A stretch of DNA of 64,000 nucleotides from the NCBI GenBank assembly GCA_000317655.1, contig CP003940.1, forward strand, positions 1,993,547 to 2,057,546, in the 5' to 3' direction. This DNA comes from Cyanobacterium stanieri PCC 7202 (lineage in GTDB: Bacteria; Cyanobacteriota; Cyanobacteriia; Cyanobacteriales; Cyanobacteriaceae). The position numbers were made by a program, and so were the translations under genes. Numbering within the stretch: the stretch's first letter is position 1; every line of letters starts with the position of its first letter. The notes under the pieces were generated by a model that had not been told where the DNA came from, ran no database searches, and saw only the letters and a list, made by a program, of their open reading frames with translations. Shown one piece after another: positions 1 through 64,000 of this stretch.

Positions 1-799
1 CCGTTGTTTCATGACCTGCAAACAAAATTAACATCAATTCATCTCGCAATTCTTGGTCACTTAATCCCTCTCCTTGCTCATCAGTCGCCTGTAAAAGGAG
101 GGAAAGCATATCCACCCTATCAGGATTTTTTTCTATCCTTCTTTGTTTTATTTCCTCATAAATAAGTTGATCTAATTCTTTTTGTACACGGAGAAAATTT
201 CCCCATGGACTCCATTTCCCTAAATCTTGGCGTAAAAATTTATAAAATAAAAAGCTCACATTTACAGGCTGATTAAAAAGGCTTAAAATTCTCTTGATAA
301 GATTAGCTATACGATCATAACGTTGCCCTTCCCTCAGACCAAAAACCACTTTCAGAATTACTTGCAAAGAAACATTTTGCATCAAATTCTGAGCGATGAA
401 TTTATCTCCTACCTGAAAATCTTTAAATAAATCATCGACAATATCATGAACCAAATCGCCATAATAAACCATTCTATCCCCATGAAAAGGAGGCATCATT
501 AACTTTCTTTCTCGGCGGTGACGACTACCATCAAGGGAAAGAAGGGAGGAGTTACCCACAATAGGCACTAATAAACCATTTAAATCTCCCCCTGCAAAAA
601 ATGTCTTTCTGTCATTGGTTAATAGTTGTTGAATGCCTTGGGGATGATTGATAAAAACCAGTGGTTCACCAAATCCTGCGGGTTTACCCATAAAAATATC
701 AGGGCATTCTATCACTGCCTGACGCATATATTCTATAGGATCTACAATCCATAAGATTTTTTTTCCCCAACCCGTGAAGATAGTTTTTATTTCTTTCAT
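1..799 (-). CDS. Cytochrome P450, N-terminal part (cut by window edge)
   Basis: The reverse strand is open from ATG at 799 to the left edge (266 codons) and reads as the first half of a cytochrome P450. The segment HRRERKLMMPPFHGDRM (about residues 101-117) matches the C-helix region of cyanobacterial CYP110-like enzymes. The fragment ends in AGHETT, the I-helix oxygen-activation motif [AG]GxxT. The ExxR pair and the heme-binding cysteine lie outside the window, so it cannot be said whether the gene is intact. The frame is open back to 829 but only ATG 799 gives a methionine start. P450s of this class hydroxylate fatty acids, terpenes or alkanes; the substrate cannot be inferred here. It is divergent from clpB, separated by a mobile-element-like sequence. 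Confidence 0.85.
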   Translation of the reverse strand, partial: MKEIKTIFTGWGKKILWIVDPIEYMRQAVIECPDIFMGKPAGFGEPLVFINHPQGIQQLLTNDRKTFFAGGDLNGLLVPIVGNSSLLSLDGSRHRRERKLMMPPFHGDRMVYYGDLVHDIVDDLFKDFQVGDKFIAQNLMQNVSLQVILKVVFGLREGQRYDRIANLIKRILSLFNQPVNVSFLFYKFLRQDLGKWSPWGNFLRVQKELDQLIYEEIKQRRIEKNPDRVDMLSLLLQATDEQGEGLSDQELRDELMLILFAGHETT

Positions 800-845
800 A
801 TCCCATTTAAAGTGAATCCCAACCCCATTTTAATGTACTCTATCT

Positions 846-1105
846 AATTAACCTGAGTTGGGGATAAAATTCATAGTCTTGTCAAAAAGGTATCGGGTAT
901 CAGGTGTCAGGTTGCAGGTTGTAACAGACAAAAGATTTTAAATTTACTTTCTTAGTGTTGGTTTTTCACACCTCATCTCCCCGTCTCCCTATCTCCTTAT
1001 TTCCAAGCCATTGCCCGGTTGATGAGCGTAGTCGAATCAACAAGAGTGCCTTTTGCCTTTTGCCTTTTCCTAGCCGACAATTCTTATCCCGAACTGAGGT
1101 TAATT
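846..1105. mobile_element. MITE-like element, copy 1 (260 bp)
   Basis: The left end at 846-867 and the right end at 1084-1105 are 22-bp inverted repeats that agree at 20 positions (AATTAACCTsAGTTsGGGATAA, s = G or C). No transposase is encoded, and the short open frame inside (955-1152) looks non-coding. The first 50 or so bases after the left end closely resemble those of the second element at 7732-8128, while the centres differ. The interior also holds the short words CAGGTTGCAGGTT and TTTTGCCTTTTGCC that recur in cyanobacterial intergenic DNA. It lies between the P450 gene and clpB. Non-autonomous mobility is inferred from structure only. Confidence 0.55.
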
Positions 1106-1221
1106 CTCAATTATCAATCATAAATTACCTATGTAGGGTATCCCGTCCTTAATATTAGTTCATCCGTGCCATTAAAATTAAGTTAAGGATTTATTTATAT
1201 TTTTATATTTATAGAAAAAAA

Positions 1222-3813
1222 ATGCAACCCAATAACCCTCAACAATTTACGGAGAAGGCTTGGAGTGCGATCGCCCGTACCCCAGACATAGCCAAGGAAA
1301 ACAACCATCAACAGATAGAAACAGAACACTTATTTAAGGCATTACTAGAACAAAAAGGACTGGCTGTCAGTATCTTTAACAAAACCGATGCGGGTATCAG
1401 CCGTTTACAAGAGAAAACAGAGCAATTTATTAACAGTCAACCTAAAGTTAAAAACATAGGTGAATCAGTCTATTTAGGCAGAGCATTAGATCGTCTTTTA
1501 GATCAGGCAGAAAATTATCGTAAGGAATTTGAAGATGATTTTATCTCCATAGAACATATTATCCTAGCCTATGCAAAAGATGACCGTTTTGGTAAGAATT
1601 TGTTAAAAGAATTCAACCTAGATGAAAACAAACTAAAAACTATTATTAAAGAAATTAGAGGAACTCAAAAAGTGACCGATCAAAACCCCGAAGGAAAATA
1701 TGAATCTTTGCAAAAATATGGACGAGATTTAACCCAATTAGCCCGAGAAGGAAAACTCGATCCCGTCATCGGTCGTGATGATGAAGTACGCCGTACTATT
1801 CAAATACTCTCTCGCCGTACCAAAAATAATCCCGTGTTAATCGGTGAGCCGGGGGTAGGTAAAACCGCCATTGTGGAAGGACTTGCCCAGCGTATTATTA
1901 ACCGTGATGTGCCAGAATCATTGTTAGATCGTACCCTTATTGGCTTGGATATGGGGGCGCTCATTGCAGGGGCAAAATATCGAGGGGAGTTTGAAGAAAG
2001 ACTAAAAGCTGTTTTAAAAGAAGTCACCGAATCCGAGGGCAATATTATCCTCTTTATTGATGAAATCCATACCGTTGTGGGTGCAGGGGCAACCCAAGGG
2101 GCGATGGATGCAGGAAACCTCCTCAAACCCATGTTAGCCAGGGGTGAGTTGCGTTGTATTGGTGCCACTACCCTTGATGAATACCGTAAGTATATCGAAA
2201 AGGATGCGGCGCTAGAAAGACGTTTTCAATCGGTATTTGTGGGGGAACCCAATGTTATCGATACCGTATCCATTTTACGGGGTTTAAAAGAGCGTTACGA
2301 AGTCCATCACGGGGTGAAAATTGCTGACAGTGCTTTGGTGGCGGCGGCGATGCTTTCAGATAGGTATATAAGCGATCGCTTCTTACCTGATAAAGCCATT
2401 GATTTGGTAGATGAATCTGCCGCTAAATTAAAGATGGAAATTACCTCAAAACCAGAAGAATTAGACGAAATTGATCGCAAAATTTTACAGCTAGAAATGG
2501 AGCGTTTATCCCTTAAAAAAGAGGAAGATTTAGCATCTGTTGAAAGGAGGGAAAAATTAGAGCAAGAATTGGCAAACTTGAAGGAAAAACAAAGCTCTTT
2601 TAATGCTCAGTGGCAGAGTGAAAAAGAAATCATTGATCAAATTCGTACCCTGCGCGAATCCCTCGAACAAATTAACGTGGAAATTCAACAGGCGGAAAGA
2701 AATTATGATTACAATAAAGCCGCAGAATTACGTTACGGTAAGTTAGCTGATGTACAAAAAGAGGTGAAAGAAAAAGAAGCCCTCTTGAGCGAGAAACAAA
2801 CTAGCGGAAAATCCTTGTTACGGGAAGAAGTGCAAGAGGCGGACATCGCCGAAATTATCTCGAAATGGTCGGGTATTCCCATCAGTAAATTGGTAGAGTC
2901 GGAGAAAGAAAAATTATTACACCTTGAAGATCAACTCCATGAAAGGGTAGTGGGTCAAGAAGAGGCTGTAACCGCTGTTTCTGAAGCCATACAGCGTTCT
3001 CGAGCAGGGTTAGCAGATCCCCATCGTCCTACCGCTAGTTTCATCTTTCTTGGGCCCACAGGGGTGGGTAAAACGGAGTTGGCAAAAGCCCTCGCCCAGA
3101 TTTTATTTGACACTGAAGATGCGATCGTGCGCATTGATATGTCAGAATATATGGAAAAACATACCGTATCTCGTCTCATGGGGGCGCCTCCGGGATATGT
3201 GGGCTACGAGGAAGGGGGGCAACTCACCGAGGCGATTCGCCGTCGTCCTTATTCTGTGGTACTTTTTGATGAGATTGAAAAAGCCCATCCCGATGTATTT
3301 AATGTGATGTTACAAATCCTTGATGATGGAAGGTTAACGGATTCCCAAGGGCGCACGGTGGATTTTAAAAATACTATCATCATCATGACCAGTAATATCG
3401 GTTCTCAGTATATCCTTGATTTGGCGGGGGATGATGCCCAATACGAAACCATGCGCACAAGGGTGATGGATGCTATGCGGGATAATTTCCGCCCTGAGTT
3501 TCTCAACCGTATTGATGAGATTATCATTTTCCACAGTCTCAAAAAATCCCAGTTACGCCATATTGTCAATTTACAAGTCAACCGTTTACGGGAAAGATTG
3601 GCGGAACAAAAATTGGCTCTGGATATTGCTGATGAGGCGCTCGATTTCCTTGCCGACATTGGTTATGATCCTGTTTATGGTGCTCGTCCTCTTAAACGGG
3701 CAGTACAAAGATACCTCGAAACTGCGATCGCCAAGGCTATTCTCAAAGGAGAGTTTAAGGACGGGGAAACCATCAATGTCACCGTAGAGGATGAAAGATT
3801 AGCTCTTAAATAA
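1222..3813 (+). CDS. clpB: ATP-dependent chaperone ClpB
   Basis: ClpB is a hexameric cytosolic disaggregase that works with DnaK to rescue aggregated proteins after heat stress. The 863 residues show the whole family architecture: N-terminal Clp repeat domain (about 1-150), first AAA+ module with Walker A GEPGVGKT (about 209-216) and Walker [11 protein letters not shown], a coiled-coil middle domain (about 400-530) that separates ClpB from ClpA and ClpC, a second AAA+ module with [12 protein letters not shown] and [11 protein letters not shown], and the C-terminal domain. The sequence is of the cyanobacterial ClpB1 type; the N-terminal domain is normal length. I see no CIRCE operator upstream, so heat control through HrcA is not supported. 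Its TAA stop forms the edge of a repeat end (3811-3831). Confidence 0.97.
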
Positions 3814-3831
3814 CTTCAGTTCGAGATAATT
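3811..3831. repeat. Solo end of the MITE-like family after clpB
   Basis: Starting at the clpB stop codon, the sequence TAACTTCAGTTCGAGATAA matches the inverse of the right end of the element at 7732-8128 with a single difference over 19 bases. No partner end is visible within the next 100 bases, which instead hold a TTCTCTAA/TTAGAGAA hairpin at about 3871-3890 and a copy of the TTGCAGGTT word. It is a solo or decayed copy. Confidence 0.5.
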
Positions 3832-3892
3832 ATAGATAGGTTTTAGATTGCAGGTTAAATTTCTCTAAATTATTAGAGAATGAAAGAAAAAA

Positions 3893-3925
3893 GAATAATT
3901 GTCAATTTTCAATTGTCAATTATTC
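3893..3925. terminator. Palindrome between convergent clpB and cupin gene
   Basis: A 33-base imperfect palindrome with outer arms GAATAATTG and CAATTATTC lies between the convergent ends of clpB and the cupin gene, and overlaps the TGA stop of the latter. No clear U-tract follows on either strand, so function as an intrinsic terminator is only plausible. Confidence 0.3.
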
Positions 3926-4305
3926 TCAGCGTCTTCAAAACGAATAATATCATCATCCCCCAAATATTCCCCATTTTGAATTTCAATCATCACCAAAGGA
4001 ATTACCCCCGGATTCTCTACCCGATGACGAATATTCATAGGTACATAGGTTGACTGTTTGGGTAATAGTAATTTTTCCTCCCCATTAAAAATAACCTTCG
4101 CAGTACCTGCCACCACTACCCAATGTTCACTGCGGTGGTAGTGCATTTGGGTACTAATGTGATGACCGGGTTTAACAATAATACGATTAATACGATAATA
4201 AGGTCCCTCTTCTAACAGGGTTACAGTACCCCAAGGGGGATTACGTGTATATTCCGCTTCTTGAGCTTCTTGGTCTAGTTTACTGATTTCTGTCATGGTT
4301 TCCAA
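3916..4305 (-). CDS. Stand-alone cupin, phosphomannose isomerase type II-like
   Basis: This 129-residue protein is a single cupin barrel like the C-terminal isomerase domain of mannose-1-phosphate guanylyltransferase/phosphomannose isomerase (ManC/AlgA family), here without the nucleotidyltransferase half. The first cupin motif is visible as GHHISTQMHYHRSEHWVVVAG (about residues 48-68; histidines and glutamate bind the metal) and the second lies around HRVENPGVIPLVMIEIQNG. Such small cupins are common in cyanobacteria and may interconvert mannose-6-phosphate and fructose-6-phosphate, but the isolated domain could equally be a sugar-binding protein. It is followed on the same strand, 21 bases upstream, by the small membrane protein gene 4327-4728. 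Confidence 0.8.
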   Translation of the reverse strand: METMTEISKLDQEAQEAEYTRNPPWGTVTLLEEGPYYRINRIIVKPGHHISTQMHYHRSEHWVVVAGTAKVIFNGEEKLLLPKQSTYVPMNIRHRVENPGVIPLVMIEIQNGEYLGDDDIIRFEDAENN

Positions 4306-4326
4306 GGGTAAAGATAAAATTAATTT

Positions 4327-4728
4327 TTAGTTTTGATCATAAAGCTGGTCAACGTCAAGGACATAAAAATAATTAAATATTCCAATGGTTCTAAATCGAT
4401 AAAGATAAAGATTTGTCTCGTAAATACTCAACACCAGATAATCTTTCCTTTGGGTTGTTTCTCTGATTACCCTAGGAATTTGACCCCTTCCTGCCTCCAC
4501 CATCATATGACAAACTTGGCTTTTGATTACTTGATCTAATCCTGAAGCATCTGCCTGACATAAATTCTCCTTGGCATAGATAGATAATTGCTCTTCTGCA
4601 AATTCTTCATATTGCCTTTGATTTGGGTTAGTAAAAATCAACATTCCCCCAAACAGAGCAAGAATTGCTCCGCTGATGATGGCAATGGTTGAGAGGGAAA
4701 GACTTTTTGATTGGGAAAGAGGATTCAT
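4327..4728 (-). CDS. DUF4359-like membrane-anchored protein
   Basis: The 133-residue product has one hydrophobic segment near the N-terminus (about residues 13-32, IAIISGAILALFGGMLIF) followed by a soluble part with two cysteines (LCQAD, SQVCHMM) that could form a disulfide outside the membrane. The sequence resembles the cyanobacterial DUF4359 family, whose function is unknown; that assignment is from memory of the pattern and is not certain. It lies 21 bases upstream of the cupin gene on the same strand and may be co-transcribed. Confidence 0.65.
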   Translation of the reverse strand: MNPLSQSKSLSLSTIAIISGAILALFGGMLIFTNPNQRQYEEFAEEQLSIYAKENLCQADASGLDQVIKSQVCHMMVEAGRGQIPRVIRETTQRKDYLVLSIYETNLYLYRFRTIGIFNYFYVLDVDQLYDQN

Positions 4729-4749
4729 AAAAAAAGTTGGCGGATAACC

Positions 4750-4779
4750 TAGACTATTTTAGCAAGTTTGTGTTATAAT
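4750..4779 (+). promoter_or_regulatory. Probable sigma-70 promoter of tRNA-His
   Basis: A perfect -10 box TATAAT at 4774-4779 is preceded, after 18 bases, by TAGACT (4750-4755), which matches four positions of the -35 consensus. The tRNA-His gene starts 14 bases after the -10 box, as expected for a tRNA promoter. Confidence 0.6.
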
Positions 4780-4792
4780 CGATAATCGTAAT

Positions 4793-4866
4793 GGCGAGCG
4801 TAGCCAAGTGGTTAAGGCAGCGGATTGTGGTTCCGCCACTCGTGGGTTCGAGTCCCATCGTTCGCC
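4793..4866 (+). tRNA. trnH: tRNA-His (GTG)
   Basis: The sequence folds as a full cloverleaf. The acceptor stem GCGAGCG (4794-4800) pairs with CGTTCGC (4859-4865). The genomically encoded extra G at position -1 (4793) faces the discriminator C (4866), the hallmark of tRNA-His. The anticodon arm GCGGA-TTGTGGT-TCCGC carries anticodon GTG, and the T arm has GTTCGAGT. No CCA is encoded. Open frames through this region are accidental. Confidence 0.96.
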
Positions 4867-4972
4867 CTCTAAGTGTTAAGTGTTCTATATATTTTCCTCG
4901 GCTCGATTATAGCACTTTTATATTTGAGCTATTACATATCTTTACAGGGGATGATTTGAAACCCAGTTTTGT

Positions 4973-5335
4973 TTAGAGGGTAAGGGTTTTGAGTATCCAA
5001 CCAATAATTATTCCTACTCCTCCAAAGCGAATTATTTGCCAGAAGGGTTCTTTTAAACTACTCCACTTGAATAGCTCACTTTCTAATCTCACTTCTATTT
5101 CTTCTAATTGTTGATTAATTAGTTGAATTTCGCTTTTGAGGGAATTTTGAGGGTTTCTTTTGAGTTGTTTTTCTAGTTCTTTTTTTTCTGTTTCTAATTC
5201 CTGTTGACGATGTTTATCGGTTTCTACTTGATGATACCGCTCTTTTAATCGGGCGATCGCACTTTCTAGCTCAAAAATAGCCGCACCGAGATCAAAATCA
5301 TCATGGTCGGGGGAGGAGTTTTGATGGTCAGACAT
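4973..5335 (-). CDS. Coiled-coil protein with C-terminal membrane helix
   Basis: I do not recognise this 120-residue protein. It is strongly charged, with heptad-like Leu/Glu/Lys spacing over about residues 18-85 (LESAIARLKERYHQVETDKH and onward) indicating a coiled coil. It ends in a hydrophobic segment (about 100-118, IIRFGGVGIIIGWILKTLTL), which suggests a tail-anchored protein. It is divergent from the small gene at 5375, with only about 40 bases between the two starts, so the two promoters must overlap. Confidence 0.7.
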   Translation of the reverse strand: MSDHQNSSPDHDDFDLGAAIFELESAIARLKERYHQVETDKHRQQELETEKKELEKQLKRNPQNSLKSEIQLINQQLEEIEVRLESELFKWSSLKEPFWQIIRFGGVGIIIGWILKTLTL

Positions 5336-5374
5336 TCTACAATAAAAAATAAACGACCCATAAAATTGTACAAC

Positions 5375-5653
5375 ATGACTATCTCATCAAACAGTAAAAC
5401 AATTTCTGATTTAACCACCCTCGAATTAGCTCAACTATTGGCGGAGAAAATGACCATTAGTTCCTATGATTGGCATAAGCAAAAAAATAACCGCAAAGCC
5501 CAAGCAGGTCAGCAATTAGCCTCTAGTTTGGTATTCTTGTTAAACAATCAACCAGAAGAAGCCCTCGAACGAATAAACCAAGCCCAAGGATGGTTAAATA
5601 AAACCATTAATCCTTTACCCTGTCCTAGTCATGGCGATCGCCATAATTCCTAA
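5375..5653 (+). CDS. Small cyanobacterial protein, DUF6439-like
   Basis: The open frame extends upstream to 5303, but those codons overlap the divergent gene, so ATG 5375 (MTISSNSKT) is the likely start, giving 92 residues. The protein is helical and hydrophilic with the segment LTTLELAQLLAEKMTISSYD and no transmembrane segment. It looks like the conserved cyanobacterial family annotated DUF6439 (recalled, not verified); its function is unknown. It converges on the anti-sigma-type ATPase gene with 17 bases between stops. Confidence 0.7.
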   Translation: MTISSNSKTISDLTTLELAQLLAEKMTISSYDWHKQKNNRKAQAGQQLASSLVFLLNNQPEEALERINQAQGWLNKTINPLPCPSHGDRHNS

Positions 5654-5670
5654 GACTCAAAAAAAATCCC

Positions 5671-6123
5671 CTAAAAAGCAGAAGAGGCTTTGCGGGGAAA
5701 GTAATGATGATGTACCTGTTTACACAGTTTTACTTGAGTACCCTGTTTATTCCATAAGACTCGATCAAAAATATGATACAACATACATAAACCTCGACCA
5801 TTTTCCGCCTCTTCTGGGGGCAAATTTTCCGCCTTGGAAGAACATTCACACTCACAAAAACCAGCCCCTTGATCACAAATCAACCAAGAATATTCGCCTT
5901 TTTGATAGGAAAACTTGACTACAACGGGCTTACTAGGATCTAAACCATTACCATGTTTAGCCGCATTGACAAGGGCTTCTTGCAAACCTAAGCGAATTTC
6001 TGGATGAAGTTCTTGAGGAATTTTTGTCAATAATAAATCCAACACAGGACAGAGGTAGAGGGTAGAGGGAAAACTTACGGTTCGCCATCGCCCAAAATGA
6101 AGGGGTTTTGTCATGGAAATCAT
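5671..6123 (-). CDS. Anti-sigma factor/serine kinase-type ATPase (HATPase_c)
   Basis: This 150-residue protein is a single GHKL ATPase domain of the RsbW/SpoIIAB kind. The N box is LGLQEALVNAAKHGN, the G1 box DQGAGF and the G2 box ENGRGLCMLYHIFD. Proteins of this type phosphorylate an anti-sigma-factor antagonist and bind sigma factors, or serve as output of PP2C-controlled partner switches. Two cysteine-containing residues (CECECSS) sit between the G boxes. The frame is open to 6183, but ATG 6123 has GGGAG nine bases upstream and is preferred. No partner STAS protein or sigma factor is adjacent. Confidence 0.85.
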   Translation of the reverse strand: MISMTKPLHFGRWRTVSFPSTLYLCPVLDLLLTKIPQELHPEIRLGLQEALVNAAKHGNGLDPSKPVVVKFSYQKGEYSWLICDQGAGFCECECSSKAENLPPEEAENGRGLCMLYHIFDRVLWNKQGTQVKLCKQVHHHYFPRKASSAF

Positions 6124-6183
6124 ACTTTTTATCTCCCGATAATTGATTGAGCAATCTTTGATGTGAGTTGATGTCAGTAACAA

Positions 6184-6540
6184 TGACGGGGACTAGATTG
6201 TTGTTTTTGTCCGAACCGATGAAGGGGGTTTGATAATCTTGCTAACATAGTGATTTTCTTAATTTTATGCCCACGATAATGGGTTAAATGGCAAAAGTTA
6301 ATTTTTATTAATTTAGGTAAACAAATTTATTTTAACTTTACCTTTAATAATATTTTATAGTTTTTTGGTGGATTGTTTCGTTTTTTATGTAATTTTACTT
6401 ATATTTACATAATCATTATATCACACTTATTAACCCGATAATTAATTGACAAATTAGGGATTAATCATAAAAAATCTTAAAATTGTCAATGAAGATTTGA
6501 TCAACAATTATTCATTCTTGGTTCGTGAGGAAGTTTGTCC
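6184..6540. other. Intergenic region with candidate promoter
   Basis: This divergent AT-rich gap holds no convincing small gene on either strand. A candidate promoter for the downstream GTPase is TTGACA at 6446-6451 followed after 16 bases by TAAAAA at 6468-6473. Nothing else with structure was seen. Confidence 0.35.
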
Positions 6541-7737
6541 ATGAAGTTTCAACCGATAAAACGTATTGCTGATAAAACTATTAATTTGTTTCGGGTTGAT
6601 GAGGCTCAAGTTGCTAAGATTTTGGAATCAGTGCGATCGCAACTTCCCACCACAGAAGCCCTGTTGATAGGGAAACCCCAAGCAGGAAAAAGTTCTATTG
6701 TCAGGGGATTGACGGGGGTAGGAGCAGAGATTGTCGGGCAAGGATTTCGCCCCCATACTCAATACACAGAAAGATATGCCTATCCATCGGAGGATTTACC
6801 CCTGCTTATTTTTACCGATACTGTGGGTTTAGGGGATGTGGAAAATAATACCGAGGTCATCATTCAAGAATTAAGCCAAGAATTAGATCAAGAAACAGGT
6901 AAGGCGAGGATAATTATTTTAACTATCAAAATTAATGACTTTGCCACCGATAGCCTTAAGGAAGTGGCTTTTAATCTCAGACAAAAATATCCTCACATAC
7001 CTTGTTTACTAGCAGTTACTTCTCTTCATGAGTTATACCCTGTGGATGTGGACAATCATCCCCCCTATCCCCCTGATTTAGTTGATGTAAACAGGGCTTT
7101 TGAAGAGATTAAAAATAATTTTATGGGTTTATACGATCAAGCTATGGTCATTGATTTTACCCTTGAGGAGGATGGTTATGATCCTGTTTTTTATGGTTTG
7201 GATACCATGGTAGATAATCTTGCCCAACTATTACCCGAAGCGGAGTCAAAAACCATTTACCAACTTCTTGATGAAAAGGCAGGATCACAGTTGAGCCATG
7301 TTTACAAAGAGGTAGCTAGGCGTTATATTCTTTCCTTTTCGATCATCGCCGCTACGGTGGCAGCAGTACCTCTGCCCTTTGCCACTATGCCTGTATTAAC
7401 TGCCCTAGAGGTTTCTATGGTAGGACTTTTGGGACAATTGTATGGTCAAAATGTTACTGTATCTCAGGCAGGGGGGATTGTAAGTGCGATCGCAGGGGGA
7501 TTTTTAGCCCAAGCCATCGGTAGGGAATTAATTAAATTTATTCCGGGATTTGGTAGTGTTGTGGCAGCTTCTTGGGCAGCTGCCTATACTTGGGGTTTGG
7601 GGGAAGGTGCTTGTGCCTACTTTGGTGACTTGGTGGGGGGTAAAAAACCTGACCCAGACAAAATTAAAAAGGTCATGCGTAATGCTTTTCAAGAAGCCAA
7701 GGAAAGGTTTAAAAATTCAGACAATGATTTAAATTAA
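6541..7737 (+). CDS. Membrane-associated GTPase with DUF697-like C-terminal domain
   Basis: The 398-residue protein has an Era/EngB-like G domain: G1 GKPQAGKSS (about 42-50), G3 DTVGLGD (about 97-103) and a G4-like VTSLHE. The hydrophobic C-terminal half (about 260-350, YILSFSIIAATVAAVPLPFA and later glycine/alanine-rich helices) resembles DUF697 of the YcjF group. It probably acts at a membrane; its role is unknown. The open frame begins with TTG at 6535, but ATG 6541 has a good GAGGAAG site seven bases upstream. The G4 motif lacks the canonical NKxD, which is common in this group. The TAA stop lies inside the left end of the element at 7732-8128. Confidence 0.85.
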   Translation: MKFQPIKRIADKTINLFRVDEAQVAKILESVRSQLPTTEALLIGKPQAGKSSIVRGLTGVGAEIVGQGFRPHTQYTERYAYPSEDLPLLIFTDTVGLGDVENNTEVIIQELSQELDQETGKARIIILTIKINDFATDSLKEVAFNLRQKYPHIPCLLAVTSLHELYPVDVDNHPPYPPDLVDVNRAFEEIKNNFMGLYDQAMVIDFTLEEDGYDPVFYGLDTMVDNLAQLLPEAESKTIYQLLDEKAGSQLSHVYKEVARRYILSFSIIAATVAAVPLPFATMPVLTALEVSMVGLLGQLYGQNVTVSQAGGIVSAIAGGFLAQAIGRELIKFIPGFGSVVAASWAAAYTWGLGEGACAYFGDLVGGKKPDPDKIKKVMRNAFQEAKERFKNSDNDLN

Positions 7738-8128
7738 CTGAAGTTGGGGACAAAATTTATAGTCTTGTAAAGGTCTCAGGTATTAGGTGTTAGGGAGGCA
7801 AGGGGTTTAAACCCCTTGTTAAGAATTTACAAAAACTCTATTTCCATTGATTTTCCAGTTTTTATACCAAATCCGATTTAGGTAATATACCTATGAAGCA
7901 ACTTAAAATAGAGATGATTTAGCCTATCAATCTACCACTATAAACCTTGAAAAACTGTTCCCCGTTCCCTATTCCCTGTTCCCCGCCCTAATTAGTATAT
8001 TATTAGAATAGGATTTAGTATTACTTCCTTGATAGACTAAATATGATCGTATTTTAAACCTGCAACCAGCAACCAGAAGCCTGAAACCTAACCATACTGA
8101 CAGCTATTATCTCGAACTGAGGTTAATT
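7732..8128. mobile_element. MITE-like element, copy 2 (397 bp)
   Basis: The left end (7732-7753, AATTAACTGAAGTTGGGGACAA) and the right end (8107-8128, TTATCTCGAACTGAGGTTAATT) are inverted relatives of the ends of the element at 846-1105. After the left end both copies continue with ATAGTCTTGT and a similar GGTnTCnGGTAT stretch. The interior contains a perfect 20-base palindrome (7799-7818, core GGGGTTTAAACCCC) and a nested dispersed repeat at 7955-8023. It exactly fills the gap between the convergent GTPase and PP2C genes, and its ends contain both stop codons. No coding sequence is present. Confidence 0.6.
7955..8023 (-). repeat. Dispersed repeat, copy in MITE-like element
   Basis: This stretch, read on the minus strand, matches 45792-45853 over about 62 bases with few differences (shared words ACTAAATCCTA, AATAATATACTAATTAG, GCGGGGAACAGGGA). 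A shorter piece, GCGGGGAACAGGCAATG, recurs near 18052. It is one of the short interspersed repeats of this genome; no gene is encoded. Confidence 0.75.
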
Positions 8129-9924
8129 TAAGATAATAAAGGATTTTTTTGTTCGAGATTAGGTTGAACTTTTATCCTTGCTAAAACACAGGTGATATTG
8201 TCATGACCATTGATTTGATTAGCTAATTCTAGGAGATGAGATGCTCCTTCTTGCAAATTAGCTTTAGAACTGAGCAGGGGTAAAAGCACACTTTGCCAGT
8301 TATTTTCTAATAGGTCATTATCAGATAAACCATCGGAACACATTAGAAATAAAGTGTCTTCTTTGACCTCAAAAAAGTTGACTTCGGGATGAACAAATTC
8401 TCTTTTTCTAGGGCCTAGGGCTTGGGTGAGTTGATAAGCATCGGGACGGGCAAAGGCCTGTTCGGGTTCAATGCCGTTTCTGATTTCTGCTTGGGCAACG
8501 GAATGATCAATGGTTAATTGTTCTAAACCCCATTTTCTGGTAACTCGATAGATTCTACTATCTCCCACATGGGCGATCGCCACTTGATTATCTTGAACAA
8601 GGGTCATAACTACCGTTGTTCCCATTCTACCCGCACCAAGATTACCTTTTTCGATGTTGGCATCATAAATCGCTCGATTGGCTTCTAAGATACCTTCTTG
8701 GATAGTTTCCTCATCGGGTAATTCCTCTGTCCAATGGTCATTAAAATATTGATAAAGGGTTTTGACCGCTAAAGCACTGGCTACTTCTCCCCCTGCATGA
8801 CCACCCATGCCGTCGCAGACAAGGAAAAATCCCCGACCACTACACAAAACCCCTTGAGGAGTTTCCCTTTTGTTAATCTTGGTTTCTACGGCAAAACAAT
8901 CCTCATTGTGGGAACGTTTCATGCCGATGTCTGTCATACCGCATTCAGTTAGACTTAATAGGGTCATGGGTAAGACTACTGTAGGTTGTTCGTCAATATC
9001 TTCACCTTTATTAATTACCGTGGCTTCTTGATCGTCGGACTCGTCAAAATCAAATTGATCGGCTAGTTCGTCCAATTCGTCATCGGGGGGGATAAAAAAT
9101 TCTTGTTCCTCGCCACTTTCTAATAAATCGTCTAATTGGGCTTGTTGATAAACCACATCTACCGCATCACATAGATTTTTGATATTATCAATTTTGCCCT
9201 CTTCGATTTGTTCCATCAATGTTTTGATGGGTTTACTGGCTTCGGTGCGATCGTGTTCTTCTAAGACCATAATCCACGTTTCCACCAGTTGCCTGAGATG
9301 GGGAAGGTTATCAAGATCATCAAAATAAAGTTTTTTGATCTCTAAATTTTCGGTGTCACCGATACCAATGTTCTTAATTTCTAGGAGAGTTTGGGCACAT
9401 TTTAATTTGCTAAGATCTTTCCATAGCCTTGCCATTTTCTGAAAATAGTTGAAAATGTGGCTAGTTTTTGGCTCATTTTCTCCCAGATATTGATCTAAGG
9501 ATTGCCAATTATTTCTCTGGTTGATGATTACATATTCTTGTCCTAGCTCATCTTGCCAAGCGTCTAACAAGTCAGGAACAAGGGGGGCGTATTCGGTTAG
9601 GGTAAGGTAGGGAAAGGCTAAACCGGGAATCCCTGCTTCTATCAAGCTCCTACGGTCAAATTCGACTACGGTTTCTAAATTAGCGTCTAATGATGATTGT
9701 TTTTCTGGTTGGGTATCGGTCACTAACAGCTCGTAATAATGGCGATCGCCCCTACAGGAAAAAGGTTTTAATTCATCCTTGTTATAGGAAATAGCAAGGG
9801 CATAACGGGAGATATTTTCACTATCATCTAACTCCCCGAAAGGTATTTCCAAAGTTGCATCTTTATGGGTACTGAAAATACATTGGGAAAGAATTAAATC
9901 ATCAGGACTGGTGGACATATTCAT
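8128..9924 (-). CDS. PP2C-type Ser/Thr protein phosphatase with long N-terminal extension
   Basis: The C-terminal half (about residues 330-590) is a PPM/PP2C phosphatase with metal-binding motifs in order: MKRSHNEDCF, VCDGMGGHAGGEVAS, AIAHVGDSRIYR, LMCSDGLSD and HDNITCVLARI. All metal-coordinating aspartates are present, so it should be an active Mn/Mg-dependent phosphatase. The N-terminal 300 residues lack a recognisable domain. They are rich in acidic residues around 265-310 (DDELDELADQFDFDESDDQE) and could be a divergent kinase-like or regulatory module. It may act on the Ser/Thr kinase network or partner-switch proteins such as the ATPase at 5671-6123; this is inference. Starts at 9924 and 9918 are both possible. 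Confidence 0.92.
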   Translation of the reverse strand: MNMSTSPDDLILSQCIFSTHKDATLEIPFGELDDSENISRYALAISYNKDELKPFSCRGDRHYYELLVTDTQPEKQSSLDANLETVVEFDRRSLIEAGIPGLAFPYLTLTEYAPLVPDLLDAWQDELGQEYVIINQRNNWQSLDQYLGENEPKTSHIFNYFQKMARLWKDLSKLKCAQTLLEIKNIGIGDTENLEIKKLYFDDLDNLPHLRQLVETWIMVLEEHDRTEASKPIKTLMEQIEEGKIDNIKNLCDAVDVVYQQAQLDDLLESGEEQEFFIPPDDELDELADQFDFDESDDQEATVINKGEDIDEQPTVVLPMTLLSLTECGMTDIGMKRSHNEDCFAVETKINKRETPQGVLCSGRGFFLVCDGMGGHAGGEVASALAVKTLYQYFNDHWTEELPDEETIQEGILEANRAIYDANIEKGNLGAGRMGTTVVMTLVQDNQVAIAHVGDSRIYRVTRKWGLEQLTIDHSVAQAEIRNGIEPEQAFARPDAYQLTQALGPRKREFVHPEVNFFEVKEDTLFLMCSDGLSDNDLLENNWQSVLLPLLSSKANLQEGASHLLELANQINGHDNITCVLARIKVQPNLEQKNPLLS

Positions 9925-10040
9925 TTTTATTGCTTGATATTTTATTATTATAGTTACCCCTCACATTTATTCCACAAATAATTAACTAAGTTTTATACTT
10001 AATTTACTTGCAGCAACCTGCAACCTAACCATTTCAAGAT

Positions 10041-10928
10041 TTATAAATTCAAAATTCCCTCCGTCACAATTACTGACTCTCCCCCCACTTTAATTTCCTC
10101 AATTATATTATTTCTTTTAAGGGCGATCGCCTTTATCCGACTAGGGCGCCCCATCTCCAATCCCTGTTCAATGGTCCAACACCAACACCCATCCCCATGC
10201 TTATATTTTGCCAAATAACCAGCAAAAGCCGTCGCCGCCGACCCTGTAGCAGGATCTTCAGTAATATTAAGAGCAGGGGCAAACATCCTCACCTGAAAAC
10301 TATCCTTCCCAGTTGGGACGAAAAGATAAACATGGGGCGACCAAAAATCTTTTAATACCCTCTCCCAAACCCCCAAATCCACCTTTGCCCGACCCAAAGC
10401 ATCCCTATCACGAAGAGGAATTAACAAAAACGGTAAACCACAAGAAGCCCCCATAGGTACAAAATCATCCACCATCAAATCATCTATTCCCAAAGATAAA
10501 ACTTGAGCCAAATCCTCCCTCGAAGGACAATCAAGATAAAATTCAGGGGTAGAAGGTGCTTGTAATTGAGTCCATATCTTATCCCCCTGCTCCCTAAAAA
10601 TGGTTACAGGCACATCCCCCACCCCCTCCCGTAAAATAATCTCCCTTTGCTCAGAATTAAGGTCAAACTTACCCAACTTTGCCAACAAAAAAGCCGTGCC
10701 AATGGTAGGATGTCCTGCAAAAGGAATCTCTCCCCCCGGGGTAAAAATGCGTAGACGAAAATCTGCCTTTGAATCCGTAAACACAAACACCGTTTCCGAA
10801 AAATTAAACTCTATGGCGATTTTTTGCATAACCTCATCACTTAAATCCTCCACTTCAGGAAAAACAGCCAATTGGTTCCCAGAAAAAAGCTGATTTGTAA
10901 AAACGTCCAAAGTATAAAATTTCATCAT
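10041..10928 (-). CDS. PhzF-family epimerase/isomerase
   Basis: The roughly 295-residue protein belongs to the PhzF/diaminopimelate epimerase-like fold. It shows the catalytic glutamate segment NFSETVFV (about residue 45), GHPTIGTAFLL and the C-terminal DPATGSAATAFAGYL loop that binds the substrate carboxylate. PhzF of phenazine synthesis isomerises DHHA, but most genomic homologues are of unknown substrate and no phenazine genes are nearby. TTG 10931, ATG 10928 and ATG 10925 are adjacent possible starts; an ATG is preferred. No strong ribosome-binding site is visible. Confidence 0.88.
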   Translation of the reverse strand: MMKFYTLDVFTNQLFSGNQLAVFPEVEDLSDEVMQKIAIEFNFSETVFVFTDSKADFRLRIFTPGGEIPFAGHPTIGTAFLLAKLGKFDLNSEQREIILREGVGDVPVTIFREQGDKIWTQLQAPSTPEFYLDCPSREDLAQVLSLGIDDLMVDDFVPMGASCGLPFLLIPLRDRDALGRAKVDLGVWERVLKDFWSPHVYLFVPTGKDSFQVRMFAPALNITEDPATGSAATAFAGYLAKYKHGDGCWCWTIEQGLEMGRPSRIKAIALKRNNIIEEIKVGGESVIVTEGILNL

Positions 10929-11174
10929 CAAATAAAAATAAATCTCAAATAATCACAACACATCAGTACTTTAAATTAGCAGAAAATCGCCCACTCTAAT
11001 CAAGATAAAGTACAAATATAAAAACTTGATCTATAATTGGTCAATATAGCTTTACCGTCATGATTGTTCATCAATATCCAACCTTTTTATTTCTCTTCTT
11101 AAAAAGAATATTAACTACAAAAATAATTTTAAAAAAGTAGTTTTTATAAGAACTATAAAAAGGAAAAAATCAAT

Positions 11175-11216
11175 ATGATTTTAAAGCTATTGACTGTAAA
11201 AATAGCAAATAATTGA
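11175..11216 (+). promoter_or_regulatory. Possible 13-codon leader peptide before the glycosidase gene
   Basis: An AGGA-containing ribosome-binding site at about 11160-11165 precedes ATG 11175, which opens a 13-codon frame (MILKLLTVKIANN). Its TGA stop (11214-11216) overlaps the TTG codon at 11213 and ends two bases before GTG 11219 of the next gene. That next gene has no good ribosome-binding site of its own, so translational coupling through this leader is possible. Chance cannot be excluded. Confidence 0.3.
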
Positions 11217-11218
11217 CT

Positions 11219-13726
11219 GTGGACACCAAAATAAAGACAAAAATTTCCCTTGTAGAATCAGAGACAAGAAAACTGATTAATGAAATCAAAAGAATCGAAA
11301 AATCTTCCAACACTGTTTTTGAAGAAAATCAAGACGTAGCCACCTATCTAGGAGCTAATTATCGAGAAGATGGGTTAACCCAAATCGGTTTTTGGACTCC
11401 TCAACTACTGAGGGAGGTAATGCACCTTAACGAAATTTATTTAGAAGTATTTACCCCCACAGAAGACATCAAAGTAAAAGATCTTTTATCTTCAGAGACT
11501 AACACCATTGAAGTAAGACGAGACTGTATTTTTCTCAAAAAAAGAGGTAAATTTTTCTGGGGTGTGGTTGAGGGTATGAAACCGGGTACAAGGGAAACCC
11601 TTGGTTCATTTTATTGGTTGAGGTATCGTAACCCTTATGGACAAATTGAAATTATTAGGGATCCTTTAGCCCATTCTTTGCCCTTTGGAGTATTTGCCCC
11701 AGCGGAATTGTACGACATGGGCAAACTAGAAAAAGAAAGAACTGACCTAGACTATTTTAAACTCACAGGGTCAAGGGAAGATAAAAATATCCCTCGCACT
11801 CCTGCCCCTGTCAATATTTTACAACTCCATGTAGGCACGGCATCCGATGAGGGTACTTTGGCAGGATTAAGCAAAATTTATCAGAATATTGCCCAAAAGA
11901 TCAAAAACAATGAACCCCTAGAACCCCATGAGGAGCATTATATTGGTTATGATGCTGTCCAACTACTACCCATTGAGCCGACCATTGAATATAGGAAAGA
12001 TTTGAGTCAGGACAGTAGGTTATTTGAAATTGTGGAAGAATGTTGCGGCATTGCTCCCAAAAGCATTCCTGAAGGAGATGATATTTTTAACAGCATTGAA
12101 GGTATCAAGGTTAAACTAACTCATCCCAATACCCAAGGATGGGGTTATGATGTGCCGATTTTAGGAGCTAGTGCCACTAGCCCCTCCATGCTCGGTAGTT
12201 TACGCCCTGATGAATTATATGATTTTATTGGTGTGTTACACAATTTTCCTAATAAGCCCATCGCCCTTATCTATGATTTGGTATATGGTCATGCGGACAA
12301 CCAAGCAGAATTATTAATTAATCATCAATTTTTCAAAGGCCCCAATATGTATGGGCAGGATTTAAACCATCAACTCCCCATGGTACGGGCGATTTTGTTG
12401 GAGATGCAAAGAAGAAAAATCAACACAGGAGCCGATGGTATTCGGGTTGATGGAGGTCAAGATTTTCGCTTTTTTAATCCCCTAACTGGTAGGGTAGAGC
12501 AGGATGATCAATATCTTTTGGCCATGAGCGATTTGGTGCAGGAGATAGGGGGTTATAAGAGATTACTATTTACCATTTTTGAGGATGGGCGCCCTTGGCC
12601 AGAGGAAGGTTGGGAAACCAAGTCCACCTATATGGATTTAATTAATCTCAAGTCTGATTCTTATCAATGGGGACCTTTAATTTTTGCCCACAATACCCCC
12701 AGTATTAAAGGTTTTTGGCGTAAAAAGTGGCAGAGGGTATGCGAGGTAATGTATCAGGGACAAAACTGGATTACAGGCTGTGGTAATCATGATACTTTGC
12801 GCCGTGGTAGTCAGGTAGATACTCGCCTCGAGATTAATTGGCGTTTGGGAGAAACTCTCAATGATGTGATTCGGGCGGCCTATGATAATCCTGCGGTGTC
12901 CATGTGGGTGTATGGTTTTAGTCCGGGTTTACCAATGGATTTTATTAATGTTTTGATGCACGCACCTTGGATGTTTTTCCGTAACACTGATGAGGAATAT
13001 GGGGTTAAGGTGGTTTCTGAGGAGGTGGGCTTTTTGGATTGGCAGATGACGGAGGAGCGTTATCGCCGAGATAATACTTTTTCTCGGATGAAGTCTTTAG
13101 GTTTTCAGAAGTTGGAACAGTTGAGGGAGTTTACCCACGCTCTTAATGCCAGTATGATTGCTCGTAATTATGATCTTCATGAGGTGGTTAAGGTATGTCA
13201 ACTTTGTTTTGATGATGGGGCTTGTGATATTAATCAGTTGAAGGAGATGAAGGAGGGTGATATGATCACTTTCTGTCAAAATCTCGATATTGACAATCTC
13301 AAAAAGTGGGCTTTGATGTTTATGGAGGATTGTGCTGAGATTTGTAATGTTGCTCATTACACGAAACAAGTGGATCCTGACCTTGCTAAGTATAATCTCC
13401 GTCTTCGGGAGTTACGCAGTCGTAATCCTTGGCTTGGTAAAAGTTTACATGGGGGCGATCGTTTTAATAAGATTGAAGAAGAGGATGCTACTATTTATTA
13501 TGGAGTGCGATCGCACCCTAAAAGACCTGACGAAAAAATAGTTATGGTGGCAAATCTGGAGGGGCAAAAGATAGAAGTTAATCTGCTCGACTGGTTGCAG
13601 TTAGATCCTACCCAATGGAAAGTAGAGTTAACCACTCCCAATTTACCCGAAATTGAAGACATTAAAGATTTGAATCATATCATTCTTGGTCAGAGTCAGG
13701 GAGTATTACTAACCCCTAATTTATAA
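11219..13726 (+). CDS. Glucosylglycerol hydrolase-like glycosidase
   Basis: This protein of about 835 residues resembles the cyanobacterial GghA family, which hydrolyses the compatible solute glucosylglycerol to glucose and glycerol when salinity falls. A GH13-like signature ADGIRVDGGQDFRFFN (about residues 404-419) carries the likely nucleophile Asp, and TGCGNHDTLRRGSQ fits the region around the conserved His/Asp. The N-terminal 200 residues look like a beta-rich accessory domain. A TAA stop at 11210-11212 forces initiation at TTG 11213 or GTG 11219, since the next methionine is about 70 codons in. No osmolyte synthesis genes are adjacent. Assignment to GghA is from recalled similarity. Confidence 0.65.
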   Translation: MDTKIKTKISLVESETRKLINEIKRIEKSSNTVFEENQDVATYLGANYREDGLTQIGFWTPQLLREVMHLNEIYLEVFTPTEDIKVKDLLSSETNTIEVRRDCIFLKKRGKFFWGVVEGMKPGTRETLGSFYWLRYRNPYGQIEIIRDPLAHSLPFGVFAPAELYDMGKLEKERTDLDYFKLTGSREDKNIPRTPAPVNILQLHVGTASDEGTLAGLSKIYQNIAQKIKNNEPLEPHEEHYIGYDAVQLLPIEPTIEYRKDLSQDSRLFEIVEECCGIAPKSIPEGDDIFNSIEGIKVKLTHPNTQGWGYDVPILGASATSPSMLGSLRPDELYDFIGVLHNFPNKPIALIYDLVYGHADNQAELLINHQFFKGPNMYGQDLNHQLPMVRAILLEMQRRKINTGADGIRVDGGQDFRFFNPLTGRVEQDDQYLLAMSDLVQEIGGYKRLLFTIFEDGRPWPEEGWETKSTYMDLINLKSDSYQWGPLIFAHNTPSIKGFWRKKWQRVCEVMYQGQNWITGCGNHDTLRRGSQVDTRLEINWRLGETLNDVIRAAYDNPAVSMWVYGFSPGLPMDFINVLMHAPWMFFRNTDEEYGVKVVSEEVGFLDWQMTEERYRRDNTFSRMKSLGFQKLEQLREFTHALNASMIARNYDLHEVVKVCQLCFDDGACDINQLKEMKEGDMITFCQNLDIDNLKKWALMFMEDCAEICNVAHYTKQVDPDLAKYNLRLRELRSRNPWLGKSLHGGDRFNKIEEEDATIYYGVRSHPKRPDEKIVMVANLEGQKIEVNLLDWLQLDPTQWKVELTTPNLPEIEDIKDLNHIILGQSQGVLLTPNL

Positions 13727-13935
13727 TTTTTGATTTTTTATTGCTCAATGTGAAATGTTACGAAATCTAAAGTTTCCTATAAGGACTCTTAATTTGGTAA
13801 AGTAGATTACGATAAATCTAACTATACTTAGATGATCTAATTTTCTGAATATGGCAACCCTTGGGAAATTAGTGATCATAAGTAAAATACGAGATTTAAA
13901 ATTAAAAATTTAGAAAAAATCAAAAGAGAGGTAAA

Positions 13936-14772
13936 ATGATGAGGTTTCGCAACCTGTTAGTAGCTTTCTTGATTGTATGCTTAGGGTTTTTAGGTGCTTG
14001 TAGTGATGGACAAGCCAAGGCATACGATCCCAGAACTATCACCTATGACGAAATTGTTAACACTGGATTAGCTAATAAATGTCCCCAGATTAATGAATTT
14101 ACCCGTGGCTCTATCGAAATCAGCCCTGACCAACCCTTGGCAGTGGTTGATATGTGTTTAGAACCCGAGGAATACTTCGTAAAAGAAGAGCCTGTCAACA
14201 AGAGAAAAGAAGCTGAGTATATCCCTGGTAAAGTTTTAACCAGAGATACCACCAGTTTAGAACAAATCAGAGGCACTATTGTGGCTGATGACCAAGGTGT
14301 TTTAACTTTCCAAGAATTAGACGGTATTGATTTCCAAATCATCACTGTTTTATTACCTGGAGGGGAACAAGTACCCTTCTTCTTCACCATCAAAAAATTA
14401 ACTGCCCAAACTGAACCCGGTTTCACTTCTGTGAATAGTTCCACTGACTTTACTGGTGCTTTTAAGGTACCTTCTTACCGTGGTGCTTCTTTCTTAGATC
14501 CTAAAGGACGTGGTTTAACCAGTGGTTATGATAATGCGGTTGCTCTTCCTGCTGGTGCTGATAATTCTGAATATACCCGTAGTAATCTCAAACAGGCTGA
14601 AACCATGAATGGTGAAATGTCTTTACAAATTACGAAGGTTGATGCGGAAACAGGAGAAATTGCTGGAATCTTTGAAAGTGAACAGCCTTCCTCTACTGAT
14701 TTAGGTGCTGAAGAGCCTGAAGAGGTTAAAATTCGTGGTTCTTTCTATGCTCGTTTAGAACCTCAAATTTAG
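13936..14772 (+). CDS. psbO: Photosystem II manganese-stabilising protein PsbO
   Basis: PsbO is the 33-kDa extrinsic lumenal subunit that stabilises the Mn4CaO5 cluster of PSII. The 278-residue precursor starts with a signal peptide (LLVAFLIVCLGFLGAC) and then mature sequence with the family landmarks LTYDEI-like ITYDEIVNTGLANKCPQ, two cysteines (NKCPQ and DMCLEP) that form the conserved disulfide, and KGRGLTSGYDNAVALPA. A lipobox-like LGAC precedes the mature part, although PsbO is normally cleaved as a soluble lumenal protein. AGAGAGG-type ribosome-binding sequence lies just upstream. It is followed by a strong terminator. Confidence 0.98.
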   Translation: MMRFRNLLVAFLIVCLGFLGACSDGQAKAYDPRTITYDEIVNTGLANKCPQINEFTRGSIEISPDQPLAVVDMCLEPEEYFVKEEPVNKRKEAEYIPGKVLTRDTTSLEQIRGTIVADDQGVLTFQELDGIDFQIITVLLPGGEQVPFFFTIKKLTAQTEPGFTSVNSSTDFTGAFKVPSYRGASFLDPKGRGLTSGYDNAVALPAGADNSEYTRSNLKQAETMNGEMSLQITKVDAETGEIAGIFESEQPSSTDLGAEEPEEVKIRGSFYARLEPQI

Positions 14773-14813
14773 GTTTTACGAATATGTGAAGGTGTTAGGA
14801 TATATTTTTGCAA

Positions 14814-14849
14814 AAAAAAGTTGGGTTACACAGAACCCAACTTTTTTAT
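14814..14849. terminator. Bidirectional intrinsic terminator between psbO and bicA
   Basis: A 10-bp perfect stem AAGTTGGGTT/AACCCAACTT (14818-14827 and 14834-14843) with a six-base loop is flanked by A8 on the left and T-rich sequence on the right. It can therefore terminate psbO on the plus strand and bicA on the minus strand. It lies 41 bases after the psbO stop and 17 bases past the bicA stop. Confidence 0.9.
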
Positions 14850-14859
14850 TACTTTTATT

Positions 14860-16551
14860 TTATAGGTCAACGTTTATGGTTGACGCTTCATAGGTTTGGC
14901 TTTGTTTGCTTCTGACTATGCCTAATCCTTGTTGTAGGGCGTAAAGGCGATCGCCCATCCAGTTATGTTGAGGAATCAATCCTGCTAAACCTAACTTTTC
15001 GAGACGGTGTTTGACCTTACCTGTTGCCCCGACGATAATTACCTCGTGATGTTCGTCAATGGCTTCTTTGATGGCATTTTCCAGAGCAAGGGAAGAAGTT
15101 ACTCCCAAAATAGGTACTTCTGATAAATCTACAATTAATACATCATAATTATTAACAGCATTGTGTTCCCGAGAAATAGCCTTGGCAACTCCAAAAATCA
15201 TTGGGCCACTGAGATGGAATAGTAACATACGACCCCCTGCCAAATCGAGGACTTGCTTTTCTTCATCATTGAGAACAATTTGATCATCAGCATCACTAAC
15301 CATTTTCACAGACTTAGAACGTAATTCTGATAACTTATCAATGGTCATGACATTAGCGATAAATATACCTACCCCTACAGCTACCATCAAATCGACCAAT
15401 ACAGTGAGTAAAATTACCCCATAGACAATACCTGCGGCTTTCCAAGAAATTTTATGAACCCTTTTCAAGAATCCCCAGTCCATAATATTTAAACCAACTT
15501 TAAACGCAATCCCTGCCAACACAGCCAAAGGAATATTTGCCGTGAGGGGAGCCGCCCAAACGACCACCACAAAAAGGATTGATGCTCGAGCAATACCTGA
15601 TAAAGCACTGGTGGCGCCTGTTTGAATGTTAACCACCGTTCCCATGGTAGCGCCAGCCCCTGCAATACCACCAAACATACCTGAAAATAAATTTCCTAAA
15701 CCCTGTCCAATTAACTCTTTATTAGAGTTATGCTCTGTGCGGGTTAAACTATCAGCTACCACAGAAGTCAAAAGAGCATCAATACACCCCAGCATACCTA
15801 GTACCATGGCATCAATAACCATAGTTCTCAATTCATTGGCTCCAAAAGTAGGAACTTGTAGGCTGGGTAAGCCTGTGGGAATTTCACCGATGCGACGAAT
15901 ATCTACATCACCAAAAAATACTAAGGAAACCACTGTTCCTGCAATTAAGGCTAATAGTTGGGGAGGGCAATATTGACGATAACGACGGGGTACTACGTAT
16001 AAAATTACCACGGTCATGACTGCCAAGATAGTTTCGAGGGGGTTGATATTTTCCAGCAGATTAGGAATATTTTGTAAAGTGCCAATGACACCTCCAGAGG
16101 GGCTTCCTTGTCCTAGGAAGGGGGCGATTTGTAAAATTACGAGGATCAGCCCAATGCCTGTCATAAAGCCCGAAATAACGGTGTAGGGCATCATGGTAAC
16201 GTATTTACCTAATTTTAAAACCCCAAAAATAATTTGAAATACCCCTGCCAACATGACGACGGTGAAAGCCATGGCCATACCATTTTCTGGGTTACTGGCG
16301 GTCAAATTGGCAATTACCGCAGTCATAATAACTGTCATCGGGCCTGTGGGTTCGGAAATGAGGGTAGGAGTACCACCAAATAAGGCGGCAAAAAATCCCA
16401 CTAAAACAGCGCCCCATAACCCCGCACTTGCCCCTGCACCAGAGGCGATACCGAAGGCGAGTGCCATGGGTAGGGCAATGACGGCGGCGGTTAACCCCCC
16501 TAATATGTCTCCCCGCACATTACGCAAATGTATTTGATTGGTTATTTGCAT
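14860..16551 (-). CDS. bicA: SulP-family Na+-dependent bicarbonate transporter BicA
   Basis: BicA imports HCO3- with Na+ across the plasma membrane as part of the CO2-concentrating mechanism. The 563 residues have the SulP core of about 12-14 membrane segments, with FGGTPTLISEPTGPMTV (about 58-74), MLGCIDALLTSVVADSLTRTEH and GGIAGAGATMGTVVNIQTGA. A cytosolic STAS domain follows (about 430-545, with LSEVPILGVTSSLALENAI). Length and sequence agree closely with Synechocystis BicA rather than with a sulfate carrier. AGAGGAAA lies before the ATG and a TATAAT-like box lies some 45 bases upstream. The end is at the terminator shared with psbO. Confidence 0.93.
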   Translation of the reverse strand: MQITNQIHLRNVRGDILGGLTAAVIALPMALAFGIASGAGASAGLWGAVLVGFFAALFGGTPTLISEPTGPMTVIMTAVIANLTASNPENGMAMAFTVVMLAGVFQIIFGVLKLGKYVTMMPYTVISGFMTGIGLILVILQIAPFLGQGSPSGGVIGTLQNIPNLLENINPLETILAVMTVVILYVVPRRYRQYCPPQLLALIAGTVVSLVFFGDVDIRRIGEIPTGLPSLQVPTFGANELRTMVIDAMVLGMLGCIDALLTSVVADSLTRTEHNSNKELIGQGLGNLFSGMFGGIAGAGATMGTVVNIQTGATSALSGIARASILFVVVVWAAPLTANIPLAVLAGIAFKVGLNIMDWGFLKRVHKISWKAAGIVYGVILLTVLVDLMVAVGVGIFIANVMTIDKLSELRSKSVKMVSDADDQIVLNDEEKQVLDLAGGRMLLFHLSGPMIFGVAKAISREHNAVNNYDVLIVDLSEVPILGVTSSLALENAIKEAIDEHHEVIIVGATGKVKHRLEKLGLAGLIPQHNWMGDRLYALQQGLGIVRSKQSQTYEASTINVDL

Positions 16552-16777
16552 TGAAGTTTTCCTCTTTTTAAAAGATTATATAGATTTTTTTCTATGTATA
16601 TAAATTAAACTATCGATTGCATCCTATAATAACCATAACTGGGGGTAATAACAAGTAAATTACAGTTATATTTTTCGATAGTTATGATTAGTTTTATTAA
16701 TAAAATAGGGCGGGTTGTTTTCCTCTGAAGCACAAGGGCGTAAAGTGGATTAGCATAGGCGAAAATTGAGGAACAAT

Positions 16778-17467
16778 ATGACGATTTATTTTGTGGGGGC
16801 AGGGGTTGGTGGTGTTGATTATTTGACGGTCAAAGCTCATGGTTTGATTACTCGGGCGGATGTGATTATTTATGATGCTTTGGCGGATTCTCAAATTTTA
16901 GATCTTGCTCCTGCCCATTGTCTCAAGGTGGATGTGGGTAAAAGGGGAGGACGGGTAAGCACTTCTCAGCAGAAGATTAATCAAATGTTGGTGGATTATG
17001 GTTTGCAATATTCTCTGGTTATTCGTTTAAAAAGTGGAGATCCCGGTATTTTTGGTCGTCTTCATCCTGAATTAGAGGCGATCGCACCGTATAATATTAG
17101 TTATGAGTTGATTCCCGGTATCTCATCAGTTTTGGCGGCTCCCCTATGGGCAGGGATGAGTTTAACGGAGAAACATCAGGGCAGACATTTTGCGGTGGTT
17201 AGTGGTCATGATCCTGATGTTCTTGATTGGTCTATACTGGCTTCTATTGATACTCTCGTTATTTTGATGGGGGCAAGAAATCTCCCTCTAATTATTGATT
17301 ATTTACTAGGGTGCGATCGCTCCTCAGACTCCTCCATTATAATTATCAAAAATGCAGGACGAAAAGATCAGCAGATCTGGCAAGGAAATTTAAGCAATAT
17401 GATGGATCAAGTTCAAGGAATATCCTTATCTCCCTGTGTTATTGTTATAAGTAATATTATCAGTTAA
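16778..17467 (+). CDS. cobA: Uroporphyrinogen-III C-methyltransferase
   Basis: SUMT transfers two methyl groups from S-adenosylmethionine to uroporphyrinogen III, giving precorrin-2 for siroheme and cobalamin. The 229-residue protein has the tetrapyrrole methylase landmarks: N-terminal loop FVGAGVGGVDYLTVKA, RLKSGDPGIFGR (the conserved GDP-x-x-F-GR), PGISSVLAAPLWAGMSLT and VVSGHD. The first motif departs from the usual VGAGPGDPELLTLKA, with GVGGVD in place of GPGDPE. TTG at 16766 extends the frame, but ATG 16778 with GAGGAA just upstream is better. Four bases separate it from the next gene, suggesting an operon. Confidence 0.9.
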   Translation: MTIYFVGAGVGGVDYLTVKAHGLITRADVIIYDALADSQILDLAPAHCLKVDVGKRGGRVSTSQQKINQMLVDYGLQYSLVIRLKSGDPGIFGRLHPELEAIAPYNISYELIPGISSVLAAPLWAGMSLTEKHQGRHFAVVSGHDPDVLDWSILASIDTLVILMGARNLPLIIDYLLGCDRSSDSSIIIIKNAGRKDQQIWQGNLSNMMDQVQGISLSPCVIVISNIIS

Positions 17468-17471
17468 AAAG

Positions 17472-18017
17472 ATGGGTATATTTGAAGATTTTAGTAACTT
17501 TTTAGAATCCAGATTAGAAGAATTTTTAAACAGTAACCCTAAACTCAAATTAGAAGTATTATCAGAAGAATTAATTGCTCAAGAAAAGGAAACGATAAAA
17601 CTAATTTTAAGATTACAATCCGAGCAAAAAAAATTAGAACAGGAAATTATTGAGTTGGGCAAAGAGATTCAAAAATGGCATCCTCGCATTGAGAAAGCTA
17701 GACAATCAGGACGCTATGACTTAGCCCAAGAAGCAGAGATGAGAGAAATTAGTCTCTTACAACAAGGTAAAATTGCTTGGGAAAAGATGGAAGATACCAA
17801 GAAAAAAATAGTTGAATCTCGAGAAATACTGGCTTCTATTGAAAGTAAACAAAAAGAAATTCAACAAAAAATTAAACAAACTCAAACTAACTATAATACC
17901 CCTAATTATCATAATTCTAGCCCCAAATATTCCTATTCCGACACCCTAGATCCCCTAGAAGAAAAATTTCAACAATGGGAGATAGATCAAGAATTAAAAA
18001 ACATGAAACAAAAGTAA
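17472..18017 (+). CDS. TIGR04376-like coiled-coil protein
   Basis: The 181-residue protein begins MGIFEDFSNFLESRLEEFL and continues as a long charged helix (about residues 35-140) with heptad-like leucines, then a Ser/Tyr/Pro-rich stretch and a short acidic tail. This matches the cyanobacterial family known as TIGR04376, for which no function is established. No membrane segment or signal peptide is visible. It directly follows cobA with a four-base gap and is probably co-transcribed, though a link to tetrapyrrole synthesis is not shown. Confidence 0.8.
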   Translation: MGIFEDFSNFLESRLEEFLNSNPKLKLEVLSEELIAQEKETIKLILRLQSEQKKLEQEIIELGKEIQKWHPRIEKARQSGRYDLAQEAEMREISLLQQGKIAWEKMEDTKKKIVESREILASIESKQKEIQQKIKQTQTNYNTPNYHNSSPKYSYSDTLDPLEEKFQQWEIDQELKNMKQK

Positions 18018-18099
18018 GTGGGGGTTGCCGCAACAAGTGGAGTCGTGAAGGCGGGGAACAGGCAATGATTTCCATGTTTTAATTGAATCGACTTTTTTC

Positions 18100-18129
18100 T
18101 TGACTATTTGATCAAAAATAGTGTAATAT
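18100..18129 (+). promoter_or_regulatory. Candidate orphan promoter
   Basis: TTGACT at 18100-18105 is followed after 16-18 bases by TGTAAT/TAATAT (18122-18129). The only downstream plus-strand frame is a 17-codon stretch from 18149, after which comes the 3' end of the minus-strand acetyltransferase gene. It may drive a small RNA or an antisense transcript. No conserved RNA was recognised. Confidence 0.3.
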
Positions 18130-18266
18130 AGAAATGTCTTTTATATAATGGAGATCTGTGTTTTTGGATCTAAAAAAGGCAATATTCCCAGTATAAAATA
18201 AGTATATCATAATAGGAGCAACAAAAAAACAAAAACGACCTTTTTCTCACAAAAAGTTACATTCCC

Positions 18267-18791
18267 TTAATCAGGATACCAAAACATCCCCTTAATGCCT
18301 TCTGGGTCAAGGATAAAGCCTAAACGACGATAAAAATCGACCACTTGTGGATCAGCAAACAAAGTAACATTACTAATATCATCACTGCGTAACTTTCTGA
18401 TCATATACTTCATCAAAACCTTACCTAACCCCTTATTTTGGAAACGGGGATGGATAACCACATCCCAAATAGTCGCATTAAAAGCGTGGTCAGAAGTAGC
18501 ACGGGCAAAACCAATCATAGTTTTTTTTGTTCCTTTCACTTCCCATGCAGAAACCACTAGATAACTATGTTCAAGGGCTTTTCTAACCTTTCTCAATGGG
18601 CGTCTAGCCCACCCTACGGAGTCACAAAGTTCCTCTAGTTCATAGAGATCGATTTGCTCATGGGTGCTAAAGTATATCTTAGTATTACCAAATTTTTCTG
18701 GATCCAATGACACCCAGTCTCTTTCGTAATTGTTAGCTTCTAAGTTGTCGTCGCTACCTGTTTTCGTAAATAATTTTTGCAACCAAACCAT
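18267..18791 (-). CDS. GNAT-family N-acetyltransferase
   Basis: The 174-residue product contains a GNAT domain in its C-terminal two thirds: [20 protein letters not shown] carries the acetyl-CoA-binding Q/RxxGxG/A loop (QNKGLG), and [19 protein letters not shown] is the typical beta-5/alpha-4 ending. An N-terminal stretch of about 40 residues (with [20 protein letters not shown]) is characteristic of a plant/cyanobacterial subgroup. The substrate is unknown. AAGGGC precedes the ATG. A short low-complexity gap separates it from the hydantoinase gene on the same strand. Confidence 0.88.
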
Positions 18792-18913
18792 GCCCTTGTG
18801 GCTAGAGTTAGATATTTTATAGTTTATGTGAGATATTGTTGAGTTCTGTTTTTAACTTTTCTCAACAATTCTCTAAGCATCATATCACAAAGAATTTAGA
18901 ATCGATACTATTT

Positions 18914-21900
18914 TTAATTATTGATTCCTCCCCCTCCCGGTGTTTCAATGACAAACACATCATTAACATTCATTCTGACTTCACCAGTGCTACCAAGGGT
19001 TTCTATCTCCCCATTTTCCCTGATGACATAATTTTTACCCACAGCGCCCTTACCACCGCCATTTAAACCCGATGGAGGTATCCGACGATGACTGGATAAA
19101 ATAGCCGCTGTCATGGATTCCAAAAAGCGAATTTGACGGATTACCCCATCACCCCCTCGAAAGTCTCCCTTACCACCGCTACCCCTGCGGATAGAAAAAG
19201 AATCTAGGCGTACAGGAAAACGCCACTCCAAAACTTCAGGATCTGTTAATCTGGAGTTAGTCATGTGAGTTTGGATAGCATCTGTACCATGGTAATTATA
19301 TCCTGCCCCTGAACCTCCGCAGATGGTTTCATAGTATTGATATTTGTCATTACCAAAAGTAAAATTATTCATGGTACCTTGGGAGTTTGCCATGATACCC
19401 AAAGCGCCATAGAGACAATTGGTTATTTGTTGGGAGGTTTCCACATTTCCTGCCACCACAGCACAAGGATATTGAGGATTTAGGAAGCAGTCAGGGGGAA
19501 TAATAATTTCGAGGGGTTTGAGACATCCTGCATTCAGGGGAATATCTTTGTCCACAAGGGTACGAAATACATATAAAACCACTGCCTTACATACGGACAT
19601 GGGAGCGTTAAAATTGTTGTCTAGGGGCGCTGATGTACCTGTAAAATCGATGGTAGCCTGATCTTTTTTCTCATTAATGGTTACTGTCACGCTGATTTTG
19701 GCACCATTATCCAAGTAGCTGGTAAATTGACCATTTTTTAGTAATTTGATGGCATCTTTTACGCACTCTTCGGCATTTTCTTGGGCAAAGTCCATATATT
19801 GTTTAACGGTTTCTAAGCCGTAATAGTCTGCCAGTTTTGTTAACTCTTGTAAGCCTTTTTCATTGGCGGCAATTTGTGCTTGTAAATCGGCTAAATTTTG
19901 CTGATAATTGCGTACAGGATAGGGATGATTTGTTAGTAATTCCCGTAGTTCTTTTTCTCTTAGTTTTCCTGCTTCTACTAAACAGAAATTATCGATTAAA
20001 ATGCCTTCTTCTTCGATGGTTTTACTCATAGGAGGCATGGAACCGGGAGTAATTCCCCCGATGTCGCTATGGTGTCCCCTAGAAGCTACAAAAAAGTCTG
20101 GTTTTTCTGAGTTGATAAATACGGGAGTGATGGCGGTAATATCGGGTAAATGAGTTCCTCCATTGTAGGGGTTATTACTAATATAAACGTCTCCTTTTTT
20201 TAGTTGATTTCCCTTACTATTAATAAGAGCTTTTACTGTTTCACCCATGGAGCCGAGATGTACAGGAATATGAGGAGCGTTGGCTACTAATTGCCCTTTT
20301 TGGTCAAAAATTGCACAGGAAAAATCAAGTCTTTCTTTTATGTTGACTGAGTAGCTGGTTTTTTGTAAGGTAATACCCATTTCTTCGGCAATAAAGCGGA
20401 AAAGATTATTAAAAATTTCTAGTAAAATTAAATCTTTTTCAACTACTTTTTTCTCGGAAGATATATCATGACTTTCTACTTGATTATCAACGGCTGTAAT
20501 CATTAAATTATTATCCTCGGTGATTACCCCTTGCCAACCTAATTCGATAACGTTGGTACCTGTGGATTCGATGATTAATGCAGGGCCTATGATAGGTTGA
20601 TGTGCTGGAATTTCTTGCCGTTGGAAAACGGGGGTATTATGCCATTGATTTTTGCTATAAAGTTGTACATGGGTAATGGGGGTTAGTTGGTTTACTTGTT
20701 TGTGAGTTATTTCGGGTACTTCATCCTGATAGGTGGGGTTAATTAATTCGAGGGAAATTTGTTCGACAATAAGAGGTTTATTTTCGAGGATAAAACCGTA
20801 AAGTTTTTTATGGGCTTGGTTAAATTGTTGGATAATTTCTGAATAGTTTTTATAGTCTATTTCTAGGGGTGAATCTGTGCCTTGATATTTGAGATATATT
20901 TTTTGTTTATAGGTAATTTTTTCGGGCTCAATTTTGTTTACTTGGTGGGATAATTCGCTGAGGGTTTCTTGTTTTAGTTGCTCAAAGTCTTGGTTTAATG
21001 CTGTGATGAGGGAGGAGTTTAAGGTTTTTTCTTGGCTTTTTTCTTTGATGATGCGAATATCTGCCAAGCCAATACCGTAAGCTGATAAGACTCCAGCGAG
21101 GGGATGGATAATGATATTTTTGATGCCTAAAGATTCGGCGATTAAACAGGCGTGTTGTCCTCCTGCACCACCAAAACAACAGAGGGTATATTCGCTGATA
21201 TTATAACCTTTTTGTAACGATACCTTTTTAAGGGCGATCGCCATTTTTTCTACGGCTATTTGTAGAAAGCCCGAGGCAATTTCTTCGGTAGAAATGGGAT
21301 TATCTAATTGATTTTGCAGATCAATAAATTTCTGTTTAACTATTTCTATATCTAAGGGTGATTTACCATCTTTGCCGAAAATTTGAGGAAAAAATTGGGC
21401 TTGTATCTTACCTAAAAATAAGTTACAGTCAGTTATGGTTAAATCTCCTCCTTTGCCGTAACAAGCAGGGCCGGGATTTGCCCCCGCTGACTCTGGTCCT
21501 ACTCGATAATTTAAACCATCAAAAGTACAGATAGAGCCTCCTCCAGCGGCTACGGTATCGATTGCCATCATGGGGGTGCGTAGTCTTACCCCTGCAATTT
21601 CGGTGTCTAAGGTGCGCTCGTATTCGCCGTTAAAGTGGGCGACATCAGTGGAAGTACCTCCCATGTCAAAGGTGACAATTTTGTTAATTCCTGCTTTTTG
21701 ACAGGTTTTTACCGCCCCCACAATGCCCCCCGCCGGGCCTGATAGGATGCTATCTTTACCTTGGAATTGGGATGCGCTAACTAACCCCCCATTGGACTGC
21801 ATAAACATCAGCTTGGGTAAGGTATCTTTTTGTCCTCGGTTTGCCATTTCCTGTTGTACTTGCTCCACATAACGGCGTAAGATGGGCGATAAGTAGGCAT

Positions 21901-22537
21901 CTACTACGGTGGTATCTCCCCTACTAACTAATTTCATCAGGGGGCTAACTTCATGGGAGAGGGAAATCTGTGTAAATCCGAGCTTACGGGCGATCGCACC
22001 TATGGATTTTTCATGATCTGGGTAACGATAACCATGGAGCAAAACAACAGCACAGCACCTGATTCCTTGGTCATATACTCGTTGCAAATCTTCAATTGCT
22101 TTTTTCTCATCAAGGGGGCTTAACTCCTCGCCATGGGAGCAGTAACGGGCAGAGACTTCGATTATCTGCTCATATACCATAGAAGGCAAAATAATTTCTC
22201 GGGCGAAAATATTGGGGCGATGTTGATAACCAATACGCAACGCATCCCGAAAACCCTCATTGGTAACTAATACCACTCTTTCCCCTTTCCTTTCTAAAAG
22301 GGCATTAGTGGCTACTGTGGTTCCCATTTTGATCACTTCAATATTTGCCAGAGGAAGAGATTGCCCTTGAGGAATCCCCATTAATAGCCTGATACCTTCT
22401 ACCGCAGCATCAGAATATTGATCAGGATTTTCTGATAATAGTTTATGGGTAATTACTGTTTTTTCTGGGGTAAGGGCAACCACATCAGTAAAAGTACCAC
22501 CCCTATCAATCCAAAATTGCCATTGATTATTTTTCAC
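18914..22537 (-). CDS. Fused hydantoinase/5-oxoprolinase (HyuA-HyuB)
   Basis: This 1207-residue protein joins both subunits of the hydantoinase/oxoprolinase family in one chain. The first part (about 1-690) is HyuA-like with the ATPase signature [13 protein letters not shown] near the start and [12 protein letters not shown]. The second (about 700-1207) is HyuB-like with [25 protein letters not shown] and the C-terminal [15 protein letters not shown]. The fused arrangement is that of eukaryotic and bacterial ATP-dependent 5-oxoprolinase, which opens 5-oxoproline to glutamate, a step in glutathione turnover; hydantoin substrates cannot be excluded. Translation starts at GTG with GAGGAAG close upstream. 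No frameshift or missing motif was seen. Confidence 0.92.
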
Positions 22538-22883
22538 TACTTCCTCTTCTCCGTACGTAAATACACCTAAGTGCAGTATAGCTAAAAAAAATTAACCATC
22601 GTGCCGTTTTACTTCAGTTTATGACCTGGATTACCAGGGGGATGCCAATGTTTCCGTATTCGTTTCCGAGTACATGCTCGGTTTACTGCAACTAGAACTC
22701 AATCGGTATCCAAATTTTTCAAGTTATAGATCAAAAAACTTGATAAGCAGTCACCAACACGACAGCTAATTCTTTTACCATGATAATCAATTATCCTCAG
22801 AATCTCAACCTGACTTCATTTCGATGCAAGAGTATTTGAGGTGGGCAATAGGCAATGGTAATAATACTTTGAAGTCTCAACTT
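22538..22883. other. Intergenic region with a possible gene remnant
   Basis: The gap between the oxoprolinase and cobU contains, on the plus strand, a 57-codon open stretch (22596-22769) with no ATG at its start. It reads like protein (for example VYDLDYQGDANVSVFVSEYM) and is richer in GC than its surroundings. I do not recognise it. The remainder includes a GGTGGGCAATAGGCAATGG word common to cyanobacterial intergenic repeats. Confidence 0.3.
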
Positions 22884-23429
22884 TTAGGGCTTAGCATCAA
22901 TATTTACCCCAATTTTACTAATATCCACGGCATAACCTGCAACTACCAAGAAAACCTCATCAGCAAGTTGTCCGATTTGACGGGTTAAACTACCAAGACG
23001 ATTACGAAATAAACGCCCCATTTTGTAGGCAGGAATCACCCCCCAGCCTGTTTCTTCTGCCACCAAAATTATATGATTATTACTACTTGCTAAACTGCTT
23101 AATAATTGTTCTGATTGTTGTTGCCAGAAAGTATCTTCTTTTTCTATAAAATTAGCTACCCACGTCCCCAAAGAGTCAATTAATATTAGGTGATGATTGT
23201 CACATTTATCAATAGCATTAGATAACTGAAAAGGAACTTCTAAACATTGCCATGACTGAGGTCTTCTTTGTTGATGAATTTGAATTTTTGTCATCCATTC
23301 TGTATCAGATTCTATTTTTTGAGCCGTGGCGATATAAATAACTTGTTGGGATTGGTTTTTGGCGAGGGATTCTGCCCACTCACTTTTTCCGCTACTGGCT
23401 GCCCCTGTTACTAAAGTAATTTTTGTCAT
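22884..23429 (-). CDS. cobU: Adenosylcobinamide kinase/guanylyltransferase CobU
   Basis: CobU phosphorylates adenosylcobinamide and then attaches GMP in the late assembly of the cobalamin nucleotide loop. The 181 residues show the P-loop GAASSGKSEWAE (about 9-20), the IATAQKIESDTEWMTKIQIHQQRRP segment with the family's HxxRR pattern (HQQRRP), LIDSLGTWV, and the GxGxVP-like ETGWGVIPAYKMGRLFRNRLG. Length is normal. It is the second cobalamin-pathway gene of the window together with cobA but is 5 kb away and on the other strand. No cobalamin riboswitch was seen upstream. Confidence 0.93.
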   Translation of the reverse strand: MTKITLVTGAASSGKSEWAESLAKNQSQQVIYIATAQKIESDTEWMTKIQIHQQRRPQSWQCLEVPFQLSNAIDKCDNHHLILIDSLGTWVANFIEKEDTFWQQQSEQLLSSLASSNNHIILVAEETGWGVIPAYKMGRLFRNRLGSLTRQIGQLADEVFLVVAGYAVDISKIGVNIDAKP

Positions 23430-23581
23430 CTTAGTTAAACCCTCTCTAACACTAATATTGTAAAGATTCTGAGCTCAATTCATTGAAAAAGAAATCATTA
23501 GCCATGTAATTGATTACACGGTAAGTGATAATACATTGATCTCAAGTATGGTTAATCAGTTATACAAAAAAGCTCGGTTTT

Positions 23582-23612
23582 GCCCCCTAAATCCCCCAAT
23601 TCTGGGGGACTT
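23582..23612 (-). repeat. 31-base interspersed repeat, copy 1
   Basis: The 31 bases here are the exact reverse complement of 59908-59938. The core TCCCCCAGAATTGGGGGA is an imperfect palindrome that can form a hairpin. It sits in the gap between cobU and uvrC, outside any gene. This word is widespread in cyanobacterial genomes. Confidence 0.85.
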
Positions 23613-23712
23613 GCAAATCATATATATGGTTTTTTTCCTAAAATAGATGTAATAGCAAAAGTTTTTTCGACTGTAATTATTCATTATCAATTATCAATTA
23701 TCAATTATTAAC

Positions 23713-25530
23713 ATGATTGCCCATTATCCCTTACCAAAATTAAAGGATTTGCCCTCGGATGCGGGGGTTTATTTTATGCGCGATCGCACCGGGGAGATAT
23801 TATATATAGGTAAGGCAAAAAATTTACGCAAAAGGGTGTCATCCTATTTTGCCCCTTCCCAGAGACATAGTAACCGTATAGCTTTGATGGTGTCTCAGAT
23901 ACGGGATATTGATTTTATCGTTACCGACACCGAAGCCGAAGCCTTGGCATTGGAAGCGAATTTAATCAAGCAACATCAACCCCATTTTAATGTGTTGCTC
24001 AAGGATGATAAGAAGTATCCTTATGTGTGTATTACTTGGTCTGAAAAATATCCTCGCATTTTTATCACCCGCAAAAGAAGGGTAAAAAGTAGGGGCGATC
24101 GCTACTATGGACCTTATACTGATACTAGGGGATTACGGCATACCCTCGACTTAATTAAGGGCAATTTTGCCCTCAGACAGCGCCCCAAGCCGTTACATAA
24201 AGATAGACCCTGTTTAAACTATGATATGGGAAAATGCCCTGGGGTATGTCAAAATTTGATTTCCTCCCAAGAATATCGGCAAACTATCCAAAAAATTGCC
24301 CTAATTTTTCAAGGGCGGACAAATGAACTAATTAGTCAGTTGCGGCAACAAATGGAAAAGGCTGCGGAAAATCTTGATTTTGAGAAGGCGGCAAAATATC
24401 GAGATCAAATCCATAGTTTAGAGCAATTATTTGCAACCCAAAAGGTAGCTTTACCTGATGATACCATATCCCAAGATGCGATCGCCCTTGCCCAAGATGA
24501 ACAACATACCTGTATCCAACTATTCCAAATTAGGGCGGGGCGTTTGGTGGGTAGATTAGGCTTTTATACCGATAATGGCAAGGAAACGGAAGCCGGGGAA
24601 ATCTTACAAAGGGTATTGGAACAACATTATCAACAAATCGAACCCTTGGAGATTCCCTCGGAAATTTTGGTACAACATCCCCTCGAGGATGCGGAAATGT
24701 TGATGGAATGGTTGGGGGAAAAAACAGGTAAAAAAATCACCATCATTAACCCCCAAAGACAAATCAAAGCCGAGTTAATCGCCATGGTGGAAAAAAATGC
24801 CCACATTGAATTGGAAAAAACCCAAAAATCCGCCCTCATTAACCTCGAAGCCATGGAGGATTTAGCCCAAATTCTTGGTTTAAAACACCTTCCTAAACAC
24901 ATCGAAGGGTATGACATATCCCACCTCCAAGGTTCCAATGCCGTGGCTTCTAGGGTGGTATTTATCGATGGACAACCTGCCAAACAATATTATCGCCATT
25001 ACAAAATTAAAAACCCCACCATCACCATCGGGCATTCCGACGACTTTTTATCGTTGCAGGAGGTCATTAGAAGGCGTTTTTCGGGCAATGACCCCCGTCC
25101 TGACCTAATTATGATTGATGGGGGAAAAGGGCAACTCTCGGCGGTATGTGAGGTGCTAGAGGAGTTAACTTTAACAGGTAAGCTGAAGGTCATTAGTTTG
25201 GCGAAAAAAAGGGAGGAGATATTTTTACCGAAGCAATCCCAACCGTTACCCACAGATGCTGAACAGGCAGGGGTACAATTATTGAGGAGGTTAAGGGATG
25301 AAGCTCACCGTTTCGCTGTTACCTTCCACCGACAACAACGATTAAAGGCTTCGAGGCGATCGCAACTTGACCAAATCCCCGGTTTAGGGTTTGAACGCCA
25401 AAAACGTCTCCTAGCCCATTTTCACTCGGTGGATTACATCAGGGAAGCCAGTGTAAAGCAAATTCAAGCAGTGGATGGTATCGGGGTTAGTTTGGCTGAA
25501 AATATTTACGACTACTTCCACCCTAGTTAA
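23713..25530 (+). CDS. uvrC: Excinuclease ABC subunit C
   Basis: UvrC makes the two incisions around bulky DNA lesions in nucleotide excision repair, acting with UvrA and UvrB. The 605-residue protein has the GIY-YIG nuclease at the N-terminus ([25 protein letters not shown], about residues 18-42, split by the catalytic Tyr/Arg pattern), a UVR motif ([19 protein letters not shown], about 216-234), the RNase H-like C-terminal nuclease ([19 protein letters not shown]) and the final helix-hairpin-helix ([16 protein letters not shown]). The length is normal and no residue is obviously missing. ATG 23713 follows an AT-rich ATTATCAATT repeat tract without a clear ribosome-binding site. Confidence 0.96.
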
Positions 25531-25607
25531 TCAAAAACAGCCTTTATTCTAAATTCGAGAATATAGAATAGAATAAGATTAGATTAAGTGATAAAGTCTT
25601 GGCATAA

Positions 25608-26111
25608 ATGTTAAAACCTCAAGATATAGTAGTTTTATTGAAAGTTCATTGTTTAGGGGATGAATGGACTTATCAGCAATTAGCAGAAAGTATTAAGGCC
25701 AGTTCATCGGTGGTATATGAGGCTTTAAAACGTTGTGAAGAATGTCATTTGTATAATACCAAGAGACGAAGAATTTTAAATGGGGCTTTACTAGAATTTT
25801 TAGAACATGGGTTAAAGTATGTTTTTCCTGCTAAGGGAGGGGCATTAGTACGAGGTGTGCCCACCGCTCATTCAGCTAAACCGTTAAAGGATTTATTAAT
25901 GACCAACGATAATTCTATCTATGTTTGGGCTTCAGGTAAAGGTAAAGTCAAAGGACAAGAAATTATCCCTTTATATCGCTCAGTGCCAGATGTGATAAAC
26001 GGTGATCGAGAATTTTATGAGTTGTTGTCTTTGGTGGATAGTTTGCGCATAGGGAAAAGAAGAGAAATTGAATTGGCTATCATAGAGTTAGATAAGAGGT
26101 TAAATGGTTAA
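25608..26111 (+). CDS. Winged-helix protein, putative antitoxin of an AbiE-like pair
   Basis: The 167-residue protein has an N-terminal helix-turn-helix (about residues 15-55, WTYQQLAESIKASSSVVYEA) and a C-terminal region with GRxxEIELAIIELDKRL. It overlaps the next gene by 8 bases (ATGGTTAA), indicating translational coupling. A winged-helix protein coupled to a nucleotidyltransferase recalls AbiEi/AbiEii type IV toxin-antitoxin systems, but the protein is shorter than typical AbiEi and I cannot place it in a named family. It starts 77 bases after uvrC on the same strand. Confidence 0.7.
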   Translation: MLKPQDIVVLLKVHCLGDEWTYQQLAESIKASSSVVYEALKRCEECHLYNTKRRRILNGALLEFLEHGLKYVFPAKGGALVRGVPTAHSAKPLKDLLMTNDNSIYVWASGKGKVKGQEIIPLYRSVPDVINGDREFYELLSLVDSLRIGKRREIELAIIELDKRLNG

Positions 26112-26787
26112 TCCGCAGATTAAAAATTTAGAAAGAGTAGCTGAACTGTTAGCACCTATTCCCACTCGATTTATTTTTACTGGTGGGGCAACTATTATCT
26201 TATATGTATATGAAATCCTACACGATGAACTTCGTCCGACTTTAGATGTTGATTGTGTCATGGAAGTATTTTCAAGGGTAGAGTATTATGCTTTGGCACA
26301 AAAGCTACGGGAAATAGGATTGGAGGAATATGTTACTAAAGATGCTCCTTTATGTCGATGGAAATACGATAATCTAGTTATTGACATTATGCCTTGTGAT
26401 AGTAATATTCTCGGTTTTACTAATCGCTGGTATAGGGAAGGACTCAGTAATTGTATAAATTATACTTTGCCTAATGGACGGATAATTGAAATTTTTGCTC
26501 CTGTTTATTTATTAGCAACTAAAGTAGAGGCTTTTTTGGGGCGAGGGAAGGATTTACGTTTATCTAAGGATATTGAAGATGTAATTATTTTGCTCGATGG
26601 TTGTGAGGGGTTAGAAGCTAGTTTTTATGAGGCGAGTGCTGAGGTGCAACAATTTTTAAGCACTTGGTTTCTAGATAATCTTCGTCAACTGGAGGAAGCT
26701 GTTTTCTGTTTTGTACCGGCTTCCAGTGTGGGGCGCGAAGATATAGTAATTGATTTGCTTGATAAGTTTGCTCATATCAGGAGTTAG
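26104..26787 (+). CDS. Nucleotidyltransferase-like protein, putative toxin of an AbiE-like pair
   Basis: The 227-residue protein resembles minimal nucleotidyltransferases of the AbiEii/MenT kind: TGGATIILYV (about residues 25-34) provides the Gly-rich entry motif and RPTLDVDCVM (about 46-55) the paired metal-binding aspartates D-x-D. A third acidic residue may be in YDNLVIDIMPCD. FAPVYLLATKVEAFLGRGKD is the family's K-containing helix that usually follows. AbiEii-type toxins modify tRNA or other targets. AAGAGG precedes the ATG inside the upstream gene. The C-terminal 50 residues have no recognised motif. Whether it is toxic is untested; a housekeeping nucleotidyltransferase is a possible alternative. 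Confidence 0.7.
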   Translation: MVNPQIKNLERVAELLAPIPTRFIFTGGATIILYVYEILHDELRPTLDVDCVMEVFSRVEYYALAQKLREIGLEEYVTKDAPLCRWKYDNLVIDIMPCDSNILGFTNRWYREGLSNCINYTLPNGRIIEIFAPVYLLATKVEAFLGRGKDLRLSKDIEDVIILLDGCEGLEASFYEASAEVQQFLSTWFLDNLRQLEEAVFCFVPASSVGREDIVIDLLDKFAHIRS

Positions 26788-26885
26788 TAACTGCCATGAA
26801 GTAAAACTATGTTTATCAAATAACCAATATTTACAAGGTTTTCAGGGAATTTATAAAAAAAGTTTAAAAAAAATGCTCCATTTCC

Positions 26886-26914
26886 TTGACACTAGAATAT
26901 GGATTCGTTATATT
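26886..26914 (+). promoter_or_regulatory. Strong sigma-70 promoter upstream of tRNA-Glu
   Basis: TTGACA at 26886-26891 and TATATT at 26909-26914 are separated by exactly 17 bases, close to the consensus. The tRNA-Glu gene starts about 55 bases downstream, implying a short leader that is processed. No other gene lies between. Confidence 0.75.
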
Positions 26915-26969
26915 AATATATGTGCGTTAAACGAAGGAACATAGACCAAACGTTAGGCACAACACCTAA

Positions 26970-27042
26970 GCCCCCATCGTCTAGAGGCCTAGGACACCTC
27001 CCTTTCACGGAGGCGACAGGGATTCGAATTCCCTTGGGGGTA
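26970..27042 (+). tRNA. trnE: tRNA-Glu (TTC)
   Basis: A complete cloverleaf: acceptor GCCCCCA with TGGGGGT (terminal G-U pair), D arm ATCGTCTAGAGGCCTAGGAC, anticodon arm CCTCC-CTTTCAC-GGAGG with anticodon TTC, and T arm CAGGG-ATTCGAA-TTCCCT-like. The discriminator is A and CCA is not encoded. The sequence is very like chloroplast trnE, which also supplies glutamyl-tRNA for tetrapyrrole synthesis. Confidence 0.96.
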
Positions 27043-27053
27043 TATATATAAAG

Positions 27054-27088
27054 AAAGAGCTAACTCGTTGGGTTGGCTCTTTTTTTGT
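27054..27088 (+). terminator. Intrinsic terminator of tRNA-Glu
   Basis: The stem AAAGAGCTAAC (27054-27064) pairs with GTTGGCTCTTT (27072-27082) with one G-U pair and is followed by a run of T. It lies 12 bases past the tRNA. Confidence 0.85.
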
Positions 27089-27204
27089 TATAAAAAAATT
27101 GAGGGAGATAGGATAAAGGGCGATCGCACTTTAGATGATATTTTAGAATCGTACTTAAAGAAAGATTTATAATTAGTTATTAAATAAAAAAAGCAGAACT
27201 AACT

Positions 27205-27771
27205 ATGGTAATTGCTTTAGAAAAAAAAATTTCCCTAGCAGAGTTTTTAAATTTACCAGAAACCAAACCAGCACAAGAATATATCGACGGTAATATTTAC
27301 CCAAAAATTATGCCCCAAGGGAAACATAGTCGTTTACAAACTCGTTTGTCTACTGCCATTAATCAAGCGGGTGAATCTGATAATTTGGTTTTGGCACTAA
27401 CTGAGTTAAGATGTACCTTTGCTAATCGTTCAATGGTTCCTGATATTAGCGTTTTTTTATGGGGAAATATCCCTTTGGATGACCAGGAAGAAATAATTGA
27501 TCGTTTTCAAATTCCTCCTGATTGGATTATTGAAATCTTATCTCCTGAACAATCTCCCAATAGTGTGATTAACAAAATTATTTTTTGTTTAAATCATGGC
27601 ACAAAATTGGGTTGGTTTATTGATACCAAAGATAAATCAGTGATGATTTTTCAAGCAAATAAACTGCCAGAAATTAAATACGGTGATGATCGGCTAATCA
27701 CATTAAATGTTTTGCGCAATTGGCATATTTCCGTTAATGAGTTTTTTAATTGGTTAAAATTGAGTAACTGA
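27205..27771 (+). CDS. Uma2-family (DUF820) putative endonuclease
   Basis: The 188-residue protein belongs to the Uma2 family, a PD-(D/E)XK-like fold expanded in cyanobacteria. Its core reads MVPDISVFLWGN, WIIEILSPEQSPNSVINKIIFCLNHGTKLGWFID. The Asp of VPDI and the Glu of IIEILSP fit the catalytic positions, and the lysine of NKIIF fits the usual S..K pattern. The function is unknown; nuclease activity is inferred from the fold. It follows tRNA-Glu and its terminator. Another Uma2 gene lies at 36771-37412 but is not closely similar. Confidence 0.88.
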   Translation: MVIALEKKISLAEFLNLPETKPAQEYIDGNIYPKIMPQGKHSRLQTRLSTAINQAGESDNLVLALTELRCTFANRSMVPDISVFLWGNIPLDDQEEIIDRFQIPPDWIIEILSPEQSPNSVINKIIFCLNHGTKLGWFIDTKDKSVMIFQANKLPEIKYGDDRLITLNVLRNWHISVNEFFNWLKLSN

Positions 27772-27936
27772 GTGAGAGAAAGTTACCATAATCAGTTACC
27801 ATTAGGAATTTTTTCTCAAGATGTAATGGGATTTTTAGGGAAACAACCGAGGAGAAGTTGAGAGTGTTTACATGCTAATTTATTCCCTTTTGTGTTAACA
27901 GTGAAGTAACTTTATCAAATCTTTATAAAAAAACTC

Positions 27937-27965
27937 TTGATTTTTCATGAATGAACTGTTATATT
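27937..27965 (+). promoter_or_regulatory. Probable promoter of the PEP-CTERM protein gene
   Basis: TTGATT at 27937-27942 and TATATT at 27960-27965 are spaced by exactly 17 bases. The gene starts at 28088, leaving an untranslated leader of over 100 bases with no recognisable riboswitch. Confidence 0.55.
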
Positions 27966-28087
27966 CGTAGTCAAATACACTTAAGTAATAGACTACATTT
28001 TAACCTTTGTTTTGCTTGACCACTTACAAAAGAATCAAAGGGTCAAAAATACTTAAATTAACACAAAACATAGATTCAGAGAAAATA

Positions 28088-28930
28088 ATGAAAAATAACT
28101 TAGTTAAACTATATACAGCTGGGGCTTTGGTGACAGCTGTAAGTGTACTTGCCCCTCTCCCGGCTAACGCCATACAACTTACATTGGGGGGTGGTGATTT
28201 CATAAATATTGCAACCTATGGTGCTCTGTTTACAGGGGAGGAGTTCGAAATAGATCTCGGCTTACCATTCGATGGTATTTATAACTCTGATGGTGCACTT
28301 ATTACCAAGGCAGAATTTGATGATAATTCCGGTTTCGCAAATAACTTTATCCCACCTAACGGATTTGCGAGGGCTGATATTAATAGTACAAACATTTCCG
28401 CCATTTTAGGCAATTACACCACAAATATCGGCGTTGCTAGAATAAGAAGTGTTGACCTAACCAATACAGATTGGTTTCTCCCAACTACCCCTACTGGACC
28501 TGATGTTAGCTTTCCTGCAACAAACACTTTCGATGTCTTGCCCGCCTTCGGTAATTTTATTGAAATAGATGATCCTGCTATTCCTGGCAGTAGCATCACA
28601 CCTGATTTGGCAATTCGTCTATTATCTATTACTACGAGCCAAAATAATAGTCTATTGACACCTGGAGCTCAGATTGGCGTGGGCTTCAGCGGAATAGTAG
28701 AATTTATTACTACTGGTTCAGATGGTCAACAAGTGAGACTAGGAACAGGCTCTTTTTCTACTACCTTTCCTTCAAGTGGTAGTTCTGAAGTTGAGGGTTC
28801 AGCTATCTTTAGTTTTGTCGTTGATCCTGATCAAGTAAAAGTACCCGAGGCTTCTCCTGTTTCGGGACTGATCGGACTTGGTTTATTAGGGTCTGTGCTT
28901 GCCCTAAAGAAAAAAGTTCAAAGAGTATAA
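28088..28930 (+). CDS. PEP-CTERM sorting-domain surface protein
   Basis: The 280-residue protein has a signal peptide (LYTAGALVTAVSVLAPLPANA, cut after ANA) and ends with a PEP-CTERM signal: VPEASPVSGLIGLGLL (about 258-273), then a short hydrophobic helix and the basic tail LKKKVQRV. Such proteins are exported, cleaved by an exosortase and attached to the surface or released to the extracellular matrix. The mature part is acidic and Ser/Thr/Gly-rich with no known domain. The frame is open to 28007, but ATG 28088 places the signal peptide correctly and has GAGAAAA just upstream. No exosortase gene lies in the window. The neighbouring acyltransferases are of the exosortase-associated class. Confidence 0.85.
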   Translation: MKNNLVKLYTAGALVTAVSVLAPLPANAIQLTLGGGDFINIATYGALFTGEEFEIDLGLPFDGIYNSDGALITKAEFDDNSGFANNFIPPNGFARADINSTNISAILGNYTTNIGVARIRSVDLTNTDWFLPTTPTGPDVSFPATNTFDVLPAFGNFIEIDDPAIPGSSITPDLAIRLLSITTSQNNSLLTPGAQIGVGFSGIVEFITTGSDGQQVRLGTGSFSTTFPSSGSSEVEGSAIFSFVVDPDQVKVPEASPVSGLIGLGLLGSVLALKKKVQRV

Positions 28931-29040
28931 TTTCGGATCAACTTTGATAAATTTCGCTGAAATGCGAAATTTATCATTACTTGCTTGATATTTCCTATGC
29001 AAAATATAAATACCTACCATGCATATCGTAAATGTTAAAT

Positions 29041-30651
29041 TTAAACAATATAACGCTTGGGAGATATAATATTATTAGGATCAAGAGCAATTTTCAAATT
29101 TCTCAATAACTGATTATAACTTTCCTCACCTTTTTTCATGGTATTCATGGAATGAATACCTAAGCGATAAGGATAATAACCAGCATCATTTAATTTATCC
29201 ATCAACTCTTGATAACAGTCAAGAGCTTTTTGATCTTCTCCCTCCACATCCCGATCATAACCAATAGTTATAATACAGTCCAAAACTCTTTCTGTTAACA
29301 GAGTCATGGACTGTTGTGGCTCAAATCCATATTTGAGCAAAGTTTCCCTGACGATTTGATTAATTTCTTGAGCATATTTTCCTCCCAAGGGAGCAACAGG
29401 GGCACACCAAATCAGTCCACAACCGTCTCTATCTGGATCTGGATTTTTAGGAACAGGAGTTTTTTTTCTCCAATATGTACTGGCTAACTGAGTATTAGTA
29501 GGTACTCCTTTCATTAAGCCGTAAACGGGGTGCATTAAATTTAATAGTTCTGGTAAATGAGAACCTGTTAAATTTTGCCAAGGTTTAGCTATACCATCAG
29601 CAAGTTTAATGGTATTGTCATTTAAAAACTGTAATCTTTTGACCTTTCCTTTCAGAGCATTACGAATTAATCTTTTGGCTTCTGCTACTTGTCTTCTAGT
29701 ACCATAAATTCCTCCTGAACCATTCCATGCCCCAATATCCCATTCTTGGGTAAATTTGTTTAATACCTCATCTGGTAGGGGGGTTTTTCCCTGACTTTCT
29801 TCCCAAGGGTATTGAGTTAAGGCACATAAAACTTTGTAGTTATTGCCAATATGGACTGCACTTTTTATAGTGCCATCTAGTCTGAGAGGACGTAGAGCAT
29901 CAATCAACGGTTCTAGTTGACTTTCTTCGGCTATGCTAAAGAAAAAGGCTTCAAAATATTCTGGTTGGGGCATTAACCAAACGGTCATTTTAGTGACTAT
30001 TCCCAGGTTAGATTGGGTAAAGAGTCCGTCTAAATAAGGACCTAAACCCCATCGATATACTGGGGAGGCTTTGGCATTAGCAAATTTGCCAAAACCTGTA
30101 TGGATAATTTCTCCTGTGGGCAAAACAACCTCTAAACCACAAATATGAGCAAAATGATCGCCGTAGGGAGTATGACCGAACCCCCTTTCCATGGTGTTTC
30201 CCACCAAAGTACTATCAACACAAGAGGCATTGCAATCTAACCAAAGTTGCGACTTTTGTTCTTGCAAAAATTGGTATAGTTGACGCTGGGTGACTCCCGC
30301 TTCGATGGTCACATAACCCAACTCTTCGTTAAGATCGAAGATGTTATTCATCCCAGATAATTCCATTAAGGCACAACCGTTTGCTGTGGGTACTTTGGAA
30401 CCATAGCCCCAATTTTTACCACTACTGATGGGGTAAATGGCTACTTGATTTTCATTGGCTATTTTCACACATTCTTGCACTTGCTCAACATTTTTCGGTT
30501 TTAAAACAGCATAAATTCTGTTGCTGGTAGAGTAAGTAGCAGTTGCTTTAATCTCTAAGACTGATTCTTCTGTAACGATATTGTCCGAGCCTAATGTATC
30601 AGTCCATTGTGCGATCGCATTTTGTTCTTTCATAAAGTTTCTAGGCAGCAT
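29041..30651 (-). CDS. FAD-linked oxidase of the vanillyl-alcohol oxidase family
   Basis: This 536-residue flavoprotein has the PCMH-type FAD domain at the N-terminus (AIYPISSGKNWGYGSKVP, about residues 75-92, with the diphosphate-binding glycines; NASCVDSTLVGNTMERGFGHTPYGDH). Its C-terminal substrate domain resembles 4-cresol dehydrogenase and vanillyl-alcohol oxidase (LIWCAPVAPLGG; GYYPYRLGIHSM; LDPNNIISPKRY). Members oxidise para-substituted phenols through a quinone methide. Its ATG 30651 lies within the last 11 bases of the upstream acyltransferase gene, showing tight coupling; a second ATG is at 30633. A role in modifying the acyltransferase product is inferred, not shown. Confidence 0.85.
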   Translation of the reverse strand: MLPRNFMKEQNAIAQWTDTLGSDNIVTEESVLEIKATATYSTSNRIYAVLKPKNVEQVQECVKIANENQVAIYPISSGKNWGYGSKVPTANGCALMELSGMNNIFDLNEELGYVTIEAGVTQRQLYQFLQEQKSQLWLDCNASCVDSTLVGNTMERGFGHTPYGDHFAHICGLEVVLPTGEIIHTGFGKFANAKASPVYRWGLGPYLDGLFTQSNLGIVTKMTVWLMPQPEYFEAFFFSIAEESQLEPLIDALRPLRLDGTIKSAVHIGNNYKVLCALTQYPWEESQGKTPLPDEVLNKFTQEWDIGAWNGSGGIYGTRRQVAEAKRLIRNALKGKVKRLQFLNDNTIKLADGIAKPWQNLTGSHLPELLNLMHPVYGLMKGVPTNTQLASTYWRKKTPVPKNPDPDRDGCGLIWCAPVAPLGGKYAQEINQIVRETLLKYGFEPQQSMTLLTERVLDCIITIGYDRDVEGEDQKALDCYQELMDKLNDAGYYPYRLGIHSMNTMKKGEESYNQLLRNLKIALDPNNIISPKRYIV

Positions 30652-31390
30652 AATAGTTAGAAAATAAATTTTTCCTTATTTTGTATTGTATTTTTTTAAA
30701 TGACTCATCTATTGTTGGCTTTTGCTCAAAATTCCTCAAGATTTCTGTCGTTTTGAAAATGAAAGGTCTCCTCAAGCCGTTAAATTGTATGGATTCACCA
30801 ATAGAGTGTGATGTAATACCAATAATAGCTGAATGTCTTGCTAATTTTGGCTGCATTAATGCTAAGCCATAGTCAAGATCAAATTCAACTAATAGAGCAA
30901 TAAATGACAGATACAAATGTAAGGTAACCAAAGGAAAAGAAGTTGGGAATGAATAATTTACTAAATCTTTTTGATCACAGTTAATATTATTAGAAATAGA
31001 CCAATTACGAAATTCTGGAAGAATCATAAGACGAGACACCTCGGCAAATTTAACACGAGGAACAGATTGGAAATTAGCTAAAGCATCTGGAAAAAAACCT
31101 TCTATGGGAAATTTTTTATTATAGTTATTTGATGGGGATAAGATTAAGCGAAAACCTGCTATGTAAGTATCTGTTAAATTATATCTTAGAAGACAATGAA
31201 TTGAATGTGAATCATAAGAATCTTTTTCCATCTTATCAGGGAATTTACTTAAGGGTTCGTAATTAAGTTCTTGACAATATATACGATAACGGAGATGGAA
31301 ACTTTCTTTTTGAAGTTCATCTGTATTCGCTATACAAATATCAAATAAATTATTGTAATCGATTATATTTTCCGAGGATTTGAGCTTCAT
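30641..31390 (-). CDS. PEP-CTERM/exosortase-associated N-acyltransferase, copy 1
   Basis: The 249-residue protein fits the exosortase-associated acyltransferase family (TIGR03694-like), relatives of LuxI-type and FeeM-type synthases. The N-terminal block ESFHLRYRIYCQELNYEP is the family signature (FxxRYxVYCxExxYEP), followed by DSYDSHSIHCLL and FAEVSRLMI, where the E-x-S-R motif is diagnostic. Some members have been shown to make long-chain N-acyl amino acids. The open frame starts with GTG at 31417, but ATG 31390 aligns with the start of its paralogue at 31546-32334. It overlaps the flavoprotein gene. Confidence 0.85.
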   Translation of the reverse strand: MKLKSSENIIDYNNLFDICIANTDELQKESFHLRYRIYCQELNYEPLSKFPDKMEKDSYDSHSIHCLLRYNLTDTYIAGFRLILSPSNNYNKKFPIEGFFPDALANFQSVPRVKFAEVSRLMILPEFRNWSISNNINCDQKDLVNYSFPTSFPLVTLHLYLSFIALLVEFDLDYGLALMQPKLARHSAIIGITSHSIGESIQFNGLRRPFIFKTTEILRNFEQKPTIDESFKKIQYKIRKNLFSNYYAA

Positions 31391-31545
31391 GTGAAAATTA
31401 AATAAAATAATGTTCACAACATTATAGTAGGAAAATATAAAGTTTGTATAAAGTTATGATACAGTGCGTATATTTACTTTCGTATATACATAAACAAATA
31501 TCAACGAATACAATAATCAGTGAAATAATGAAATAGTCAAAATAA

Positions 31546-32334
31546 TCAGCAGACTCTATGATGTGTTTGATAAATACTAAGAGAATTGTGCTTTCCTATA
31601 AAACTATATATAGTTTCAAACAACCCATAAACATCATCATTTTTATGTAACTTATCAACTAAGCCGGGTATTTTAATGGAAAAAGGACCTCTCTTGCCAT
31701 GAAAATCAATCTTTTCACCTATGGAGGTAAATTTTAAACCTGTCATACGTAAATGACGAGCCAAACGAGGTTCCATCAAAGTTAGAGCATATTCAAGTTG
31801 TAAATCTACAACTAATACAGTTGCTGCAAGATATAAACTTAATGCAATGACAGGGGATCTACGTTTTTGACTAATGGTTTCTTGTTCTTTCTCCTTCTTT
31901 TTTTCGTCAAACAATATTAACCCACTAGGACTACTTTCTTCCCCAGAACGTTTGCGAAATTGCGAAATGACTGCTAATCTTGATACTTCAGCTACGCAAT
32001 TTCTCGGTATAAAGTTGTCAAAGTCCATAGTGTGGTTAGGACATACATATTCAAAAGGAAATTTTTCTTGGGAATTTTCTGTGTTTGATAATATTAAACG
32101 CACACATCCTGCATAGATTCCTGTGGGCTTGTGTTGTAATAGACAATGAACAGATCTTGCATCATAAGCGTCTTTTTCAAGTTTATCTGGAAATTTGTTC
32201 AAGGGCTCATAACCTAATTCTTCGCAATATACCTGATAGCGAATTTTAAAAACTTCTTGTTTTAACTCGGGAGTATCTGCTATTAATATCTTGAAATACT
32301 TAGTAAAATGTTGACCAAGATTTATATTTTCCAT
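31546..32334 (-). CDS. PEP-CTERM/exosortase-associated N-acyltransferase, copy 2
   Basis: This 262-residue paralogue lies directly upstream of copy 1 on the same strand, separated by 155 bases. It carries the same landmarks: EVFKIRYQVYCEELGYEP (about residues 26-43), DAYDARSVHCLL, CAEVSRLAVI and LEYALTLMEPRLARHL. The key E-x-S-R motif and Arg/Asp positions are intact, so both copies look functional. A lysine/glutamate-rich insertion (DEKKKEKEQE, about 150-159) in the middle is missing in the neighbour. Different acyl chain or amino acid preference of the two enzymes is plausible. Confidence 0.87.
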   Translation of the reverse strand: MENINLGQHFTKYFKILIADTPELKQEVFKIRYQVYCEELGYEPLNKFPDKLEKDAYDARSVHCLLQHKPTGIYAGCVRLILSNTENSQEKFPFEYVCPNHTMDFDNFIPRNCVAEVSRLAVISQFRKRSGEESSPSGLILFDEKKKEKEQETISQKRRSPVIALSLYLAATVLVVDLQLEYALTLMEPRLARHLRMTGLKFTSIGEKIDFHGKRGPFSIKIPGLVDKLHKNDDVYGLFETIYSFIGKHNSLSIYQTHHRVC

Positions 32335-32566
32335 GATTTTTAGGATTATAATTATACCTAAATTAATTATATCTTTTTTATATGGTTTTAAAACTTTATA
32401 AGTTCAGGCTTTGATCACAATTATGATTACAAAACAACTATATTTTGCTCAGAATATACATACTCATATAAATCAAAATTTGTTAATTACTGTCAAGGTA
32501 TATTTTTAATATGCTTAAGTCGTACTACGTAAGTTCGGCATTTTTAATGCTCAATCATCTTTTTCG

Positions 32567-33508
32567 TTAAACTGGGAGAACACTTAGGTAAAAACAATCC
32601 CAAACGAGGCGAGGTTGAACATAGCTTTTCAGCGCCCCTTTAACCCTTTCCAGACTCTCAATGATTTCCATATCCCTTTGCTTATCCCAATACACAGACT
32701 GTAAATAATCCGCTAACCATAGTTGGGTTTCTAGTTCCAAACTTTCACTAATTTCCTTAGCCAGGTGGAATCCCTCGATCGCCCCTAGGGGTAATTGAGA
32801 TAACCTAGAAAGTAGGTCTGATGGTATTTCTAACAACTTAGTGCGATCGCCCATAGCCTTACCGGGGGAACCCTGTGCCAACTTAATCAACTGAGGATAT
32901 TGCAACACATCCCCTGCATTTTGTCGCTGTAATACATAGGCAACATCATCCTCCGTCAAACGAGAAAAAGGAATTATCTGACAACGAGACACAAGGGTAG
33001 AAAGAATCGCATCCACACTAGAGGCAATTAAGATAATAGTAGCCCTCCCCGGTTCCTCCAGAGTTTTTAACAAAGCATTTCCCGCCGACTCCGCCATCAA
33101 TTCCGCATCATCAATTACCACCACCGAGCGAGGCGCTTTCAGGGGTGGACGTGCTAAAAACTGACTAACTGCCCTGATTTGCTCAATTCTGATTTGGGGA
33201 GCATTTTTTCGCTTTAAACCCTGCTCCTGAGCCTGTGAGATGGTAATTAGTTCACCTTTATCAGTGTATGTAGGCTCTACCCAAAGAAAATCAGGATGAT
33301 TTCCTGCCTGTATCTTTTGCACCATGGCACCATAATCATCCTCCGGGCGAATCATCAACATTTCCGCAAAACATCTCGCCCCGTAGGCTTTTCCCACCCC
33401 CTTCGCCCCTACAAACAAGTACGCAGGGGCAATGCGGTTAATGGCGATCGCCCTTTCTAACAATTCTACAGCTAATGGTTGTCCAATTAATTTCGCAAGA
33501 GGCTTCAT
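32567..33508 (-). CDS. holB: DNA polymerase III delta' subunit
   Basis: HolB is part of the clamp loader that places the beta clamp on DNA. The 313-residue protein has an AAA+ fold: P-loop-like GAKGVGKAY (about 33-41, with the final Thr/Ser replaced by Ala), VVVIDDAELMAESAGNALLKTLEEPG (sensor 1 region with the typical NALLKTLEEP) and LVSRCQIIPFSRL carrying the SRC motif. The altered P-loop fits the catalytically inert delta' subunit, though ATP binding is kept in some species. Start ATG 33508 (MKPLAKLIGQP) is preferred over the upstream extension to 33571, which consists of translated ATTGATAATTGA repeat sequence. Confidence 0.88.
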   Translation of the reverse strand: MKPLAKLIGQPLAVELLERAIAINRIAPAYLFVGAKGVGKAYGARCFAEMLMIRPEDDYGAMVQKIQAGNHPDFLWVEPTYTDKGELITISQAQEQGLKRKNAPQIRIEQIRAVSQFLARPPLKAPRSVVVIDDAELMAESAGNALLKTLEEPGRATIILIASSVDAILSTLVSRCQIIPFSRLTEDDVAYVLQRQNAGDVLQYPQLIKLAQGSPGKAMGDRTKLLEIPSDLLSRLSQLPLGAIEGFHLAKEISESLELETQLWLADYLQSVYWDKQRDMEIIESLERVKGALKSYVQPRLVWDCFYLSVLPV

Positions 33509-33612
33509 GAGTAATTGATAATTGATAGTTGATAATTGATAATGAAAGGTAAACAATTTTTTGGTCAACATCGCATAATATCGAGTTTAGATCGACAGTG
33601 AAAATAAAAAAG

Positions 33613-33630
33613 TCTCCCGAACTCAGGTTA
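33613..33630. repeat. Solo end of the MITE-like family
   Basis: TCTCCCGAACTCAGGTTA matches the right end consensus (TCCCGAACTsAGGTTA) of the elements at 846-1105 and 7732-8128. No partner was found nearby. It lies between the divergent holB and antitoxin genes. Confidence 0.4.
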
Positions 33631-33663
33631 TGATTAAGTTATACCAATAATTAAATTTTGACC

Positions 33664-33933
33664 ATGCTGAAAAAAACCCTTGATGTCAATTTATTACAAA
33701 ATGGTTTATCGGAGTTATTATCAGCTATTCACAATCAAGAAGAAATAACGTTAACCCGTGATGGTGTACCCTTGGCAAAAGTTTTACCTTTCCACGAGAA
33801 AAAGATAAATGAGAATGATAAACTATTAAAGCCCCGCATTGCTGGGGGTTGGGAAGGAGAAATTTGGATAGCGGATGATTTTGATGATGAATCTCCTGAA
33901 ATTAACGCTATGTTTTATGAGCAAAACCAATGA
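33664..33933 (+). CDS. Phd/YefM-type antitoxin
   Basis: The 89-residue protein has the Phd/YefM N-terminal DNA-binding fold (LLQNGLSELLSAIHNQEEITLTRDG and VPLAKVLPF, where the segment TRDGVPLAKV is the usual RxGxPVAxL-like block) and an acidic flexible C-terminus (DDFDDESPEINAMFYEQ) expected to wrap the toxin. It overlaps the PIN-domain toxin gene by four bases (ATGA), the classic toxin-antitoxin arrangement. TTG 33658 is two codons upstream of the chosen ATG. It would repress its own promoter as a complex. Confidence 0.85.
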   Translation: MLKKTLDVNLLQNGLSELLSAIHNQEEITLTRDGVPLAKVLPFHEKKINENDKLLKPRIAGGWEGEIWIADDFDDESPEINAMFYEQNQ

Positions 33934-34307
33934 AATTTTTGTTAGATACTCATATTCTCTTATGGTGGTTAGCAAATGAACCAAAATTATCGTCTCCAAT
34001 AAGGGCAGTTATTAGTAACCCTGACAATAGCATTTTTGTTAGTGCGGCGACGGTATGGGAAATGTCTATTAAAAAGTCTTTGGGTAACTTGTCTGTACCG
34101 AATAACTTATTAGAAAAGTTAAAGGATAATAATTTTATAATTTTGGATATTACAGCCGAGCACGGATTAACGGTAACTGATTTGCCATTTTATCACAAAG
34201 ATCCTTTTGACAGAATGTTAATTGCTCAAGCTACGATTGAGAGTTTAACCATAATCACTCTTGATACTAAGTTTTGTATTTATGATATACCTTTGCTTAT
34301 TGACTAG
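33930..34307 (+). CDS. PIN-domain toxin (VapC-like)
   Basis: This 125-residue PIN-domain ribonuclease starts FLLDTHILLWWLANEPKL (first acidic residue D6), has VSAATVWEMSIKKSLG with the second (E), and DPFDRMLIAQA with the third acidic pair, matching the four-acid Mg2+ site. The type is the Phd/PIN cassette common in cyanobacteria, with the partner antitoxin directly upstream and overlapping. VapC toxins cleave tRNAs or rRNA; the target here is unknown. The pair sits between holB and recQ. Confidence 0.9.
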   Translation: MKFLLDTHILLWWLANEPKLSSPIRAVISNPDNSIFVSAATVWEMSIKKSLGNLSVPNNLLEKLKDNNFIILDITAEHGLTVTDLPFYHKDPFDRMLIAQATIESLTIITLDTKFCIYDIPLLID

Positions 34308-34362
34308 CCTTTCAATTCTACTCTTGTAATTCCCCATTGCCTATTACCCATTCCCTATTCAA

Positions 34363-36504
34363 ATGTCTTTACTTAGTGAATCTCTGAAAAAATACTTCGG
34401 TTATGACAGTTTTCGCCCAGGGCAAGAAAAAATAGTCCAAGATGCGATCGCCCATAAAGACCTTTTAGTTATCATGCCCACGGGGGGCGGAAAATCGCTC
34501 TGTTTCCAACTTCCTGCGCTCTTGAAGCAGGGTGTAACCATCGTTATATCCCCCCTCATATCCCTGATGCAAGACCAAGTTACAGCCCTACAGGATAACG
34601 GGATTGGGGCAACCTATCTTAATAGTACCCTTAATTACGAACAAACCAAAATCCGTCAACGGGATATTTTAGCAGGGAAAATAAAACTCCTTTACCTCGC
34701 CCCCGAAAGACTGGTTAGCGATACATTTCAACCTTTTTTAGTAACCCTTGCCCAAAAAATCGGCATTGCCGCCTTTGCCATCGATGAAGCCCATTGTATC
34801 TCGGAATGGGGGCATGATTTTCGCCAAGAATATCGCCAGATGAGATATTTACGCCAACAATTTCCCCAAGTGCCAATTACCGCCCTCACCGCTACCGCCA
34901 CAGTCAGGGTGCAACGGGATATTATCGAACAGTTAAACCTCAGAAATCCTCAAATTCACCGTTTTAGTTTCAATCGTCAAAACCTTTACTACGAAGTGCA
35001 GGAAAAGGAAAGACGAGCCTATAATCAACTGCTCCATATTATTCGTTCCCATCAAGGTTCTGGTATAGTTTATTGTATCAGTCGCAAAAGTACCGAAGAA
35101 ATTGCCGAAAGACTTGTCAAAGATGGGGTTTCTGCCCTCCCTTACCATGCCGGATTGAGTGATAAAGTGCGATCGCACTATCAAACCAGTTTTATCCGAG
35201 ACGATGTACGTATAATGGTAGCTACCGTCGCCTTTGGCATGGGCATCAACAAACCCGATGTCCGTTTAGTGGTACATTACGACTTACCCCGCAACATAGA
35301 AAGCTATTATCAAGAGTCAGGGAGGGCAGGTAGAGACGGAGAAAAAGCTAACTGTATTCTCCTATATAGCCGTGGCGATAAACAAAAAATCCATTATTTC
35401 ATCAGACAAAAAACCAATCCCCAAGAACAAAAAATTGCCTATGCCCAATTAGCAAAAGTCATCGAATATGCCGACACAAATTATTGTCGTCGTATCCCCC
35501 AATTAAGTTATTTTGGTGAAAAATTTAAAGGCGATTGTGGTAATTGTGATAACTGTCTAAACCCTAAACCCATAGAGGATTGGACTATCGAAGCACAAAA
35601 ATTCTTGTCCTGTGTTTATCGTACTAATCAACGGTTTGGAATTAAACATATAATTGATGTTTTAAGAGGTTCAAGGGATAAAAAAATCTACGAATATGGA
35701 CATCATTTATTATCCACCTATGGCATAGGAAAAGATCATACCACCGATGAATGGAAAAACCTAGCCACTTCCCTTGTTTATCAAAATTTAGTCAGACAAA
35801 CCAACGATGGATTTAATATTCTTAAAATAAACGAGCAAAGTAAAAAAATCCTCAAAGGAGAAAAAAAAGTTTATATCGCCGTCAAGGGAAAAACCATCAA
35901 AAAAGTTACCAGAGATACTAACTCTCAAGCGCTAGAAGTAGAAATACTGCTTAATAAACTGAAAATGTTACGCAAAAAATTAGCCGACTTAGAAAACATT
36001 GCCCCCTATGTCATTTTCAATGACGCAACCCTTACCATCATGGCGCAAATGCAACCCGACACCAAAGCCAAATTTGCCCAACTGTCTGGGGTAAACGACT
36101 ATAAATTAAACAAGTATGGAGATATATTTATCTCCGAAATTAGAACCTTTATCCAACAAAAACAACTGCCCTTCCAACTGCCCACCAATACCCAAATGAA
36201 AACCCTACGACTATATCAACAGGGGTTAAACATTGCTGACATTGCCAAGGAAAGAGGATTATCCGTCAGTAGTATCGTATCTCACCTCAGCGAATTGATC
36301 GAATTAAATCAACCTGTTACCATTGATAATCTCGTGAAAGCAGAGAAACAAAAAGTTATTCTCAATACTCTTAAAATAATAGGTAATAAAAAGTTAAAGG
36401 AGATTAAAGAGCGTTTACCTGATGAATATACCTATGATGAAATAAAATTAGTTCGAGCATGGTTTAAGAGAATTGACAATGAACAATGGACAATGGACAA
36501 TTAA
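34363..36504 (+). CDS. recQ: ATP-dependent DNA helicase RecQ
   Basis: RecQ is a 3'-5' SF2 helicase acting in recombination and fork repair. The 713 residues have motif 0 FGYDSFRPGQEKIVQDAI, Walker A MPTGGGKSLCFQLP (about 39-52), Walker B DEAHCISEWGHDFR, motif VI QESGRAGRDG, a Zn-binding four-cysteine domain (CRR...CGNCDNC), a winged helix and an HRDC domain (about 560-620). A helix-turn-helix of the HTH_40 kind follows (GLNIADIAKERGLSVSSIVS, about 625). The last ten residues (IDNEQWTMDN) are encoded by an ACAATGGACAATGG repeat also found in a gap at 53600-53630. Confidence 0.95.
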   Translation: MSLLSESLKKYFGYDSFRPGQEKIVQDAIAHKDLLVIMPTGGGKSLCFQLPALLKQGVTIVISPLISLMQDQVTALQDNGIGATYLNSTLNYEQTKIRQRDILAGKIKLLYLAPERLVSDTFQPFLVTLAQKIGIAAFAIDEAHCISEWGHDFRQEYRQMRYLRQQFPQVPITALTATATVRVQRDIIEQLNLRNPQIHRFSFNRQNLYYEVQEKERRAYNQLLHIIRSHQGSGIVYCISRKSTEEIAERLVKDGVSALPYHAGLSDKVRSHYQTSFIRDDVRIMVATVAFGMGINKPDVRLVVHYDLPRNIESYYQESGRAGRDGEKANCILLYSRGDKQKIHYFIRQKTNPQEQKIAYAQLAKVIEYADTNYCRRIPQLSYFGEKFKGDCGNCDNCLNPKPIEDWTIEAQKFLSCVYRTNQRFGIKHIIDVLRGSRDKKIYEYGHHLLSTYGIGKDHTTDEWKNLATSLVYQNLVRQTNDGFNILKINEQSKKILKGEKKVYIAVKGKTIKKVTRDTNSQALEVEILLNKLKMLRKKLADLENIAPYVIFNDATLTIMAQMQPDTKAKFAQLSGVNDYKLNKYGDIFISEIRTFIQQKQLPFQLPTNTQMKTLRLYQQGLNIADIAKERGLSVSSIVSHLSELIELNQPVTIDNLVKAEKQKVILNTLKIIGNKKLKEIKERLPDEYTYDEIKLVRAWFKRIDNEQWTMDN
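36474..36503 (+). repeat. Short tandem repeat at end of recQ
   Basis: Tandem copies of the (ACAATGG) word make up the last codons of recQ and its stop. A similar tract at 53600-53630 is intergenic. The repeat has become coding or replaced the original end of the gene. Confidence 0.6.
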
Positions 36505-36600
36505 ATTTCAATGTATTTTTCAAAGTAGGTTGGGTTGAGGAAACGAAACTCAACTATATGAAATAGAATCAGGTTAAGAGAGTATATTATTTTTTACTGG

Positions 36601-36628
36601 CTCGTAGTAAAGGCTTCAGCCCTAAAAT
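36601..36628 (+). repeat. Left 28-bp inverted repeat around Uma2 gene
   Basis: CTCGTAGTAAAGGCTTCAGC and the following eight bases are inversely repeated at 37514-37541 with one mismatch over 28 bases. The span between contains only the Uma2 gene. Such AGGGCTGAAGCCCTTACTAC words are dispersed in many cyanobacteria, so this may be two repeat copies or the borders of a cassette. Confidence 0.75.
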
Positions 36629-36770
36629 GGTTATTATTGGAGATGTCTATTATTAAAAAAAATAGGTTTTGAACAAAGAATTTGGGGATATTATTCCACA
36701 ACCAAAAAGTTTACGATTAGGTTAATTATTTTATTTTAAATAGGATCTTTTAAACTCAGGAAAAAAAGCA

Positions 36771-37412
36771 ATGACAGCAGTTATAAGTAAACCCAGAGGA
36801 GAAAATATTGTTAGGTTAAACTCCGTTAGTTGGACGACTTTTAATCGCCTTCTCAATGAATTAGGCAATAAAAGAAATCAACGTTTAACTTACTATGATA
36901 ACGTTTTAGAGATTATGAGCCCTTTAGGTGTACATGAAAATAATAATCGTTTTATTGAAAGTTTAATTTTTGTAATAGCCGATGAATTAGGATTAAATTT
37001 GAAGAAGTTTGGCTCATTAACCCTTAAATCGAACCAATTTCAACAAGCGGTAGAGCCTGATTCTTGTTATTATTTACAGAATGAGCCTAAAGTTAGAAAT
37101 AAACAACAAATTGATCTGACAAACGATCCGCCTCCTGATTTAGTATTAGAAATAGATATAACTGGTGGTTCATTACATAAATTACCTATTTATGCTAACT
37201 TAGGTGTGCCAGAAATCTGGCGTTATGATGGAGAAAAATTAACCGTTTTTATTCTTAAAAAAGACATCAACAATTATCAGGAGGTAGATAAAAGTTTAGC
37301 GTTTCCATTTCTCAATTTAAGTGTAATTCCAGAGTTAATTGAACAAAGTTTAATTGATGGAGAAACTGCGGTTTTAAGAGGTTTTAGAAATTCTTTCAAA
37401 AATAGTCTGTAA
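36771..37412 (+). CDS. Uma2-family (DUF820) putative endonuclease
   Basis: The 213-residue Uma2 protein carries the nuclease-like core PPDLVLEIDIT (about residues 120-130) and LPIYANLGVPEIWRYDGEKL. The Asp of PPD and the Glu/Asp of LEID are in catalytic positions. The usual lysine of the S...K motif may be in SLHKLPIY. A CAGGAAAA ribosome-binding sequence precedes ATG 36771. The gene is bounded by 28-bp inverted repeats at 36601-36628 and 37514-37541. Function unknown; a nuclease role is inferred from the fold. Confidence 0.88.
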   Translation: MTAVISKPRGENIVRLNSVSWTTFNRLLNELGNKRNQRLTYYDNVLEIMSPLGVHENNNRFIESLIFVIADELGLNLKKFGSLTLKSNQFQQAVEPDSCYYLQNEPKVRNKQQIDLTNDPPPDLVLEIDITGGSLHKLPIYANLGVPEIWRYDGEKLTVFILKKDINNYQEVDKSLAFPFLNLSVIPELIEQSLIDGETAVLRGFRNSFKNSL

Positions 37413-37513
37413 TCATTAATAGTTGTTAATTTTATCACACAAAATAACCATAGGCATTTAGGGGCTAACAATAATCTTATTTAACCACTGATTAGACACG
37501 TTTAATAATAAAT

Positions 37514-37541
37514 ATTTTAGGGCTGAAGCCCTTACTACGAG
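37514..37541 (-). repeat. Right 28-bp inverted repeat around Uma2 gene
   Basis: This is the reverse complement of 36601-36628 with a single mismatch. It ends 33 bases before the kinase gene start. Interior bases next to both copies also share a TTATTATT stretch in inverse orientation. Confidence 0.75.
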
Positions 37542-37574
37542 ACAATAAGAATAAATTATAGATATTTTTTTTAG

Positions 37575-39212
37575 ATGGATAATATACTATTAAATAGATA
37601 CGAAATAATTAAACATTTAGGCACAGGGGGATTTGGGGAAACCTATCTCGCCAAAGATTTACATAGCCCTACCCAAAAAAGAGTAGTTGTCAAATCCCTA
37701 AAACAAATCCATGACAAAACCCGCTCAGAATTTATTGAAAAACTATTTTTAAAAGAAGCCTCTACCCTCGAAGAATTAGGGGAAAATTGTAAACAAATTC
37801 CTACCCTCCATGCCTATTTTCATCATCAAGATAGATACTATTTAGTACAAGAATATATTGAAGGAAAAAGTCTTAATAAATTAGGTATTATTTCTGCTGA
37901 TAAATGTAAAGAAATTCTGCTTTCTTTTTTGGAAGTATTAAAATATATCCACAGTGAAAATATTATCCATCGAGATATAAAACCCGACAATATTATTATC
38001 AGGGAAAAAGACAATCTACCTGTCTTAATCGATTTTGGGGCAGTTAAAGAAAAAATGGGTAGCTTTACCACCGAAGACGGTTCAGTTTTAAGCTCTGTAA
38101 TCGTTGGTACAAGGGGTTTTATGGCACCTGAGCAAAGTATGGGGCGTACGGTTTTTAGCTCGGATTTATTTGCCCTTGGCTTGACGATGATTTATTGTTT
38201 AACGGGTAAATCACCCATGGAGTTTCCTTCAGATACCATGACGGGGGAATTGCAGTGGCAAGATTTTGTGCCAAATTTAGAGCCTCGATTTAAGGAAATT
38301 TTGGAGAAGGCTACTAAAATGGATATTCCTAGCCGATATAATAGTGCGGAGGAAATGTATCAGGATTTGTCGGCGATTATGGGGGGAATGTTAATGGTTT
38401 CTCCTCCCCTTGTGACTCCTGCCGTGGAAAATACTCGGTTATCTTCTCCTCAAAATACTGATTTAAAAACGGAAGTGATAACCCCTGTAGCTAGTTACGA
38501 GGAAGAATCTAATTCCTCTGCTTTTTTGATGGCAATTTTGGGGGCAGTAGTTATTTTTCTGGCTTTGGTGGCTGGTTTTTTTGTCGCCCAACCAAGACAA
38601 AATAATGAGGTAATTGTTAGGGAGACGGAGGAGGAAGTTGAGGAGGAAGAGACTGCATCTGTGGAAAGGGAGAATGGGGAAAATATAGACATCAATCCTG
38701 TGGAGGAAGAAACTACCCCCATAAATCCTAATCCTGTTACCCAAGAAATACCTGAAGAGAATAATATGGCGGAAGTAGAGTCTCCTCCTGATAATAATCT
38801 CCCCCCTGTGGAGGAAACTCCCCCTGTGGAAAATAATTCTAATCCTCCTGCACAGGAAAATTCACCTCCTGATAATACTCCTGTACTATCCACTGGACAA
38901 GCGGTTCAAACTGTACAATCATTATACTCCTATGTGTCATCAAGGCAGTTTGACAGTGCGATCGCCCTTTTTTCTCCATCTATGCAAAGTCAATTCAGTC
39001 GTAGCTTTTTTGAAAATTTTGATCGAGTAACGGTAGAAGAATTGACCGTGACATCTCAATCAGCGGAGTCAATTACCCTCGTGGGTTACAACACTTATTA
39101 TTATCCTGATGGTACAACCCAAAGGGAACAAAGAAACTTTACCGTAACGAATATTAATGGAGTACCGAAAATTAGTTCATCTCAATTTTTACGAGTGACT
39201 AAACCCCGTTAA
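37575..39212 (+). CDS. Membrane Ser/Thr protein kinase
   Basis: This 545-residue Hanks-type kinase has the glycine loop LGTGGFGETYLAKD (about 15-28), catalytic Lys40 (VVVKSLKQ), HRDIKPDN (about 132-139), DFG in DFGAVKE (about 153) and the APE equivalent FMAPEQSMGR. All active residues are present. A transmembrane helix (about 315-337, AFLMAILGAVVIFLALVAGFFV) is followed by an acidic and proline-rich linker (about 345-430, many VEETPP-like stretches) and a C-terminal domain of about 100 residues on the far side (VQTVQSLYSYVSSRQFDSAIALFS), NTF2-like in pattern. It probably senses an external or lumenal signal. It is followed by the repeat protein at 39390. Confidence 0.93.
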   Translation: MDNILLNRYEIIKHLGTGGFGETYLAKDLHSPTQKRVVVKSLKQIHDKTRSEFIEKLFLKEASTLEELGENCKQIPTLHAYFHHQDRYYLVQEYIEGKSLNKLGIISADKCKEILLSFLEVLKYIHSENIIHRDIKPDNIIIREKDNLPVLIDFGAVKEKMGSFTTEDGSVLSSVIVGTRGFMAPEQSMGRTVFSSDLFALGLTMIYCLTGKSPMEFPSDTMTGELQWQDFVPNLEPRFKEILEKATKMDIPSRYNSAEEMYQDLSAIMGGMLMVSPPLVTPAVENTRLSSPQNTDLKTEVITPVASYEEESNSSAFLMAILGAVVIFLALVAGFFVAQPRQNNEVIVRETEEEVEEEETASVERENGENIDINPVEEETTPINPNPVTQEIPEENNMAEVESPPDNNLPPVEETPPVENNSNPPAQENSPPDNTPVLSTGQAVQTVQSLYSYVSSRQFDSAIALFSPSMQSQFSRSFFENFDRVTVEELTVTSQSAESITLVGYNTYYYPDGTTQREQRNFTVTNINGVPKISSSQFLRVTKPR

Positions 39213-39389
39213 AGGAAAAATAATCGCTCCAATATACTTAGGTATAAACATTAATAAACTTTAATAATTTGATTATTAATAGTTCATCCTTTACCCATAT
39301 AAATTATACTAAAAATAATCTGGTCATATTGTGAGCACTGCGAAGTAGATACCTGCAGGATTGCCCCTTATTTTAATTATAAAATTGCC

Positions 39390-42300
39390 ATGGATATACT
39401 TTTCTCTTTTTCCTGTTGGAATCAAATAAATAAATTAAATTATCATGAAAGTAATAATCTCTTAAATATCATTAGAGAAACCATTACGGCAAATATTGAA
39501 CCACAAAAAATATCAGAATATCTGACCAATAATCAACCATTGATTATTAATCTTAGGATAGATGAAAATAATCATCTTATTGGTATTCTATTACCCCTGC
39601 CAAAAGTAATTAAATTGATCGGCTTTTCCTCGGAAACTGAACTTGATTTAGAAAGATATTCTTACCATAGTAAAACCATTGATATTGACCAAGATTTGAA
39701 TGATATTATTACTAAAATCCATGGAAATTTCCAACTTAGTAATCATGCAATATCTAGCATAACTATCGAGGAAAATGATTTTTATCTTCGTAACTTAACA
39801 CTGAATAACTTTAACAATAGTTCCATAATTTTATCCACTCAACAAAAAGAATTTTTAGACAAAAATAATACCCTCCCTATTCTTTTATCAGGTAATCAAG
39901 GAACAGGAAAAACTACTATTTCTCTATATCATGCCCTAAGCAAAATAGTTAAAAATCAAAATAATCCTGAATATAAAATTGTTTATCTCACCAGTACCCA
40001 AAGCGAACAAAAACAAGTTAAAAACATTGTCAAAACATTAAACAAAACTACCCCTAAAAATTTAGTAATCAAAGATTATCAATCATTCACGAAAAATTTT
40101 GCTACAGAAAATGAATTAAAAACTAAACATCAATTCTTTGCTCAAAGACAAATCACAGAATACAAATTTAAAGAACAGTTTTGTCAAGAAAATAATCTCT
40201 CTAATATTGACATCAATCTTCTTTGGCAGGAAATTAAACAATTAATAAAAGGTTCTCATAAATCTCTCAAAAATAGTCAAGGGCTAATTACTTTAAATGA
40301 CTATTTAGCATTCAAACATCAAAGTCTCTTTTCTCTTGACACTGATTTTAACCAAGTTTATGAAGTAGCCAGTCAGTATCAACAGTGGTTAGAAAATAAT
40401 AATTATTGGGATCAAATCGATTTAGTTCAGCATATTCTTAAAAAACTTCCTGACAACTATTCTGGCACTTACAATGCTATTTATATAGATGACATAGATA
40501 GATTAAGTGAAATTGAAATACAACTTATTTTTAAATTATTAAAAATAGAAAATAAGCAGGAATATATACCCCAATTATTTATCACAGGAGAAGATAATTC
40601 CCACTTAATTAGAGGACATTTCAACTGGGGAAGGGTGAAAAAAATTGCCCTAGAGGAATATTTAAAATCCCCTCAATGGATTAAAATCCGTCCTAGCCTA
40701 GAGCCTAAATATTTTAACTGTAGTTTTTCCACCACGGATAAAATCAACTATTTGCTTAATTGTATTGTTAACCTTGCACTTCGGGATGAAGCCAAAGAAG
40801 AAGTTGTTTTTCACAATCAGTTATCTTGGATTAAGTCTCATTATAAACCGTTAATTGTTTCTACTACAGAAACAGAAATTTTGAGCCAAGGAGATAGATT
40901 TAGTGGTAGTCATAGTATTATTGTTAAAACGGCACGGGAAAAGGAAAAACTTGCTAATGTATTTCCTAAAGATAGTGAAAGGATTTTGTTAGTTAATGAG
41001 ATTAACGATTTGCAGTTTGATCAGGTTTTAATTTGGAACTTTTTTGAGAACATAGAGGATATTTTTCAGCAAAATAGAGACTTTCAAAGAAATTTTTATC
41101 AAGATTTATTTGTAGCCATAAAAAGTGCTAAAAAAAGAATTTATTTCTATGATCAATTTAATAATAGTTTTTGGAATCAAGACGAAATTAGTAATTTAGT
41201 GGAGTTGGGTTATCCTACGGAATTAGGCGAATTTTTCTCTGGGGATAGGGAAGAAGATATTGATGTTGTCATTGATAATTATTTATATACAGGCTCTTAT
41301 AAAGCCTATAAAATCTGTAGTCAAATCTATTTTCAGGCCAATGATATTTTGGGGGCGGCTAGAATTGAGGCGTTATTAGAAGAGGTAAAAGGAAATTGGG
41401 GACAGGCAGGAGATATTTGGAATAAGTTACAAATTTTCGATGAGGCTATTCGTTGTTGGAATGAGGTAGATGGGAAGTTATGGGAGGCAAAATGGGCGAC
41501 GACGAAAAGAGAAAATTGGAGTCAAAGGGGATTATATTTTGAGCAAAAAAGGGATTTTGATCTAGCTAATTTTTGTTATGATAAAGCAAAAGATTTTGCT
41601 GGAAAATTACGCTGTTTAGAAGCTAACAATGATTGGGAAATAGCAGGGGATAAATGTCAAGAAAAAGAGCTATTATCTCAGGCACAAAAATATTATGAAT
41701 TAGCGGATAAATATTATCAATCAAAGGGTCAATTTCAGTCTGCAGTAAAAATGTGGACGAGGTTGGAAAGGTTAGATAAGGTTGCTTTAATTTGGGAAAA
41801 TTTGGAGCAGTGGGAGAAGGCTGGAAATTGTTGGCAAAAACAAGGAAACATTCAGAGGGCTGCGGATTGTTGGCAAAAGGCACAAAAATGGTCAGAGGCA
41901 CAAAAATGTTGGTTGGAGTTGGGTAAGTGGAATAATTTGGGTTTGTCCTATGAAAGTCAAGGGCAATGGGTATCTGCGGCACAAATATGGCAAAAAGAAG
42001 GTAATTTACAAAGGGCTGGTTTTTGTTATCAGAATGCCAATGAGTGGGCTTTGGCGGAGGATTTATGGCGAAAATTGGAGTATTGGGGCTATGTGGCGAT
42101 CGCACTTCAACAACAAAAAAAATGGCAAGAGGCGGCACAAATGTGGGAGAAAACAAGCCCCTATGAGTTACAAGCCCTGTGTTACGAAAGATTAGAAAAT
42201 TGGGAAAAAGCCAAAGAAGCATGGTTAAAAGCCAATAAATGGAGTCAGAGCATTATCTGTGCCGAAAAAGAAGAAAAATGGGAAGAAGCCGCCGAAAGTT

Positions 42301-43289
42301 GGGAAAATTTGGGAGAATGGCAATCCGCAGGTAAGGCATGGGAAAAGGCAGGAGAAATAGAAAAAGCTGCCCTTTGTTATGAGCAGGGAAATTTTTGGGG
42401 CGAAGCCGAAGAATGTTGGCGTCAATTAGAAGATGAAAGTGCGATCGCCATTACCCTAGAAAAACAAGAAAAATGGGCCTTGGCAGGGGAAATTTGGCAA
42501 GAATTAGGAGAATGGAAATCCGCAGGTAAAGCATGGGAAAAAGCAGGAGACATAGAAAAAGCCGCCCTCATCTACGAAACAGGCAACCACTGGCGTGAAG
42601 CCGAAGAATGTTGGCGCCTCCTAGGCAACGAAGCCAAAACCGAAGCTGCCGCCACCAAACAAGGTACATGGGTAGCCGCCGCCCACGACTGGTTAAAATC
42701 AAACCAAATTGAACAAGCCGCCCTCTGTTACGAAAAATGCCAAGACTGGGAAAGAGCAGAAAAATACTGGCAACAGGCCAAAAACTGGGAAAAACTAGCT
42801 CAAGTATCCGAACAACAAAACAAATGGCAACAAGCCGCCCAAGCCCATCTCAAGGACGATCACCCAGAAAAAGCAGCCCTCTGCTACGAAACACTCGAAG
42901 ATTGGCAAAAAGCCGAAGAATGTTGGCGAAAAGCGTGGAAATGGGAGCAATTAGCCCGAGTTTGCGAACAACAACAAAAATGGAAAGAGGCTGCCGACGC
43001 TTGGATGAAAGCCGACAACCTCGAAAAAGCAGTTAACTATTACGAAAAAATCCAAGACTGGGAAAGCGCCGAAGAATGTTGGCGCCAACTCTCCAACTGG
43101 GAAAGACTTGCCATTGTCTGTGAAAATCAAGCCAAATGGGAAGAAGCCGCCCAACTATGGACATTTTTAAATAATTGGCAAAAAGCCGCCCTCGCCTGTT
43201 TGGCAATGGATGATGTTGAAACCGCCATCAAATACTACGAAAAAGGCAATTACACCGAGGAAGCAGACAAACTGAGAAAAAATAATTAA
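39390..43289 (+). CDS. Degenerate UvrD-like helicase fused to tryptophan-rich helical repeats
   Basis: This 1299-residue protein has two halves. Residues about 140-600 show superfamily 1 helicase landmarks: ILSTQQKEFLD (Q-motif-like), Walker A SGNQGTGKTTIS (about 167-178), Walker B AIYIDDIDRLSE (about 362), a motif III-like LFITGEDNSHLIR, NEINDLQFDQVLIW (motif V) and DLFVAIKSAKKRIYF (motif VI), where the usual arginine is replaced by lysine. Residues about 630-1299 are some thirty alpha-helical units of about 20 residues with W-x2-A-x2-CW cores. The Walker A is intact, so NTP binding is likely, but unwinding is doubtful. I do not know the protein's function. The start codon follows the kinase by 177 bases. 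Confidence 0.8.
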   Translation: MDILFSFSCWNQINKLNYHESNNLLNIIRETITANIEPQKISEYLTNNQPLIINLRIDENNHLIGILLPLPKVIKLIGFSSETELDLERYSYHSKTIDIDQDLNDIITKIHGNFQLSNHAISSITIEENDFYLRNLTLNNFNNSSIILSTQQKEFLDKNNTLPILLSGNQGTGKTTISLYHALSKIVKNQNNPEYKIVYLTSTQSEQKQVKNIVKTLNKTTPKNLVIKDYQSFTKNFATENELKTKHQFFAQRQITEYKFKEQFCQENNLSNIDINLLWQEIKQLIKGSHKSLKNSQGLITLNDYLAFKHQSLFSLDTDFNQVYEVASQYQQWLENNNYWDQIDLVQHILKKLPDNYSGTYNAIYIDDIDRLSEIEIQLIFKLLKIENKQEYIPQLFITGEDNSHLIRGHFNWGRVKKIALEEYLKSPQWIKIRPSLEPKYFNCSFSTTDKINYLLNCIVNLALRDEAKEEVVFHNQLSWIKSHYKPLIVSTTETEILSQGDRFSGSHSIIVKTAREKEKLANVFPKDSERILLVNEINDLQFDQVLIWNFFENIEDIFQQNRDFQRNFYQDLFVAIKSAKKRIYFYDQFNNSFWNQDEISNLVELGYPTELGEFFSGDREEDIDVVIDNYLYTGSYKAYKICSQIYFQANDILGAARIEALLEEVKGNWGQAGDIWNKLQIFDEAIRCWNEVDGKLWEAKWATTKRENWSQRGLYFEQKRDFDLANFCYDKAKDFAGKLRCLEANNDWEIAGDKCQEKELLSQAQKYYELADKYYQSKGQFQSAVKMWTRLERLDKVALIWENLEQWEKAGNCWQKQGNIQRAADCWQKAQKWSEAQKCWLELGKWNNLGLSYESQGQWVSAAQIWQKEGNLQRAGFCYQNANEWALAEDLWRKLEYWGYVAIALQQQKKWQEAAQMWEKTSPYELQALCYERLENWEKAKEAWLKANKWSQSIICAEKEEKWEEAAESWENLGEWQSAGKAWEKAGEIEKAALCYEQGNFWGEAEECWRQLEDESAIAITLEKQEKWALAGEIWQELGEWKSAGKAWEKAGDIEKAALIYETGNHWREAEECWRLLGNEAKTEAAATKQGTWVAAAHDWLKSNQIEQAALCYEKCQDWERAEKYWQQAKNWEKLAQVSEQQNKWQQAAQAHLKDDHPEKAALCYETLEDWQKAEECWRKAWKWEQLARVCEQQQKWKEAADAWMKADNLEKAVNYYEKIQDWESAEECWRQLSNWERLAIVCENQAKWEEAAQLWTFLNNWQKAALACLAMDDVETAIKYYEKGNYTEEADKLRKNN
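42312..42620 (+). repeat. Near-identical 195-bp duplication within the repeat array
   Basis: DNA at 42312 onwards and 42507 onwards is nearly identical for about 110 bases (same words GGAGAATGG, ATCCGCAGGTAA and GCATGGGAAAA, and GAAGCCGAAGAATGTTGGCG later). The shift of 195 bases equals 65 residues, three repeat units. Recent copying within the gene is indicated. Confidence 0.7.
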
Positions 43290-44557
43290 TTAACCATCTC
43301 CTCTATATCCATCGCCGTGGATTCCTCACTGTTAGTAGGTGGTACATCCATAATTTCCTCAGTGATAATTTCCTCCAAAGATTTATTTTCTTCCTCCTGA
43401 GAAACCTCACTATCTTCCTTCAAAATCTCATCAATTATGTCATTTACCACATCCTCATCGGTTTTTTCCTCTGGGGTAATATCAGTTTTTTCTTCCTCAA
43501 CCACAGGATTAACCTCTGTCACCGTAGTTTCTTCCTCTTCTACAATTTCTTCAGAAATCGCCTCATCCGAGGTAGTTTCTCCCTCGGTGACTTCAACCTC
43601 TTCCTCTTCGATTACATCCTCCACCACAGGCTCAGGAGGTAACCTATAGGTAGGAATAGTAATCGCTTTAGCCTTATTTAAACTAATTTTACCCATCACT
43701 AACTTAGATAAAGTATCCTTAATTTTCGGGTCATAATTAATAACTCTCACCGTGCTATTAAAAGAATTTTTGATCACATCCCCACGATCATCAATAAATT
43801 CTAACTTAACCCAGTTTTCACCCTTATTAAAACCAGTCAAATAAATCGGTTGCCAAGTATCTAACAAAAAAGTTTCCCCATTGACAGTTACCCGAATACG
43901 CCAATCCCGAATACTATCCTCCTGACTTTCTTGGGCGACAAGATGCAAAGGAGCATTGGTGAGGTAAAAATCAAGCATAATAGGCTCTGCACCGTAGTTT
44001 CCTTGGGGACGACTATAAGTCAACAGGGGTTGACTGCCCGAGGGATTATTATCTTCGGTGGGGGTGAAAACATGAAAAGTAGTTTGAGCGTAAGCCTCGG
44101 AATTTTTAAAACTTTCATGCCATGGACGAGACGCAAAAACCCTAATGGTGTGGGTACCGGGGGCTAAATCTGACAATCTTAAAGGTTCATCAGTATTATA
44201 TACTGCCTGATAGGGTTGATCATCGAGGAAAAAGTGTAAATGAGGCCCCATCTGTAATTCTTCATTTTTGAAAATATCTAATCCCTTGATTGCCAATTTT
44301 ACCTCGGCGGTAGTGGTAGAAAGAATTTCATCATTGGCAGGGCTAATGATACTTACTTGAGGTTGTTTGGAAAGAAAAGTTTTATTTAACTCTTGAATTA
44401 ATTTAGGGGGGGCAACCTCAGCGATATTGTCCACCTTGGGAATGGGTGCATTATTGGTATTAAATGCTTGTACACTATCAATGGTGTCACTACAACTGCT
44501 GATCATTATACTTAGGGCAAAAATGACCAGACAAGATAATATTTTTTTGATTACCAT
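43286..44557 (-). CDS. Lipoprotein with acidic C-terminal tail
   Basis: The 423-residue protein starts with a lipoprotein signal peptide ending in the lipobox-like SSCSD (LSIMISSC, Cys about 22). The central part (about 65-290) contains beta-rich segments with HLHFFLDDQPYQAVYN and FEVF-like HTIRVFASRPWHESFKNS, typical of FixG/CopC-like or Big-like domains; I cannot name the family. The last 130 residues are almost entirely Glu, Val, Thr and Ser (for example VIEEEEVEVTEGETTSDE), an unusual low-complexity acidic tail. The gene converges on the W-repeat protein gene, and both stop codons overlap in TTAA (43286-43289). Location is predicted at the outer face of a membrane. Confidence 0.8.
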   Translation of the reverse strand: MVIKKILSCLVIFALSIMISSCSDTIDSVQAFNTNNAPIPKVDNIAEVAPPKLIQELNKTFLSKQPQVSIISPANDEILSTTTAEVKLAIKGLDIFKNEELQMGPHLHFFLDDQPYQAVYNTDEPLRLSDLAPGTHTIRVFASRPWHESFKNSEAYAQTTFHVFTPTEDNNPSGSQPLLTYSRPQGNYGAEPIMLDFYLTNAPLHLVAQESQEDSIRDWRIRVTVNGETFLLDTWQPIYLTGFNKGENWVKLEFIDDRGDVIKNSFNSTVRVINYDPKIKDTLSKLVMGKISLNKAKAITIPTYRLPPEPVVEDVIEEEEVEVTEGETTSDEAISEEIVEEEETTVTEVNPVVEEEKTDITPEEKTDEDVVNDIIDEILKEDSEVSQEEENKSLEEIITEEIMDVPPTNSEESTAMDIEEMVN

Positions 44558-44643
44558 ATCTTTTTAATATATTATTCTTCGTTTCTATCATAATTCCTAA
44601 TAGTGTTACAATGAAAACCGTTTATAGTTGCGTATAATAGCCT

Positions 44644-45789
44644 ATGGTCACTACTCCTATTCAACCATCACAACATCCTTTAGCTGAATATATTTATCGA
44701 TTAGAACAAGGACAAGCCCTCTTAAAAGATACTCCCGATAATCTTATTGAGGTGGTGGGGATTCTCAAATCCTATGGTGTAGTGTTAGATGCCTATTCTA
44801 ATAATCTCAACTATATTGGCAAATATCAGTTTTTGGTATTGTTTCCCTTTTTCAAATATTTTAATGGGGATGTTTCCTTTTCTAAGTTACTAAAACATTG
44901 GTGGCACGATCGCATCAATTACGAGTATGCAGAGTATTGTATGCGAGGTATGCTTTGGCATGGGGGCGGTAAATTAGATGAATATGTTGATAGTAAAGAA
45001 TTTAGAGTTAATTGCGATCGCGCCATAAAAGCCAAATTAAAAAGTAATCCCTTCATCCTTGGCTTAAACAAAATTTTTCCCAACTTTTTATTAGAACAAG
45101 CGAAAATGTCCGCTTACTATGCCGCCCTGGGACAATTTTGGCGAGTAATGAGCGATATGTTCCTTAGTTTATCAGATCGTTATGATGCAGGGGAAATCAA
45201 TTCCATCCCTGATGTGGTACAACATATCCTCGATGGCTTGGTGGCTAATGCCTCTCGCCCCATTACCTTTGAAGTAGATATAAAAGGGGAAACCTATACC
45301 ATCATCCCCGAAGAGGCAGGATTAACCTTCCTCATGGAAACCGCCGTGCCTTATGTAGAAGCCGTTTTCTTCCGTGGATTTCCCTTTTTGGGTACCGTAT
45401 CCTACAACGCCCAAGCCAATCAAGTACCCAACGGGCAAGAATGCTTCACCTACGGGGCATTATACGCTGATCCTTTGCCCGTAGGCAGTGCAGGGATTCC
45501 TCCCACCCTCTTGATGCAGGATATGCGCCATTACATCCCCGATTATCTTCACAAATTTTATCAAAACTCCCTACGCCAAGAAGATGATTTATTAGTTAAA
45601 ATCTGTATCAGTTTCCAAAAATCTATGTACTGTGTCACCACAGCTGCTTTGAGAGGTTTAGCCCCCCATTCCTTAGACACCAAAGATGAACAGGAAATAA
45701 TGGCTAATCGTAAATTCCTAGAAGGTTGGATGAATCGCTTTCTCACTTCCCGTATGGTGGATGTGAATCAAGATGTACTTAAAATATAA
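44644..45789 (+). CDS. CO2-hydration protein (ChpX/ChpY = CupB/CupA family)
   Basis: The 381-residue protein belongs to the CO2-hydration subunit family of NDH-1MS/MS' complexes (TIGR01964). It works with NdhD3/F3 or NdhD4/F4 to hydrate CO2 to bicarbonate at the thylakoid membrane. It starts MVTTPIQPSQHPLAEYI, close to recalled Synechocystis CupB, and has HWWHDRINYEYAEYCM and GQFWRVMSDMFL. ndhD and ndhF genes are not adjacent. An isolated locus fits cupB (constitutive, ChpX) better than cupA, which normally lies in an ndhF3-ndhD3 operon; the paralogue call is inference. Together with bicA it is part of the CO2-concentrating mechanism. Confidence 0.85.
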   Translation: MVTTPIQPSQHPLAEYIYRLEQGQALLKDTPDNLIEVVGILKSYGVVLDAYSNNLNYIGKYQFLVLFPFFKYFNGDVSFSKLLKHWWHDRINYEYAEYCMRGMLWHGGGKLDEYVDSKEFRVNCDRAIKAKLKSNPFILGLNKIFPNFLLEQAKMSAYYAALGQFWRVMSDMFLSLSDRYDAGEINSIPDVVQHILDGLVANASRPITFEVDIKGETYTIIPEEAGLTFLMETAVPYVEAVFFRGFPFLGTVSYNAQANQVPNGQECFTYGALYADPLPVGSAGIPPTLLMQDMRHYIPDYLHKFYQNSLRQEDDLLVKICISFQKSMYCVTTAALRGLAPHSLDTKDEQEIMANRKFLEGWMNRFLTSRMVDVNQDVLKI

Positions 45790-45791
45790 TT

Positions 45792-45853
45792 TAATACTAA
45801 ATCCTACTTCAATAATATACTAATTAGTGCGGGGAACAGGGAACGGGGAACAG
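45792..45853 (+). repeat. Dispersed repeat, second copy
   Basis: This sequence matches the reverse complement of 7955-8023 with few substitutions and one short length difference in the GGGAACAGGGAA region. It lies just after the CO2-hydration protein gene. Confidence 0.75.
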
Positions 45854-45926
45854 GCAAAAGATAATAATTGTTTATTATCAATTGTTACACGGTGGATAAT
45901 AGTAAACTTTACTAATCGAATTTGGT

Positions 45927-47171
45927 CTAACCTAACAACTTCCTCCTCAATTGATCAAGCGCATTACAGGCAGATAAATAACGTACCAAATATCTGCCTC
46001 TACTACTGCCATAGGTGTCACGATAACTCCATACCTCTCCCGTTGCCGAGGCAATGCCGATATATACCAATCCCACGGGCTTTGATTCTGTACCGCCCCC
46101 TGGCCCTGCGATACCCGTAATACCAATGCCCCAATCTGTGCCAAAACGTTGCCTAACTCCCCTCGCCATTTGTTCGGCAACGATCGCACTTACTGCCCCC
46201 TCCCGTGCTAAATCATCCTCAGACACCCCTAGGAGGTTCATCTTGACCTCATTACTGTAGGCGATGACTCCCCCCACAAAATACTCCGAACTCCCCTCAA
46301 TATCCGTCACCATTGCCCCTAAACCGCCCCCAGTGCAAGACTCCGCCACCGCAAGGGTTTCTCCTCTTTGTTTCAGTAAATTACCCACCACCAAAGCCAA
46401 AGTATCCTCATCACTGCCAAAATAATCCTGCCCTGCAATGATTTTAATTTCCTCGGCGATGGGTTGAATAATCTTTTTAGCCTCCTCCGCACTTTGTGCC
46501 TTGGTAGATACCCGTAACCTTACCTCTCCATGGGAGGCATAGGGCGCCACGGTGGGATTAGCCAAATCAAAAAGATGGTTTACTTTTTGGGCAAGGGATG
46601 ACTCACCAATGCCCCGAAAACGCAACATTTCACTGTAAATAATTTCCTTACCCCAGCCTTTACTTTTGAGAAAAGGAATGGCGGTATCCTGCCACATTTG
46701 TTTCATCTCCGAAGGCACCCCAGGGAAAGTAAGAATTAATTTACTGTCTTTTTCCCACATTATCCCCGGTGCTGTACCTGTTTTGTTGGGTAAAACCAGC
46801 GCCCCTTGGGGGATAAGGGCTTGTTTGTAATTGTTTGCTGTCATTTCCCTCCCCCGACTAGCAAACTTTTGTTTTATATCCTCAATAATTTCCCTATCTT
46901 CAACCATGGTAGTCTGAAAATAAGATGCGATCGCCTCTGTGGTTAAATCATCAGGGGTAGGTCCTAACCCCCCCGTAAAAATCAAAATTGAGGATCTTTC
47001 CAAGGCGGTTTTAATAATACTATGAATCCGATTTAAATTATCCCCCACCACTGTTTGATAATAATGAGGGATTCCCAATCTTGCCAATTCTAGGGCTAAA
47101 TATTGAGAGTTACTATTAAGAATATCCCCTAATAAAATTTCTGTACCAATACAAATAATTTCTGCGTTCAT
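45927..47171 (-). CDS. cinA: CinA family protein/nicotinamide mononucleotide deamidase
   Basis: CinA recycles NMN from NAD+ breakdown to nicotinate mononucleotide; the family was first noted with competence genes. The 414-residue protein has an N-terminal MoCF-like domain (ICIGTEILLGDILNSNSQYLA, FTGGLGPTPDDLT, TFPGVPSEMKQMW) and a C-terminal CinA deamidase domain (VAESCTGGGLGAMVTDIEGSSEYFVGGVIAYSN, GITGIAGPGGGTESKPVGLVYIG). All canonical glycines and serines are present. The frame extends to 47222, but ATG 47171 (MNAEIICIGTE) matches family starts. The stop codon is 138 bases from the convergent CO2-hydration gene. Confidence 0.94.
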   Translation of the reverse strand: MNAEIICIGTEILLGDILNSNSQYLALELARLGIPHYYQTVVGDNLNRIHSIIKTALERSSILIFTGGLGPTPDDLTTEAIASYFQTTMVEDREIIEDIKQKFASRGREMTANNYKQALIPQGALVLPNKTGTAPGIMWEKDSKLILTFPGVPSEMKQMWQDTAIPFLKSKGWGKEIIYSEMLRFRGIGESSLAQKVNHLFDLANPTVAPYASHGEVRLRVSTKAQSAEEAKKIIQPIAEEIKIIAGQDYFGSDEDTLALVVGNLLKQRGETLAVAESCTGGGLGAMVTDIEGSSEYFVGGVIAYSNEVKMNLLGVSEDDLAREGAVSAIVAEQMARGVRQRFGTDWGIGITGIAGPGGGTESKPVGLVYIGIASATGEVWSYRDTYGSSRGRYLVRYLSACNALDQLRRKLLG

Positions 47172-47243
47172 AAGTTTTTTAAATTGATAATTGAAACAAA
47201 AAAACCATTGCCTATTCCCCACCTTAACGACTCCAGCTTATTT

Positions 47244-48374
47244 TCAAGTTTTAGATAACTTAAACAATAAAAACTGGGTTTTCTCCCTTGTAGGAGTGAA
47301 ATTATTATCACTAACTAAAATTAAACTTTGGCTACCATCAGCTAATCTCGGACCAAAAGTTATCCCCTCTAGGTTATCTAAATCTATGTTTAAATCCTTC
47401 AAATTTAAGACTAACTTTTTCTTAACTGGATTAATATTATCAATGTTTCCAGCCAAACTATTTTCAGCATAAATATCGGTGGCATTTGCCATAACTATTT
47501 GAAATATTTTTGCTCCAAAACCCCTTAAACCTAAATTCCTTTCCAAAGCTAATAAATAACCTTCTTCTGGCAGGGCATATATATCACTTAAACCATTAAA
47601 AATTACGCCAAAATCTGCTTTATTAACAGGGTATAAATTTTCAGAAATTAACACAGGTTGCCCAAAAGGATTGACAACATAGTGCATCATCCGACTACGC
47701 AATAAAGTTTCGGGCATATCATCGTTAAAATCTTGGCTAAGGGCTAATTCTGTGGCGGTAAATAGTCGGAAAGGATCTTGGGGCATGGTACCATTAGCTT
47801 TGATGGTCAAAGATTCAAAACCATAATTATCTTGAACTCCCTTGCCTTCTTCCCCATCATAGATATATCTTTTGGGGATGGGTACTTCAGAGAGTAAATT
47901 CCCTTCCAAATCATACTCATTGATAAAAGGGGCAACCCCCAAATGACTGATGCCTTCACTGGAGATGAAAACGCTATTTCTAGGGCTAAGGGCGATCGCC
48001 TCGGGATCAATGGTATCCTGAGCATATACTTCCCCTCCCCTGTCTTTTAACAATGTCACCCCTTCAATATTAACCTGAGCAATTTTATTATTTGCCAAGC
48101 TCATTTTTAGGGTATAAAAACGAGCAGGAGCAAGACGGGAACGATCATCAGAAATTACATAAAATAAATCTTTTTGTTTATCATAAGTAATACCTGAAAA
48201 TCCCCCCACCCTAGTATTTTCAAAATCTTGGGTTGTTAATTCATAACTATCTAAATATTCTAAAGATAGATCTAAAAATACCCTTTCTTGAGCAAAAACA
48301 GCTTGATTATTAATAAATAAAAAGCCACATATTAAGCCAATTAAAACGATAAATTTTAAAAGTTTATTAAACAT
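47244..48374 (-). CDS. Secreted esterase-like/phytase-like beta-propeller protein
   Basis: The 376-residue protein starts with a signal peptide (LIGLICGFLFINNQAVFAQ, cut after FAQ). The mature part fits the family called esterase-like activity of phytase (PF13449-like): GGFSGITYDKQKDLFYVISDD near residue 60, DPEAIALSPRNSVFISSEG, and LEGITFGPRLADGSQSLILVSDNNF near the end. The repeated beta-strands imply a propeller. It probably acts in the periplasm or outside on phosphate esters or is only structural; the substrate is not known. It lies directly upstream of cinA on the same strand. Confidence 0.85.
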   Translation of the reverse strand: MFNKLLKFIVLIGLICGFLFINNQAVFAQERVFLDLSLEYLDSYELTTQDFENTRVGGFSGITYDKQKDLFYVISDDRSRLAPARFYTLKMSLANNKIAQVNIEGVTLLKDRGGEVYAQDTIDPEAIALSPRNSVFISSEGISHLGVAPFINEYDLEGNLLSEVPIPKRYIYDGEEGKGVQDNYGFESLTIKANGTMPQDPFRLFTATELALSQDFNDDMPETLLRSRMMHYVVNPFGQPVLISENLYPVNKADFGVIFNGLSDIYALPEEGYLLALERNLGLRGFGAKIFQIVMANATDIYAENSLAGNIDNINPVKKKLVLNLKDLNIDLDNLEGITFGPRLADGSQSLILVSDNNFTPTREKTQFLLFKLSKT

Positions 48375-48442
48375 ATTTCTTATTATATTATTTGATTAAT
48401 TTTGAATTCAATTAATCAATTGTGAATAAAAATTCTCGTTTC

Positions 48443-48513
48443 ACCCCTAAATCCCTACCCCTATGCCTTCGGCATCTCCCCTTTCAAGGGGAGAGGGGGA
48501 GAAAGAGGACTTG
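48443..48513 (+). repeat. Intergenic hairpin repeat
   Basis: Two adjacent hairpins are visible: ATGCC-TTC-GGCAT (48473-48485) and CTCCCCTT-TC-AAGGGGAG (48486-48503). This arrangement is typical of small interspersed repeats in cyanobacteria. It lies between two divergent genes and may influence message ends, but it is not followed by a clear U-tract. Confidence 0.5.
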
Positions 48514-48557
48514 CATATTTCTTTATTATCAATTATCCATTCTCAATTATCAATTAA

Positions 48558-50591
48558 CTATCGTATATTAACTATCATCAGAGAAATTTGTTCATTGCTA
48601 CGGGCGATCGCCTGTGGTACAGTACCTAAAGCAGACCTACCAATGAGATGATTATCAATAGGATTAACCAACACCAACAAATCCCCAGTTTTTACTTCGC
48701 TCAATACCCTTTTAGTAAAATTTCCTCGCATTTGCTGAACAGGTAACTCTGCCAAATCCTTATTCACCATCGGGCTAGGTTTACCCGATAATACATGGAT
48801 AATGAAAAACTCACTCTGTAACTGAGAAGATAAAGCCTTAGTAATATTCAACACCTCGGGAAAACCCGCCATATTATGCTGATTATCGGCGATCGCCAAA
48901 ATAACCCTCTGAGTGTTTTTAATAGGCTTAGTAAAACGGGTAATCAACACCGTCACAGGGGAATAATTGACCAAATTATCGATAATACTACCGAACAAAT
49001 TTTCCCGATAAGTAGAAAAACCCTTCCAACCACAAATAACTAAATTGGCATTGCGTTCCTGTGCCACATGAATGATACCCTCATCAATAGAACTATCAAT
49101 ACGGGCAATAGTTTCCACAGGAGTAGAAGTAGCATGGGCAATCATTTCCGCCGTTGCCAATAAATTTCCTTGATTTTCCTTGGTATCTTCAGAAATCGGA
49201 TCCCCTTGATCCACTAAAATATTCAAAGGTAATAAAGTTCCTTTAGTGGCATTAACCAATAGTAAAGCCAAATTAAGTAAATTATCCTCAGTATTGGGAT
49301 TCGCCACAGGCACCAACACCCGATAAGCCTTAGCTTTTTCCTCCTCTTCCTCCTCAAAAGACTCTCCAGAAGTATCTTCACCATCCAAAGCCTTTTGCTG
49401 AACTTGTTTCAACTCGCCGCCATAACGTTCCGTTACCCAAGGAGAAACTACACTGGTAACTAAAATCATGGCAATAGTACCATTTACCGTAAACTCATCC
49501 ACCAAATCAATCTCATAAGCAACGGTAATCGCCGCCAAAGTAGAAGCCGCCTGAGCCACAGACAACCCAAACATTACCATAATACTCGGTAGCCTAAATT
49601 TAAAATATTTACCAATGACCCAAGCAGGAATAAATTTACCCACAATGGCCGCCACAATCATCACCGCAGAAACTACAATAGATCTAGGCTCTTCAATCAA
49701 AGTGGCAGGATTTACCAGCATACCCACAGAAATCAGGAATAATGGCACAAAAAGAGTATTGCCAATAAACTGAATTCGATTCATCAATGGACTAAGGGGA
49801 GGAATCAGAGGGCGAATACCAATCCCCGCCAAAAATGCCCCAATAATAGGCTCAATTTCGATTAACCTAGCTACATAGGAAACCACAAATAAGGTGGCAA
49901 TGACAAAGGTAAATTCTGCACCCTCATCCCTACCAAATTTTTTGAAAAACCACCTACCCACAATGGGCAAACCGAACAGAGTGGCAAAAGTATAAACTGT
50001 TAAACTAGGAATGAGAAACAGCCAAAAACCTGCTGTTAACTCCCCTTGATCTGCTTTTACAACGACTGCTAACACTAGAAGGGCTAAAATATTTACAATT
50101 AATGTCCCCCCCAAAATGATGGTAACTACGGGGGTGCGCATAATACCCTGTTTGATGGCAATGGGTAAAGCCAAAAGAGTATGGGAGGCAAAACAAGAAG
50201 CTACCAAAACAGAAGCAAGGATATTATAACCAAGAACAGTAAAGCACAATGTACCGATAATCATCGGAACGATAAAAGTGCCTAATCCAAAGATTGTGGC
50301 TTTTTTTCCGTTTAATTTTAAATCATCAAGGCTGGTTTCTAACCCTGCCATGAACATCAAAAATAGTAAGCCAACGGTACTAAATAATTCGATGGTGTTG
50401 TCTCTTTCTAAGATACCTAATCCGTGCTCACCAATAAATACCCCTGCAATGATTAAGCCTACAATGCCAGGAAGTTTTATTTTTTCAAAAACAAGGGGGG
50501 CAATTAATAATACTGCCATCATTACCAAAAAAATGGCGACGGGATCTTCAATCGGACCAGGTAAAAATGCAAAAAATGGGTATTGAATCAT
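48558..50591 (-). CDS. Cation/proton antiporter (CPA2-type) with USP domain
   Basis: The 677-residue protein has about 12 transmembrane helices over residues 10-390 (for example VFEKIKLPGIVGLIIAGVFI and LVFIATLFVVSY-like segments) of the CPA2 Na+(K+)/H+ antiporter family, including the paired acid-bearing helix GAFLAGIGIRPL. A cytosolic C-terminal region (about 430-677) contains universal-stress-protein-like blocks (RVLVPVANPNTEDNLLNLALLL and LVICGWKGFSTYRENLFGSIID). This arrangement is known from cyanobacterial NhaS/NapA antiporters and suggests nucleotide-controlled Na+ or K+ exchange. A Glu-rich spacer (EEEEEEKAKA) precedes the USP part. The start is clear. Confidence 0.9.
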   Translation of the reverse strand: MIQYPFFAFLPGPIEDPVAIFLVMMAVLLIAPLVFEKIKLPGIVGLIIAGVFIGEHGLGILERDNTIELFSTVGLLFLMFMAGLETSLDDLKLNGKKATIFGLGTFIVPMIIGTLCFTVLGYNILASVLVASCFASHTLLALPIAIKQGIMRTPVVTIILGGTLIVNILALLVLAVVVKADQGELTAGFWLFLIPSLTVYTFATLFGLPIVGRWFFKKFGRDEGAEFTFVIATLFVVSYVARLIEIEPIIGAFLAGIGIRPLIPPLSPLMNRIQFIGNTLFVPLFLISVGMLVNPATLIEEPRSIVVSAVMIVAAIVGKFIPAWVIGKYFKFRLPSIMVMFGLSVAQAASTLAAITVAYEIDLVDEFTVNGTIAMILVTSVVSPWVTERYGGELKQVQQKALDGEDTSGESFEEEEEEKAKAYRVLVPVANPNTEDNLLNLALLLVNATKGTLLPLNILVDQGDPISEDTKENQGNLLATAEMIAHATSTPVETIARIDSSIDEGIIHVAQERNANLVICGWKGFSTYRENLFGSIIDNLVNYSPVTVLITRFTKPIKNTQRVILAIADNQHNMAGFPEVLNITKALSSQLQSEFFIIHVLSGKPSPMVNKDLAELPVQQMRGNFTKRVLSEVKTGDLLVLVNPIDNHLIGRSALGTVPQAIARSNEQISLMIVNIR

Positions 50592-50721
50592 ATATATTTT
50601 TTAGTAATTAATAAGAGATGTTGAGATCAACAATTTATAGATTTAGATAGATAATATATAAATTATCAATAGCTTTGTATAAGCTAATAATTATCAGAAC
50701 CATGATAAAGAGAAGAAAAAG

Positions 50722-51813
50722 TTAATTGTTTGTGCTTTTTCTAGGTTCCACATTTATTTTCTTTTGTTCCATAAAAGTATCTGGACTTAGAAAGTTATTA
50801 GTAATAGGGTAAGCAATATTGATGTTTTCCTGTTGATAATTTTTATAAAGGTTTTTAATAAATTCATGGGTGATAATTAGTTTATCAAAGTATTCATTAA
50901 TTTTTAGATAAACTATAAATTTGATAGCAAAGGGATCAAATTTCTCATATCTCATAAAAGGTTCATATTCTTTATCACCTCCTTTGGTGTTTTCCAATAC
51001 ATATTTAGCGGTTTCTAGGGTTATTTTTTCTACTTGATCCAAGTCACTATCATAGCTAATACCAATTTCGATGGGTAATAACATGGAGGTATCTTCTAGG
51101 GTGTAATTTTTGAAACTACCGTTGATAACTTGACTATTAGGTATGACAGTAATATTGTTGAAAATGTCTTTGACGATGGTATAACGTAATTCCACGTCTA
51201 TGACATAGCCTTCTTCTCCTTGTCTGATTCGGATATAATCCCCGACCCTAATTTTTCTGGCAAGGATAATATTTACCCCTGAAATCAGGTTACTGAGGGT
51301 ATTTTGAAAGGCTAAACCGATGGACAAACTACCTACCCCAAAGGCGGTTATCAGGGCAGTAATTTCTACACCGATGGATTGGATAATTATTAAAAACCCT
51401 GTACTATAAATAATTACTTTGGTTAAGTATTCAAATAAGGAGCTAAGGGATACGGTGCTTTCGTTTTTGAGGCTATAGGCTTGTATTATACTAACCGCTA
51501 GACGGGAGGCGAGGATGGTAGCAGCGCCCAAGGCGACTACAATTAAGATCGTTTCTACCAAGGTATTAACTGAATTTGGTAGATCGAGCATGGGCAATAT
51601 AAGGGCGATCGCCCCTACAATAGACCATATAAAGATAATATTATTAAAAGAAGTTAAAACAAAACTATATTGCCCAATATTGGGTTTAGTTTCCACATTT
51701 TTGGCAATACTTTTCAGTCTATTTTCTACTACTAAACCTAAAACAACAATCAGGACAAAAATTGAGATAGGTGTCAATAGTCTAATAATTAAAGCTACAT
51801 TTAGAGAGTTCAC
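50722..51813 (-). CDS. MscS-family mechanosensitive channel
   Basis: This 363-residue membrane protein fits the MscS family of small-conductance mechanosensitive channels. Several hydrophobic helices (about 10-30, 55-80, 90-110, 130-155) precede the pore-lining helix with alternating Gly/Ala (LITAFGVGSLSIGLAFQNTLSNLISGV, about 150-176). The beta domain (RVGDYIRIRQGEEGYVIDVELRYTIV) and a mixed alpha/beta cytosolic part follow. The canonical pattern GLAxxNxL is seen as GLAFQNTL. It should release osmolytes under hypo-osmotic shock. It lies between the antiporter and the DUF3352 gene on the same strand. Confidence 0.92.
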   Translation of the reverse strand: MNSLNVALIIRLLTPISIFVLIVVLGLVVENRLKSIAKNVETKPNIGQYSFVLTSFNNIIFIWSIVGAIALILPMLDLPNSVNTLVETILIVVALGAATILASRLAVSIIQAYSLKNESTVSLSSLFEYLTKVIIYSTGFLIIIQSIGVEITALITAFGVGSLSIGLAFQNTLSNLISGVNIILARKIRVGDYIRIRQGEEGYVIDVELRYTIVKDIFNNITVIPNSQVINGSFKNYTLEDTSMLLPIEIGISYDSDLDQVEKITLETAKYVLENTKGGDKEYEPFMRYEKFDPFAIKFIVYLKINEYFDKLIITHEFIKNLYKNYQQENINIAYPITNNFLSPDTFMEQKKINVEPRKSTNN

Positions 51814-51861
51814 AGGACTAATTAATAACGAAAATGAATAATTACATTATTGAAAAGAAAA

Positions 51862-53508
51862 TTATTCAGCGACCAAATTTAGAAAAACCGTTGCTTGTCT
51901 AACTCCATCTTGTGAACCTTCACTGGTGATAGTGAGGGATTGAAGATTATCAAACAAAGGCTTAAAGCCCAATTCCATAACTTTAACAATGGGAAATTTA
52001 CGATTTAAATAAGGTTCTAAATTTTGCCACTGTACATATAAATAACCATCATTTTCTGATGGTAATGCCTTAATAGTAGATTGAAACTCAGAATTATGTA
52101 ACAAATTTTGAGCAGGATTTGCCAAAATATCACTCAAAACATCCACCGAATTAGTAATAATCTCATAGGGTTTTACCTCCGCATGAACTCCTTTTACCTG
52201 TGCCTCCAATTTAGCAAAGCTATTTTCAGAAGTCGTTACCAACTTTGTCCATGCCGTAATGGTATTACTCGCAAGGGGTAAATCACCCACACTCAAACCC
52301 CGACTTTGGGCAATATCATCAAGATTACTACTCAAGGATTCGTTTTGAGTCTCATTCACAAATAACCAATTAAGTTGTTTTGTCATCTCATCCACCGACA
52401 AAGAAAGGGCATATTCTCCCGTAACCTGGGGAAATATATCCTCTCCAAAGTTCAAACCACTAGATTTTTGGAGAGGGTTAAGACTTTGGTTAATAATTTG
52501 TTGTAATGGGCTATTGGTTTTTAAACCATCACTGACTTGTTGCCAAAATTGATCCAACTTAATACCACTAGCGGCAAAAATACTATTTTGGGGAATATAG
52601 TTAAGGGCATGGGGGGGAGTGTCTAGGGATGGGGCTTGATTTTCTTCCCCTGCCACTCCAGAAAGGGCGGTGGAGGCGATTAAACCTTTTTCGTTAACAG
52701 CCAGAGAAAGGGTTAAAGTTTGTTCGATTAAATCTTCTTCTGGGAGGGGTTGATTGGTAATCCAAGCGGAGGTGGAGGGAATATTAATATAAGCGAGGCT
52801 TACTTTTGGTTTGGTAATGGTGGCAATGGCTTTTTGATAGGGTTGATAATGTTCAAGATTGAGGTTAATGGCTTGGGCATTGTTAATGGCTTCTTTTAAA
52901 ACGCTTAAATCATTGGCAAATAAAACATAGTCAGCAATGACGGCGGCGGCTACCCTTTGAATAGTGGGATTATCTCCGAGGGGTTTTTGATAAACGATAT
53001 TAACTCCCTGATAGTCGTCAAAAATTAATTTGGCTTCGGTGGAAACCGCTTGTTTGGCGTAATAGTTTTGTAAAAATTCCCTTGCCAAGCTCGAATCTTT
53101 GTTTTTGACTACTAATAAGTAACCGGGTTGAGCGCCATTATCTCGATTTTTGTCTAAGTCTAGGGAGGTGACAGCGAGGGTGATTTCATCCCCTAACCAG
53201 TTTTTTAATTCTTGCACATCATCCACCTGAACTTTATTGAGTAATTTTGTTCTCAGTTGTTCCACGGCTTGAAAGACTTTTTTTTGTTCCCCATTGAGGG
53301 GTAATACTCCACTAATGGCACTTAGTTTTTCGGGGTTTACTAACAGTGACACCATCAGGGGTGATTGACGGGATACAAAAATTGTACCTTCGGGATTGTT
53401 GTTTACTCCTCCCCTTGCGAGGTAGTTGTTAAATTTCTGGTTAACGGTAATGATACTAATAACGGCAATAAGTGCGATCGCACCTAGTACAAGAATTAAT
53501 TTTTTCAT
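51862..53508 (-). CDS. DUF3352-like cyanobacterial membrane protein
   Basis: The 548-residue protein has an N-terminal signal anchor (LILVLGAIALIAVISIITV) and a large exported domain resembling DUF3352 (for example PLMVSLLVNPEKLSAI, VADYVLFANDLSVLKEAINNAQ, PPHALNYIPQNSIFAASGIKLDQ). DUF3352 proteins are widespread in cyanobacteria; their role is unknown. The name is recalled and not verified. No catalytic motif is visible. It is the most upstream gene of a minus-strand run with mscS and the antiporter, though spacing (49 bases to mscS, 130 further on) allows separate transcripts. Confidence 0.85.
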   Translation of the reverse strand: MKKLILVLGAIALIAVISIITVNQKFNNYLARGGVNNNPEGTIFVSRQSPLMVSLLVNPEKLSAISGVLPLNGEQKKVFQAVEQLRTKLLNKVQVDDVQELKNWLGDEITLAVTSLDLDKNRDNGAQPGYLLVVKNKDSSLAREFLQNYYAKQAVSTEAKLIFDDYQGVNIVYQKPLGDNPTIQRVAAAVIADYVLFANDLSVLKEAINNAQAINLNLEHYQPYQKAIATITKPKVSLAYINIPSTSAWITNQPLPEEDLIEQTLTLSLAVNEKGLIASTALSGVAGEENQAPSLDTPPHALNYIPQNSIFAASGIKLDQFWQQVSDGLKTNSPLQQIINQSLNPLQKSSGLNFGEDIFPQVTGEYALSLSVDEMTKQLNWLFVNETQNESLSSNLDDIAQSRGLSVGDLPLASNTITAWTKLVTTSENSFAKLEAQVKGVHAEVKPYEIITNSVDVLSDILANPAQNLLHNSEFQSTIKALPSENDGYLYVQWQNLEPYLNRKFPIVKVMELGFKPLFDNLQSLTITSEGSQDGVRQATVFLNLVAE

Positions 53509-53599
53509 AATAAATCAAAGCCCCTGCTCACTTTTCTAATCTATTTTTCCATACTTTTGGAGAATCAATAAAACAATTGCTCATGGACAACGGAAATAA

Positions 53600-53630
53600 T
53601 TGACAATGGACAATGGACAATAGACAATTA
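53600..53630 (+). repeat. ACAATGG tandem repeat
   Basis: TTGACAATGGACAATGGACA and the next bases form a short tandem tract of the same kind that encodes the recQ C-terminus (36474-36503). It lies in the gap between the DUF3352 and GH116 genes. Confidence 0.7.
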
Positions 53631-53708
53631 CGATAAATTAATATTTGCTTGTTAGTGTCGTAAAACTAGAGTTAATAATTAATAATTCATCATTCATAAT
53701 TTATAACC

Positions 53709-56111
53709 ATGCTCAAAATCGAACTACCCAATATTCCTCCTCAATCTTGGCAATGTGAAATCGGTAAAAAATGGGATAATCCCTATACTGTGCGCTACGA
53801 GAGTAATTTGGATGATGGGCCAAACCATGGGATGCCTTTGGGAGGTTTTGGGGCAGGTTGTATCGGTAGGGCGCCTAGTGGAGATTTTAATTTGTGGCAC
53901 ATTGACGGGGGAAATCATACCTTTGAGACTCTTCCCGCTTGTCAGTTTGCGGTATTTGAACATTCCGAGGGGGAAGATGCCCAAGTATATGCCCTCAGTA
54001 CCAATGCGCCGGAAGATGGTAGTTTATCGAGTTGGTCATGGTATCCTCAAGGAAAGGGTACTTATTCGGCACTGTATCCCCGTAGCTGGTTTAGTTATGA
54101 AGGGGTGTTTAAATCCCAGTTGGTGTGTGAACAATTTTCTCCCGTCTGGGCAGGAAGTTATCAGGAGTCTAGTTATCCCATGGCAGTGTTTGAGTGGAGT
54201 ATTCATAACCCCACAGACAAGCCCATTACCATGAGTATTATGGTATCTTGGCAAAATACGGTGGGTTGGTTTACCAATGCCATTAAATCCCCTACGGTGA
54301 AGGTGAGGGATGATGGTAGCCCTGAATATGAGTATAAACCCCGTTGGGGCAACAGTACGGGCAATCTTAATCAATGGATACAGGATGGTTTTCGGGTAGG
54401 TTGTTTATTCGATCGCATCAGGTTGGAAGATGAACCCACGGAAGGAGAAGGGCAATGGGCGATCGCAACTACTACCAATCCTACCTTAGAAGTATTTTAT
54501 CACACCCGTTGGAACCCCAAGGGAGACGGGAGCGAAATCTGGGATAGATTTGCCATGAATGGCTCTCTGCCTGACTTTCAAGACGAAACCCCCGCCGAAC
54601 CGGGGGAACAAATTGCGGGGGCAATGGCAATCAGATTTACTATTCGCCCTGGAAAAACCAAAAAGATTCCTTTTATTTTAGGGTGGGATTTCCCTGTAAC
54701 GGAATTTGCCCAAGGAGTTAATTATTTTCGTCGCTATACGGACTTTTTTGGCAGAAATGGGCGTAATGTGTGGTCAATGATTCGCACGGGCTTAAAACAC
54801 CATGATATGTGGCAAAATAAGGTAAAAATGTGGCAAGAGCCGATTTTGAGTCGTTCTAATTTACCCGACTGGTTAAAAATGGCTCTGTTTAATGAATTAT
54901 ACTTGCTTACCCAAGGGGGTACATTGTGGACAGCTGCCACGGAGGATGATCCTGTGGGTCAATTTGGGGTGTTAGAATGTATTGATTACCGTTGGTATGA
55001 AAGTTTAGATGTCCGTTTATACGGCTCTTTTGGACTTCTGCAACTTTTCCCCCGTCTCGAAAAGTCCGTTATGGAAGCCTTTTCCCGTGCCATTCCCACG
55101 GCGGATGATACCCCCCGCATTATCGGTTATAACGGTGCTTCAGCCATTCGGAAGGCAAAGGGGGCAACTCCCCACGATTTGGGCGCACCCAATGAACATC
55201 CTTGGATAAAAAGCAACTATACCAGTTACCAAGATTGTAATTTGTGGAAGGATTTGGGTTCGGATTTTGTGCTGTTGGTATATCGGGATTATCTTTATAC
55301 AGGCAAAAATGATCAGGATTTCCTCTGGGAATGTTGGGATAGTGTGGTGGAAACTTTGCACTATGTGAAGGGTTTTGACCTTGATAATGATGGTATTCCC
55401 GAAAATTCCGGCGCCCCTGATCAAACTTTTGATGACTGGCGTTTACAGGGTATTAGTGCCTATTGTGGTGGTTTGTGGATATGTGCGTTGGAAGCTGCGA
55501 TCGCCATTGGTACTATATTATTAGATAATCCCCCCGTAAATCCTGCTTTGGAAAAGGAAAACGCTCAGGAAAATATCCAAGGTGCGATCGCCCTTTTCCG
55601 CCAATGGTTACATCAGTCAAGGGCAATTTACCATGATACCCTCTGGAATGGGGAATATTACAACCTAGACAGTAAGAGCGGTTCAGATGTAGTAATGGCA
55701 GATCAACTCTGTGGACAATATTACGCCCAATTGTTAAAGTTACCCGATGTGGTGGAAAAGGAATATGTCACCGCCACCCTCAACAAAATTTATGATGCTT
55801 GTTACCTCAAATTCCATAACGGCACCCTCGGTATTGCTAACGGGGTTAAACCCGATGGAAGCCCAGAAAAAGAAAATGATACCCACCCCCTCGAAATTTG
55901 GACAGGGATTAACTATGGCATCGTCGCTTTTATGATTCTTAATGGCATGAAGGAGGAGGGATTAAAAGTAGCGGAAACCGTGGTTAATCAGGTGTATAGC
56001 AATGGTTTACAATTCCGCACCCCCGAAGCGATTACGGCGGTTAATACTTTCCGCGCTAGTCATTACCTACGGGCGATGGCGATTTGGGCTATTTATCAGG
56101 CTTTGAGTTAA
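53709..56111 (+). CDS. GH116 beta-glucosidase/glucosylceramidase-like
   Basis: The 800-residue protein resembles GH116 glycosidases (human GBA2 and bacterial TxGH116), which hydrolyse beta-glucosides including glucosylceramide. The N-terminal beta domain contains LGGFGAGCIGRAPSGDFNLW and FETLPACQFAVF. The (alpha/alpha) barrel contains ELYLLTQGGTLW, FGVLECIDYRWYESLDVRLYGSF with the probable nucleophile E423, and PDQTFDDWRLQGISAYCGGLW with the probable acid/base D571. YLRAMAIWAIYQAL ends the chain as in the family. No signal peptide is seen, so a cytosolic site is likely. Substrate in this organism is unknown. Confidence 0.93.
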   Translation: MLKIELPNIPPQSWQCEIGKKWDNPYTVRYESNLDDGPNHGMPLGGFGAGCIGRAPSGDFNLWHIDGGNHTFETLPACQFAVFEHSEGEDAQVYALSTNAPEDGSLSSWSWYPQGKGTYSALYPRSWFSYEGVFKSQLVCEQFSPVWAGSYQESSYPMAVFEWSIHNPTDKPITMSIMVSWQNTVGWFTNAIKSPTVKVRDDGSPEYEYKPRWGNSTGNLNQWIQDGFRVGCLFDRIRLEDEPTEGEGQWAIATTTNPTLEVFYHTRWNPKGDGSEIWDRFAMNGSLPDFQDETPAEPGEQIAGAMAIRFTIRPGKTKKIPFILGWDFPVTEFAQGVNYFRRYTDFFGRNGRNVWSMIRTGLKHHDMWQNKVKMWQEPILSRSNLPDWLKMALFNELYLLTQGGTLWTAATEDDPVGQFGVLECIDYRWYESLDVRLYGSFGLLQLFPRLEKSVMEAFSRAIPTADDTPRIIGYNGASAIRKAKGATPHDLGAPNEHPWIKSNYTSYQDCNLWKDLGSDFVLLVYRDYLYTGKNDQDFLWECWDSVVETLHYVKGFDLDNDGIPENSGAPDQTFDDWRLQGISAYCGGLWICALEAAIAIGTILLDNPPVNPALEKENAQENIQGAIALFRQWLHQSRAIYHDTLWNGEYYNLDSKSGSDVVMADQLCGQYYAQLLKLPDVVEKEYVTATLNKIYDACYLKFHNGTLGIANGVKPDGSPEKENDTHPLEIWTGINYGIVAFMILNGMKEEGLKVAETVVNQVYSNGLQFRTPEAITAVNTFRASHYLRAMAIWAIYQALS

Positions 56112-56436
56112 GGGATAAGGGCGATCGAATCGTTGATGGGTCTTGATCTAATTTAATTTACTTGGTAAACAGAATATGAAGTATGGATACCCACGGATTT
56201 AGAGAATATAGAGAATATGCTGACAAATTTTGTTCTTATTCTGAAAACTGTCAATTTTTCTGATCCTAACATTAAGACAACGGAAAACTTAAGCAGTATA
56301 AATGGTAATATAGCTTGTGTATACCTAGTATAAAATTTCCAAACAAAGATTTCTGAAAATTCAACGATTTACTAAATTAAGGGTTTATTAACTTGTTACT
56401 AGAATTAACCAAACTATATTATCTATTTTATGTGGT
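56112..56436. other. Intergenic region before accessory patch
   Basis: No small gene, RNA or strong promoter was recognised in these 325 bases. They mark the boundary between the core GH116 gene and a group of accessory-type genes. Confidence 0.4.
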
Positions 56437-57630
56437 ATGAGTGATTTAGATAAAGCATTACGTGAATTTGAAGCTGTTGAAGCTAATTTATCTAAGATTG
56501 AAAAATGTTGGAATATCTTGGACAAGCAAGTTGCCCGAGGAATTGTATTTGGGATTAATACAGTTTATGAAGATGCTTGCCGCTTTTATCGACATCTACT
56601 CAGTGGTTTACCACTAATTAATGGCTGGCAACCCACAACCCTTCCTTTAGAATTGGATGATATTGCTCAATCCCGCTCACATGCTTTGGAATTGAGAGAA
56701 GTTTCAATTGAAATAGAAGTAAGGCATAGAGTAGAAAGGCTTGGTAAAGAATTACGAAAATATAGATTTCTTTTTGATAAAAAACGACGGCAACTTGTTC
56801 AAAACATAATTATTCAGACTTGTAATGAAATCGATCATCTACTTGACCAACTTCAAGTGATTTTTCCTATTGACGAAACCAGCCTTGAATGCCGTAGGAA
56901 AATTGATCATCCATGCTGGCAGGAAATACGAGATAAAGTTCGACAGATTGATGTCTTACTGGGTAGTAGTATTTCACGTCCTCCACGTTGGAATGATATG
57001 GAACGGCATTTATATTATGCAGAAAGTCATGATTTGAGGGACATTGTTTGTATAGATTGGCCATCGGTGAAAGCAGGACTTACTCAGTCTCTATATTCTT
57101 CAAATGAGCCCATTCCAGTGCAGGTTGAAGATCTAGATGATTTAGTAGCGTCCAAACCGTCTGGTTCTGTTTTAACAAAGTTGAAATGGGAAAAATTATC
57201 TTATGAAGATTTTGAGCGTTTAGTTTTCAATCTAGTCTCTTCGGAACAAATTTATGAAAATCCTCAATGGTTGATGCATACTAATGCACCTGACCGAGGT
57301 CGTGATCTTTCAGTATACAAGGTTTATCAAGATAGATTAAGTGGAATATCTCGTAAGCGAGTTATTATTCAGTGTAGGCATTGGCTTAAAAGTAGTGTAT
57401 CAAAAAATAATATTAGTGTACTGAAAGAGGAAGTAAAGCTTTGGGAACCACCAAGAATTGATATTTTAGTAATTGCCACTACAGGTCGCTTTACAGCCGA
57501 TGCTGTCAGTCTTATAGAGAAGCATAATCAATCGGATTCTGCTATGGTGATAGAAATGTGGCCAGAAAGTAATCTTGAAAGAGTATTAGCTTCACATCCT
57601 GCACTTGTTGCTGAGTTTGGTTTGCGTTAA
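56437..57630 (+). CDS. Restriction-endonuclease-like protein (Mrr-like C-terminal domain)
   Basis: The 397-residue protein has a helical N-terminal part (about 1-240, no recognised domain) and a C-terminal Mrr/PD-(D/E)XK-like domain (about 245-397): SYEDFERLVFNLVSS, NAPDRGRDLSVYKV with the catalytic Asp, and VIIQCRHWL, where the usual QCK/QxK lysine is replaced by arginine. WPESNLERVLASHP is a helix after the core. If the replaced lysine abolishes catalysis, it may be a DNA-binding or regulatory protein. It is a likely defence protein by family, but target recognition is unknown. Its ribosome-binding site is weak. Confidence 0.78.
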   Translation: MSDLDKALREFEAVEANLSKIEKCWNILDKQVARGIVFGINTVYEDACRFYRHLLSGLPLINGWQPTTLPLELDDIAQSRSHALELREVSIEIEVRHRVERLGKELRKYRFLFDKKRRQLVQNIIIQTCNEIDHLLDQLQVIFPIDETSLECRRKIDHPCWQEIRDKVRQIDVLLGSSISRPPRWNDMERHLYYAESHDLRDIVCIDWPSVKAGLTQSLYSSNEPIPVQVEDLDDLVASKPSGSVLTKLKWEKLSYEDFERLVFNLVSSEQIYENPQWLMHTNAPDRGRDLSVYKVYQDRLSGISRKRVIIQCRHWLKSSVSKNNISVLKEEVKLWEPPRIDILVIATTGRFTADAVSLIEKHNQSDSAMVIEMWPESNLERVLASHPALVAEFGLR

Positions 57631-57711
57631 TACTGAAGACTTATTATCCCTCTTTTATTAGTCTCCGAAACTAATGATATGATGGAAAAAGAATGAATCA
57701 AAAACAGTTCT

Positions 57712-58065
57712 ATGCCATTTACAAAAAGAGCAGAGCAAGGAAAAAATAAACTTGTTAAAAAAGAAAAACATAACATTAATGAGCCAGATTTAGAATTGCA
57801 AAAAGATTCTCAATCAGTGATTGTCATTTGTCGTGATGAATATATGACTATAGGGGAGACAGCAGATTTTCTTAACGTTTCACCCAGTTATCTCAATCAA
57901 ATATTAAAAAATCGGGAGCTTTCTTATATAAAAATTGGTAAGAGACGTAAAATCAAAACCAAAGATGTAGTACAGTATCAGCAAATCAGAGACAAAAAGC
58001 GTAATCGTTTATTGAACAGTTTTTCACAAGGGCTAAAAGAAGATGGATTATATGAATATGCTTAG
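57712..58065 (+). CDS. Excisionase-family DNA-binding protein (MerR-like HTH)
   Basis: The 117-residue protein carries an HTH_17-type helix-turn-helix in its C-terminal half: YMTIGETADFLNVSPSYLNQ and IKIGKRRKIKTKDV. The charged N-terminal 35 residues are disordered-like. Proteins of this family usually act as antitoxins for a PIN toxin or as phage excisionases. Here no toxin follows in the same direction; the next sequence is a frameshifted yefM on the other strand. It could be an orphan antitoxin or transcription regulator. Its start ATG 57712 is 82 bases after the REase-like gene. Confidence 0.8.
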   Translation: MPFTKRAEQGKNKLVKKEKHNINEPDLELQKDSQSVIVICRDEYMTIGETADFLNVSPSYLNQILKNRELSYIKIGKRRKIKTKDVVQYQQIRDKKRNRLLNSFSQGLKEDGLYEYA

Positions 58066-58076
58066 TTAAAAATATT

Positions 58077-58318
58077 TTATTGATAACCAGAACCTTTGAT
58101 ATGAGTGCTTACAGATTCCTTTATTTGCTTCATTAAACTTGAATTTTGCAGAACATAAAGAGTTTCCTGTTCACGTTCCCAATCTTCTGCACTAATAACC
58201 ACAAAATCGCCCCCACTACGGCGAGTTACTTTTAGAGGTACATAGTCACTGACGACTTGACTTGTTCCACAAAACTTTTAATGTTTGAGCGAAACTGATT
58301 TACGCTAACACTTTCCAT
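58077..58318 (-). pseudogene. Frameshifted YefM/Phd antitoxin
   Basis: Reading from ATG 58318 with a good AAAGGAG site upstream, the frame begins MESVSVNQFRSNIKSFVEQV and then stops early. In another frame it continues VSDYVPLKVTRRSGGDFVVI through ISAEDWEREQETLYVLQNSS to the stop at 58077-58079, an almost full YefM antitoxin. The break at about 58250-58263 contains a tandem duplication of the five bases CAAGT; removing one copy restores a continuous 78-residue protein. No YoeB-type toxin is adjacent, so this is an orphan remnant or an assembly artefact. Confidence 0.85.
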
Positions 58319-58405
58319 AAAATAACTCCTTTTATGTATCGATAATCCGTACTTATTGTAACTTCTGAGCCAAAGAAATAACCTAAAATAAAAAAATACC
58401 TCTAT

Positions 58406-58894
58406 ATGCAAAAAGTAAATCTTTTTCTTCCTTCACAAAGCTATCTTAAGAAAATAAAAGCACTATTTGAATATCATTCCAGAAAAATTATACGTCTAAT
58501 TCCCACCGCAAACATTGAACATATCGGAGCAACTTCTGTTCCTGGTTTACTGACAAAAGGAGATTTAGATTTACAAGTATCAGTGTCGGCTCAAGAATTT
58601 AATCAAGCAGTTATTGTCTTGAGTAAAGAATATTCTGATCATCAACTTGAAAACTGGACCACATCATTCGCTAGTTTTAAAGTTGAGGAACATTGTGAAA
58701 TACCAGTGGGTATTCAGTTGGTAATTGAGTATTCAGAAAGCGATATTTTTGCTAAAAGCCGAGATTTGCTGATTGCACAGCCAGAAAAGATAACAGAATT
58801 TAATAAGCTCAAACAATTTTATGCAGATGAGGGCATCTGTAGCTATATGAAGCATAAAGCAGAATTTTTTGAGAAACTTCTAGCTACTTTGTAA
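58406..58894 (+). CDS. GrpB/UPF0157-family protein (nucleotidyltransferase fold)
   Basis: The 162-residue protein is a GrpB family member with the nucleotidyltransferase-type motif HIGATSVPGLLTKGDLDLQV (about residues 37-56; the G-S and paired Asp pattern D-x-D). The C-terminal segment FNKLKQFYADEGICSYMKHKAEFFEKLL is typical. The biochemical role is unknown in this family; some are fused to dephospho-CoA kinase. It lies in the accessory patch but is common in many bacteria. Confidence 0.88.
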   Translation: MQKVNLFLPSQSYLKKIKALFEYHSRKIIRLIPTANIEHIGATSVPGLLTKGDLDLQVSVSAQEFNQAVIVLSKEYSDHQLENWTTSFASFKVEEHCEIPVGIQLVIEYSESDIFAKSRDLLIAQPEKITEFNKLKQFYADEGICSYMKHKAEFFEKLLATL

Positions 58895-58988
58895 TAAGAT
58901 GCGTTTAATATGAGACGGTTTTTTCATCTGACAAATTAAAAAAGATAAAATGTCAATAACATACTTTAATTTGGAATCATAAAAAAAT

Positions 58989-59846
58989 ATGACCGTTGCT
59001 TATCCCCGTAAATTGCGTAATACAATGTCCGCCCGAGACATTCTCAAAAGGGTAGTGGGCGATCGCCAAATTCACCTCATCACCCTCAATCGTTACCGTT
59101 ATAATGAGCAAAGAAGTTGTAAAGACTTAACCAACCTCATCGAAACCCTCAACGGAAAACCGAAAGAATTAGTCCAAGATTTATCCCACCATGTAGCCGA
59201 TGAAGCAAGACACGCCTACTGGTTAACCGATTTACTTATCGAATTAGATGCCGATATTGATACTCCCCCCGGTATGTCTTATATCAATGAATTTGAGCGA
59301 TTAATTGATGAACCTGATAATATGGAAGATGCCGTAATAGATGCGATCGCCGCTATCAATGTCACCGAAAAAAGGGGCTGTGAATACTTTAGCGCCCATA
59401 TCAAAGCCTTAAAAGAAGCTCCAGAAACCGAAGAAAACATCAAAATCAGAACTACTATCGAAAAGATTTTCCCCGAAGAAGCAGGTCATGTAAGATGGGG
59501 AAATCGTTGGTTAGGCAAAATTGCCGCCGAAAGTCCTCAAAAAAAAGCGAAAGTAGCACAAGCCAAACGTAAATATGCCGCCATCGAACACGCTGCCTAT
59601 GAATGCGGAATGGATATTTTGGCAGGAGCGGAATTACGTCGTTTAAGTAACCTGCTTGAGATTAGTAAAACCATGCCTATCTGGGAACAAACCACCTACT
59701 TGATGGAGAAATTACCACAAACCATATTTGACCCCCAATTGCAACTTACCCGCATAGATGCCGCCCAAAGGGCATGGAAAAGAAGTCCTCAAGACTTTAT
59801 GGACAAATTTATTCCCATGTTTTTCCAAGGCATTAAGAATAACTGA
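58989..59846 (+). CDS. Ferritin-like (diiron) protein
   Basis: The 285-residue helical protein has ferritin-like metal-binding motifs DEARHAYWLTDLL (E-x-x-H, about residues 72-84), EKRGCEYFSAH (about 130-140) and EEAGHVRWGNRWL (about 160-172). This spacing fits a carboxylate-bridged diiron site with two ExxH pairs. It may be an oxidase or hydroxylase rather than an iron store; a substrate is not evident. No neighbouring gene suggests a pathway. The ATG start follows an AT-rich leader without a clear ribosome-binding site. Confidence 0.8.
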   Translation: MTVAYPRKLRNTMSARDILKRVVGDRQIHLITLNRYRYNEQRSCKDLTNLIETLNGKPKELVQDLSHHVADEARHAYWLTDLLIELDADIDTPPGMSYINEFERLIDEPDNMEDAVIDAIAAINVTEKRGCEYFSAHIKALKEAPETEENIKIRTTIEKIFPEEAGHVRWGNRWLGKIAAESPQKKAKVAQAKRKYAAIEHAAYECGMDILAGAELRRLSNLLEISKTMPIWEQTTYLMEKLPQTIFDPQLQLTRIDAAQRAWKRSPQDFMDKFIPMFFQGIKNN

Positions 59847-59907
59847 TGTTAGGCAAAAAAATTAGTTGTTGGTTTGATATTAGGTTCGGATAAATGATTA
59901 CAATAGA

Positions 59908-59938
59908 AAGTCCCCCAGAATTGGGGGATTTAGGGGGC
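59908..59938 (+). repeat. 31-base interspersed repeat, copy 2
   Basis: Identical in inverse orientation to 23582-23612, with the palindromic core TCCCCCAGAATTGGGGGA. It lies between the convergent ferritin-like and Psb35-like genes, where the hairpin could act in termination. Confidence 0.85.
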
Positions 59939-59963
59939 ATTGGCGGCGATCCTTAAAATGATA

Positions 59964-60167
59964 CTATTCCTTATCCTTGTCCTCAGCATCCACTTCCACA
60001 TCAGGGAGAAAATCAGGTTTTTGGGCATCTTCCCAACCCACAGGACGCTTGGAATTATACCAAGCAATAGAGCCGATGGTAACGGCGGCAATAAAACCAA
60101 GCACATAAACAGCTACGAAATAAACGGGAAATTCTCCTGCTACGGCGAAAAATAATAAATTATTCAT
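59964..60167 (-). CDS. Psb35-like single-span PSII assembly protein
   Basis: The 67-residue protein has one transmembrane helix (about 15-39, PVYFVAVYVLGFIAAVTIGSIAW) followed by WYNSKRPVGWED and a highly acidic tail. This resembles the cyanobacterial Psb35 (Ssl2148), which stabilises the CP47 module and high-light-inducible proteins during PSII assembly. The family call is recalled, not verified. The ATG start is clear. It is followed by the sbcD gene on the same strand, whose start is not near. Confidence 0.6.
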   Translation of the reverse strand: MNNLLFFAVAGEFPVYFVAVYVLGFIAAVTIGSIAWYNSKRPVGWEDAQKPDFLPDVEVDAEDKDKE

Positions 60168-60222
60168 AAAAATTATTAACTAAATTGGTTTGTTATACAA
60201 TTTTAATGGTTATCGCCATGGA

Positions 60223-61446
60223 TTAAGAAATTTCTGCCAAAAGACTCTCGGCGGCTGCCAACATATCCTCGGCAATGTCTTGGATGTCTTCTCGGTTTTC
60301 TAGGTAAGTAGATAGGGCGCTGTAGGGATCCAAATTTTTACCCACCCCCAACTCAGGGAGACGACGACGATTTTCGCTACTGACAAGATTTGCCCGTATG
60401 GTGTAAGTGTGTGCCGATGCCAAGGCTTGGGCAATCGCCTTATTTTTGATAGCTTCTAGTTGTTCTGATCGCACCCTATACATCAATCTTACCACCGCAT
60501 CCTCAATGGGGTTAGAGGCGATCGCCTCTAAAATTTCTGCCAAAGGATCATCACTGTGACTCACATCCACCTCAATGGTACAAAAAGGACGGGCAGGAAG
60601 CACACAAAACTCCCACTCAACCCCTTTTTGTGGATCAATATCGATCAAAACATAACCCTTTTCCTCTTTTTCCTCCGAAAAATCTACCCGTTCAATACTA
60701 CCCGGATAAACCACAGGAGGATTATTCCTCGGGTTCAAATTTTGATGACGATGAACATGGCCCAAAGCCACAAAATCTAATTCAGGACGAATCAACAAAG
60801 ACAAAGGAATTTGAAAACCCTTGCCCACTGCCAAATAACGCTCTGCCCCTATCTGCGCCCTTTCTGCCATGAGATGAGCTAGTAAAATAGTTGGCATAGA
60901 AGCATCTAAACCCCTAATTTCCCCCTCCAAAGCCACCTCCACCTTTTGAATCAAAAGCTGATTAATTTGCTCCATGGACAAACCATGGGTTTCCTCCCGA
61001 GTAACCAACACCGAACGAGTTAGCCAAGGGAGGGTAATTACCTGTATATTACCGCTTTTTGTCGATATAACATGGGTTTCTAACCTTTCTCCCACCGTCA
61101 CCTTGGGAACTCCTAAACTATGGTAAATAGATAAACTAGCACCCCCCACACCCTGGCTATATTGATCATGGTTTCCCACCAACAACACCGTAGGAATACC
61201 CACCTCCCCCAAACGGCGAAACTCCGAGGCAAAAGCCGACTGTAAATAAGGGGCGGGGGTACTGTCAGGAAAAGCATCACCACCAAATAAAACTAAATCC
61301 ACCGATTCTTTAATCGCTCGATCAATACAAATCGATAAACTATGAATAAAATCTTCACAACGGGTATTTAATCCCGTTTCTGGATTAGTTTTACCATGGG
61401 TGAAACTACTGCCCAAATGAATATCGCTTAAATGTAATATTTTCAT
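60223..61446 (-). CDS. sbcD: DNA repair exonuclease SbcD-like nuclease
   Basis: The 407-residue metallophosphoesterase shows all five catalytic motifs: HLSDIHLG (about 5-12), FGGDAF, VGNHDQY, ILLAHLMAE and GHVHRHQ. SbcD with SbcC forms the bacterial Mre11-Rad50 complex that processes hairpins and blocked ends. The C-terminal part includes a capping region. No sbcC gene lies adjacent. The gene is separated by 28 bases from pilT on the same strand, which may be co-transcribed upstream of it. Confidence 0.87.
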   Translation of the reverse strand: MKILHLSDIHLGSSFTHGKTNPETGLNTRCEDFIHSLSICIDRAIKESVDLVLFGGDAFPDSTPAPYLQSAFASEFRRLGEVGIPTVLLVGNHDQYSQGVGGASLSIYHSLGVPKVTVGERLETHVISTKSGNIQVITLPWLTRSVLVTREETHGLSMEQINQLLIQKVEVALEGEIRGLDASMPTILLAHLMAERAQIGAERYLAVGKGFQIPLSLLIRPELDFVALGHVHRHQNLNPRNNPPVVYPGSIERVDFSEEKEEKGYVLIDIDPQKGVEWEFCVLPARPFCTIEVDVSHSDDPLAEILEAIASNPIEDAVVRLMYRVRSEQLEAIKNKAIAQALASAHTYTIRANLVSSENRRRLPELGVGKNLDPYSALSTYLENREDIQDIAEDMLAAAESLLAEIS

Positions 61447-61474
61447 GAATTGCCAGTGTTGGTTCTCTTCTCGG

Positions 61475-63028
61475 TTAAATTCTGCCCCGTAGCATCATCG
61501 CCATTTCATTACGTACAGGGGATTTTTCGAGGGCTATTTCTTCAGTGATACGACCCTCTTGATAAAGATTAAACAAGGATTTATTCATGGTAATCATACC
61601 ATCAAACTCTCCCTCATCCATCAACACCGTAATTTCATCATATTTATTACTCAAAATATAATCTTTGACGGTTTCAGTATTAATCAAAATGTCATGGTAG
61701 GCGGCACGTTTACCATCGGTGGTACGACATAAACCTTGGGCAATGATACTCACTAAGGATTCGGCGATCGCACTTCTAATGGCAGGTTGTTCCTCGGCTG
61801 TATATAAAGTGAAAATACGTTCCAAAGTTTTCACCGCGCTATTGGTGTGTAATGTACCCATCACCAAGTGACCTGTTTGGGCGGCCTTCAGGGCAGTATT
61901 CACCGTTTCCTTGTCCCTCATCTCACCCACGAGAATAATGTCAGGATCTTCCCGTAAAGAGGCCTTGAGGGCATTGTCAAACTTGAGAGTATTAACCCCT
62001 ACCTCCCGTTGCTTAATCAAAGACTTACGACTTTTATGGACAAATTCAATGGGATCCTCAATGGTAATAATATGTTTATTTTGTTCGGCATTGATATAAT
62101 CAATCATCGCCGCCAAGGTGGTGGATTTACCAGAACCCGTCGGCCCTGTAATCAAAACTAAACCCTTGTGAGCTTCACACACATCCTTGAAAATAGGGGG
62201 CAATTTTAATTGTTCGATGCTCAAAATCTTCAAGGGAATCAAACGCAATACCAACGCATGACCCCTTAAGGTGTCAAACACGTTAATCCTGACCCTTGCA
62301 AACTCATATTGAGTCGCCCCGTCAAACTCTAACTCCTTTTTAAATTTTTGGATGTCTTCAGGGCGCAAAATTTCCTGTAACCAACTCATGAAGGTATTAT
62401 TATCAATTTCAGGATATTGATCTAGGGTAAGAATTTCCCCACGATCGCGCATACGCACCAATTCACCCACCCCCAAATGTACATCGGAGTATCCCTCATC
62501 ATAGGCCATCTTGATCAATTCTTCTAAGGAAGGTTGCCCTGGCGCTCTGACCGCAGGAGGGGTAAGGGGTACATACTCAGACTTGGAAGGCATAGGAGGG
62601 TTTAAGGGCGATCGACCAATGGGCGCCCCTCGTTTTACTCCCGTGGGTTCAGGTGTGCTACGAGGTACTGTAGCCCCTCGAGGAGGAATACCCCCAGGAG
62701 TACGTGGGCTGGTACTACCATTACCCAAACCAACTCTACTATTACCCAAAGGAGGAACTTTACTAGAGGGATTAATTTGAGTTACGCTTTCCGAATCATC
62801 CTCATCATCCAAATCATCATCCAAGGAAAGAGGTTTTCTGTTACCAATATCAATCATATCCCTTTGTATATCGTTGGACGTACTACGGGATGGAAAAGGC
62901 ATTTTTCCTAAACTAACTCGGGTTTGATCGTCTTCGTCTTCCTTAACTTTTGAGCTTTGATTGTTGTCGGGAGGTACGAGGGGAGGCAATGGTAAGGGTT
63001 TTTTTGGTCTATCTGCTGAATTGCTCAT
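61475..63028 (-). CDS. pilT: Type IV pilus retraction ATPase PilT
   Basis: The 517-residue protein is a PilT-type secretion ATPase. After a low-complexity, Pro/Asp/Ser-rich N-terminal extension (about 1-160), it has a PAS-like N-domain (MAYDEGYSDVHLGVGE) and the ATPase core: Walker A TGPTGSGKSTTLAAM, the Asp box TIEDPIEFVH, Walker B LREDPDIILVGEMRD and the His box TGHLVMGTLHTNSA. AIRSAIAESL fits the PilT AIRNLIRE region in a changed form. It powers pilus retraction at the inner membrane for twitching and phototaxis. The extension is longer than in canonical PilT (about 345 residues). Confidence 0.9.
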   Translation of the reverse strand: MSNSADRPKKPLPLPPLVPPDNNQSSKVKEDEDDQTRVSLGKMPFPSRSTSNDIQRDMIDIGNRKPLSLDDDLDDEDDSESVTQINPSSKVPPLGNSRVGLGNGSTSPRTPGGIPPRGATVPRSTPEPTGVKRGAPIGRSPLNPPMPSKSEYVPLTPPAVRAPGQPSLEELIKMAYDEGYSDVHLGVGELVRMRDRGEILTLDQYPEIDNNTFMSWLQEILRPEDIQKFKKELEFDGATQYEFARVRINVFDTLRGHALVLRLIPLKILSIEQLKLPPIFKDVCEAHKGLVLITGPTGSGKSTTLAAMIDYINAEQNKHIITIEDPIEFVHKSRKSLIKQREVGVNTLKFDNALKASLREDPDIILVGEMRDKETVNTALKAAQTGHLVMGTLHTNSAVKTLERIFTLYTAEEQPAIRSAIAESLVSIIAQGLCRTTDGKRAAYHDILINTETVKDYILSNKYDEITVLMDEGEFDGMITMNKSLFNLYQEGRITEEIALEKSPVRNEMAMMLRGRI

Positions 63029-63071
63029 GGTTCACCGCCATTTATGATGGTTATATCAATTCTCATTATAT

Positions 63072-63236
63072 TTATATAAAACCTCGATGTCTCAAATAGC
63101 GAGAAAATTCGTAATGAGTTGATTGCATCCGTCCATTGCGTTGATTGGCAAAGTCTCTCATCACATCATAGGTGGGGTGTGCCAAAATTATTAATAATGT
63201 TACGGAACCAATAATTTTTAGATATATATTCGACAT
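63072..63236 (-). CDS. 54-residue small membrane protein
   Basis: A short open frame starts at ATG 63236 with GAGGAAA nine bases upstream and ends at TAA 63072-63074. The product has one hydrophobic segment near the N-terminus (LKIIGSVTLLIILAH, about residues 6-20), then a hydrophilic tail with HYEFSRYLRHRGFI at its end. The balanced codon use and good ribosome-binding site support a real gene between pilT and the methyltransferase on the same strand. I do not recognise a family. Confidence 0.55.
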   Translation of the reverse strand: MSNIYLKIIGSVTLLIILAHPTYDVMRDFANQRNGRMQSTHYEFSRYLRHRGFI

Positions 63237-63337
63237 AATTAGATTTCCTCAAGGATTTAATGATCGGAATCTGATAGCAGGGTCAGTCAATATTCACTCT
63301 CTATTTAACTGTGACGATCGCCCTTACAAAAAGTTTC

Positions 63338-63991
63338 CTAATATCTTGCTAATGTCCAGTGTCTGGGGGAAGATTGATAAATTTCGACTTGATGCCATTC
63401 TAGCTCATCAATCATCATTTTTACTTCGTCTATGGTCAGCGCCGCATGAAGGGAATCTTCAAATAATTGTTTTTGTCGAGGGCTATAATCCAAATTAGCT
63501 TGGGCTACTAAATCGATAATTTGTTGTCTCGATGAAGGGCGTAATAAGTCTCGAATAAAAACTTTGCCCTCTGGTTTTACTACTCGATCAATTTCTCGAA
63601 ACAAATGGATGGGTTGGGGTATGTGATGGACTAGACTATTGGAGATGACCAAATCGAAAGAATTATCTGCAAAATTTAAGTTTTTACTATCAGCTAATTC
63701 TAATTTTATTTGTTCTTTTTTATTAGCTAAATCAACATTTTTTTGAGCAATTGTTAACATTGAAGGAGCTAAATCGATCGCCCTTATATGACACTCAGGA
63801 AGCAAATCAGAGAGGAGAATAGGTATTCTGGCAGTACCTGTACCAAGGTCTAAAATTAAACTATTTGAAGAGGCCAACTGACTAGCCCCAAGGGCAAAAT
63901 CTTGATTAACTTCCCTAAAATCCATGGAATCATACTCGAGGGCTTCTTCTTCACTGTCCATTACTTCTGGTTCTAGGATGCGATCGATCAT
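63338..63991 (-). CDS. Class I SAM-dependent methyltransferase
   Basis: The 217-residue protein has the Rossmann-type methyltransferase motifs: ILDLGTGTARIPILL (motif I, about residues 46-60), IRAIDLAPSML (acidic residue after beta-2), ADSKNLNFADNSFDLVISN (motif for adenine and FDLV) and VVKPEGKVFIRDL (post-motif III). The general fold is of UbiE/COQ5-like small-molecule methyltransferases. The substrate is unknown. ATG 63991 lies ten bases from the right edge of the window, so upstream context is missing. It is followed by the small membrane protein gene on the same strand. Confidence 0.9.
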   Translation of the reverse strand: MIDRILEPEVMDSEEEALEYDSMDFREVNQDFALGASQLASSNSLILDLGTGTARIPILLSDLLPECHIRAIDLAPSMLTIAQKNVDLANKKEQIKLELADSKNLNFADNSFDLVISNSLVHHIPQPIHLFREIDRVVKPEGKVFIRDLLRPSSRQQIIDLVAQANLDYSPRQKQLFEDSLHAALTIDEVKMMIDELEWHQVEIYQSSPRHWTLARY

Positions 63992-64000
63992 AAAATTGTT

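What the first reader, a model, noticed from the sequence alone, without database searches (positions are those of the whole stretch)
39390..43289. Helicase-like NTPase fused to a long tryptophan-rich helical repeat array
The combination of a UvrD-like core with intact Walker A but degenerate motif VI (IKSAKKR in place of TRA-type arginine) and about thirty 20-residue W-x2-A-x2-CW units is unusual. It resembles the logic of sensor NTPases with repeat arms. It lies after a transmembrane kinase and may be a signalling or defence component of undescribed type.
Basis: partly seen in the sequence, partly recalled or inferred. Interest (0 to 1): 0.65.

Follow-up and report, generated by a model that had tools for sequence, protein, structure and literature searches.

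The report
Dead helicase with huge protein-binding arm
A cyanobacterial protein descended from a fused RNA-cutting-toxin-like domain and DNA/RNA motor appears to have lost both activities while keeping its ATP-binding pocket and its long, strongly conserved helical arm, so it probably works as an ATP-binding scaffold rather than a motor or a virus sensor.

Summary
The ORF at 39390-43289 (+, 1299 aa) is real and conserved: a degenerate RelE/HigB-like head (about 1-100), a UvrD-like SF1 core (about 151-600) and a helical array (about 670-1288). The repeat unit is 13 residues, not 20: 41 scored units, at most 2 in shuffles, modelled as 10-11-residue helices with short turns.

Degeneracy goes beyond motif VI. 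In 13 orthologues and 10 copies of a longer paralogue, Walker A Lys and Walker B Asp are kept in 23 of 23; the catalytic Glu survives in 1, the motif IV and first motif VI arginines in 0. All three are intact in 12 of 12 active-type relatives. The head's Arg-Arg-His set is also lost. The array is best conserved and longer in degenerate copies: 22-32 units in near active-type relatives, 40-46 in orthologues, 70-87 in the paralogue.

15 of 15 held genomes of the family carry the orthologue (two cut at contig ends, one with in-frame stops). No neighbour is generally conserved. Best reading: an ATP-binding pseudohelicase scaffold derived from a RelE-UvrD protein of ARMADA ArmD-like build. Partners unknown.

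The parts
39390..43289 (+). the gene (P0001, 1299 aa plus stop)
   Evidence: orthologue in 15 of 15 held genomes of the family, two of them cut by contig ends (G292, G298) and one with in-frame stops (G299)
39390..39689 (+). degenerate RelE/HigB-like domain, residues about 1-100
   Evidence: orthologue profile matches the N-terminus of near active-type relatives, E 7.2e-13; the pooled profile of active-type relatives (10 sequences) matches cyanobacterial HigB, probability 72%, E 3.3e-5, but the orthologue profile does not match HigB directly, 0.33; of the Arg-Arg-His set P0001 keeps only the first Arg; 0 of 100 positions invariant in 12 orthologues
39840..41189 (+). UvrD-like SF1 pseudohelicase core, residues about 151-600
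   Evidence: relatives with PF00580 over cut-off, alignment, tree; 66 of 450 positions invariant in 12 orthologues
39891..39914 (+). Walker A (motif I) GNQGTGKT, kept
   Evidence: Lys 13 of 13 orthologues and 10 of 10 paralogues
40485..40508 (+). motif II IDDIDRLS in place of DExQD: first Asp kept, catalytic Glu lost
   Evidence: Asp 23 of 23, Glu 1 of 23, active-type 12 of 12 for both
40584..40610 (+). motif III, Gln lost
   Evidence: Gln 0 of 13 orthologues, 2 of 10 paralogues, 12 of 12 active-type
40716..40736 (+). motif IV, arginine lost
   Evidence: Arg 0 of 23 against 12 of 12
40998..41027 (+). motif V EINDLQFDQV in place of xxKGLEFDxV
   Evidence: Lys-Gly of motif V absent in P0001 (N539, D540); Lys kept in 3 and Gly in 6 of 23, against 12 of 12 for each
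41115..41153 (+). motif VI AIKSAKKRIYFYD in place of xxTRAR, first arginine lost
   Evidence: Arg1 0 of 23 against 12 of 12
41397..43253 (+). array of 13-residue helical units, residues 670-1288
   Evidence: 41 units by scan, autocorrelation, AlphaFold2 mean pLDDT 83 with mostly 10-11-residue helices and short turns, TPR_2 70 bits against a cut-off of 27

Best explanation
P0001 is an ATP-binding pseudohelicase scaffold. Shown by sequence: it descends from a UvrD-like SF1 protein with a helical-repeat tail and, probably, a RelE-like head; the residues that hold Mg-ATP in the first RecA fold (Q-motif Gln, Walker A Lys/Thr, Walker B Asp; roles from general knowledge of SF1 helicases) are kept; the residues for hydrolysis and for coupling it to movement on nucleic acid (motif II Glu, motif III Gln, arginines of motifs IV and VI, motif V) are gone; the conserved Arg-Arg-His set of the head is gone; the array is under the strongest purifying selection and is longer in the degenerate lineages than in the near active-type ones. 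Inferred: ATP is bound but hydrolysed slowly or not at all, and sets the shape of the core; the 600-residue solenoid is the working part and holds one or more partner proteins; the gene serves a constant cellular (housekeeping) task of assembly or sequestration, exapted from a defence-type ancestor. Partner and process are not identified.
For: Key-residue table: Walker A Lys and Walker B Asp 23 of 23; catalytic Glu 1 of 23 (G296); motif IV Arg and motif VI Arg1 0 of 23; active-type 12 of 12 for Glu, IV Arg and VI Arg1. No DE.QD and no KG[LM] string anywhere in the first 680 residues of any of the 23, so these motifs have not moved. A tree made without the motif columns puts orthologues (98/96) and paralogues (100/100) in one clade apart from the active-type rows (94/98, not starred). 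Identity of the 11 other full orthologues to P0001 is 0.51-0.86 in the array segments (701-1299) and 0.34-0.64 in the core; dN/dS over six pairs is 0.05-0.13 in the array and 0.08-0.21 in the core (my division of dN by dS; dS about 0.8-1.3 in five of the six pairs, so near saturation). Array units: 22-32 in 4 near active-type relatives, 40-46 in 12 orthologues, 70-87 in 9 full-length paralogues. Found in 15 of 15 held family genomes while the active-type copy is found in 3 of 15. Precedents: AddB/RecC helicase domains that lack most or all motifs and are used as recognition modules, with ATP binding at AddB affecting stability of the Chi complex (passages of PMC4824097); GajB, UvrD-like but without unwinding or DNA binding in its assays and built into a complex with GajA (abstract of PMC10681800); ArmD, where a Walker A change abolishes and a Walker B change only weakens defence (passages of PMC12458937).
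Against: No biochemistry. AlphaFold2 of the core failed (mean pLDDT 43 on 4 sequences), so the ATP pocket is inferred from sequence only. One orthologue (G296) keeps a Glu in motif II; Arg2 of motif VI is Arg in 4 of 23; 3 of 23 keep the motif V Lys and 6 of 23 its Gly; one paralogue (G292_B, cut by a contig end) has an ITRY string at residue 585. Half of the paralogues have Glu for the Q-motif Gln, as have 2 of 12 active-type rows. A pseudohelicase may still bind nucleic acid, as AddB and RecC do. The RelE link of the head rests on a pooled profile: the near active-type relatives alone match HigB only at probability 5%, E 0.0077, and the orthologues not at all. The family sample is 15 genomes, one of which (G299, a 67% complete MAG) has in-frame stops in the gene.
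Confidence: 0.55

Rival explanations
1. Only the solenoid matters: the RelE-like and helicase parts are relics that persist as a folded cap, ATP binding is incidental, and the protein is a plain TPR-type adaptor.
For: Array most conserved, head near-unconstrained (0 of 100 invariant); loss of the catalytic motifs.
Against: The core keeps 66 of 450 invariant positions and dN/dS 0.08-0.21; Walker A Lys and Walker B Asp are kept in 23 of 23 although nearly everything else catalytic is lost; the array was not found without the core in 148 genomes, apart from one contig-cut and one 101-aa fragment, at most 8 candidates scored per genome.
Confidence: 0.2
2. It is still an anti-phage sensor or effector: an ArmD/GajB-like component whose core senses nucleic acid or nucleotide and whose arm recruits an effector.
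For: Five of six relatives scanned match GajB models of PADLOC, three of them RTasHel as well (the longer paralogue matches none); RelE-like + UvrD is the ArmD build; one active-type relative lies on a plasmid next to a NERD+UvrD gene; degenerate UvrD-like GajB is a known defence part.
Against: Present in 15 of 15 held family genomes; no ARMADA or Gabija partner seen beside it: of ten neighbours scanned at E <= 1e-5 only RecQ (matches DpdF, PsyrT, BrxH and other helicase models; its RQC and HRDC domains mark it as RecQ) and an Uma2 gene match PADLOC models (ChpXY and CinA were not in that scan but were named by Pfam), and the kinase matches kinase models; no conserved neighbour; the Arg-Arg-His set of the head is lost.
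Confidence: 0.13
3. It is a regulatory partner of the active-type paralogue or of the longer paralogue (hetero-oligomer of dead and live subunits).
For: Three-copy sets in G109 and G293; orthologue and longer paralogue occur together in 10 of 15 genomes.
Against: Active-type copy not found in 12 of 15 genomes; longer paralogue not found in G295, G151, G297 and G299 and broken in G119, so neither looks required. Two of the 15 assemblies are incomplete (G292 63%, G299 67%).
Confidence: 0.07
4. It is still a working but odd motor in which other residues replace the lost ones.
For: Walker A and first Asp of Walker B kept; Lys or Arg at the second motif VI position in 18 of 23.
Against: Combined loss of motif II Glu, motif III Gln, motif IV Arg, motif V and motif VI Arg1, with unrelated replacements in different orthologues.
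Confidence: 0.05

Closest known systems
ARMADA type II ArmD (RelE-like + GajB-like UvrD)
   Same: N-terminal RelE-like domain followed by a UvrD-family core (passages of PMC12458937); 704-705-aa cyanobacterial relatives (L076, L051) have Walker A Lys and Walker B Asp at 273 and 457-458, near ArmD's 266 and 454. The ArmD sequence itself was not compared.
   Different: No ArmA-C seen beside P0001; motor residues and the head's Arg-Arg-His set lost; long solenoid added
Gabija GajB
   Same: UvrD-like core without working helicase parts, used inside a complex (abstract and one section)
   Different: No GajA among the scanned neighbours; P0001 matches no PADLOC model at E <= 1; no RelE-like part or solenoid in what I read of GajB
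AddB / RecC inactivated SF1 domains
   Same: Dead SF1 core kept as a recognition module; ATP binding still matters in AddB (passages)
   Different: No nuclease domain found by Pfam in P0001; solenoid instead; AddA/RecB partners elsewhere in the genome not searched
TPR-class solenoids (OGT, CTPR, IFT-A)
   Same: PF07719 at 70 bits; best VIA Z 15.2 to the O-GlcNAc transferase TPR domain; IFT-A and clathrin among Foldseek matches
   Different: 13-residue unit (26 per hairpin) instead of 34 per hairpin; 12% identity and rmsd 19 for the best VIA match, so a shared arrangement only
RelE/HigB toxins
   Same: Pooled profile of active-type N-termini resembles HigB
   Different: P0001 keeps one of the three Arg-Arg-His positions; orthologues do not match HigB directly; an antitoxin was not searched for

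Membership tests
SF1A UvrD-like helicase (active) | Walker A Lys and Walker B Asp | tested here: met
   K174, D367; 23 of 23
SF1A UvrD-like helicase (active) | catalytic Glu of motif II, Gln of motif III, Arg of motifs IV and VI | tested here: not met
   D368, S404, S447, S579 in P0001; none of the five string patterns tried occurs elsewhere in its first 680 residues
SF1A UvrD-like lineage (ancestry) | homology to proteins over the PF00580 cut-off | tested here: met
   L060 and L061 over cut-off and aligned with P0001 over the core; P0001 itself shows no UvrD hit at E <= 1
RelE/HigB superfamily | fold/profile similarity | tested here: inconclusive
   pooled active-type N-terminus to HigB probability 72%, E 3.3e-5; distant active-type subset alone 36%, 3.7e-4; near subset alone 5%, 0.0077; to YoeB 6%, 0.0063; yardstick HigB to YoeB 42%, 2.7e-4; off-target helicase slices 0.059 or worse; P0001 orthologues to HigB 0.18%, 0.33; no PDB profile hit below E 0.43
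RelE/HigB superfamily | conserved Arg, Arg, His of the active-type domain | tested here: not met
   all three in 7 of 7 active-type rows examined (of 12), full set in 0 of 23 degenerate copies; P0001 has the first Arg only. That these are catalytic is an inference.
TPR (Pfam TPR_2) | profile over curated cut-off | tested here: met
   70.1 bits against 27
TPR (Pfam TPR_2) | 34-residue repeat | tested here: not met
   period 13/26/52/65
ARMADA type II | strict four-gene order with YprA, BrxHII and PglX homologues | tested here: not met
   neighbours in the window are RecQ, Uma2, kinase, ChpXY, CinA and others; BrxH models hit only the RecQ gene
Gabija | GajA next to GajB | tested here: not met
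   no GajA match among ten neighbours scanned; the flanking kinase, ChpXY and CinA are named by Pfam
AddAB/RecBCD | inactivated SF1 domain with partner motor and nuclease | tested here: inconclusive
   inactivated domain yes; no nuclease domain found in P0001; partner elsewhere in the genome not searched
STAND sensor NTPases | STAND NTPase domain over cut-off | tested here: not met
   nSTAND3 16.6 bits against a cut-off of 27.2; SF1 ancestry instead

The most novel reading that the evidence does not exclude
A defence-type protein with an RNase-like head, a UvrD-like motor and a helical-repeat tail was domesticated in one cyanobacterial family. Head and motor both died, the ATP pocket was kept as a conformational switch, and the tail was extended up to two- to threefold into an ATP-gated hub that is now found in every held genome of the family, in two versions (40-46 and 70-87 units).
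Probability: 0.35. Interest if true: 0.7.

Novelty: new variant of a known kind. Interest (0 to 1): 0.5.

Why it matters
It offers a graded series (active-type relative, orthologue, longer paralogue, all three in G109 and G293) in which the helicase motifs are lost while the protein-binding arm is longer. That makes the question 'what is ATP binding for once a helicase no longer moves' directly testable. It also suggests that ArmD-like defence parts can become fixed cellular scaffolds. No paper on this protein or on this three-part build turned up in nine searches of the held open-licence library, of which I saw listings and abstracts and opened six papers.

Tried and rejected
20-residue repeat unit: rejected. 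Kinase operon: rejected as a general feature. The kinase is adjacent in G000, G056 and G294 only, 3 of 14 contexts; the 15th genome, G292, has too short a contig to tell. Motifs shifted in the alignment: rejected for DE.QD and KG[LM], absent from all 23. Loose patterns do occur in 9 of 23 (NYR, NFR or EFR, loose [DE]..Q, one ITRY); in P0001 none occurs. Motif VI outside the family: my first pattern missed it in 12 of 26 relatives; they carry SR in place of TR, so the arginine is there. Array as a free-standing scaffold elsewhere: not found. PDB profile search for the N-terminal domain: no meaningful hit. AlphaFold2 of residues 1-640: too poor to use, so no fold search was made with it. Viral contigs and phage records: no match (the queries were active-type relatives L060 and part of L061, not P0001). 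Plasmids: P0001 matched 4 records; three of them (Crinalium, Euhalothece, one Cetobacterium) were looked at and carry active-type or more distant UvrD proteins, the second Cetobacterium was not. The first hhalign run misread some toxin frames, so its toxin comparisons were discarded and repeated with 14 of 20 HigB and 16 of 20 YoeB loci; the others gave no usable reading under my length and stop filters. One search is used only for comparisons between N-termini of the family itself. Papers: PMC11980606, PMC5512222 and PMC2701414 were searched by word, passages only; PMC11980606 and PMC2701414 hold no occurrence of 'helicase' or 'UvrD'; PMC9539457 and PMC4504706 (pseudohelicases) were seen in the listing and start of abstract only. 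A likeness to the eukaryotic TRANK1 was a recalled idea; one paper search was made for it and no sequence comparison.

Rows dropped before counts: G298 (orthologue cut by contig end) and G299 (in-frame stops) from the motif table; G282_act and G292_B from the tree; G292_A from the conservation table; G292_A and G292_B, both cut by contig ends, from the quoted unit ranges; 5 of 12 active-type rows from the head-residue count.
Full report
Observation. The frame 39390-43289 (+) codes for 1299 aa. Pfam gives TPR_2 at 70 bits over its cut-off and only weak P-loop matches in the N-terminal half; no UvrD model appears for P0001 itself at E <= 1. PADLOC gives nothing and NCBIfam only sub-threshold matches. 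The array is periodic at 13 residues and multiples, far above shuffles. It can be laid without an indel from 808 to 1288 with the pattern W-x-x-A-A-x-C/A-W/Y-E-K-x-x-x. AlphaFold2 models it with mean pLDDT 83 (360 of 700 residues at 90 or more; pTM 0.39) as helices of mostly 10-11 residues with short turns. Fold comparison places it with TPR-class solenoids; with a helical repeat this shows the arrangement, not the function.

Relatives. In the window's genome there is one paralogue of 1722 aa, outside the window. In a sample of 292 genomes of the phylum 31 have a match to the N-terminal 613 residues at E <= 0.001. Of the family of the window 15 genomes are held, and 15 of 15 match an active-type query. 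The orthologue is in all 15: two are cut by contig ends (G292, G298; the latter identified by its 60% identity to P0001 570-1297) and one has in-frame stops (G299). The longer paralogue is in 10 and broken in G119. An active-type copy is in 3 (G119, G109, G293). Two of the 15 assemblies are incomplete (G292 63%, G299 67%).

Motor. On an alignment of 35 proteins key residues were counted. Orthologues and paralogues together (23): Walker A Lys 23, Walker B first Asp 23, catalytic Glu 1, motif III Gln 2, motif IV Arg 0, motif V Lys 3 and Gly 6, motif VI Arg1 0 and Arg2 4. Active-type (12): 12 each for Walker B Asp, Glu, III Gln, IV Arg, V Lys, V Gly and VI Arg1; 11 for Walker A Lys with one row cut; 8 for Arg2. 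No DE.QD or KG[LM] string occurs in the first 680 residues of any of the 23; looser patterns occur in 9 of 23, among them one ITRY in the contig-cut G292_B, and none in P0001. Of the 27 frames that matched outside the family, 26 carry canonical DE.QD, N[YF]R and KG strings; 14 carry a TR-type motif VI and the other 12 an SR-type one; the 27th is a 391-aa partial frame. So in this sample the erosion is confined to the window's family. A tree made without the motif columns (33 rows) gives orthologues 98/96, paralogues 100/100, and both together as one side of a branch at 94/98, which is not a starred support. One erosion event is therefore the simplest reading, not a proven one.

Head. Six N-termini of active-type relatives were scanned one by one: the best matches are YoeB 0.001 and HigB 0.0069 (two members each) and ParE_like 0.0057 (one member), the one shown in full being under cut-off. 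The pooled profile of ten active-type N-termini matches cyanobacterial HigB toxins at probability 72%, E 3.3e-5. The known pair HigB-YoeB gives 42%, 2.7e-4 in the same set-up, and helicase slices used as negative controls give 0.059 or worse. Against this, the near active-type relatives alone reach only 5%, 0.0077, YoeB is matched only at 6%, 0.0063, and the orthologues do not match HigB (0.33). The chain holds through intermediates: orthologues to near active-type E 7.2e-13, near to distant active-type 6.3e-6. An Arg, Arg, His set is conserved in 7 of 7 active-type rows examined and as a set in none of the 23 degenerate copies; P0001 itself keeps the first Arg, and the ten paralogues read Asn, Glu, Lys/Arg. 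A RelE-derived, inactive head is my inference at about three in four.

Selection. Among 12 full orthologues the array is the most conserved part (0.51-0.86 identity to P0001 for residues 701-1299), then the core (0.34-0.64), then the head (0.09-0.55). dN/dS over six pairs, from the dN and dS, is 0.05-0.13 in the array, 0.08-0.21 in the core and 0.10-0.74 in the head, with dS about 0.5-1.3 in five of the six pairs. The gene is not a decaying pseudogene, but the head is only weakly constrained.

Arm length. With a scan matrix built from P0001, 4 near active-type relatives score 22-32 units, 12 full orthologues 40-46 and 9 full paralogues 70-87; shuffles of P0001 reach 2. The matrix favours P0001-like units, so remote relatives (1-17 units) are undercounted. 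The order also follows protein length (1057-1221, 1299-1345 and 1660-2173 aa). Whether the arm grew or the active-type arm shrank is not settled by this.

Surroundings. Neighbours in the window are ordinary: RecQ, Uma2, a kinase, ChpXY, CinA, a Na/H exchanger and others. Of ten of them only RecQ and Uma2 match PADLOC models at E <= 1e-5, and the kinase matches kinase models. Across 14 contexts of orthologues no neighbour family is general (the widest is in 4); the kinase is adjacent in 3. Ten neighbours of active-type copies in four loci were scanned: most are ordinary genes; one on a plasmid is a NERD+UvrD gene, and a cyclic-nucleotide-binding channel gene beside the G119 copy matches TIR-effector models. 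Proteins with a UvrD-type core over cut-off and, by eye, a similar N-terminus also occur on plasmids of Paraclostridium (TPR over cut-off) and Cetobacterium (TPR under cut-off).

Mechanism. Kept ATP-holding residues with lost hydrolysis and coupling residues point to an ATP-bound, non-moving core; the conserved and longer arm points to protein binding. Precedents seen here: AddB and RecC (passages), GajB (abstract and one section), ArmD (passages). That P0001 binds ATP, that it binds a partner and that the task is housekeeping are inferences.

Novelty. Pseudohelicases, UvrD-like defence subunits and RelE-UvrD fusions are known kinds. The combination of a dead motor and a dead RelE-like head with a 40- to 87-unit solenoid, found throughout the held genomes of a cyanobacterial family, did not turn up in the searches made, which cover open-licence papers only.

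Noticed in passing
37575-39212 (+): Ser/Thr kinase with, by eye, a hydrophobic segment; its kinase domain matches PADLOC PD-T4-6 models strongly (best 1.3e-88). Adjacent to the pseudohelicase only in three close genomes.
   Followed up: partly
36771-37412 (+): Uma2-family gene, matches PADLOC PDC-S17 (3.2e-40) and is 99.5% identical in G294.
   Followed up: no
L122:3590-10111 (G293): Longest paralogue seen: 2173 aa with 87 scored units.
   Followed up: partly
G119:C1:1142550-1143461: Broken copy of the longer paralogue with in-frame stops, in a genome that keeps the orthologue and the active-type copy.
   Followed up: no
L010:7974-11900 (G299): Orthologue with three in-frame stops in a 67% complete MAG; real decay or sequence error not settled.
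   Followed up: no
L128:4878-8027; L129:4488-7349: Paraclostridium and Cetobacterium plasmid proteins with a UvrD-type core and, by eye, a RelE-like N-terminus, outside Cyanobacteria.
   Followed up: partly
41623-42222 (-): 199-aa open frame antisense to the array, with counterparts in some orthologues; most likely a by-product of the repeat's codon pattern.
   Followed up: no
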